From: Cloeon dipterum | Lineage: Eukaryota > Arthropoda > Insecta > Ephemeroptera > Baetidae | Direction of reading: 5' to 3' | NCBI RefSeq assembly: GCF_949628265.1 | Contig: NC_088788.1 | Span: 36,770,959 to 36,834,958, forward strand | Length of the DNA stretch: 64,000 nt | Shown: positions 1 through 64,000 of the stretch, one piece after another | Numbering within the stretch: the stretch's first letter is position 1 | How the letters are laid out: each line of letters starts with the position of its first letter | Notes under the pieces: generated by a model | The model's input: only the letters and a program-made list of their open reading frames with translations | Database searches by the model: none | Told to the model about the DNA's origin: nothing | Position numbers and translations under genes: made by a program

Positions 1-474
1 TGCGTAAATGCACCGAGCCTGCCCTACATGGTTTGCCTTCAAAAAGCTTTCTCCACGAATTCCGATGAATATATGTGTATAATCAACAGCCGCGCAACGC
101 ACGCAGATTTCCTGTAAAAGCGACTTATATGCCGGCGACAATTGTAAACGAGATGTGCCACTCTGGACTGGTCATCTGAGTCCATTGTTCTCTGATTTTA
201 GAAATTTTTAAGATGTATCTTCAGCACGAGTTTGGCACAAACTCCAGGAAATTTCAGACAAATTCGATTTGAGCCAGAAGCGTGTTGTTAATCTTAAGAG
301 CTTATAGGATAATTGGATAATATGAAACATTCTGTTTAAAAATGGATCATACGCATGACTGCACGGCCTTCCAAGGATATACATTTTTACCGCATTGTAA
401 TCAAGACACAGCTTCTCAGATTTACAGCGTAAAGTGTAAGTTGTGCGGTGTACCCTCTCTACCGGTCACCGAGT
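1..474. other. Upstream flank, no gene seen
   Basis: AT-rich sequence before the first cuticle gene promoter. The short open frames here have no recognisable protein and end at the promoter. Nothing else is visible. Confidence 0.6.
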
Positions 475-527
475 TTCCGAGTGGAAGTCAAATGGTCAGG
501 AGCGTTATAGTGGTGCGGGTATAAAAG
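475..527 (+). promoter_or_regulatory. Promoter of cuticle gene 1: ETS-like palindrome plus TATA box
   Basis: TTCC-GAGT-GGAAGT lies at 475-488 and TATAAAAG at 520-527. The start codon at 585 is about 58 bases past the TATA box, so the 5' leader is short. The palindrome recurs in five other promoters of the array. Confidence 0.7.
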
Positions 528-584
528 CTAAGCGGGCCGACACGCCAGCATTCTGTCTCCAGATTCCTCACACACACACACAAC

Positions 585-1248
585 ATGGTCGCCCAGGTAA
601 ATATCCAATTAACTGCATAGCTTTTCCAATTATAACAATTAAATTAAATTTTAGATCGCCCTCGCCGTTCTCGCCCTGGCCGCCGCCGTGTGCGCCGCGC
701 CCGGTGTGCCCCTCGTGGCCGCCGCCCCCGCCTACGTGAAGGCCGTCGAGCTGCACGCTCGCCCTCACTACTCCTTCAACTACGGAGTGAACGACCCCCA
801 CACCGGCGACCACAAGAGCCAGTCTGAGACCCGCGACGGCGACTTCGTCAAGGGCCAGTACTCTCTGCTCGAGGCCGACGGCACCACCCGCACCGTCGAC
901 TACACCGCTGACCCCATCAACGGCTTCAACGCCCACGTCACCAGGTCCGGACACGCCGTGCACGCCACCCCCGTTAAGGCCTACGCCTACGCCGCTCCCG
1001 CCGTCGTCAAGACCGTGGCTCCCGTCGTCCACGCCGCCCCCGTGGCCTACGCCGCCCCCGCCGTCGTCAAGACCGTCGCCCCTGTTGTCCACGCCGCCCC
1101 CGTCGTCGCCTACAAGGCCCCCGTCTACGCTCACGCCGCCCCCTTGGCCTACGCCGCTCCCATCGCCTACAAGGCTGGTCATCTCGCCTACGCCGGTGCC
1201 TACGCCGCTCCTCTGGCCTACAAGGCTCCTCTCGCCTACCACTACTAA
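585..1248 (+). CDS. RR-2 cuticle protein 1 (CPR family), 201 aa
   Basis: Secreted structural protein; the RR-2 chitin-binding domain anchors it in cuticle. Coding exons are 585-596 (M-V-A-Q) and 655-1248, joined over a 58-base GT-AG intron. The signal peptide is residues 1-18, ending VCA before APG. The RR-2 domain is about residues 40-104, with the [17 protein letters not shown] and DGTTRTVDY signatures. The rest is low-complexity Ala/Pro/Val/Tyr/His with repeated [16 protein letters not shown] and AYKAP units, ending AYHY. This copy reads DGDFVKG where the others read DGDYVKG, and it has the VELH and INGF variants. A likely AATAAA signal lies at 1446-1451. Family assignment is secure; the tissue or stage of use cannot be read from sequence. 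Confidence 0.95.
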
Positions 1249-1451
1249 ATGTACCCTTCCTGTCCTATGCAACCTGATGCGACTGGTGTGAGCCACCTTT
1301 GCATCTGCCTCGTCTCTCAATGTTAGTCTGACAGCATGCTCGCTTTTTTCTCCTGCTGTGATCGTGGGATCCATAAATTATTCATTGTCGTCTCAATTAG
1401 TTTTGTTATGCAAAGACCTGTATTTTTTATTTAAGACTTTTTAAAAATAAA

Positions 1452-3175
1452 AAAATATTAAATACGAATTACCAGAATTTATATTTATTACTCCTTGCAA
1501 GCAAACAACAAGTACTGTGCCCCACATTTAAGATACCTGTATATTTATATTACCTATACTTAAAATAAAAACCACTCGCTCATGCACCGCTCATAGTTAA
1601 GAATTGGATTCTTAAATCATGGAAATCTCTGAATTTCATGTATTTACTTTGCTACAGCTTTTACGATTCAATTTAATTTAATTGAAAATACGGTAAGTTT
1701 GTGAATCAAAACAAGATGCAACATAGAGTTAAATGGTTGCAAAGATGAAATCTTTATTCTTGGCGGTCGGCAGGTGTGCGCACGCATGTTCGGAATAATT
1801 ACTTGTCAAACCTAGTCTCAAGCCAATTAACTTTTACAACTTACAACGCTATAAGAATATAACCATATCATCGGCAAATAAAATTAATTTGACATTTGGG
1901 AAGGTTCGTTAGAGCACATTGATTTAAAATATAAAAATAAATGGAGAAATGCTGCAATCGGCTCCGCAACTGAAACTCCATCCTGCACGATTAGAAAATT
2001 TAAGTCCAACATTTAAATGGTTGCTATGCTAATGTAAATATTGACTTACACAAGAAGAACAAAATAAAAATTGATCTAAATCTGAATCTACACTCATGCA
2101 TTATTATTCTTTGATGTATTCCCCGACTACCCTTCCTTCAGAAAACTCCTACTTCTACAGCAAACCCTTCACGACGCCCCTGATAATTACTAAAAGAGAG
2201 GAGGTGATGGACTTAAGTAATGATATAAATGATTCTATTTTATTAAAATTGAAAATACTGATCTAAAAGGGATAATTTTGGGCAAGGCGTTCTCCACTGC
2301 TAATAAGGGCACAGACTAACAAGACAAAAAATGAGTTAGTGTTTCTATCAAAGTTGAGAAATTGATAAAAATTTATTTGTTGAACATAGCATCTCAGCAA
2401 TTGCATATATCCATCTCGCGCTGGAACGATGTACATATTTTTACAAGAGAAACATCTCGTGAACATGTATATATTTTTAGCAAAACAGATTGTTTCCCAT
2501 TTTAGTTAAATAAAAATAAAAATGATGTAAAAAAATGGTTGTTTAATTAGCGTAAGAGTAAAAGAAAAACAACTATCTGACCAAACATTCAGCCGCAGCT
2601 TTACATGCTTTTTGGCTACTCTAAGAAACATCATGAATCTGCGACAATCACGTCAATATGCCGTGCCGATTTAATTAGTAATTGCACTTAGCCATGGGCT
2701 ACACATTTTGCAGTTTTGATTTTTGTACTCCATTTGCTTGTCGTTGAGACTTAAAACTGAAACTGAAGGTGCGTACAACAGACAAGGTAAAATAATACCA
2801 AAGTCATCAAACACGCAAGTTATCATTCAAATCTAAATTGATTGATGAGCAATCAAGTAAATTTATATTTTAAAAAAACAACGTTCCCTTTCATTCGAAA
2901 GCATATATTGAGAAAAATATGATTGTTCTTATCACTATACATATATAGCATATTGCCACAGAATGTAAAATATTTCTGTGAAGAATACATCGCTGATTAA
3001 TTCAATTGACTTTAAAAATTCAGCAACAGTAATTCCACATGAGCTTCATCGAAACCATGTAGGATATTACACAGATTAACAGTTGCGTGTACCATAAACT
3101 TGCGCCGCTTTGTGAACGCATATAATATTGCTCCAATGCCTCCACCCTTGCTGCAAAGCATCAGCACTGATCGGT
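1452..3175. other. Intergenic spacer 1-2, no gene seen
   Basis: AT-rich spacer of about 1.7 kb. It holds short spurious open frames, one of 67 codons on the minus strand with no recognisable domain. No repeat or RNA gene was identified. Confidence 0.6.
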
Positions 3176-3226
3176 TTCCTAATGAAAAAGAAGAAGTAGG
3201 CGAGTGATATAGAGTGAGTATAAAAG
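3176..3226 (+). promoter_or_regulatory. Promoter of cuticle gene 2
   Basis: TATAAAAG lies at 3219-3226. A weaker version of the shared palindrome (TTCC-TAAT-GAAA) starts at 3176. Confidence 0.6.
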
Positions 3227-3275
3227 GCCTGCATTCACATTGCTGATCACATTCCGCTTCAGGAGTTCAATAATC

Positions 3276-3946
3276 ATGTTCGCCAAGGTAGTTAACAACT
3301 ACAATATTTTCCCAAAGAATGTTCTCCAACTGTTGGATAACTTTCATTTTTCGCAAGTCTAAGGAGAAAATGTTTTTTTATTAAAAAATTCTTATTTTTC
3401 CAGATCGCTTTCGCCGTCCTCGCCCTGGCCGCCGCCGTGTGCGCCGAGCCCGGTGCGCCCCTCGTGGCCGCCGTCCCCGCCTACGTGAAGGCCGTGGACT
3501 ACCACGCCCGCCCTCACTACTCCTTCAACTACGGCGTTAACGACCCCCACACCGGCGACCACAAGAGCCAGTCTGAGACCCGCGACGGCGACTACGTCAA
3601 GGGCCAGTACTCTCTGCTCGAGGCCGACGGCACCACCCGCACCGTCGACTACACCGCCGACCCCCACCACGGATTCAACGCCGTCGTCTCCAAGTCCGGA
3701 CACGCCGTCCACCCCGCCCCCGTCAAGGCCTACGCCGCCCCCATCGTCCACGCTGCCCCCGTCGTGCATGCCGCCCCCGTCGTCGCCTACAAGGCCCCCG
3801 TCTACGGCCACGCCTACTCCTACGCTTCCGCCCACGTCGCCCCCATCCGCGCCTACGCCCACGCTGCCCCCGTTGTTCACGCCGCCCCGGCCCTGGCCTA
3901 CGCCCACGCCGCTCCCCTCGCTCACGGCTACGGCTACCACTACTAA
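3276..3946 (+). CDS. RR-2 cuticle protein 2, 184 aa
   Basis: Exons are 3276-3287 (M-F-A-K) and 3404-3946, split by a 116-base intron ending CAG. The signal peptide ends VCA before EPGAP. The RR-2 domain has the VDYH lead-in and the [19 protein letters not shown] exit. The tail is [11 protein letters not shown] repeats, then a Tyr/Ser segment ([17 protein letters not shown]), ending GYGYHY. Across the second exon it differs from gene 6 (10.7 kb away) at only three residues, all just before the RR-2 domain. Its 3' UTR belongs to the block shared with genes 5-8; an ATTAAA signal lies at 4092-4097. Confidence 0.95.
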
Positions 3947-4786
3947 ATCTGCTCTTTCGTTCACCCTTTTGTGAAAGTCTGAAAGCACGATCACCTTGAT
4001 CTCCTGCGATGCTCAATTTCGGGCAGGATTTCATCCCTCTCATTGTCATTTTGTATGTAACTACCTCTTGTTACTGTGTAATGAGAATCGAATTAAACTA
4101 TATAAATTGAAATATTTGATTTTTCTTGTCTCGTTGGGACACAAATTTTAACCTTTACCCAGGAAAGCATTAACTTATTAATAAGTTCACGTGGTCTGAG
4201 CGAGTGAGGTGACTATTTGATCAAAAATCAATTACTTGAAAGGTGCAAATAAAATTCAGCTCTAGGACTGAAAGGAGGTTAATTCTAATTTCTATTGGCA
4301 ATAAATAATTTATTTAAATTATAATGCTGCTAAATAATTTTGAAGAATAAAATCCTTTAAGGAATTTTGCAACTCTTACAATAATAGGAAACACCTCAGA
4401 AATGTTTGAATTAAAATATCTTAACCTGGTTCGTTTGCCTATCGGAGGAGCCATTATTAGATTTAATTAACTGCCTTAACTGATGTTAATAAAAATGTTT
4501 AATAGCAACTGTGCGTAATTTATGTAATTCATATTAATATTGTTATTTAGCCTTTCAAGCTTCTAAGAATTATGTCGGTGCGTAGGGTACGAACGCCTGC
4601 AGGAGATTTTACACCTTGGTTCAATTTATACTAAACGTTGCGTCGAGGGATGAATTCCGAGTGCCCAAGACGGGCATCCAAGGTGGGCCGACCAATTTTG
4701 TTAAAAGAGGGAAATATCGAAGGGCGTGAAAAGGCGGCCGGGCCAAATTGCAAAGTAAGAATCTAAGCCATGTTTGGGGTTTAAAT

Positions 4787-5310
4787 GCTGGCTGATTAGC
4801 GCCTAAAGTTAACTCTCTTGCATATAAAAGAGTCACCGTGGGCCGCCAATTGGGCGCTGATGCCAGCAGCAGTCACCACCAGTGAAGAGTGTTTTCGGTC
4901 AGAAGTCCTTCTTCTTAAGTCATGGGATGACCTGCCGCCAACAATCAAGGACTGCTGCGTGAAAGACTTTCCTGAACTTTGCACAGAGTAATTGTGGCAA
5001 CTATATGTGATGAACAATTACGTGAGATACATTTTGTATTGATCGCTTTTGCAGTAAATGCTAGTGTCTCTATGTAATTTATTGACGAATGTGTGACTTT
5101 GATATTATGCTTATATGTATTGTAGAGGAAGAATAAACAATAATAATATAGGAATGACGAGTGCATTCGGATTTTGGAGAGTTGCAAAAGCTTTCCGACT
5201 CGCCATTTTGCTGCTTGCACCTTTCGAGCATGCGTGAATTCAATATAAAAGACCCCGGTGCTGAGGTATAACACGAACTGGTCCTTTTTCAGCAATCTAG
5301 GAGGGATAAT
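4787..5310 (+). repeat. Intergenic module, copy A (partner at 10.40-10.69 kb)
   Basis: It shares several ordered words with 10402-10690: a GGCTG-to-TTAGCGCCT stretch at 4789-4803, GCATGCGTGAAT near 5228, AAAAGACCCC near 5247, TGGTCCT near 5280, and TTTTGGAGAG near 5172. In the partner the TTTTGGAGAG word falls downstream instead of upstream, so the module has been rearranged. No coding potential is seen. Confidence 0.45.
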
Positions 5311-5587
5311 GAAGAGTCAAACGGTGTGCAGTTTTTGTAAATCTGAAGGTTAGAAGCTGATATTTGGTGAAAAACGTCTTATACTTTCATAAGACGTTCT
5401 ATCATATTAATAATAAAAAAATAGTGTCAGCTAAATCTCTAGTTCTGGCTGTCGTAAAAAAAACACACACACCAATAGACTCCTCTTCACGTTCCATGGT
5501 TTACTGAAGTAGTTTTATGGCGGTAAACACTAAATTTTGTCACGCAGTGATGAGGTGCTAAGAAGAAAAATTGTAAAATGTTCGGAT

Positions 5588-5760
5588 TTTAGGGTGTAAA
5601 AAGGATGATGAAGGGTTTGCACACTAAGACTACTTCGGTTATCAAGGGGAAGTTGAGACTTAAGTTTAGATGTGTCCGGTTATTGAAAATGTGGCAGTTA
5701 GAAGCTAAGATTTGAGCGTGTAAACATTTTTCGACAACCTGAAGAAGTACCAATTTTGTA
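5588..5760 (+). repeat. Dispersed repeat, copy 1
   Basis: It shares the ordered words TTTTAGGGTG, GTTGAGAC and AGAAGCTNAGATT with 46965-47100, and looser matches at 31358-31475 and 37140-37315 (reverse). It is non-coding and diverged; the class is unknown. Confidence 0.45.
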
Positions 5761-6461
5761 GATTTTTGTGTTAAATAAAAAGTTAAAACCAAACACCATT
5801 CCAGATTCAATATATTTATATTTGTTTATTTTTTCTATTGAATATTGTGTTTGTAATTAGCAATTAGATGGAATATATTGTGAGAAGATCATCACCCGAA
5901 TGTATTACCATGCTAAAAGACAAATAGATTAATTGAATTGAATTGAATTGCGCTCAACAAAATGCCTTTATCAAAATTACAAATTCCAAAATTTTGATTA
6001 AATTTGCAAAATTCGATCTTTGACCTACTAATTTTGAATAAGTAAAAAAATCAACATCCTCATTGACACCTGCCAGAAGTGAGAACCTGAGAGCCTGGAC
6101 ATAGGCTAGTTCCGCGAAAAAAGCGTGTCGTTTCTAATATTACTTTTTAATTTAAAAGAGGAGCATATCAACTGTCAAAAAATTATTTATTAAAAAAATG
6201 TCATTTTTTAAAATTGAAACCCTTGAAAGAGGGTAATCGTGTTTTTCTTTGATTTATTGAATTTGTATGGGCATTAAACGATCGACTCTTTTCTTTATAA
6301 GAAACTCTTTTGAAATTATTACAGAAGTAGAGCGACCCCAAAAAGGGAATATTTTTTATCAATTGATGGAATGCGGGATCGCTGTGAGTTAAATAAAGTA
6401 AACAAATTGTATTACATAAGATTACTAATCGGCTGCGCACAAACAAGGCACCGCGGTCAAC

Positions 6462-6515
6462 TTCCTCTCGGTAGTGCGAATTGCGCGGCGCGTGGCGCGT
6501 GGCGGGTATAAAAAG
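6462..6515 (+). promoter_or_regulatory. Promoter of cuticle gene 3
   Basis: TATAAAAAG lies at 6507-6515. A degenerate palindrome, TTCC-TCTC-GGTAGTGC, starts at 6462. Confidence 0.6.
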
Positions 6516-6563
6516 CTCGCGGCTTCGCTCACCAGCACATTCCACTTCAGGAACTCAATAACC

Positions 6564-7176
6564 ATGGTTGCCAAGGTAGCTACATTGCGTTTAAGTCTTG
6601 GACTTTTTTCTTTTCAATATTAGTTTACGTCATTTTGTTCCACATTCGACTCTTAACTAAAATCATGTGCATTTTCAGATCGCTTTCGCCGTCCTCGCCC
6701 TGGCCGCCGTTGCGTGCGCCGAGCCCGGAGTGCCCCTCGTGGCCGCCGTTCCCGCCTACGTGAAGGCCGTGGACTACCACGCCCGCCCTCACTACTCCTT
6801 CAACTACGGAGTGAACGACCCCCACACCGGCGACCACAAGAGCCAGTCTGAGACCCGCGACGGCGACTACGTCAAGGGCCAGTACTCTCTGCTCGAGGCC
6901 GACGGCACCACCCGCACCGTCGACTACACCGCCGACCCCATCAACGGCTTCAACGCCCACGTCACCAGGTCCGGACACGCCGTGCACGCCACCCCCGTCA
7001 AGGCCTACGCCTACGCCGCTCCCGCCGTCGTCAAGACCGTGGCTCCCGTCGTCCACGCCGCCCCCGTGGCCTACGCTGCCCCCGCTGCCCACGCCGTCCC
7101 CATCGCGTACAAGACCGCGTCTCTCGCCTACGCCGCCCCTCTGGCTTACAGGGCTCCCCTCGCTCACCACTACTAA
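6564..7176 (+). CDS. RR-2 cuticle protein 3, 169 aa
   Basis: Exons are 6564-6575 (M-V-A-K) and 6679-7176, with a 103-base intron ending TTTCAG. An intronic ATG at 6667 is in frame but is removed by splicing, so I used the upstream ATG next to the TATA box. The RR-2 domain has VDYH at its start and [12 protein letters not shown] at its end, a pairing shared only with gene 4. The tail is shorter than in gene 1 and unusual in containing [17 protein letters not shown] and an Arg ([10 protein letters not shown]). The 3' UTR resembles that of gene 1 (GACTGACAGCATG near 7241); AATAAA is at 7354-7359. Confidence 0.94.
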
Positions 7177-7359
7177 TAAGTGACCTCGATTGTTACCTTT
7201 ATTTGGTGGCAAGTCTTCTTGTCTCCAACGCTCAATTCTAGACTGACAGCATGTCCATTTTCCCCGCTGTGATCGCGGGCTTCATAAAACATTCATTTTC
7301 AAAGCTCAATAAGTGTTACCGTGTAATCAAAAAAATCATATATGTTAAGAAACAATAAA

Positions 7360-9356
7360 AATCGACTACAAACCAACTCTCTACGAGCTTTTATTGCAAA
7401 TATAAGGGGATCATAGAGTTAAAATTTATATATTTGTTATCTCTTTGCGTCTTGCTTTAATCTAAAATAATACTGATTTGACTTTAAAGTATTTTCTTTC
7501 AACTTTTCGAGCAACCTGTCTTTGCGATTTATTGTCAAAAAAATCTCTCCTACCTCCTAAAAAGGACAATGATTTCTAAACCCAACCTGCACACTTTGTG
7601 CTGTGATTTTGTTCAACGCTCTGAATGCATCTATTTGGTCTTGAGCCCAGGTTCAGAGTTCATAGAGTTTGTTGCTTCGTTGCGTTCATTTGTCTATGAG
7701 AAGAGAGCAACGTATTTCGCTCATTGCCATTTCCTGCAAATACGTTCCTACACTGTCCAAAAGCACACCATACAGGAGCACGGTCCGCAGACAACTGATA
7801 AAAGCAGACCACTCGGATATCAACGAGCACGCCAAACAAAGAAGAAAGAAGAAGCATCGCAGCTCGACAAAGCATAGCGCTTGGAGGTAGATCGGTCAGT
7901 GAAAGGTGGAAGGTTGAAAAGCAATCATCATACAGTAAAAGTTACATCTATATAGGAGTGAGATTGATAAAAACTTAATGTGCGCCAGAATGCAACCGCT
8001 GCAAAGATTAAATAGAGATAATTAAAGCAGTCTTCTGAAAATAAACACACGATGAACAATTTTGTCAAAATTTTCCTTCTAGTCTTATTATTTTTCTGCT
8101 TTATTGAATTATCAGCTTCATTACCTACCGCAATGTAGTTGTATGTATTTCAGTCGCTGTCGGATATATGGCAATGTCAATTAGTTCCAGTACCTTTAAA
8201 AATTCAAAATGACATTGTATTGAATGCAACGGTTTTGCTGAAAATGATAAAATAATTACTTTGACGGAAATTCTGATGCATTCCTCTTCAGTCGTGCGCC
8301 TAATACAACTTTTCGGAAATACCCGTAGATCAGTTGTATCACTTTTATTCATACGGATACATAACCTCGACGATAAAAAATCATTGTTGTTGATATTCCT
8401 AAGCGAGATATTCTCATGTTACCTATTTCAAGAATAGTCCTTTGAGAAATAGCTACAAAAGAATAGCAATTTTCTTTAGTACGCATATTTTTAACAGTAA
8501 CGGTCCATTTTGGTAGAGAGCTGATTCGTTTCCATAGTTCTGGCTAATCAAGTTTTCTCCTCAGTCAAAAACTGTGAAGGGAAAATGCGAGTCAAAGATA
8601 GCTAAGCTACGTTTAGGTCTATTTAAACCGAGTGGTTGTTAATTAATTGAGTTGTTTCATTTTGCATTTTTTTTATTTACAGATTTGATGAGTTTTGCTC
8701 AGTTATTATAATGGACCATTCGATTATCTAACATTAAGAGTGCAAAATAAAAAAATTAGATATTATTATTGTATCTTTATTGTCTTACACGGAGCTGGAA
8801 TGTAGTCCTCATTCTCAGGCGTTAATGCGTCACAAACTGCAAGGCTCAGAAGGACGAAAAGTCGTCGCCTCATCGTGATTTCTTCTCTAGACGCGATGGA
8901 CCAGGGCTGCCGTGGTGCACAACACTACGTAGGAGTCTGATTAAATTTTCAAATGTTAGCATTATAAATTATACTTCGGCGATTTGCTGCCAGTTGGCGA
9001 TTGATCTCTAAGTGCGTCATTACCTTTAGTTTATAGTTAGAAAATAAAATACATCACTTGAAGACCTAATCGAGGACACCTCGAGAAAAATCCTGTTTTT
9101 TTTTTAAATAAATTTGTACATTTTCCGGGGTGAATATGCTTTTTGCGCGGAGGGCAAGAAGGTCAAGTTCAATACATCATGCCAGTCAAACTCGCATCTG
9201 AGATGAATTTTTTGCTGGCCAGACCCACACGAGCTTAAATGTGTTACAAATGTGTTAACAAACTCTTAATTGGTAATTGATTTACGACGAGATGAAGCAA
9301 AAATATTTCGTTACAGAAGTAAAGCGCCGCTCTACCTAATCAAGACATTGGTCAGT
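7360..9356. other. Intergenic spacer 3-4
   Basis: About 2 kb without a strong gene. Open frames at 7569-7890 overlap in several frames and look random. A small minus-strand frame with a signal-peptide-like start is listed separately at 8766-8873. Confidence 0.55.
8766..8873 (-). CDS. Possible small secreted peptide or first exon, 35 aa
   Basis: ATG at 8871-8873 opens a 35-codon frame with a basic start (MRRR), a hydrophobic stretch (LFVLLSLAVCDA) and an acidic segment (ALTPENEDYIPAP). It resembles a cleavable signal peptide followed by a short chain. A GTAAGA splice-donor-like site lies inside the frame near the PAP codons, so this may instead be the first exon of a longer gene whose later exons I could not find. 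A TATAATTTATAA stretch lies about 100 bases upstream on the same strand. No family recognised; chance is a real alternative. Confidence 0.25.
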   Translation of the reverse strand: MRRRLFVLLSLAVCDALTPENEDYIPAPCKTIKIQ

Positions 9357-9419
9357 TTCCTTATGGAAGTGCAACAAGCGCAGCGAGCTGTGAGGTGCGA
9401 GGTGCGAGCGAGTATAAAT
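9357..9419 (+). promoter_or_regulatory. Promoter of cuticle gene 4: palindrome plus TATA box
   Basis: TTCC-TTAT-GGAAGTGC lies at 9357-9371 and TATAAAT at 9413-9419. Confidence 0.65.
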
Positions 9420-9469
9420 TGCTCGCGGCAACGATCAACAGCACATTCCACTTCAGGAGTTCAATAATC

Positions 9470-9958
9470 ATGTTCGCCAAGGTAATTCACGCATTTTCGA
9501 CACTACAGCCCTACACACCATTTAAAGTTCGAGTTGTTTGCAGTTTTAAAGTTTTTCTTCATTTTTAGATCGTCCTCGCCGTCCTCGCCCTGGCCGCCGT
9601 TGCGTGCGCCGCGCCCGGTGTGCCCCTCGTGGCCGCCGTCCCCGCCTACGTGAAGGCCGTGGACTACCACGCCCGCCCTCACTACTCCTTCAACTACGGC
9701 GTTAACGACCCCCACACCGGCGACCACAAGAGCCAGTCTGAGACCCGCGACGGCGACTACGTCAAGGGCCAGTACTCTCTGCTCGAGGCCGACGGCACCA
9801 CCCGCACCGTCGACTACACCGCCGACCCCATCAACGGCTTCAACGCCCACGTCACCAGGTCCGGACACGCCGTGCACGCCACCCCCGTCAAGGCCTACGT
9901 CGCCCCCGTCGCCCCCGTGGCCTACGCCGCCCCCCTCGCCCACGGCTACCACTACTAA
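9470..9958 (+). CDS. RR-2 cuticle protein 4, short form, 133 aa
   Basis: Exons are 9470-9481 (M-F-A-K) and 9569-9958, intron 87 bases. Signal peptide and RR-2 domain match gene 3 (VDYH start, [19 protein letters not shown] exit). The Ala/Pro-rich tail is reduced to about 27 residues ([22 protein letters not shown]), so this is the shortest protein of the array and almost a bare RR-2 domain. The stop codon and tail end are normal (GYHY), so it looks like a functional short form from loss of repeat units rather than a broken gene. AATAAA at 10086-10091. Confidence 0.93.
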
Positions 9959-10091
9959 TTTGCAGCCGAACCACTGATCCGCCAAAGAGTCTGATTATGG
10001 CATGATCACCACACCACTCTGCCGATTTTTTAATTTCTTTCCATCATTCTGTATGTGATATTCTTGTTACTGTGTAATGAGAAACAATAAA

Positions 10092-11435
10092 ATAAGAATA
10101 CGCTATTGAAATCTGTTGCATTTTTTTCCCAAATACCAGATCAGCTGCTTGAAGTATTTACTTATTGGTAGCCTAAATTTGTCTAAAAAATATTCCGCTC
10201 TGGCCTTAAAGCTAAATGAAAACATTACTTTAGTTTAATAATGTTAATTATTGTTATGACTGTGTTCGAAATTTTCAGAGAAAGCTCAGTCCGTTAGAGG
10301 GATCTCCAGTGATTTAAAGACAATAAATTTAATCCATTGACTCACATCGTTGTGCGCTGCACGTTGCAATGTGAGAATCCGAGCGATGGTCGGACATCGA
10401 CTGTGGGCTGGTTAGCGCCTGCATTTGACTCCCTTTGAATTGCAACGACATTCCTTTTGGATTTGGGAGCGGATTGTTTTCTGCAGTCCTTCTCGCTATT
10501 TGTTGGTTTGCTACTTTGCAGCATGCGTGAATGAATTTCACGGCATGAATGTCTAGCGTTTCAATAAAAAGACCCCTGAGCGGGGGCAGTCACATGAGCT
10601 GCGGTCCTCTAAACTGGGCATCCTCCAATGAGGCCCACGAGATCATTAGATGATATGGGGACAACAAATTTTGGAGAGCTGTTCGCTATCAGGGGATCGC
10701 CCATCTCGAAAAACCAATTAAAAAACCATAAAAACTATCCCAGATTATTTTAAACGATAACTGCAGTGTGCAACTGCCCTTCATTAAAAAATTCTCAATT
10801 TTCATATGACAATATCCTCCTGTTTAGATCTTTATCGACTTTATTAAATTTTAATGTAGCTATAAAGAGTAATGGAACTTTTTGTAAAAAAAATCTGCGT
10901 TGTTATTCTTTTGGCAATAAAGAGCAAAATCAATTAATTAAAATTTAAATCCTAGACCAACTAGAAGAGCGCTTATATATGACATTCGTCAGGTATTTTT
11001 GAAAATACAAAATGGCACAAACCAACAGGACCACGTCTTTGTTTCATTAAGTTGAAAAAGAGGCACGTATAATCTGTCTCGAGTAACACGCAGAAAGTAT
11101 GTATAAATTATTTATGTGAGATGAGGGTTTTAGCAGGCAGGAGCTAAGTGTATGACTGAATGAGAATAAACAGCAAATAAAAGCTGCTCTCCGAAATTAA
11201 TATTATAGTTGTTTTCCTCTGAAAACCGCCAAATGTTCTTGAAAATGCTGGTATTAATGAACAATTTTGTAAAAGATGATGATAATGTGTGGCATTAATG
11301 GCTAGCGATAAAGATCATAATATTTATTATGTTATGCTGATTGAAATGATTGATAATAACCAATCGGCACAAACAGGCTATTTTCATTTCATAAGATTGT
11401 CTCCACCCAAGATCGCCACTGCCGCATTGGCCCCT
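10092..11435. other. Intergenic spacer 4-5
   Basis: About 1.3 kb without a supported gene. It includes copy B of the rearranged module at 10402-10690; the rest is AT-rich with short random open frames. Confidence 0.55.
10402..10690 (+). repeat. Intergenic module, copy B (partner at 4.79-5.31 kb)
   Basis: It contains GGCTGGTTAGCGCCT at about 10406, GCATGCGTGAATGAATT near 10521, AATAAAAAGACCCC near 10562, GCGGTCCTCT near 10601 and TTTTGGAGAG near 10669, the same word set as 4787-5310. No recognisable protein. Confidence 0.45.
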
Positions 11436-11497
11436 TTCCTTCTGTAAATGAGCCTTGCAAACTGTGAGTGGCGAGGTGTGTGAGCGCAGTATAAAAG
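11436..11497 (+). promoter_or_regulatory. Promoter of cuticle gene 5
   Basis: TATAAAAG lies at 11490-11497. Only a weak palindrome half (TTCC-TTCT-GTAA) starts at 11436. Confidence 0.6.
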
Positions 11498-11546
11498 TCT
11501 GCCGGCCGAGCTACCGAGCATATTACACTCAAGGATTTCATTAATC

Positions 11547-12287
11547 ATGGTTTCTAAGGTATGCACTCTCTTCAGATACTCGACACAATCAGTTTTCCGT
11601 TATTTTATTAAACCATTTTCAATTTTTTCATTTTTAAAATTTTAAAAGTTTCATAGAAAAATAATTAAGATATTAAATATGTACACATTTCAAATTATTT
11701 TAACGAAAATGTGTCACAGTATTTATTTTTTTTCGCATTTCTAGATCGCTTTCGCCGTCCTCGCCCTGGCCGCCGCCGTGTGCGCCGAGCCTGGTGCGCC
11801 CCTCGTGGCCGCCGTCCCCGCCTACGTGAAGGCCGTGGACTACCACGCCCGCCCTCACTACTCCTTCAACTACGGCGTTAACGACCCCCACACCGGCGAC
11901 CACAAGAGCCAGTCTGAGACCCGCGACGGCGACTACGTCAAGGGCCAGTACTCTCTGCTCGAGGCCGACGGCACCACCCGCACCGTCGACTACACCGCCA
12001 ACCCCCACCACGGATTCAACGCCATCGTCTCCAAGTCCGGACACGCCGTCCACCCCGCCCCCATTGTCCACGCTGCTCCCGTCAAGGCTTACGCCTACGC
12101 CGCCCCCGTCGTCGCCTACAAGGCCCCCGTCTACGCCCACGCCACCTCCTACGCTGCCGCCCACGTCGCCCCCATCCGCGCCTACGCCCACGCTGCCCCC
12201 GTTGTCCACGCCGCCCCCGCCCTGGCCTACGCCCACGCTGCCCCCCTCGCCCACGCCGCTCCCCTTGCTCACGGCTACCACTACTAA
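11547..12287 (+). CDS. RR-2 cuticle protein 5, 184 aa
   Basis: Exons are 11547-11558 (M-V-S-K, the only Ser at this position) and 11745-12287; the 186-base intron is the longest among the + strand copies. The RR-2 domain has VDYH at the start. Its end reads [14 protein letters not shown], where all other copies have TADP, and Ile replaces Val. The tail mixes blocks seen elsewhere: [16 protein letters not shown], then [23 protein letters not shown] (shared with gene 8), ending GYHY. The 3' UTR is of the shared type; AATAAA at 12432-12437. Confidence 0.95.
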
Positions 12288-12437
12288 TCCTGCTCTTTCA
12301 TTCATCCTTTAGTGAATGTCTGAAAGCACGATCACCTTGATCTCCTGCGATGCTCAATTTCGGGCAGGATTTCATCCCTCTCATTGTCATTTTGTATGTA
12401 ACTACCTCTTGTTACTGTGTAATGAGAATCGAATAAA

Positions 12438-13820
12438 AGCTGAAATTATATTCAACCCGAAATCATTTTGCTGTTATTTGTGCACCTTTGATTGTGATGA
12501 CTTCTATCATTTCCCCCCTCATTAATAATTAACAATGGTAATTTAACCATATTTATGACTGTTTATTTAACATATATAACCTTTTTGGAGACCAGTAGTT
12601 AATTTTTTGGAAATGACTTGTTCAGAACTATTTTTAGACACAAAATATCGGAGGAAACACCTTATTTCCGGAGTTCATATCATTCGCATTGCAATAAATT
12701 TTTGTCCAAATCATGATTGGGGCAATGGGTAATACGCAACTGCATTGAAAATTATTTTAATACACGGTTACAGTAGATATTACTATTTTTTTAAGTGTTG
12801 AATAAAATGTTGGAAGCGAGACTATAATAATGAATATTTTTCCTTTTTTGGAACGTCATGATGACTTTCGACAAAATTTATGTATTGAGCATGTAATGTT
12901 AAAACTAAAACGAAAATCGCGGTGTGCCTCGCGTTCGCGCAGTTACAAAACGCAAACTGCCGAGCACCAGCCGCTTTTGTCATGCCGTCGAGTTAAAATT
13001 GATATTTCTATCACACGCTTGAGTTTGTGTATCTGCAAATGTGGAATGATTTACCGATACAACTGAAAAAGCAATGTCAAAGAGGCTTTTTTCCACAGTA
13101 TGGCCAGCTCTATTTTCCTACTGTCCCAGTAGTGGCAGTCACTATTAGAAGCGGGCGCCCCATCGTGTGACCTCGTCGTCGCTGTTCCGGTGCCGACATT
13201 CCTCGATTTAAGCACGATCGCTTCAGGTGCTTTTAGCACAGAGGGAAATTCAGCCACTCAGCAGTCCTTAGATTATTAGGCTTCACAGATCCAAATAAGG
13301 GATTCGCAATCATCAAAAGGAAAAATAAAATAGCACCCTTGTCAAAAACTTCTGTATAGTTTATTTTGTACTACATTTACCAGTTTAGGACATTTAAACG
13401 TCTCGGAACGCTGCACGCACGATCGATCATACGTCTGCATTTTATTTTGAAATAAAAATAAATACAAAGTAGATGAGCATTACACACGACTAATCGGAGA
13501 GAATGTAATTTGAATTAAATGTGTACCAGTATGAAAAGTACAATATACCACGAGAATTGGCAACGTGGGGAATAAAATGGTATCAAGGTTTCAATTCTAA
13601 CTTATTTTAGATATAGAATTCAAATTAAAATATAAAAAACATAGACAAAGACGAACTATCGAAAGAAAAAGGGGTTAAAAGCATTTTTATTACAAAATTG
13701 AACGATAAGCAAACCATATAATTAATACAAAAGTAGACATTTTGCATAAGCTGGTAATAGTTGATTAATAATCAATCAATAAATGCGAGCTAACACACCC
13801 AGATTGCCTCTGCGATTAAT
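12438..13820. other. Intergenic spacer 5-6, no gene seen
   Basis: About 1.4 kb, AT-rich. Short open frames near 12.83-13.26 kb on both strands overlap one another and have no recognisable domain. Confidence 0.6.
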
Positions 13821-13920
13821 TTCCTAGTGGAAGTGTAAGATCTAAGTTATGTAAGCAACGCAGACGCTCGGCGCGACAATACACGTAAGCCGATTGACGG
13901 GGAAGGTGCTGGTATAAAAG
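13821..13920 (+). promoter_or_regulatory. Promoter of cuticle gene 6: palindrome plus TATA box
   Basis: TTCC-TAGT-GGAAGTG lies at 13821-13835 and TATAAAAG at 13913-13920. The sequence around the palindrome resembles that of genes 8 and 9, including a nearby TTATGTAA. Confidence 0.7.
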
Positions 13921-13969
13921 GCGCGCTGCTCGCCTCCAAGGTATATTCCACTCAAGGATTTCATTCAAC

Positions 13970-14656
13970 ATGGTTGCTAAGGTGAAAACACATGCGAATT
14001 TGAAACTGCATTTAGAATTTTTAAAAATCTGTTGCAAAGAGTTGAATCGGCATATATCTATGTCATTTTCAAAATCACAGACCATTTAATTTATTTCTTT
14101 TTCTCTATTTTAGATCGCTTTCGCCGTTCTCGCCCTGGCCGCCGCCGTGTGCGCCGAGCCCGGTGCGCCCCTCGTGGCCGCCGCCCCCGCCTACGTGAAG
14201 GCCGTCGAGCTGCACGCCCGCCCCCACTACTCCTTCAACTACGGCGTCAACGACCCCCACACCGGCGACCACAAGAGCCAGTCTGAGACCCGCGACGGCG
14301 ACTACGTCAAGGGCCAGTACTCTCTGCTCGAGGCCGACGGCACCACCCGCACCGTCGACTACACCGCCGACCCCCACCACGGATTCAACGCCGTCGTCTC
14401 CAAGTCCGGACACGCCGTCCACCCCGCCCCCGTCAAGGCCTACGCCGCCCCCATCGTCCACGCTGCCCCCGTCGTGCATGCCGCCCCCGTCGTCGCCTAC
14501 AAGGCCCCCGTCTACGGCCACGCCTACTCCTACGCTTCCGCCCACGTCGCCCCCATCCGCGCCTACGCCCACGCTGCCCCCGTTGTTCACGCCGCCCCGG
14601 CCCTGGCCTACGCCCACGCCGCTCCCCTCGCTCACGGCTACGGCTACCACTACTAA
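13970..14656 (+). CDS. RR-2 cuticle protein 6, 184 aa
   Basis: Exons are 13970-13981 (M-V-A-K) and 14114-14656, intron 132 bases. It carries the [13 protein letters not shown] lead-in (as in genes 1 and 8). From the RR-2 domain to the C-terminus it is residue-for-residue the same as gene 2, including the [17 protein letters not shown] block and the GYGYHY end. A promoter and intron like gene 9, a front like gene 1/8 and a back like gene 2 make it a clear mosaic. AATAAA at 14801-14806. Confidence 0.95.
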
Positions 14657-14806
14657 TTCTGCTCTTTCATTCATCCTTTAGTGAATGTCTGAAAGCACGA
14701 TCACCTTGATCTCCTGCGATGCTCAATTTCGGGCAGGATTTCATCCCTCTCATTGTCATTTTGTATGTAACTACCTCTTGTTACTGTGTAATGAGAATCG
14801 AATAAA

Positions 14807-16018
14807 AAGCTGAAACAACATGAAAAGAACCAAATTTTTCTTAATTATTTTAAGGTTAATACTGAGTTTTTTCAAGAGAATGGATATTTAACCAAAATGT
14901 TTCTTTGCATACTTAACAATTCAGTAAGATCAAATTAAAAATTCCGAAATGGTCACGGCCAAGGTCTTTAAGAAAGTTTCTTCTACTGCTATATTTCTGA
15001 GGAAGCTCTCTGCCGAACCATTTGACATTTTTCTCTATTCTAAATATGAGTTAAAAAGGTTGGTATGTATGATTCTTAGATGAAACCTATTTATGCGTAA
15101 TACAAACAATATCATGTAATTTTTTTGCAGTTAAAATTTAGGTTTTAATTTTTGCTTCTTATTGAGGAGCCAGGTACTTAGCATAGAGGTTTGACTGGCA
15201 ATCAGATTAAGTGAAAATTATATCATTAACTCGATGTTTTGAGGACAGCGATGTTGGCCACGCAGCAAACATACGCTCAGGTTTAAAATCGTTGGAAGAT
15301 ATGTGTCATGATTTTAGGGACGTATTCACTGCTTTAGTCGAATTTTTCTTTTTAAAAAGTACAATTCTCTTGAGTGGTGAACTCTTCATTCTTGTTTCTT
15401 TATTTTTTTCTTTAAGAATAATTAAGTGTGTGTCAAAGATTTTGGTAATTAATTAGCTGATATGAGAACTAAGAAATTATAATCTGTCATAAACTATAAT
15501 TATTGCTAAACATGAAGATCGACCAATGTGCACATATTAAAATCTAGAGCTGGTATTGGTTTCAAACACCAGAACAAGTTGAGTAATTTGTTTTTCACGT
15601 CCGATTGAGGGTTGTCCTGCACATAAAATGTCCGCCGAGTTCCTGGTTCTAATCTAAATATAATTTTTCGCACCCTTCTTTGCCTTCGTCCAAAGTACCG
15701 GTCGGCCAACCTACGGCACTCGGATTTTGCTTCTTCTTCTTTTATTTCCCTACACCAAGAGCAGACTGTACCCATAATATGATTCAGTTGGAGGGCAAAA
15801 TATATAATTAGGATTGATAATGAGCATAATTTACTACTTAGTAGAAAAAAAATTGAGATTTTGAATGCAGATGAGTGATTTAAAAACTTAAAGCTTGCTA
15901 GAATGAAATTTTCATCTTAACTAAAAACACGACTAATTCGTTCAACGAAGAAAAGTAAAATATATATCATAAAGAATTAAAGGAAAATAGTTTTGTTTCT
16001 GCTTAAATAGTTTCAGTT
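14807..16018. other. Intergenic spacer 6-7
   Basis: About 1.2 kb between convergent genes. A minus-strand frame at 15506-15775 has an Arg/Lys-rich translation (SECRRLADRYFGRRQRRV) that could be a mobile-element relic, but no motif settles it. The rest is AT-rich. Confidence 0.5.
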
Positions 16019-16168
16019 TTTATTCAGTTCTCATTACACAGTAACAAGAGGTAGTTAAATACAAAATGACAATGAGAGGGATAAAATCCTGCACGAAATT
16101 GAGAATCGCAGGAAATCAAGGTGATCGTGCTTTCAGACTTTCACAAAAGGGCGAAAGAAAGAGCAGAA

Positions 16169-16890
16169 TTAGTAGTGGTAGCCGTAGCCGTGAGCGAGGG
16201 GAGCGGCGTGGGCGAGGGGGGCAGCGTGGGCGAAGGCCAGGGCAGGAGCGGCCTTGTAGGCGAGGGGAGCGGCGTAGGCACCAGCGTAGGCCACGGGAGC
16301 GGCGTGGGCGTAGGCGAGGGGAGCCTTGTAGGCAACGGCGGGAGCGGCGTGCACGACGGGGGCGACGGTCTTGACGACGGCGGGAGCGGCGTAGGCCACG
16401 GGGGCAGCGTGGACGACGGGGGCGGCGTATGCCTTGACGGGGGCGGGGTGGACGGCGTGTCCGGACTTGGTGACGACGGCGTTGAATCCGTGGTGGGGGT
16501 CGGCGGTGTAGTCGACGGTGCGGGTGGTGCCGTCGGCCTCGAGCAGAGAGTACTGGCCCTTGACGTAGTCGCCGTCGCGGGTCTCAGACTGGCTCTTGTG
16601 GTCGCCGGTGTGGGGGTCGTTCACTCCGTAGTTGAAGGAGTAGTGAGGGCGGGCGTGGTAGTCCACGGCCTTCACGTAGGCGGGGACGGCGGCCACGAGG
16701 GGCGCACCGGGCTCGGCGCACACGGCGGCGGCCAGGGCGAGGACGGTGAAAGCGATCTAGAAAAGAGACAAATTTAATTACTGCTGTGATACATTTTCGT
16801 TAAAATCGTTGTAAATAATTTATTAATCCTTTTTTTTTAATAAAAAACTGGCAAATGAATTATTGTATTTACTCTCACCTTAGCAACCAT
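16169..16890 (-). CDS. RR-2 cuticle protein 7, inverted copy, 199 aa
   Basis: The only cuticle gene on the minus strand. Exons (minus) are 16879-16890 (M-V-A-K) and 16169-16756, with a GT-AG intron of 122 bases. The RR-2 domain has VDYH at its start and [12 protein letters not shown] at its end. The tail has [35 protein letters not shown] and [13 protein letters not shown] blocks. Over the 184 residues from the signal-peptide end onward it differs from gene 10 at one residue (Phe for Tyr). Its 3' UTR is the block shared with genes 2, 5, 6 and 8; the AATAAA signal reads as TTTATT at 16019-16024 on the + strand. Confidence 0.95.
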
Positions 16891-16939
16891 GATGAATGAA
16901 ATCCTGAAGTGGAATATACCTTGGAGGAGCGTTGCGAGT

Positions 16940-17018
16940 CTTTTATACCAGCACCACCTCTTCCGCGCGACTGCCTCTACCGTAGCGTGCCGATCGCCTA
17001 GCTCTGTTTCTTAAAGGC
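16940..17018 (-). promoter_or_regulatory. Promoter of cuticle gene 7
   Basis: TATAAAAG on the minus strand at 16940-16947, with a GTGCTGG lead-in shared with genes 6 and 9. A decayed palindrome (TGCC-TTTA-AGAA, minus) lies near 17007-17018. Confidence 0.6.
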
Positions 17019-18056
17019 AACATTATTTATTAAATATACGGAGTTATTAAAAATGGAGTTGTACCACCTTCTTAACTGTGATATTAACCAATCTAGTTTG
17101 ACATAAGTAGCTAAGACTGCAAATTAAATATTCAACGGCACGTGACAACGTCGAATCAATTTTTTGTTTCGCGCGTTTATGCAGATCCTGCTTGTCATTT
17201 TTTGCCTTTGTTCATGTAAATTAATTATTGATTTAATTGTACGAAATGTTAGGAGTCATGAACAATAAACAACAAATAAATAAATAAATAAATAAATTAT
17301 GTAAATAATTGATAATAAAGTAAATAAATATTGATACGATAGTTGTACACGAACTGTGTTTAATAAAACCTTTAATTGAACATTATTTATTTCCAGCGGC
17401 AGCCTGAGTGTGCATTTTGATCGACTCCTGGAAATCGTATATCTAAGTAATGCACTACATACGTCAGTGCAAAATTTTATTTTGATCTGCATTTGAGGAA
17501 AAAATGCATTGTTTATTTTTTTCATGTAATGAAATTGAAATATTGTTGATGTAATTTTGAATTCTCGGTTAAAAAAGACGTATTATGAAGAAGTGAGCTA
17601 TAAAGTAATTGATTTTCTTCTGAGGCAGCGCCGAAAAAAATTTAAATAGTTATTTGTAGCGAAGCAACGACCATAAGAATATTAAAACGATAAACTATTT
17701 ATGATTCTTTTTACTTTTAACAGAGAGATGCTAATGTTTATGAAGCAGTGCTTGTGATTTGTAGAAGCACAAAAACTTGATTTCATTCCATGTGCATTAA
17801 CAAGTGGCAGCATTAAATAAGGAGCCTTGACTCTGCTAGCAATGCTTTAACAGTTACACAAATTGAAAAATTCTAGTTAATAGGCTATTGAAAAAATATT
17901 AAAAATCCTCAATGATTATATTGGCATTGAAAGTGTAAATGTGAAAGATGGTATTATCAGATCAAGCTGTGACGTACTAGTTGAAAGTTGGTCAGTTTAC
18001 TTTAAATAGTTGATCTAAATAAGACTCACGCCTAGATCGCTACTGCAAATAAATGT
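17019..18056. other. Spacer between divergent genes 7 and 8
   Basis: About 1 kb, AT-rich, between divergently transcribed genes. It contains an AAAT tandem repeat around 17273-17299 and no supported gene. Confidence 0.6.
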
Positions 18057-18151
18057 TTCCTTGTGGAAGTGCGACACATCTAAATTATGTAAGTAACAGG
18101 CGCTCGGCGCGCTATGTTAGGCGATAGGAGGAGGTGGTGATGGTATAAAAG
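18057..18151 (+). promoter_or_regulatory. Promoter of cuticle gene 8: palindrome plus TATA box
   Basis: TTCC-TTGT-GGAAGTGC starts at 18057 and TATAAAAG lies at 18144-18151. The AAATAAATG before the palindrome and TTATGTAA after it match gene 9. Confidence 0.7.
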
Positions 18152-18200
18152 ACTTGCAGCGCTCCCCGACGCTATATTCCACTCCAGGAGATCATTCATC

Positions 18201-18938
18201 ATGGTTGCTAAGGTGAGAGTAAACACAATATTTAATTTGCGAGTGTTTTATTAAAAAAGAACAAAAATGAATTATTTAAAACTATTTTAACGAAAATATA
18301 TCACGTAGTAATTAATTTTTTTCACATTTTAGATCGCTTTTGCCGTCCTTGCCCTGGCCGCCGCTGTGTGCGCCGCGCCCGGTGCGCCCCTCGTGGCCGC
18401 CCCCGCCTACGTGAAGGCCGTCGAGCTGCACGCCCGCCCCCACTACTCCTTCAACTACGGCGTCAACGACCCCCACACCGGCGACCACAAGAGCCAGTCT
18501 GAGACCCGCGACGGCGACTACGTCAAGGGCCAGTACTCTCTGCTCGAGGCCGACGGCACCACCCGCACCGTCGACTACACCGCCGACCCCCACCACGGAT
18601 TCAACGCCGTCGTCTCCAAGTCCGGACACGCCGTCCACCCCGCCCCCGTCAAGGCATACGCCGCCCCCGTCGTCCACGCTGCCCCCGTGGCCTACGCCGC
18701 TCCCGCCGTCGTCAAGACCGTCGCCCCCGTCGTGCACGCCGCCCCCGTCGTCGCCTACAAGGCCCCCGTCTACGCCCACGCCCACGCCACCTCCTACGCT
18801 GCCGCCCACGTCGCCCCCATCCGCGCCTACGCCCACGCTGCCCCCGTTGTCCACGCCGCCCCGGCCCTGGCCTACGCCCACGCTGCCCCCCTCGCCCACG
18901 CCGCTCCCCTCGCTCACGGCTACGGCTACCACTACTAA
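18201..18938 (+). CDS. RR-2 cuticle protein 8, 205 aa
   Basis: Exons are 18201-18212 (M-V-A-K) and 18333-18938, intron 120 bases. It is the longest product of the array. The lead-in [13 protein letters not shown] lacks two residues relative to gene 6. The RR-2 exit is [12 protein letters not shown]. The tail joins a [12 protein letters not shown] block (as in genes 7 and 10) to the [20 protein letters not shown] block (as in gene 5), ending GYGYHY. 3' UTR of the shared type; AATAAA at 19083-19088. Confidence 0.95.
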
Positions 18939-19088
18939 TTCTGCTCTTTCGTTCACCCTCTTGTGAAAGTCTGAAAGCACGATCACCTTGATTTCCTGCG
19001 ATTCTCAATTTCGTGCAGGATTTCATCCCTCTCATTTTCATTTTGTATGTAACTACCTCTTGTTACTGTGTAATGAGAACTGAATAAA

Positions 19089-20694
19089 AGCCTATGCAAA
19101 TTATTTAAAAGAATATAAAATAATTTTCATTTAACATACATATTATATCATTTGTTATGGAATTGATTGTTCATAAAATTTCACTAAATTATGCAACGAA
19201 GCCATTTCTATACATGAATATAGGGCGCTAGTTGGAGCCAAAACATACCGAGAATAATAATTTATCACAATTTCAACAAAACGAAGACAAGTCCCGTCAT
19301 CATTGACAATCTAAAACTCTTTAATATACTTTGTAGACATAAATGTATGTATACAATAAAAAAAAATTTTAAAGAAGAATCGTCGTCTGATTATTTAGTA
19401 ACACCACCGAGCAGCCATGAAGGAACTTTGTACAAATCACGTGTACTCTCTTCTCTTGTCCTAGCGCTTTTCGGGGTACCACCACCTTTCTGAAGGTTTT
19501 CAGCGTTTGGCTCATCTCAAAACATCAACAGAAATTTTTTGTTCAAATACGCGCATCAGTTGTGAGAATAATTTTACTGTTAATTGATGCGCTAACAATT
19601 CCACATCAACCCCAAATAAATAAAGATGATGTGTTAATAGCGCTTCACCCGGAATTAAATAATGGTGCTCAGATGTTCTTGATGTTAAGGTTGATTTTTT
19701 AATACCACTTTGACTAGCACGCAGATTCTTTTCGCATACAAGTAAATAATTAAAAATAAAATATCAATTCGTTTGAGTTTAAAACACTTCTTTGATTTGA
19801 CCTTTGTTAAATTTACTTGAGACGTTACACTTTCATTGATTCGTTTGAAATCGATCCGCATGAAATCAAACAAACAATTTGGCACGATGAAAGACTTTCA
19901 TTTGGTCGGCCGCGCGCTCGATACAATCATTCTCTGTTGCGAGAGAAGGCCGTGACATTGCCAGGGGCCGCCGCGCACAGCTTTTGCTATTTGTTTGTGT
20001 TGTAATTTGGTTAGTCATGTCGACGGGCAGGAATTCTTATCGCTTTCTTGCAATTCTTCGATTGAGGGTGTGTTTTTGAAACATAAAAATTCTTCAGAGA
20101 TATTTTTATTTTATACTCAAACATTTTCACGAGCACGGATATGAAAAAATCGCTTACCTGATGAGTTGAATTTATAGGTATTTTGAGATTTATAAATAAT
20201 AATTGAATCAGTTAAATGATGAAGTTTTATTTTATTTCCAAACATAATACCAATTTGAGATAATACACAAACTGTTTATCATTAGTTCTTATTAGATTAG
20301 ATTAGATAATTTATTTGCATTTATACATCAGTACAGTAATAAAGTTACTTTAACACCATCAAATTACAAATTACAAACGAGTCAAATTGAAACACACAAA
20401 GAAAAATTGAAAACATAAGTGTATACATTTTATCCGTTTGCGAGTCGATAATAAGTGTAATTGTTTAATTATCAAGTGCAAATGCATAATGTTAATATGA
20501 AATAGATTGGTTCGTAATAATCGTCTGCACAGTGGCCTAAATATGACGGATAAACGATAAAATTGTGCAAAATACTGTCTTAGTGTATATTATGCAAAGT
20601 AATTTACATGTTAGCCACACAAAGTGTAAACAGGATTTTGATTAGACTATCGTTTTAAATATGAAGGGAAAACGCCCATATTACAAATAAATGT
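19089..20694. other. Intergenic spacer 8-9
   Basis: About 1.6 kb without a supported gene. Short frames at 19685-20005 on both strands look random. Tandem ATTAG units sit at about 20291-20309. Confidence 0.6.
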
Positions 20695-20791
20695 TTCCTC
20701 GTGGAAGTGCATAAGAGCAAAATTATGTAACTAGTGGCCGGTGTGCGATACATACGTGAGCGAATTGACGGAGGAGGTGCTGGTATAAAAG
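20695..20791 (+). promoter_or_regulatory. Promoter of cuticle gene 9: palindrome plus TATA box
   Basis: TTCC-TCGT-GGAAGTGC starts at 20695 and TATAAAAG lies at 20784-20791. The segment from the palindrome to the start codon closely follows that of gene 6. Confidence 0.7.
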
Positions 20792-20840
20792 GCTGGCTGC
20801 TCGCCTCCAAGGTATATTCCACTCCAGGATTTCATACAAC

Positions 20841-21573
20841 ATGGTTGCTAAGGTGAGAACACATGCGAATTTAAAACTGCATGTAGAATTTTAAAATACC
20901 TGTTGCAAAGAGTTGAATTGGCATATCTAACTAATTTTCAAAATTACAGACCATTTAATTTATTTGTTTTCCTAATTTTTAGATCGCTTTCGCCGTCCTC
21001 GCCCTGGCCGCCGCCGTGTGCGCCGAGCCCGGTGCGCCCCTCGTGGCCGCCGTCCCCGCCTACGTGAAGGCCGTGGACTACCACGCCCGCCCTCACTACT
21101 CCTTCAACTACGGAGTGAACGACCCCCACACCGGCGACCACAAGAGCCAGTCTGAGACCCGCGACGGCGACTACGTCAAGGGCCAGTACTCTCTGCTCGA
21201 GGCCGACGGCACCACCCGCACCGTCGACTACACCGCCGACCCCCACAATGGATTCAACGCCGTCGTCTCCAAGTCCGGACACGCCATCCACCCCGCTCCC
21301 GTCAAGGCCTACGCCGCCCCCATCGTCCACGCTGCCCCCGTCAAGGCTTACGCCTACGCCGCTCCCGCCGTCCACGCCGCCCCCGTGGCCTACGCCGCCC
21401 CCGCTGTGCACGCCGCTCCCGCCGTCGCCTACAAGGCTCCCCTCGCCTACGCCCACGCCGCCCCCGTGGCCTACGCTGGTGCCTACGCCGCTCCCCTCGC
21501 CTACAAGGCCGCTCCCGCCCTGGCCTACGCCCACGCCGCTCCCCTCGCCCACGGCTACGGCTACCACTACTAA
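20841..21573 (+). CDS. RR-2 cuticle protein 9, 200 aa
   Basis: Exons are 20841-20852 (M-V-A-K) and 20983-21573; the 130-base intron resembles that of gene 6 from end to end. The RR-2 domain has VDYH at its start and an unusual [19 protein letters not shown] exit. The tail alternates [24 protein letters not shown] and [16 protein letters not shown] blocks and ends GYGYHY. The 3' UTR is its own type, with a ccacgtgggattcat stretch near 21640 that recalls genes 1 and 3. AATAAA at 21677-21682. Confidence 0.95.
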
Positions 21574-21682
21574 GTTGCTCTTAGTCCAAAACTCCTAATT
21601 AAGTCTGAATCCATGGATCATCCTGTCCCACTGCCACGTGGGATTCATAAAAAATTTCACTGTTCATTTTTGTACAAATAAA

Positions 21683-24259
21683 GAAATTATTTGAAAGAAA
21701 CTTCATCTTTTCAATGTGCTGCTTTCCACATAATATGATTACATGATATATTTTCTTGAAGCAATTAAATTGACTTTATGAAGACGAGGCTTCTCTCTTG
21801 ACCAGTTTTAATTATCTCAGGTCGTTGTGCTGGCATAGTGTGGGATGCGTTTTCATTAAATTTTGTTGAACCAAGCGATGGTAGCTTTTTAGAAGCAACA
21901 AACACGCAGAGAAACTTGGCTTTTCATACACATTACGTGCCCTAAAATGATGGCAACACGCATTTTCTTTCTTATTGCGGGAATCCAATGGAAAGCCTTG
22001 ATCAGGTTCTCCGAATGAGAAATCTTTATGTTTATGTTTTCGCGTCATTAAATAAAAATTAGTTTAACACAAATCATTTTAAAGAAGTAGAGGTTTTATA
22101 GGCCAACAATTTAAAATATTTTGAATTGCTGATTAAAGCTATGTAGTAGTTCAACGAAAAAATTTAGCAACAGTTTTATAATACCAGGACTGACGAGCAA
22201 CAGTTCAAGTTCACACTTTGCCAAATATATCGGAGAATTAAATGACTTTTCGCTTGAAATTTTTTAATAGCACCCTAATGTTCACTAATTCTCTGCACGT
22301 ATAAAATCATGTTATTAATTTGTTATGTAAGAAGTTTGCACTGAAACTCTATAGTCCGAATATTTTCTTTGTCGCTCTTTATGCAAACTACGGAAATTTT
22401 ACGAAATATGAAGCTTTCCAATGATATAATTAAATTCTTTTACAGGTCAGTTGGTTGTTGGGACGTCAGTATTGTGAAATATGCTAAAAGTAAATAAAAT
22501 CCAAGTAATTCAAAAACGTTAATTGCTTTTATTTGAGTTTGCAGTGCGTAAGCGTCATTAATTTGTGAGCCTCTTTTTACAACTAGAATTTCTCCAGCCT
22601 GGCGATTTCCTCAGAGAGGAGAGTAATTGAGCAGAAAGCTAAAAATAACGCAGTTGCATGTAGAGAGATGTGCATCATGCAGTAAAAATTCAGAGGGCCG
22701 CTCGCTGTTAATGCTAACGCGCACTCGTGGCTAATTGGCCAATTAACACATTTTTGCCGGGTGAAACAAGAGCTAGATAGGCGAGCCCACACTTGGACAA
22801 TGCTCTTGGCACACACAACCTCGCGTACACGGATGACTGCGTTGCAAAACTAATTGTTGGCCACTCGCAGCGCGGATACAACGATGCAGATTCGCTAGGA
22901 AAGTGCTGGCCGATCAAAAGTGTAACGCGCGCGGCTGTGAGCGAGTGTGTGCATAGGCACTTACAATTAATAGCAGCAGTGGACAGCGCGGCGCGCACAC
23001 CGGATCGGAATTCCAATCGCTGGCTGCGGCTGACCTTGCGAAACGTGCGCTTTTGCATTGCGCGCGCGGTGCACACCCAAGCCCCTCCCGGAATCGGAAT
23101 AAAATTGTATCACACCTCGCGCTCTTACGAGACGTGCACCAATAATAAAATTGCTTCAAAAGCACTTTTACTCTATTCACGCTCAATGTCACGAATTGTG
23201 TGGAACTTGAAAAGTAATCAGAGCATTGTGATTGCCTTCTACAATTGTCTGCTCTCATAAGATTCAGGGTCGTTTGCGGAAATCTGTCCAAACAATGATG
23301 CGCTGCATTTTTTAGAAGAATTTTTTTATTACTGTAACACTTTGTTAAATTATGTTTCAGCATCGAAGCAATGAATCTAATTTCCCTTTTTTATTATAAA
23401 ATTTACAATTTGGAATTGGAGGAGATCGATTATTTTGTGTGTGACCAAATTGCAATGAGCACTCACTAAGCAACTTTAAGACTTTGGAGCCACTTTAAAA
23501 TCATCTAAAATAGCCCCTGAGCGCATCTCAAAATCTAAAATTATCCAAGAAGAATTTTATATTTTCTAATACAAGTTCTTCCGAAAATCTGATTTTTTCA
23601 CATTAATTTTAATTAATATTTTAAGTCACATTTTCGGCACCTGTAAATTAAGACATAGAAAATTGCGATAGTATATTCATTCTAAACCTTTAATATGATA
23701 TTCAATGAAAAATGAACTGGGAGTTTTAGCAATTTTTTACTATTGTGTATCATATCGATTTCTCGCGCATTTTCAAGACCACGTCGGTCAAGTTTAACTA
23801 ATGTGTTATTTAAATGTTTAATTTTAAGAAACAACTTTTACGAAAATTTAAATGGTCTCGTTAATTGATTGTCACTGCTAGTAACTTAATCCACATCCAC
23901 AAATGACGCAATCTGCGTGTGTTGGTTAACGCATGAATATTCTAAATAGATATTTACGATAACGTCCCACATGTGACAAACGCGACCATTAAACAACGAA
24001 ACGGTTGATTTACTCTCTCGGCAGGTTGCACTAAATCTACGTTTCATTACGTAGGGCATATTTCACGGCGCGGTGTGTCACTTCCAGCCGGTAAAGCGGC
24101 GGCTCTCATTATCCTCAAGTGTGTCACAAGATCCCACACGGTGCGTTGGATAATTGATGCAATCGCGTGCCGATCGCCAAGTTAAATAATAGCAGGTAAT
24201 TGGTAAAAAGCAGTACTATATTATACGCTGGCCGATCGATCCCACTCCCGCTCGCGCCG
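21683..24259. other. Intergenic spacer 9-10, with a GC-richer island
   Basis: About 2.6 kb, the longest spacer in the array, with no supported gene. Around 22.78-23.12 kb it is GC- and CpG-richer and open in several frames on both strands at once, which argues against any one being coding. The rest is AT-rich. Confidence 0.55.
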
Positions 24260-24307
24260 TTCCGATAGGAAGTGCAGCGCGCGCGGGCCCCGAGCTAGGT
24301 ATAAAAG
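24260..24307 (+). promoter_or_regulatory. Promoter of cuticle gene 10: palindrome plus TATA box
   Basis: TTCC-GATA-GGAAGTGC starts at 24260 and TATAAAAG lies at 24300-24307. Spacing between them is short, as in gene 1. Confidence 0.65.
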
Positions 24308-24360
24308 CGCACAAAGTCAAGAGCAAAGCATATTCCACCTCAGGATACCAAATCATCAAC

Positions 24361-25025
24361 ATGTGCAAGGTACAGCAGTGAAATTAAAATATATATCCCT
24401 AGTGAGTACAAATTAAAACTTTCTATTTCTTTTCCAGCTCGCCCTCGCCGTCCTCGCCCTGGCCGCCGCCGTGTGCGCCGAGCCTGGTGCGCCCCTCGTG
24501 GCCGCCGTCCCCGCCTACGTGAAGGCCGTGGACTACCACGCCCGCCCTCACTACTCCTTCAACTACGGAGTGAACGACCCCCACACCGGCGACCACAAGA
24601 GCCAGTCTGAGACCCGCGACGGCGACTACGTCAAGGGCCAGTACTCTCTGCTCGAGGCCGACGGCACCACCCGCACCGTCGACTACACCGCCGACCCCCA
24701 CCACGGATTCAACGCCGTCGTCACCAAGTCCGGACACGCCGTCCACCCCGCCCCCGTCAAGGCATACGCCGCCCCCGTCGTCCACGCTGCCCCCGTGGCC
24801 TACGCCGCTCCCGCCGTCGTCAAGACCGTCGCCCCCGTCGTGCACGCCGCTCCCGCCGTCGCCTACAAGGCTCCCCTCGCCTACGCCCACGCCGCCCCCG
24901 TGGCCTACGCTGGTGCCTACGCCGCTCCCCTCGCCTACAAGGCCGCCCCCGCCCTGGCCTACGCCCACGCTGCCCCCCTCGCCCACGCCGCTCCCCTCGC
25001 TCACGGCTACGGATACCACTACTAG
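24361..25025 (+). CDS. RR-2 cuticle protein 10, 198 aa
   Basis: Exons are 24361-24369 (M-C-K, one codon shorter than the other genes) and 24438-25025 across a 68-base intron. The second exon starts [14 protein letters not shown] rather than IAFAV. From the signal-peptide end onward it matches inverted gene 7 at all but one residue, although promoter, first exon, intron and 3' UTR are unrelated. The stop is TAG where the others use TAA. AATAAA at 25146-25151. Confidence 0.95.
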
Positions 25026-25151
25026 AAAAATTGCGGTTTTGCCGCCCTCGTCGATGAGTCTGATCACTATATAATCGCTTTATTTTCTTGCCCTGGAGGC
25101 AAGACTCATTTTCAAAAGCTCCATCATCACGAGTATTTAAGTGCCAATAAA

Positions 25152-25483
25152 AAATCATTTTCCTGAAAGCCAAACTCTATCATTCTGCAACCTTACGATG
25201 AATTGAAAATTGAAATTTGAGGTAATCAGAGAACTTTCATTTATTGAAATATTTTTACCAAGGTAGAGATAACAATATCACCTCAAAAACTAACACTCTT
25301 ATTTAAAACGCTCAGTCAGATTTATCATAATAGTCTACATAACTTTCAAACTAAAGTTCATGCTCGGGAAAAGTCATTTTATCCTTACTATGAAACACTA
25401 AAATAATGCGTCTCAGACATTTTTACTCAGACAGCGCACCATGTTAAGTTATAGAAAACAATTCACAATCAGTATAACAAAGT
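25152..25483. other. Spacer after the cuticle array
   Basis: About 330 bases of AT-rich sequence, the 3' side of convergent genes. Nothing further seen. Confidence 0.5.
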
Positions 25484-26879
25484 CTAGGGTGATCGTCTAC
25501 GTGGAGGAAGCTCTATTCTGGCCAGTTCGTGAGCCCTTCTTCTCCGGCACAGCATAATCGCCATAACAATTATAGCAATAAGCGCAAGCAGCAAAATGCA
25601 GCCAAGCACAATTGCAGCGATTTCTCCCGCCAACAGTCCTAAAAAGAGAAATTGTTTCACTCGATCGGCTGTGACAATAAATAATTATCACCATAAACAG
25701 CGACGTCGCAGGTCCTCGAGTTTCCGTTCGCGTCCCACACCTTGACTGTCATCTTTTCGTTGCAACAAGATGAGGCGAGCACAACGGAAACCGGTGACCT
25801 AGTGCCGGCGGTAAACTTTGGAGGAAACACCAGAGAGCCAGGCGGCGATGACTCAATCCTCAGCAAACCTGCGATAACAAAATGAAAGAAAGCACTTTCG
25901 AAATGTTTCAATCACGCAAGCTGATAAGTGAGTAATTTTAAACCAAAGATGATATAACCGTCCATCCATTCAACTTTTCAATCTTTCGCGTGAATGCTCA
26001 CTTCCAGGAGCTTTCGAAATATCAATGATACAAAATTCTTACCTGACAAATCATCCCGGAAGGTGGCCTCGACGTTCCAGCCTCCCGTCATGCAAGATTC
26101 TTGGCTGTGCTGCTCTCTGCATTGTCCACCTTGCACGGTGAAACTGCACGTTGGGTCCCATCCGTCATCTTCAATCTTTAAAATACAATTGAAAGCTATT
26201 ATATAACTATAAACTCTTTTTTAAATAAATTAACTGACCTCTTTTGCAATTCTGACATGGGCACTTCTGGTGATATAACTGCCGTCTCTCAATTGGCCTG
26301 CTAACGTGACCGTGTTGACAAGTCCGACGGCGCTTTCGGTGGCAGGGAAAATTTCTACTTTGACCCGAGTCGATCCTCTTGGCGCAATCAGAGTGCTGTT
26401 TATAGAAAATCATTATTTTCTGTCCAAATAATCGAGTAGTCGTCGCTACCTGGGTGGATCTACGAATCGGATCAAACTGGCAATGTCGGTAGCAGAGAAA
26501 ACCACCCCTTGGGGAGCGTCCGTGTAGTTGATTATCTCAAATGACAGAATTACCGCCTCGCTAGGACGAACAGTGAGCCGATTTTCAGGGCTCATTTCAA
26601 TGATCACGGGTGGTATCACCAGTCTATTGGGGATATTTGGTGGCAGGTAGATCCCGTATCGTTCTGTAGGAAAAGAAATTACAGCAGAGAATAGGTTTAA
26701 AAAACAAAAAACTCACCATTCGCATTGGTGCTTTCCATTTTGTCGGACGGCATCTGCTGATCGTCGAAAACGACATTCTGCTTGTAGGACCTCTTCGAGT
26801 TGGGCCCGTCGAATTTGGCGTCATTGGCCGAGGCGAACGGCACCCAGCAGACCAACATCAGGCAAAAGTGGCTCCTCAT
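25484..26879 (-). CDS. Type I membrane protein, 332 aa, possibly VWA7/hemicentin-related ectodomain
   Basis: Six exons on the minus strand: 26717-26879, 26450-26663, 26239-26395, 26043-26175, 25692-25868 and 25484-25638. All have GT-AG introns with consistent phase, 999 bases in total. The N-terminus is a signal peptide (MRSHFCLMLVCWVPFASA). A beta-rich ectodomain follows, with RYGIYLPPN, then SPENRLTVRPSEAVILSFEI, then a Cys-rich part (CSFTVQGGQC, SGLLRIESSPPGS, ASSCCNEK, DANGNSRTC). A 23-residue hydrophobic helix (IAAIVLGCILLLALIAII...) and a short Arg-rich tail (CRRRRAHELARIELPPRRR) end the protein. The SCC and D-x-x-GN-x-x-x-C pattern recalls the C-terminal region of VWA7/hemicentin-like proteins, but no vWA domain is present. 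That link is from memory and tentative. A 5' UTR intron with donor GTAAGT near 27043 is likely. Confidence 0.75.
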
Positions 26880-27456
26880 TTTTGGTTGTAGTTGCTGCGA
26901 AGCCGGCTGAACGGAAAATGATCAGAGTGTTGTGCGAGTGTCCGACCAAAGCCCGAATCTCGGCGATTAGACTGGCTGCTAGCAAATGGGTTATGGGCGA
27001 TTTATCTTCAATTTATCTGTATTTAACAGGAAATTCTACTTACCTCACCTTCTGGTATTGCGTGACAGCACAAGACACACAAAGCGACGCGTGAAAAATC
27101 AAACAACTCTCACTGCGCTGCTATATCCTGAAATCTGCAACACGACACGCGTAAATCAAATAACTGAGTCGCTTGTTGTTTGCGCCGTATTTGGTAAGTC
27201 GGATATTCCCCTGCTGAAGGAAATATTTTATCAGAAGTTTTGTTGCATTTTCTTTCAAAGTCCTCTGCTTTCTCGATAAATACTTTCAGATTGAGATAGA
27301 TTTTATTTTAAAGCCGAAATTATTTATATTATCTCTGGAAAAATGATGATAGGGATCTAGGTATCATAAGATGAATTATAATATACTGTATGGTTGAATG
27401 TTTTTGCAAAAATTAGAAAATTTGGAAGTTTAAATAAAAAGTATCGAAGAATGACG
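26880..27456. other. Probable 5' region of the membrane protein gene and spacer
   Basis: On the minus strand, a GAG-GTAAGT donor near 27045 and a CTTCGCAG acceptor near 26896 suggest a spliced 5' UTR. Otherwise AT-rich with no gene. Confidence 0.35.
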
Positions 27457-28020
27457 TTCAACTCTCATGTGATTTAAACCTTTACTCTAAACTGAAATAA
27501 TATTTGATTCTGCTTGCAAATTTTTAATGTAATATAAGCGTTGTGAAGGCTGCTGCAATCACAGCAAATTCATAATTTATTATGAAAATTACTGTTTTCG
27601 ACTTTTTTTCATGCAGGATGTTGAATACGCACGGCGATGGCGCTTGCCTGCGCCGCATTTCAAATTATGATCAGCTGTGACTGCTTCATATAATTTATAG
27701 GATGCTGCTGGATACAGTCCTAACATTTGCGGTAACATATTAATTTAAAACTTTCGAACAAAATTTTTATCATTAAGTTTTGCAGATTTCTTTTGCGGGT
27801 ATTATAGTCAACATTTAAATAGATTATTGTTTTACTTTTAATGGTTTTTGCAGTCCTATTGGAGATTCTTGCAAGGGATTCTTGCGAAAGGGATGAATTG
27901 GATGGAATATTGCAGTTTAGGAAATTGAGTGTGGCACGTTGCATTGCTGAATGTTTGGAATTGATTTCGCATCCAGATCGATGCAGATTCGATGCATCCA
28001 CGGGAAAAGCTTTGGAGAAA
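27457..28020 (+). repeat. Segmental duplication, unit 1 (promoter and 5' half)
   Basis: This stretch is closely repeated at 32311-32850: identical runs include ACTCTAAACTGAAATAATA, TTTGATTCTGCTTGCAAAT, GAATACGCACGGCGATGGC and GATGCTGCTGGATACAGTCC. It covers the promoter region, first exon and most of the third exon of the gene below. Confidence 0.85.
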
Positions 28021-28904
28021 TTCAATAATGTAAATAAACATATAGAAGAACATGCTTACAATAAAAGGGTTTCCACGCAGTTACAGCAGGATGGATGCCC
28101 GAAATGCTATTACCCTTTCGAAAAGGCGAGAGATTTTGCCATTATTACCAGATCAAATCATATATTTTTTGTTGAATATAATTAAAACCAGGCTTCATCC
28201 TCGTTGTCAAATTAAAGAGAAATTCGTCTTCTTTATTTCTCGACCATATATATATATATATATATTTTTTGTTACAGTATGAGGCATTCAAATCTCTCAC
28301 GGCTTTCTGTAAATACAACGTTTATTGATTTCTTTATGAAACTGTTTTGAAAATTAAGCGAAAAGGATTAACACCACGATTTGTGGAAAAAAGCTCAATT
28401 ACGGGGCACTTGGTATGGGGGTAAGTGGTTAATTTGTGATAAAACAAACCCGGGAATAATGTTTTGCAGTCCGCCTTTGATTTTGGACTAATGGACTGCA
28501 GCATCACCGGTCGGGAAAAGATGCATTGGCTGCCGATGGATTACAACGAGGTCCGCTGCATCATTGAAGGCTTGCGTCTGTCGCATTTTATTTCAAAATT
28601 TTCATAATGATTTAAGAGATAAACGTCCCCCACAGCGGAAAACATACAAAAGCTGGGAAAACTTCGCGTGATGGTGTATAAAAGTGCATGCAGCAAAGAG
28701 TTCTTTTTCTGCGCCACGGACAACCCCCGTTCGCTGCGAGGATCATTTCTGGCCGCGGAGCTCAACAAAACCCACCCCGTATATCCAAACGGAACGTGCG
28801 CACATTTCGAGTACAAAATGCAGCAGAAGAAGGTCGTGGACATTCGACTGGAAATCGCAGACTGTAGAGTCAAAGTGTACATGTTTTGCGAGCTCAAAGA
28901 TTGA
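27702..28904 (+). CDS. Secreted 14-cysteine protein, paralogue A, 243 aa, eight exons
   Basis: Family not recognised. Exons: 27702-27731, 27786-27798 (13-base micro-exon), 27854-28029, 28081-28125, 28278-28308 (31 bases), 28359-28420, 28470-28575, 28636-28904; total 732 bases with every phase consistent. I built the model by aligning it with paralogue B, where the same eight exons occur with the same lengths or small in-frame differences. The N-terminus is a hydrophobic signal peptide (MLLDTVLTFAISFAVLL) assembled across three exons. Next is a module with SVARC-x3-C and DRCRFDASTGKAL that loosely resembles PAN/apple folds, then GCPKC, ICGKK and YNEVRCIIEG, and a final 89-residue domain (CSKEFFFCATD, GTCAHFEY, ADCRVKVYMFC). 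There are 14 cysteines. The intron after exon 4 would use a GC donor. Role unknown; secretion is the only inference I make. Confidence 0.7.
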
Positions 28905-30041
28905 AGGGAAAGTTTAACTAAAAAAAATCAAATGTTTACATTTGAAAATGAACACAATTTACCCTTTGATCTGTAAATTTATGACAGCTGATGCTTTGTG
29001 TCCCATATTATTTAAGCAATTTTCAACCCCACTTAAAATCGGTTTTCCCAACCATTTTGATGATGATTTCTTGAAACGAGCATTATAATAAGTTAAATTA
29101 TCCAAATCGGAAAAGCTTTAATGAAGTTCAATTATAATTATTATACTTTATATTACTTTATGACCTGCACTTCATCAAAGAACAATTACCCGCTTTGCAG
29201 AATGAATTTTGAGACAAACTCTATTCTTGGATAAACTTCAATTCCACGATTTAGTTACAGACCCAAATAAATAAAATCAGTGAATCTTTCGCAACCCTCC
29301 AAAATCCGAAATAGTTAAAATGATATTTAAATTTTGAATTTATATATTTAGTTAAAAATTATTTTCCGCAGCCTAAACTCAGATTAAGTGGAGGTTTTTT
29401 TTAATTTTAAGAAATATGCCTTTTGGAGATAAAATAAACGCAGCAGCATCCAACTTTCACCATCGCATCAATGCAATTTAGAGAACCTTTTCCATCATTG
29501 CGCAGTTTTATATATTAATCACAATTTCATACAGGGTTGAGGCGCATTTTACGTGTACTGCATTGCATGCATTATATTTTAAATTGTATTGTGGGTTTGT
29601 GAGTCGAGGAGCCCAGGCCGAGTGGAAAAACATCTTTATTGCTTTCTTAATCGTCTTTTAACTATCTTCTTAGCTGTAGTTTCCTGTAGATTTATATTTC
29701 ATTGATAAGGAGTACAAAATTGAAATACAAATAAATCACAAAAGGTGTACCCAAAATCCGGGTCTATTAATTATTATTTATTATGTTGCTGCTTCAATAT
29801 CTTTTCTCGCACGGAATTTCCTATTTGGAGTGAGTGCTTGACATGACCTTAATGAGTGAAGAAAATATTGAAATTGAAAAATTGACCGTCGTCCTGCGAG
29901 GTGGTAAGGGTCTGTGCACGTGCAGGTAGCGCGAGCTTGTCGCACAGTTACACAACCCTATGGCGATTCGGGATAGTATGAACTAGATTAATCATTGCGT
30001 CAGTACGAAGCGGGGAGCGTGGATTGCCACTTCCGCCACAT
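28905..30041. other. Spacer between paralogues A and B
   Basis: About 1.1 kb of AT-rich sequence. No coding exon, repeat array or RNA gene was identified. Confidence 0.55.
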
Positions 30042-30072
30042 TATTTAAACGACCGCTGCCTTGAACACAGCC

Positions 30073-31185
30073 ATGCTGAGCGCAGTTCTAGCATTTGTGG
30101 TATAATTTACGGCACAAAATTTGCTAGCAAAACTCAGATCAATATTTTGCAGATTATATTCCCGGGTAATTGAAGAAAAAACTGATATTTGTTCGGGATT
30201 TTTCATCCCCGTCATAGATTTTACAGTCTTCTTAGAGAGATCAGGAAGTGATTTTTGCGAAACGGGCGAAACGGCAGGATCAGTGCAGCACTTTAGAACA
30301 GTGAGCATCGCATCTTGCATTGCTGATTGTTTGGAATTGGAACCGAAGCAAGATGGGTGCAGATTCGATGCCTCCACCGGAAAAGCTGTCGCGAAATTCA
30401 ACAATGTACAAAATGTTTGTAGTAAAACTAACTTTTTACAAGGATTACATCAGCTTCAGGAAGATGGATGTCCAAAATGCGCTTTCCCTTTTGAAAATGC
30501 AAGCCCTTCATAATAACTACAATTATTTCATACCCTCATTTTGTATATAGATTGAATCTTTGAAGACTCTCACGCGCTTAGGTATGTACAATCTCTACAC
30601 CAATTATTATTTTTATTATATGACGCTCCTTCAATTTTAAAGTAAAAGTGAGAAATATTTCGGTTTGTGGAAAAAATATCGCTTTTGGAATATCAGGTTT
30701 ACCGGCAAGTTTGAGCTTGAAATACACATGCAGCTTTCTTACTTTCATCGCTTTTATAAGACCTCATTCGATTCTGTGTCACTACTCTGTGGAGTCATCA
30801 AAATTGACAGGAAGCAATGGTTTCCAAAGGATTACGACGAGGTCCGCTGCATCATCGAAAGCTTGCGTCTGTCTAAATATATTTTTTCATATTTATAATG
30901 AGATAATCATCCTAACCAGCGGAAAACATACAAAAGCTGGGAAAACTTCGCGTGATGGTTTATAAAAGTACATGCAGCAAAGAGTTCTTTTTCTGCGCCA
31001 CGGACAGTCCCCGTTCGCTGCGAGGATCATTTCTGGCCGCGGAGCTCAACAAAACCCACACTGTATATCCACACGGAACGTGCGCGCATTTCGAGTACAA
31101 AATGCAGCAGAAGAAGGTCGTGGACATTCGGCTGGAAATCGCAGACTGTAGAGACAACGTGTTCATGTTCTGCGAGCTAAAATAA
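30073..31185 (+). CDS. Secreted 14-cysteine protein, paralogue B, 242 aa, eight exons
   Basis: Exons: 30073-30099, 30153-30165 (13 bases), 30227-30405, 30454-30498, 30551-30581 (31 bases), 30643-30704, 30761-30866, 30920-31185; total 729 bases in phase. The signal peptide is MLSAVLAFVIIFPVFL. All 14 cysteines align with paralogue A (SIASC-x3-C, DGCRFDASTGKAV, GCPKC, VCGKN, YDEVRC, CSKEFFFCATD, GTCAHFEY, ADCRDNVFMFC). Two introns appear to start with GC: one after exon 4 (GCAAGC) and one after exon 6 (GCAAGT). The last exon is much closer to paralogue A (about 8 amino-acid differences in 89) than the other exons. A TATTTAAA element at 30042-30049 is a candidate core promoter, giving a very short leader. 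Confidence 0.7.
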
Positions 31186-31879
31186 TGATCAAGGCTCATT
31201 TTAATTTTTTTGGTTTGTTTTAATAAAAGTGGCAACAGTCTAGAAATATTAAAAATGTTTTTAATTGCCCTGAGTTCAAAACAAGAGTGACAAATTTTTA
31301 AAAATATGAAATGACAAAAAATCGCGACGATTTGAAATATTCACTTTGTGACCCGTGGGATGATATTAGGGGTTAAGGGGTTAGCACCCCAAAACCATTC
31401 AGATCACCAGGGGAAGTCAAGCCAAGTTCGGTTTGGGCGTTTCTGACCCTAGAACCCGAGATTTGGCGCTCACAGCATGTGCGCAAATTAAAAAAATATA
31501 TATTTAAGAAATTAAAACATGAACTTTTCGAAAACGAGGCAGATCACCACCTTAAAATTGTCACACATGTTCACCCGTACCCTGAGACCACTTTTGAAGG
31601 GCATTTCGGGTAATTCTCTCGCTCCCCCGCTCGTCCCTCTGGGTAGCCAAGCTGTACTGTCGCCGCTATCAACAATAAACTGGTATGGTATTTTTCCTTC
31701 TTGTCCACCCTGCACCCTTTAACATCAACTATGGACTATGGCTAGACGAACAGGCTCCGACACCTCGTGAGAGAGAGAAGGTGCGCCGGCAGGACCGATT
31801 GCAGTCATTCGGCGGCCCCTGCCCCAAGTCGCTGACATGGAAATGCAGAATTACTGATTTGGAGGCATTTAGCGAAAGA
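31186..31879. other. Spacer with dispersed repeat
   Basis: About 700 bases with no gene. It contains a dispersed-repeat copy at 31358-31475 and a GC-richer stretch around 31740-31860 of unknown origin. Confidence 0.5.
31358..31475 (+). repeat. Dispersed repeat, copy 2
   Basis: It carries TTAGGGGTTAAGGGGTTAGC, CAGGGGAAG and CCCGAGATTTGG, in the same order as the related words at 46965-47100. Diverged and non-coding. Confidence 0.4.
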
Positions 31880-32240
31880 TAATTTTCTTCCCAATATCTT
31901 TTCAACATTTGAGCTGCATGTCTTGCCTCACAGAATAAATTTTCATTTTTTTGTGTGTCTAGATTAGTATAAATGTGGTCGACTAGTGTGCCAGAATTCT
32001 TATTCCTGAAAAATTGTGTAACAAGCGCGTCGTTTTTAATTATAATTTGGTATTAAAGGCCAAGAAGGTTCAAGTTGAAATCGCCAGCAACAATTGTGTT
32101 TTTAGTGTTTGCGCTAAATGTATCCTCTACTAGGTTTCCAATTTCGTCAACAGAAAGTGATTTTTTTAATTGGAGTGTTGATAAACACAAATATAATGTT
32201 TAAATAAGCGATGTGATTAAATTGCATCATTCGATTGAAT
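31880..32240 (-). mobile_element. Decayed LINE (non-LTR) endonuclease fragment
   Basis: On the minus strand, 32060-32155 reads LSVDEIGNLVEDTF then NTIVAGDFNLNLLG, containing the GDFN signature of apurinic-like LINE endonucleases. About 90 bases further on, the frame reads GTLVDHIYTN, matching the conserved DHI(F/Y)TN motif near the end of that domain. A stop codon follows the GDFN motif and an A-run frameshift precedes LSVDE, so the fragment is dead. No reverse transcriptase was found next to it. The clade (Jockey- or CR1-like) is not decidable. Confidence 0.7.
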
Positions 32241-32310
32241 TTATATAGTAATTACGTTTCGAGTTTTGGTATTGAAATTAAAAAATTTAGAATTTCCTCC
32301 CCTTTATCTT

Positions 32311-32856
32311 AACTCTCGTGTGATACCTTTACTCTAAACTGAAATAATATTTGATTCTGCTTGCAAATTTTTAATTTAATAGCGTTGAAGGCTGCTACAA
32401 TCAGAGCATTTTCATTTATTATATTATTAAATTTACTGTTATCGAATTTATTTGTGCAAGATGATGAATACGCACGGCGATGGCACTTGCCTGCGCTACA
32501 TTTAAAATTTTGGTCAGCTGTGACTGATTCATACAATTTTTAGGATGCTGCTGGATACAGTCCTAACATTTGCGGTAACATATTAATTCAAAATTTTCGA
32601 ACAAAAACTTAAATCTTTTGCGGGTATCATAGTCATATATATTTATTTTACTTATTTAATGGCTTTTGCAGTCCTATTGGAGATTCTTACAAGGGATTCT
32701 TGTGAAGGGGATGAATTGGATGGAATATTGCAGTTTAGAAAATTGTGTGTGGCATCTTGCATTGCCGAATGTTTGGAATTGAGTTCGCAAACAGATCAGT
32801 GCAGAATCGATGCCTCCACGGGAAAAGCTTTGGAGCAATTCAAAGCACTTTTGAAG
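32311..32856 (+). pseudogene. Third copy of the 14-cysteine gene, truncated and broken
   Basis: Near-duplicate of 27457-28020. It keeps the start codon (32545), the 30-base first exon with its donor at 32575, and the third exon from 32672 (LLEILTRDSCEGDELDGILQ, SCIAECLEL, DASTGKALEQF). The acceptor of the 13-base micro-exon has been deleted. Joining the remaining exons directly shifts the frame. The homology ends at about 32840; a short divergent run reaches a GTAATT at 32857. Exons 4-8 are absent. I therefore call it a non-functional partial duplicate, related to paralogue A rather than B. Confidence 0.75.
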
Positions 32857-33312
32857 GTAATTTCGGGTTTTAAAATAAGGTGCTAATTTTCAAAATCCCC
32901 AAAAACACCCAGATATTTTAGAAAACGAGCCTTCGTGATCTTTGACCTAGCCCGATGATCTCAAATTTGGTAACTCTTAAATTGCACCAACTCAAAATGA
33001 CAAAACATTTTTACTGTGTGAATCTTATAAGACACTATCTTGACACCGCCAAATCCATCATTTGCGACTCGTGAATTCCGCTCAAATGGTGTTATCCCCT
33101 AAAGCGGTTTGAGCGAGCGAGGGGTTTAAATAATTTTAACAGAGGTGGTGCAATAGTACAGGGAGTGCGAAGGAGAGCATTATTTGCTAGTTCCCCTGAT
33201 GCAGTTGCAGTGGCAGGCGAGTTAACAGGAAGAGACAGACACAGACAAGTGGACGAGCAACATCCAAGCTGTTCAGCCTGTGTTCCACCAAACTCCGCTT
33301 CGAAAGGACAAA
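32857..33312. other. Spacer and likely 5' UTR of the ZAD gene
   Basis: About 450 bases. The part from about 33150 is GC-richer and probably the untranslated leader of the gene that starts at 33313. No TATA box is obvious. Confidence 0.4.
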
Positions 33313-33682
33313 ATGGCATTGCAGGACATGTGCAGAATCTGCGGTAGCGTGCAGGAGGACGCGACCAAGTGCCTGTCCCTGTCGAGACTGCCACCTGAGA
33401 AGGTCAAGAACTGGCTGCTCAACGTGTTCAACGAGTCCGTACGTTTTTATTAATACAAATTTTTAGCATGATATAAACTCTAAAAAAATTCAGTACAGCT
33501 TCCTGGACAAGGAGGGCTCCCCGACAATTATCTGCTCGGAGTGCACCAGCACCGCCAAAGATCTGCACAAGTTCATCACCAAGTGCTACGAGCAGAATGG
33601 TAATGTTCTACCTGAGCAGGACTGGTGGAACAACATCAAGACCACCAAGCCCAGGGGAAGGAACACTGCCGCTAATTGTTAG
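33313..33682 (+). CDS. Stand-alone ZAD (zinc-finger associated domain) protein, 104 aa
   Basis: Two exons, 33313-33438 and 33494-33682, with a 55-base intron in phase 0. The protein has the ZAD zinc-ligand pattern: C7-x2-C10 (MCRICG) and C56-x2-C59 (IICSEC). Around these is the usual helical content (LPPEKVKNWLLNVFN, TAKDLHKFITKCYEQ). ZAD is an arthropod-expanded dimerisation module normally placed before C2H2 zinc fingers. Here the chain stops about 45 residues after the last zinc ligand (KTTKPRGRNTAANC), with no fingers. It could dimerise with full-length ZAD proteins and titrate them, which is inference. Poly(A) signal AATAAA at 33867-33872; its 3' end overlaps that of the filzig-like gene. 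Confidence 0.85.
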
Positions 33683-33821
33683 ACCTCCTCAATCTTCGTG
33701 CCAAGTGTAAATTCTGTTTCAAGACGCACCGGTCGATTTAAATTGTTACGAGTCATTTTAATGGATCTCTGTTTAGATTAAATTCAGAAAGAGAAACGCA
33801 AAAATTACGACTTAAACGGTG

Positions 33822-33872
33822 TTTATTGTAGTTACATCTATCAAAAAATATAAATAGTCTAGTTGCAATAAA
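33822..33872. terminator. Overlapping convergent poly(A) signals
   Basis: The ZAD gene (+) has AATAAA at 33867-33872. The filzig-like gene (-) has AATAAA reading as TTTATT at 33822-33827. Each signal lies beyond the other, so the two 3' UTRs should overlap by at least 45 bases in antisense. Confidence 0.55.
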
Positions 33873-34094
33873 TAAGATGCCTTTTCACTAAATAAATAAG
33901 TCTAGCAGCTACTCAGTTAAAAAAACGAAAACGCGTCGAAGTATAAGCACCGCTTTTTCTCACTCGTGGTGTCCGAGAGTCTGGTGGTTCGTGGACAAAA
34001 TCACTTTTTATTTCTTTCTGCAAACTATCACATCTCGCGGCGGGAGTCTGTTGCTCGGAGGGGTTGGGGTGGCACTGGCACTCGCATTGGACGC

Positions 34095-41337
<7,243 letters not shown>

Positions 41338-41741
41338 CCTTCGACCTGCGAAAAAAATCAATTGGTCAGTCGTGTGAGGAAATGTATTTCATAGCCGCGA
41401 TAAGTAAACGGAATTCCACTAAGGATCGGTTATTTTGTGGCCTAGCTGCCGCATAGGTTTGAGGCTCAGAGAGGGAAAGGAGCTCATTCAAATTTTCAAT
41501 CATAATCACATCCTGTTGAACTTAAAAACAAGTCTCATTAGTTTGAATCACTGCAGGACTACTTCATTCCGAGACGCACTTGAAATAAAATCGTCTCCGG
41601 CACGGCATGAATAACTAATCTTTCAAAAGTACGAGTCAGGAAACTGCTCTCGAGACGCCTTGCTAAAATCTAACTGTAAACATTCAACATTCATCTCTCG
41701 TCAACTTTCACCGAACGGAAATTTCAAGAAGACACACTCAC

Positions 41742-41880
41742 CGATCTGAAACTCTGAAAGCCTGCCATAATTGCGGCCGATTGTCGACGCGGAATTCCTT
41801 GGACCGCACCACACGCGTAATTTGTTGCCGAGTGTTTGGTCACTTAACGGCATAGACGCACAACTGAAGCCGTGTAAGAC
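41742..41880 (-). other. Possible 5' UTR exon of the filzig-like gene
   Basis: On the minus strand, ATCG-GTGAGTGTG gives a strong donor at 41741/41740. It could join the acceptor just upstream of the start codon (CGCAG near 41349). The 5' limit is a guess; no TATA box is evident. Confidence 0.35.
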
Positions 41881-44800
41881 CTGCAGCCTCGCTACAAGCT
41901 AGCGCCACTTTGGGAACAAGCCGTGCCTCCCTACCACAAATGATACGGCCGCGCACCACACCAAAGGGTCATCAATTTCTGTCCCCTCAAAACTATGCTA
42001 CGGCTATTTGAAAAACTGAAAGTGACGTAATGTCCTCCTTAACCTGTGGCTCGAGCAAATAGGTCTTGAGGTTTATCTGATTTTTGGCCGGCTGCTGTCT
42101 CTATTTATATGCGAGAAACTCGTTTGGCCAGATCAAATGATACTGATTACGAGCGGCTGAGGTTTTGGCAACTGTTTCAACTAAGACTAAACCTACGTTT
42201 GGGTCGAAACTATTGTCCAATTCACCAGCCACTTAAGCATTATGCAGCTTTCCTCAAACAAAACTGGAAGAAACGGTTGTTTACTCACAATGAAACGAGC
42301 AATTTTCTGACATAACAGAATGCACTATTAAACTAATTACAAGCCAATTTGCCCTTCTTGCCTCGCGATGACTTTGGGAAAGTTCCTGAACTTGTGCTGG
42401 TGCGCAAGTGGCGATTATTTGCATTCGCGCCCTACTTCCATTGCGTTTCCGTCAAATAGAGGCAATAAAGGTGGTTTATGGCGACGCGGTAATGGCTCCT
42501 AATAGCACGCGTGCATGAGTGCGATTTACCTGCCGCATGTATGCAGCATCATTCATCGGCAGGCGTCTCGCTAAACGTGCGATAAACACGCGTCATCCGT
42601 CATCCGCCGCGCTGAATGAATCGCTTTTTGTGCAGCGAGAGTTAGAACAAAAACGCGGCTTTATTGATGTTTTGCGCGCGACCTCCTTCCAACGAGAGAG
42701 TGAGTGCCCGGAAAATCAATCGACACTTTTCTAAAAATACTCGTCGCACGGAGGATTGAAATTAAATCGCGCTCCACTGGCCACGTGCAGCCGTTGAAAT
42801 CTCCAATTCATCAGCCATGCGATATTATCTGGGGCACCTACGAAATTCGTGCGAATCGTCCGCTTCTTTTCGCAACTGAGCCGAATTAATAACCATAAGA
42901 CTTAATTTGCCTGCAGGCTTACTGTAAAATTTCCACTCCGTAAGGTAGAAATTAATGCGGCGATCTTATCCAGCGGGGTGTCAGCTTGGTGTTTCATTTA
43001 ACTTAACGTGCTAAACAAGCAAACAATTATTTCTGTCGCCTAAAAAATTCTGCATTCCGAGAAATAAACATTCTTTTATCAAAATAAAAGTCTAAAATTT
43101 AAAAAATATCATTAAATAGTTTCAAGAGAATTTATTTGCGTGACATTGAGTGACCCGAATCGGTTCGCCATGCAATTAAATGCATCAACTGAGCGTAAAG
43201 CACATGTTCAATCCGAATCCGCGGACACGCGTTTCTAATTCAGCCGTGGCAGTGGGCCATTTTGAGTTGCACGATCTTGAGAAAATATAGGCTAAGTGCA
43301 CAAGATCACCGAGCAAATATTGAAGCAAAATTCTGGTGAAATTTGTTTGCTTCTCTTCGTGGTAAATGAGGCGAAAGGCAGAATGATGAATATTGAGAGA
43401 AAGAAGAGAGTGCATGCACCAGAGAAAGTACACGCGGGTTGAACGATTAACCTGATTTAGCTGAGCGTCGGTGTTAATTAAGATTATGATTTTATTTAAT
43501 TGATTTACTGCCCTCCATTTCTAACTAGACTGCGCAGATGACACTATGCTTTGCAAACAGTTTTGTATTTATTTGTGTCTTGAGCACTCTCCCATGATGC
43601 AAGGAAACTCACGATTCCAGACGACCACGTTTTACAAATTGGATCGCGATTCCCACCTTGACACACTGCATCATGGTTAAATCAGAGTTAAAAAGTAAAA
43701 TGCCGGCAGTTGCAAAAAGAGGAAGCTCTGCTGGTCGTGAGAGTTCTACGTAATTTACGGTAAGTTGCACTTGCAGATCGAGGTCAGTGCCAGAGATAAA
43801 GAAGATGCATGCCGGCCGGCTGGACAGGACAGGGCGTTTCTTTCAAGCAACCAGCTGATCGCTTCCTCAACGAGACGTAAACATAACACACTGACCTTTC
43901 AACTCGCGTGCGCAATGTGCATATATAATGAATGCTATGTGAGTAGAAGTGGCGCATTAACAATTATTTCCAACGTACGCTCATTGTTTCTTTGTGTACG
44001 CATGAGAGTTTAAATTATTGTATCGCCGATGAAAAGAATTCATCATCGAGGTTAATGGAAATGTGTCACACGCACGACGAGGAATTTAGTTTCTCCAAAA
44101 AACGCAGTTCACTTTTTGGATGTGTCAAGTGTCAAAGAGAGTGTGAAAAATTGCAGACCGACAAAAAAGACAAGGCCGAGAATGCGAGCGCGCGGCGCAC
44201 AGCGAACAATCAACTAAAAACACATCATGCTTTTTACGAGAGAGCAACACACATCCTGCTGCTCGAAATTCAAAGCTGCCGCGTTTCCGCAAAATTATTC
44301 GGCGTGTGCCGAATTCCACCATCGCTCTGGATATTATTTTTTAGGAATAGGTAAAATTCTTTTTTCCTATAAAATTTAAAAATAAATTCGTCAAAATAAA
44401 ACGTGAAAAGGTTTTTTTAAATTTATGAGAACAATATCCCCTTATATTTTTTAATTATAGCACAATTCGAAAAGGAACCGTTCGCTGGCCCCCGCATGAC
44501 AAACGAGCGAGTGTGTGTGTGTGTGTGTGTGTTCAGAGTGCAGGTGGAGCAGAGCCATTCGCAATAATAAAGAGGCAAACACTCCGTTAGTCGATGGACA
44601 TGTCGCGATGCAACTCTCGCAAAACAAAACGTTCGATTTGGCCTCGCACTTGGCGCATCTCGGACGCCGCTTCAGATTTATTATTGTGTGTCAATGAGTC
44701 GAACGCGCCTTTTGACAGCTCGTGACTTTAACTGTGTGAATAGAAGTGCTAAAAGCCTGGCTTGTGCTAAATAAATTATTTTTATAGGGATTTATGATGT

Positions 44801-46964
44801 GCAAAAGTTGAAGAGGACACGCAGATCAATCAAACTAAAAAAGTTGGCTCACGAAATTTCATTAAAAGCAGATTTTCTTTAAAATTTAAATAAAAATTTA
44901 AAGCTTGTGGTGTTTCGTAGCTCCATTAAAACATTTCTTTTTTATCTACAGGCGCAGAGTTTTAGTAAAGTCATAAACGATTAGCCTAGAAATTTTAGTA
45001 TCTTCCAGCAATAATTTGGTTTTGTCCTTTTGAGAGAATCGAGTCCACTTTGCTAGAGGAATAAGGCCAGATAGAAGAGGGAAAAATTGAAAATATCTCC
45101 TGGTCTGAATATCAAAGTTATGGCCGTGTGTGTGTGTGTGTGAGTACGCATTCATTCGCGGCTCATCCAAAAGCTATCCTTGCTTGTTTTCTGCCATAAG
45201 AGCGGAACCGTTAGGCTCGCCGACGACTGCAAGCACACACACACAGCAACCCACTTAATAACGAACGCACCGCGTACGCGTGCGACAGTCATAACACAGC
45301 CAGCAGCGAAATACTATGTGACAAAATCGGGCAAAATTTATATCAGGAAACGTGCATCGAAAGAGAGCAGAAGACGAGAAATCTGTCTCAACTGGATCAC
45401 GCGGAGACGCATTTTGGGCACAATCGTGCAATCTTTCCTCGTGTGTCAAATTGAAATTTTCAGCGCATGAATCATCGTCATGGAGAGTGAGACTGAAGTA
45501 TTATTTGTTTGTTTGCAATTTTTTTCTGCTGAACTAAAACAAAATAAGCCAATGACTAAGTTTAATTTTCTTTCCATTTTTTTTTAAATTCTTGGATGAA
45601 GTAATAAAATAAATTATTTTAAATTTTCCTAAACAAATTTCATCTAGTTTTTGAAAAATAAATCTCTCAATTGAAAACAACCCTCATAAACTGCTAGCAA
45701 AGGTATTAATTTCTATAAAAAATTCTCCCCTAGAAAATAAGGCAGCAATATGCTCGAGGCGCGGCATCGCAGGTGAAATATAAAAACAACTTGTGAAGAA
45801 GGTTCGTTTACCTGGGAAGAGCGAGATTTTGGAGAAGCTAGGATGGAAATCCTAACAGGCGAGTGCCGGCGAATCCATGGGCGCACGTGTGAGTGTGTCT
45901 TTGCCGAACGCCCACCGTCGCCGCTGAGGTGCACGCGGTAACTGACGGCCAGGCAAGCAGGACCCTGACTTTGAGAAAACACAAGCCGGTGGCGGCGCGC
46001 GCATCCCTACCTACCTTCCGTCCGTTCGTCCGTCCGCCGCGCGCTCTGATCCTACTAACCTGCTTTCCACGCACGCGGAGCACAGCCTTCCACAGCACAG
46101 CACTTGTGTGCATCTCCTGTCGCGACAAGCCACTAGCCAGAGCCTGCCTGCAACGCACTTCTGGCCCACACACACAATTCAATTCCTTTCAGCATCTCTG
46201 CTTACTCATAATCCAACGCGAAAGTTTGGCTGAGTAATTCGAAAGGCCAATATTTTAACTTTTGGGTACGTGTTAAACAATTTCTATTTGATGATGATGA
46301 AGGAAAGAATTAAATTTTTAAAAGATTTTAACTCAATTCTAAAATTCAATACTTTTAGTCATAAACTGAGGAAACGTTTTTTTCGCGAAATTATTAAATT
46401 TGTGTAGCCTTTCCACGTGCAGTACGTGCTAAGAAATGTCGATTTGATGGTTTGAGCAATTTATTTAAAATTTAAAAATTGATTAAAAATACAATGTCTA
46501 CTATTTAATCTGCAAGAAAGTGACCTATCACTCTGCGCGAGTGAGGATACATCAATTAAGTTACTTCATTTCCTGCCTGTGATATAAGAACAAAAATTGC
46601 CTATATTTGATGTGGCGGCGAGTTCAAACTTACCTGCGTAACAAAAAGACGTACTTGCGTTAGCAAATTTAATATTAATTTTTAATTTGTTGTGCAATTT
46701 TCGCAATTGCAACTCTTGAAAATTGAGTTTAATTGTCGCACACACTGTTATTCGATTATACTGGTGATACCGGTTTCTGATAGAAAACACATTTTTCACC
46801 AAATCTTCGCTTCTAATCGTCAGATCTACAAAAACTGCACACTTCTTCACGACCTCCCTTAGATAGCTGAAACAGCCAAGGGGTGTCAACCCCTTTACGA
46901 TCCTATTGAGGGTTAATTTCAGTGAGATGCGATCAATAATCTTTTTTAAATTTTACGTTTTTAG

Positions 46965-47100
46965 GGTGCAAAATAGGGGTTGAAGGGGTGGCACCCTTAT
47001 ATACTACTTTGGCTATCTAGAGGAGGTTGAGACGTGTCTAGCGGTGTGCGATTTTTGAAAATCCAATCACCAGAAGCTGAGATTCGGGCGTGCAAACAAT
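46965..47100 (+). repeat. Dispersed repeat, copy 4
   Basis: Clearest copy: TTTTAGGGTGC, AGGGGTTGAAGGGGTGGCAC, AGGAGGTTGAGACGTGTCTA and CAGAAGCTGAGATTCGGGC. Related segments continue to about 47460; a GGGCCTAGTTT-plus-GTAAAAA word near 47420 recurs near 48725. Confidence 0.45.
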
Positions 47101-49562
47101 ATCAGAAAACCCGAAAAAACCCACCAATATATTTAAATTTTAATTTCTTTAATTTTTAAAAAAAAATGAGCAAAATGCCATTCTAGATTTTTTTTCCTTG
47201 CCAAACTATTTTTGTGCTCTATACAAAAAGGCTATATCTGAATCACAAATTTCAATTTTTTTAGTGACTTTGAGTTCAACAGAAAAGTTGTTTTTCTTGA
47301 CGAGACGAGTTCAACGGAGTCCGATTTTTGTTCTATGACCAGTTTGAACCGATTTGGAGAAAACTCAAAAATTCAAGTGCCTGTGAAACCAGCGAATGTG
47401 TGAAATCGTGGCGGTTTAGGGGGCCTAGTTTCAGTAGTAAAAATTTCATTCTATCTCAATTAATTTGGTCAAAAAACAATAACAATTATTCTCACCTGAA
47501 CAATCAGTGCTAATGCTAACTGCAGCGAAATAAAGGATGCGAAAAATGTAGCATATTATATTCTGGACGTATGTAATTGCAGAAGCACAGCAGCTGGCCG
47601 AACCAACTCGCAATTAGTCTAGATAACGTGTCGTGCGGCATTGGAAATTGGTTGGCGTGTATTGAATTAGATTTCACGCTTGCCGATCATCTCTTCTCTC
47701 ATTCTCTGCTCTGCTCGCCGCTCGACAATTATTGGACTGTCACGATATTGATAATTCTCGCATCCAGTTCCTTTCTAATGAGCATTCAGCCGGCTGGGGC
47801 GACAACAAAGGTAAAAAATAAAAGTGGGTCGGACGCGATTTTTGGCCCAAAAGAGAGTGAGAATCGTTTCCTTTGTGTTCTCTTCTCCCAGGTGAGAAAT
47901 ACCAAAGCGCAGATAAGAGTTTGAACGAGCCATTAGCGGCACAAAAGCTTTTAACATTCACACTGGATTTGAAAAATGTTTTGAGATGCCTTTGACAAAG
48001 ACTTGTTACCATTTCTGTCCACATAATATATGAGAAACACAAGATTTTGGATTTTGTTTCTTACTAAAATGAATTTAACACAAGGTTATTGTCATTTAAA
48101 CTGATTTTCAATTTTAAAAAATATAAAGATTTTGTGGGTTTCTATTTAAAATTGTAATTTGATGCGATAAAATATATTCTGTGTCAAATTGAAATTTATT
48201 TTTGCTTATATTTAATAGGCACACTTTGCATTTTGGCGAATGTGACTCATGCACCTGTTCAATAAACCACCACTCCCAATAACTTTCTATTAAGCGTAGT
48301 CGATGTGAGCCAGATGAGAAAGGCAAAATTGCCTCCTCCAGGGTATGTGGTTTGAATTTTAATTACGCGGAAAAGATTGAAATTATTATGATCTATATCT
48401 GCGCATCCTGTTAACCTTTTTTGTTTCCTTTAGGTGTGCTCTAGATGAGCCATATTCTCTGCTCACGTATTTCTAAGACATTTTCGTGTCCTTCTACGAG
48501 CAAGATGTGACTGGGTTTAAAAAAAGGTTAATATCTGTCAAAAACATAAAAACACCGCTTGACTTTTAATAATTTCCCCTAGATAGCATAGATTTCAATA
48601 CATAAAATTTCAATTTTGAATTTTGAATTCCATTTCGTAAATCCGATTATAGTGACCTTTTACCTTTGACCCACCACTTTAAGATCAATAGGAAAGTCAG
48701 AATCGAGGTGTTTTCGGTGCGATCGGGCCTAGTTTAAGTGTAAAAAAAACCTATAGGAGCCATTTCCAAGAAAGATATTTGAAAGATATTTTTAATGAGC
48801 AAATAATGTTTACAATCAGAAAAGGTTGGAGTAGAAAAAAAGTAAAATACTACATTTTGTATCGCCTGTTAAGGAAATAGTGGTGATTTATTTGCTTCAA
48901 TTGCATATAAATTTTTGAAAGTTTAATTATGAACACTTTGTCTCGTAAACATGTGTTTTTCAGGCAATTTTTGCTGACCATCCTGCAGGAGTGTTGAAAA
49001 CATTCATTCACTTAAAATAGATGACTTTTTAGTAAATGCCTAGCGGCCCGGCAGCACCACCTATTAAATTTACAAAAGCTGGAGATGACTCACATTTTTA
49101 AACGAATCAGATTTCTATTTTCGGTGTCTGCAGGGCACCAAGAAAGAAAACAAAGCCAAAAAATGCGTACGAAATGCTGGAGGCATCCCTTGTCCTTTTG
49201 ACCTTGTCTGCAAGTGAAAAGAAAAGGCAAAACAATGGGCGAGGCGCAACAAATCGAGTGTTTCGGCGAAACGAAGCATCCAAATGCAATCAAAGGGCTG
49301 TTTGTTTTGACTGTTGGCTATGCGATGCGGTAGGCCGCAAAATATCAATCTCAATCAAACTGGGATTTTCACGGAGTGCCTGCTTTTAATTCCCATTCGG
49401 CGCGTTGTGCCAGATAAGAGAAGCTAGAAAATTACAGCACCGGATCCAGGCCACTTCATCTCATGTGCATTAATTACGATTTGTCGAGTTATTCTCTCGC
49501 GATGCGAGCCATAAATTTCCAACTTGAAGTAAATATGCCGAGCGCGATGCAGATTTCCTTTT

Positions 49563-49584
49563 CCGCCGCCGCCGCCGCCGCCGC
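49563..49584 (+). repeat. CCG trinucleotide repeat
   Basis: About seven CCG units; a shorter run lies at 49739-49752. No gene surrounds it, so the Ala or Arg runs it would encode are not supported. Confidence 0.85.
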
Positions 49585-51376
49585 TGCAGAGAAATCGCTT
49601 CAAGTGGACCAAAAACCAATCTCATCTTTGTACCATTTGTTTGAGTTGTCAATGCGCGCGTTTTAGAGAGGATTTCACTCGGCGTAGAGATGATTGAACG
49701 AGGCGATGACACCTGCCGCGCAAATTACTCTAATGGACGCCGCCGCCGCCGATTTGCACACGTATCCGAGTCACGATCGCGGCTTGTTTATTTATTTCCT
49801 TAGCCTCTTCTCGTGACACGAATTCGGCACTTTTTCAAACAAACTTCGCTCTTTCTCATTTCCGTCGAAGAAAAAGAAAATTAAACGATTTGACGAACTA
49901 ATTAGAATGCTTTTTATTTGAAAACTCCTCTTTAGCGGTCTTCTGCGTCCTGATCATTATAATTTTAAAAAAACGACGTCTATCATTAAAATGTTTAGTT
50001 TTGGTATGATGAAGAATTTTTTTAGAAATATTTGATAGAGCAGTAAATCTTCTCAACCATCAAAAATTTATAAATTAGTCAGGATGAAAAAGAACGGTGA
50101 AAACTGGGAAAATCAGTCTTCCGGAACTTTCAAAATTGACATTATCTCGACAACTTTTAAATTTGCAAAAAGATTATTGGAATTTTTGAACTTTGCGTAA
50201 ATTCGGAGTTTGAATTTGAATATCTCAAAAATGAAATTTTTAAATTCTGCTCAAAGTATGTAATTAGAAATTTTCCTAAGAGAGTGTAACATGCCTGGAA
50301 AATTTCAGGATGGTGAAAATTTGAATTTTTTAGTTCTAAGAAAGTCAAAATTGCGTGATCGATTAATTTTTACAATGGGAAAATGGGAAAATGCTAGGGG
50401 TCACTCCTGAGGTCGAAAAAGACCATCAGAAATTGAACCCTGGTGTCAGGGTAGCCCTCGGGAATTAGATTTCCAAGTGTAGCTACTTTGACGACGCCTG
50501 ACGGCCTCTGTGATGGTTTGATTTTCAAGATCGGAACGGATATGTTGCAGAAATTGTGAAACTCGACCCTTTGGAACCAGATTTTGGTCACAAATATAAA
50601 ATAAAATAATTTTATCTACCTGTTTCACAAACGTTTGGGATCTTTTCAATTATTCTATCATTTTTTGTACTGTAGAGGGAGCTAGATTTGTATTTATAAA
50701 TAAAAACTATTGAAAGAGAAGCCCATGTAAATAATTTATATATCAGTTTCTTTTGTTTTCAAAAATTAATTTTTTCAATATTTGAACTTGAAAAGGTATT
50801 TTGAATAAAAACTAGATTCAGGGAAGAAAAAAGACACAGTTTGCATTGAAAATCTTTAATGATTTCATGTAATGCGCGCATTAAAAATTAGAAAATCACA
50901 ATCATTCTCTTAAATCTAGAAATCCTAAGTACACAACGATTTCTTCTAAGTAATATCACACTCTTTTTCATTCAACCAATAAATAAACTGCATCAAAGGT
51001 ATAAATTAGAGCACTCTGTCCGTGTACACGCGCGTGCAATTCCATTGCACCTGGATGGCCCTCCTTAGAACGCATATACTTGAACAAACAAATAAATTAT
51101 TTCGGTTGTCCGCTTGGAAAAGCCATAGTCAACAATTTGTATGGCATTTGCATTTTCTTCTCGAATTCGTATGAATCGTCATCCGGGCCCACCCACAACC
51201 TAGCTGATCAACAAAATTTTCTTGTTCTAAACCATTGAACTTGGAATTTCCACTCTTGACCTTGCTGTCAATTTCAGCAAGAGCACACTGTCTTTTCGTA
51301 ATGGAAATTGCCAAGACTAGAACAACACTTTGCTTTTCCTCGCTTGAATCGTCACTCTGGTTGGCCTCGCTTACAA

Positions 51377-60805
<9,429 letters not shown>

Positions 60806-63800
60806 GGTGCGGTCTGCAAGCAGAGCGGACGGAGGTTTTGACTCGTCCATCGTGAAGAAGCGACTGCTTGAACCCGGTACCTGCGGCTCTGGCTGTGCAC
60901 ACGCGGCTCTCGGCCGGCCTGACATGAGTGGAAGCGAAGGAAGGAGGAGGAGGGGGGGGGACAGCCTGGCGGCTTTTCGCTGTACCTTACCTTCCAGGGG
61001 CTGCGTTTAGTTGTTTTATTATGTGTTTGCACAGACTCTTTTTTGGCAGCAAGGTTAAGACGAGTTTTGCGCTTCTCGTTTTTTTTGGGGGGGAATTATT
61101 CGGCATCCTTTGTGATAAGCCAAGAAGTTCTTACTTTATAATAGCACCTGTCTCGCGATTCTTTAGCAGAGATAAATCTGCGTAAGGGAAGAACACAGCA
61201 CATGAGGTTCAATTCCATATAGACATCAAGGATTTGTGGCGGTCATTTAAATTGCAGCTTTGCCCTTCAAAAGAGGCACCTTACAATTAAGAAACGGTAA
61301 AGTTGTAGTTTATCACGATGCAGTTACCTGATCTTTTGGATCTAATGGCTAAGCCTTGAAGATTAAAAGTTGATTGGAATATTTGCTAATTTTAATGCAT
61401 TTTCACAGGAAAATTTTTGAAAAATGTTTCTTAAAATGTCAAACCCCCAAAGAATTTCTCGATGGACAGCCAGAAATGGAACTTGATTAAAGCGCCGTTG
61501 GCGTCTGTGCGGCTTCCCTGCTTTTGCCGAAAAATCGCGCGTCGAACTCTCCGCAGCCATATTATTTGCATGAGAGGAGAAGCTGCGGCCGCAAGTTGGT
61601 TGCTCCTGAGAGCGAAAGCCAGTGAAGCGCGAGGGTGGAACTGAACCGAGGACAATGCCACTCCACTTTGCGCGCGAGGTCTCAAGGACGCGAACGTTGC
61701 TCCTTTTTTACTCGCGAGTGCGAGAACAATGAATGCGCTGCTCTCGCGCCGCCGACGGACGGGAGGATGATTTTTAAAGTGTTCGAGTGTGAGTGTGTTA
61801 TTCGCCAGTGTCATTGCACCTTCGCATCCTTTCCGATTGCAGCAGCAGAAAAATTTGATGCGCCAGCCGCCCGCGCGGCCGAAATATTCTCACACACCAA
61901 ATTCATTTCACCTTCGTTCAGGTCAACCGCGTCTTCGCACTCTCGGATGCGCAGACAAACATTTTTGTATACTGTCACGCCAATTTCGGCAAGTGCGTGC
62001 CTTGACATTTAAGACAAGAGAGGTTTGGTCTCGCTTTGGATGCAACTGTTTCAACATTTATTTATTTTGATAAGCCATTTAAAAAGATAAATAATCAATT
62101 TCCACAAGTTAACTGTTAAAAAAACCTTTGATTTTTTTTTCAAATTTGGATAAAGTGATCAGCCAACACTGGAGGAGGTTGAAAATCGTAAAGTTGGACA
62201 TTTATCTAAGATTTTCAGCTAAAATCCAAATCAATTTACTTGTTTTGCAGATATAATCGATTATCAGTACTAAAAAATAATAATTTGAGCTTATTTGATG
62301 GCCAGTACACCGTAAAAATAAGGTTTTCCTCTTAAACATCAGTTACAAATATTGTCCGTTTTATCGCCTCTTAGCTCGTTCTTATTTATGTTTTAATTCG
62401 AATGAGTGCACTTTTGCTTTTGATAAAACAGGAAAATCTTGCTTGTACACGTGTGCACCATTTGGAGCGCAGGAAATTGCGATCGGGACCCGAGATGTGG
62501 TTTAGCCTCATTTTCCGCTGGCTGTTTCCCCAAATATGCACCTTCCTTCCTTCTCGCTGACTAACACCTGCCTTTTCTTGCAAAGACAACTTTTCTCTGT
62601 ACCATGCAAGTGTGACGCATAAATTAATTAGTCTCTATATAAGTGCAGGAAATGCGCGATATGACAAATAGCGTGTTTTCATTTCGCAGCTAGGGTGTCT
62701 CGCGCCGACAAAACCGGCAAATGAGAAACAAATTGTGAGTCGTGTTGTTGGCATGATTTGGCAGATTAGCCTGCCTGCATGCTGCTGCAGCCAGGACAAT
62801 AATGGTTTCCAACTCGTGCTGCTGCCGTCGACATGATAGTAGCGGTCTGGATAATGAGCAGCACTCAATAACTGTATACACTTCGACGCATTTCAATCTT
62901 TAGCTGGGAAAAAATGGACGAGAGTTGGAGCGAAATCTTTCCTTATTATAAATATATATATAGCAGGCAGCTCACGCATTGCATGACAGCGGATTCCAAC
63001 CCCATTTTACCGGAGAAAAAAATTAATAATGGGAGTTGAGGGGTTTCTGAATTTTTTTTCTTTGCGTCAGCTCTAAAATGGGCCTTTCCGTCTGAAATAC
63101 GCCAAACTCTAAAAATCGTGTATACGAAAACACGGGAGGAGAAACATTGCGTCACAAAACAGGTTTTTGCGCGGTTGGGACTTTACAGGGGGTATTAGGC
63201 AATTTAAATTTTTATTGTTTTGAGAGAGACAGTGCCGGGTAATTTCGCAGCTTTGTCCGTTCAAATCTATTCTGGATTGTTTAGTTAGTCATTGCGCTTG
63301 AGCATACAAAAAATACGACTCAAGGAAATAATCAATGGGATTGCGTTGACGTCACAATCTGCGTCTCCCTGCTCAATACGAAAGCAATGATATAATCGCA
63401 TTACGCACAATGCAGAAAGTTTTGCTTTCTCTGGATTATTATTCACGAGCCATCGGCATGGAAAGGAGGATGCGCGTCCGCGAGAAATGAATCATTCCTA
63501 TTTGTTTCGTGCCCCGGTACCGGTACCGAAACTGGTCCAGCTGCTGTGTGTCATTCACTTTCTCTGCTCTGTGCCAAAGTGCAATTAATATATAATGTTT
63601 TTCGGGTCGTTGCCACCAAAAGCGCGCGGCCGTTCATCTCACTTTTGTCTCTGGCACGTCTGCCGCATCCGTGCAGCGTCTTCTGTCACTCCAACAATAA
63701 TTCAATTATGCTCAGGCCGGCCGGCCGACGTGCACGTTTCATCTGGCAGGTCCTTTTTATTTATCTTTGTGTTGTGCCACGCAGTAAATGGACCAGAAAA

Positions 63801-64000
63801 GCGATTCTGTCCGCAGCGAAAAGTTTTTGCATGACTGCGAACTTTGTCAAATTGCTCTACTTCGTTTCTTATAAAAAGGTAATGATTTTCATAAAGCAAT
63901 GCTTCTTCCAGGCCAATTTGCGCGAATGACGCGTCCGACGGAATAAGAGCAAGCGTCCTTGGGAAGGCCCACAATTTTTGAGCATTTTCGAGTGATTCTT
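60806..64000. other. Upstream flank of the notopleural-like gene
   Basis: About 3.2 kb with no supported gene. A G-run lies near 60953, GC-richer blocks at 61.6-61.95 kb, and the perfect palindrome CGGTACCGGTACCG at 63515-63528. Open frames overlap on both strands and look random. Confidence 0.5.

What the first reader, a model, noticed from the sequence alone, without database searches (positions are those of the whole stretch)
27702..31185. Unrecognised secreted 14-cysteine family with 13-base and 31-base exons
Two tandem genes share eight exons. Five exons (13, 45, 31, 62 and 106 bases) are exactly the same length in both and all phases match, although sequence in several has diverged strongly; all 14 cysteines align. 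Gene predictors would miss the 13-base and 31-base exons and the roughly 50-base introns, so the family is probably absent from annotations. The first cysteine module is loosely PAN-like; the rest is unknown to me. This is the best candidate here for something new.
Basis: partly seen in the sequence, partly recalled or inferred. Interest (0 to 1): 0.75.

Follow-up and report, generated by a model that had tools for sequence, protein, structure and literature searches.

The report
Divergent C-type-lectin-like secreted insect genes
Two neighbouring insect genes built from very small exons are real members of a family spread over this genome; half of the protein looks like a worn-down C-type lectin domain, and the front half is a small cysteine module of no family that we could name.

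Summary
The gene models are real. Both genes give the stated eight-exon open frame with 14 cysteines, and each gene's exons are recovered when only the other gene is the guide. The same genome holds about 20 relatives with this layout. The family is not wholly unknown. Exons 6-8 encode a divergent C-type lectin-like domain (CTLD): the 8 cysteines correspond in order to those of lectin genes in this genome; exon order and phases match; the 45- and 31-base exons have 48- and 28-base counterparts in those genes; and profile comparison gives E 4.3e-6 with 0 of 100 shuffles as good. Against this, Pfam's Lectin_C reaches no family member tested, comparison with the 8-cysteine lectins alone is weak, and the two window genes do not stand out from decoys on their own. 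Motifs for sugar and calcium binding are missing. The PAN-like reading of exon 3 is not supported; that module stays unassigned, and a similar exon lies before a chitinase-fold domain elsewhere. Most likely a secreted, calcium-independent recognition protein; function is inferred. Verdict: new variant of a known kind.

The parts
27702..27731 (+). gene 1 exon 1 (30 nt), start of a probable signal peptide
   Evidence: 7 of 11 selected models start with a 27-nt exon
27786..27798 (+). gene 1 exon 2 (13 nt)
   Evidence: 13 nt in 10 of 16 relatives
27854..28029 (+). gene 1 exon 3 (176 nt): 4-Cys module
28081..28125 (+). gene 1 exon 4 (45 nt), CPKC
28278..28308 (+). gene 1 exon 5 (31 nt), linker
28359..28420 (+). 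gene 1 exon 6 (62 nt), start of the CTLD-like part
28470..28575 (+). gene 1 exon 7 (106 nt), CTLD-like part
28636..28904 (+). gene 1 exon 8 (269 nt), CTLD-like part and stop
30073..30099 (+). gene 2 exon 1 (27 nt)
30153..30165 (+). gene 2 exon 2 (13 nt)
30227..30405 (+). gene 2 exon 3 (179 nt): 4-Cys module
30454..30498 (+). gene 2 exon 4 (45 nt), CPKC
30551..30581 (+). gene 2 exon 5 (31 nt), linker
30643..30704 (+). gene 2 exon 6 (62 nt), start of the CTLD-like part
30761..30866 (+). gene 2 exon 7 (106 nt), CTLD-like part
30920..31185 (+). gene 2 exon 8 (266 nt), CTLD-like part and stop
32544..32856 (+). third, truncated copy: exons 1 and 3 recognisable, acceptor of the 13-nt exon missing, no exons 4-8 found

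Best explanation
These are two tandem members of an insect family of secreted, disulfide-rich proteins that descends from the genome's 8-cysteine C-type lectin genes. The protein is: signal peptide (exons 1-2), a 4-cysteine N-terminal module of no known family (exon 3), a CPKC linker (exons 4-5) and a divergent CTLD (exons 6-8) that lacks the motifs for calcium-dependent sugar binding. The tiny exons 4 and 5 were inherited from the lectin genes. Shown by computation: gene models, coding constraint, the family, exon correspondence with lectin genes, profile similarity to CTLDs. Inferred: descent, secretion, disulfide pairs, fold, function. Most likely function: a soluble extracellular protein that binds a ligand through the CTLD surface without calcium, as part of humoral recognition (about 0.35). 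The confidence below is for the identity only.
For: The eight cysteines of exons 6-8 correspond in order to those of 8-Cys lectins; of three such lectins given to Pfam, two pass the Lectin_C cut-off and one lies just under it (30.0, 24.0 and 21.5 bits, cut-off 22.6). In 19 of 19 lectin loci the acceptor of the middle CTLD exon lies exactly 9 residues before a Cys in phase 0, and in 14 of 19 its donor lies exactly 5 residues plus 1 base after the next Cys, as in genes 1 and 2 (L061 and L074 are one gene). In 10 of 18 lectin loci run, exons of 48/28/62-68/100-106 nt were found in the same phases as 45/31/62/106 here (9 genes, L063 doubtful). hhalign of nine diverse family rows against 23 CTLD rows of the genome: E 4.3e-6, probability 86.8, score 40.1 over 126 columns; 100 Cys-kept shuffles reach at most 21.5; against the 16 last exons alone 38.1, shuffles at most 16.7; all 21 rows give 31.0, shuffles at most 23.5; PAN as control 11.0. 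With L102, a locus found through the family itself, the score is 45.2, E 4.8e-7. A lectin HMM scores two divergent members, L048 and C5:19565392, above all 3443 scored decoys. L101 keeps a VWT motif and lacks both the Cys of the first helix and the C-terminal Cys, which pair in a CTLD (pairing recalled). The family's C1 sub-cluster at 40.45-40.47 Mb lies among 8-Cys lectin matches at 40.27-40.93 Mb. dN is below dS in each of five pairs over pooled exons.
Against: Pfam Lectin_C hits none of the 16 aligned members, nor C5:19565392 and L048 given whole, nor L100, L101 and the bridging locus L102. Profile comparison with 8-Cys lectins alone is at chance for the first family set (13.4; 84 of 200 Cys-kept shuffles as good) and borderline for the diverse set (21.4; 2 of 100). 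Genes 1 and 2 themselves do not stand out from decoys with any of three lectin HMMs, and with the 8-Cys HMM only C5:19565392 comes near (2 decoys as good); the link runs through relatives. The first CTLD exon starts 7 codons before its Cys here, mostly 9 in the lectins, and ends 12 residues after it, 10-11 in the lectins. WTSG-, EPN/QPD- and WND-type motifs (recalled) are missing. AF2 of exon 8 alone is uninformative (pLDDT 36). Exons 5-6 differ much between genes 1 and 2 (dN 0.55, dS 0.76). No transcript data.
Confidence: 0.85

Rival explanations
1. A wholly new cysteine-rich family; the agreement with CTLDs in cysteine order and introns is coincidence.
For: No useful Pfam, NCBIfam or PDB sequence match; comparison with 8-Cys lectins alone at chance for the first family set.
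Against: Phases and order of five exons agree, and two intron positions agree to the base; profile scores of 31-40 against at most 23.5 in shuffles; L100 and L101 keep a tryptophan at the WTSG place.
Confidence: 0.08
2. A PAN/apple protein: exon 3 with exon 4 forms a PAN domain and is the binding part.
For: C-x3-C in a predicted-helical stretch followed by C-x-F looks like PAN by eye.
Against: None of 27 PAN_1 and 2 PAN_4 places lies in a family locus; profile score 12.4 over 13 columns, reached by 10 of 100 Cys-kept shuffles; Pfam finds no PAN in 13 members.
Confidence: 0.1
3. Same identity, other role: a structural protein of cuticle, mucus or gut lining, not a recognition protein.
For: The window neighbours are cuticular protein genes.
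Against: Relatives lie on four contigs, away from this neighbourhood, and the parent genes are lectins; neither point decides.
Confidence: 0.25
4. Decaying genes that are no longer expressed.
For: A broken third copy, a fragment with two stops at C2:24609529, an incomplete-looking L103.
Against: Both window genes and 16 relatives give open eight-exon models; dN is below dS in five of five pairs.
Confidence: 0.05

Closest known systems
8-cysteine C-type lectin genes of the same genome (Lectin_C, PF00059; many at C1:39.8-42.9 Mb and C4:33.5-36 Mb)
   Same: Order of 8 Cys; a small C..C exon, a small linker exon and three CTLD exons in the same order and phases, two intron positions the same to the base; the family's C1 sub-cluster lies among them
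   Different: WTSG motif and most of the sequence lost; one CTLD only; exon-3 module present; no Lectin_C match
Insect CTL-X class (CRD plus other domains; PMC10341621, passages seen)
   Same: A lectin-type domain joined to another module
   Different: Modules listed in those passages are CUB, CCP, Ig, chitin-binding, F5/8 and EGF; neither half here is recognised by Pfam
PAN/apple domains (PF00024, PF14295)
   Same: Two of the four Cys of exon 3 spaced C-x3-C
   Different: No profile match
Micro-exon genes of schistosomes (listing only)
   Same: Secreted products from genes with very small exons
   Different: No relationship tested; here the small exons are shared with lectin genes

Membership tests
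C-type lectin-like domain, homology | Profile similarity to CTLDs above shuffled controls | tested here: met
   Score 40.1, E 4.3e-6, 0 of 100 shuffles; weak against 8-Cys lectins alone
C-type lectin-like domain, homology | Cysteines at the helix, strand and C-terminal places of a CTLD | tested here: met
   8 correspond in order; both of one presumed pair missing in L101
C-type lectin-like domain, homology | Double-loop fold | tested here: inconclusive
   AF2 on exon 8 alone: pLDDT 36
C-type lectin, Pfam Lectin_C | Score over the curated cut-off | tested here: not met
   No match in 16 members nor in divergent ones
C-type lectin, calcium-dependent sugar binding | EPN or QPD and WND-type motifs | tested here: not met
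   Absent by reading of the 18 aligned members (motifs recalled)
8-Cys lectin gene lineage of this genome | Small C..C exon, small linker exon and CTLD exons in phases 0-0, 0-1, 1-0, 0-1 | tested here: met
   edges of the first CTLD exon differ by 1-2 codons
PAN/apple domain | Match to PAN_1 or PAN_4, or profile similarity to PAN domains | tested here: not met
Insect CTL-X | Recognisable CRD plus a second known module | tested here: not met
   Neither half reaches a Pfam cut-off
Secreted protein | Cleavable signal peptide | not testable with these tools
   Hydrophobic N-terminus read by eye

The most novel reading that the evidence does not exclude
The exon-3 module is a new secreted domain that this insect lineage joins to worn-down carbohydrate-recognition folds: the degenerate CTLD here, and a chitinase-fold (GH18) domain at C4:4.756 Mb whose catalytic motif looks lost. 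The result would be sets of secreted binding proteins that are no longer lectins or enzymes.
Probability: 0.3. Interest if true: 0.55.

Novelty: new variant of a known kind. Interest (0 to 1): 0.36.

Why it matters
It shows a lectin domain that a standard profile search no longer sees, yet can be recognised by exon plan and cysteines. Counts of insect lectins may therefore be too low, and tiny exons inherited from a parent gene can make a known fold look like a new family. The exon-3 module deserves a profile of its own.

Tried and rejected
PAN/apple reading: tested by Pfam, genome-wide PAN searches and profile comparison; not supported. Family searches: best chance-level hits were Thaumatin (E 0.0044, 1 of 13 members), PASTA-like (E 0.022, 1 of 16), an HIV envelope chain in the PDB (E 0.62) and an NCBIfam model (E 0.19); none is a lead. 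Profile comparison with 8-Cys lectins only was at chance and is told as evidence against. AF2 on pieces that the window encodes without splicing gave pLDDT 36 (exon 8) and 49 (exons 3-4 with intron 3 read through); no fold search was run on such models. Paper searches: C-type lectin with mayfly, Ephemeroptera or Palaeoptera, and insect C-type lectin with PAN domain, gave nothing on this family; passages of the Cloeon dipterum genome paper (PMC7250882; 'lectin' occurs 0 times) and of a damselfly genome paper (PMC5381652; one mention of C-type lectins) were seen. Other listings: (no paper). The species was not identified: insect is inferred from gene content, mayfly is a guess from genome size and five large contigs.

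Full report
What is there. The two tandem genes are as described: eight exons each, one open frame, 14 aligned cysteines, introns with GT or GC donors and AG acceptors. The shared exon lengths do not come from choosing splice sites by eye: with only the other gene as guide, an automatic spliced alignment returns the same eight exons for each gene, scoring 858 and 854, while 60 random windows give at most 15 (18 of them no model) and the reverse strands of 17 paralog regions at most -3 (8 no model). A truncated third copy lies at about 32544-32856. The last exon is 93% identical between the genes while exons 5-6 are 56-58%, and dS is 0.14 in exon 8 against 0.61 over exons 3-6, which suggests gene conversion at the 3' end.

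Family. The window lies in a held 190-Mb genome of 10 contigs. The last exon finds 19 places at E 1 or better, 18 without a stop and one with two stops; the exon-3 stretch finds 22, of which 19 lie at these loci or the third copy and 3 are weak. Loci lie on contigs C1, C2, C3 and C5. With guides from the two window genes only, 16 of 17 regions give a model; exon 7 is 106 nt in all 16, exons 6 and 5 keep 62 and 31 nt in 14 each, exon 4 keeps 45 nt in 12, exon 2 keeps 13 nt in 10. In a second pass the members themselves served as guides, so its scores are not independent. More divergent loci came from later searches: L048, L100, L101 and the incomplete-looking L103.

Second half of the protein. 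The genome holds at least 129 Lectin_C places and at least 175 matches to one 8-Cys lectin domain; in both searches only 150 candidates were scored. Of three 8-Cys domains given to Pfam, two pass the Lectin_C cut-off and one lies just under it. Their eight cysteines correspond in order with those of exons 6-8. Their gene structure resembles the family's: a 48-nt C..C exon, a 28-nt linker exon, then CTLD exons, in phases 0-0, 0-1, 1-0, 0-1 (10 of 18 loci run, 9 genes, L063 doubtful; the other 8 lacked upstream sequence or gave no sensible model). The acceptor of the middle CTLD exon is 9 residues before the Cys in 19 of 19 loci, and its donor 5 residues plus 1 base after the next Cys in 14 of 19; L081, L082, L084 and L086 have a donor a few bases on, and L063 has no intron there. 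Genes 1 and 2 have these same two values. The first CTLD exon is less exact: it starts 7 codons before its Cys here and mostly 9 in the lectins, and ends 12 residues after it here and 10-11 in the lectins.

Profile comparison. The family with L048 against 16 lectin last exons gives 32.7, 0 of 100 Cys-kept shuffles as good. Nine diverse family rows against 23 CTLD rows give 40.1, E 4.3e-6, probability 86.8, shuffles at most 21.5; all 21 family rows give 31.0, E 1.8e-4, probability 48.8, shuffles at most 23.5. Adding L102 to the lectin side raises the score to 45.2, but L102 was found through the family and Pfam does not call it Lectin_C, so this number is not independent. The PAN control gives 11.0. 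Against 8-Cys lectins alone the first set is at chance and the diverse set borderline (21.4, 2 of 100 shuffles). A lectin HMM run on six-frame translations of the window and 12 family loci gave one hit, in C5:19565392 (E 0.0038). With HMMs and decoys, L048 and C5:19565392 stand above all decoys for two of three HMMs; with the third, 8-Cys, HMM two decoys equal C5:19565392 and 287 equal L048; genes 1 and 2 never stand out. The link therefore runs from the window genes through divergent members to lectins, backed by the intron evidence. L101 lacks both the Cys of the first CTLD helix and the C-terminal Cys, as expected if these two pair; it could also be a decaying gene.

First half. Exon 3 holds four cysteines. 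PAN_1 finds 27 places and PAN_4 two places in the genome at the thresholds used, none in family loci. Comparison with nine PAN domains of the genome aligns only 13 columns, score 12.4, which 10 of 100 Cys-kept shuffles reach. A similar exon lies before a GH18 domain at C4:4.756 Mb (exon match E 0.12; GH18 by Pfam E 1e-8), where the stretch that should carry the catalytic acids reads DGVFIKWLYP (motif recalled). That exon in turn finds C4:13.262 Mb (E 0.0012) and, weakly, C5:11.197 and C5:11.213 Mb and three family loci, gene 1 among them (E 0.04-0.3). Whether these are one module is open.

How it probably works. Shown: dN is below dS in each of five pairs over pooled exons. Inferred: secretion, disulfides, CTLD fold, loss of calcium and sugar binding, binding of another ligand through the CTLD surface. 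Humoral recognition is the most likely role because the apparent parent genes are lectins in large tandem arrays, but nothing here tests it.

Against the known. It probably works like an insect C-type-lectin-like protein and descends from such genes; it should not be filed as a C-type lectin, since the sugar- and calcium-binding motifs and the Pfam cut-off are not met. The nearest class name is CTL-X (PMC10341621, passages seen), but neither half is recognisable by the rules of that class. Novelty: new variant of a known kind.

Noticed in passing
window 32544-32856: Truncated third copy of the gene (exons 1 and 3), acceptor of the 13-nt exon missing, followed at about 33.3 kb by an apparently unrelated gene (ZAD-type start, recalled).
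   Followed up: partly
window 655-25025: Cluster of at least nine similar cuticular protein frames of RR-2 type (family name recalled).
   Followed up: no
window 34100-38000 and 54800-56050, minus strand: Serine-protease-like frames and frames with long Thr/Pro/Lys-rich linkers, perhaps clip-domain proteases (recalled).
   Followed up: no
L047 (C4:4756456): A 4-Cys exon like exon 3 lies before a GH18 domain whose catalytic motif looks lost, a possible chitinase-like lectin.
   Followed up: partly
G000 C1:39.8-42.9 Mb and C4:33.5-36 Mb: Large arrays of 8-Cys C-type lectin genes, with 48- and 28-nt exons in those examined.
   Followed up: partly
L101 (C1:5784440): Relative that lacks both cysteines of the presumed helix-to-C-terminus disulfide.
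   Followed up: partly
window 28126 and 30499: Intron 4 of both genes has a GC donor; among relatives' models C5:19450959 has it too.
   Followed up: no
window 28030-28080 and 30406-30453: Intron 3 is a multiple of three and stop-free in both genes; retention would add 17 or 16 residues, with one more Cys in gene 2.
   Followed up: no
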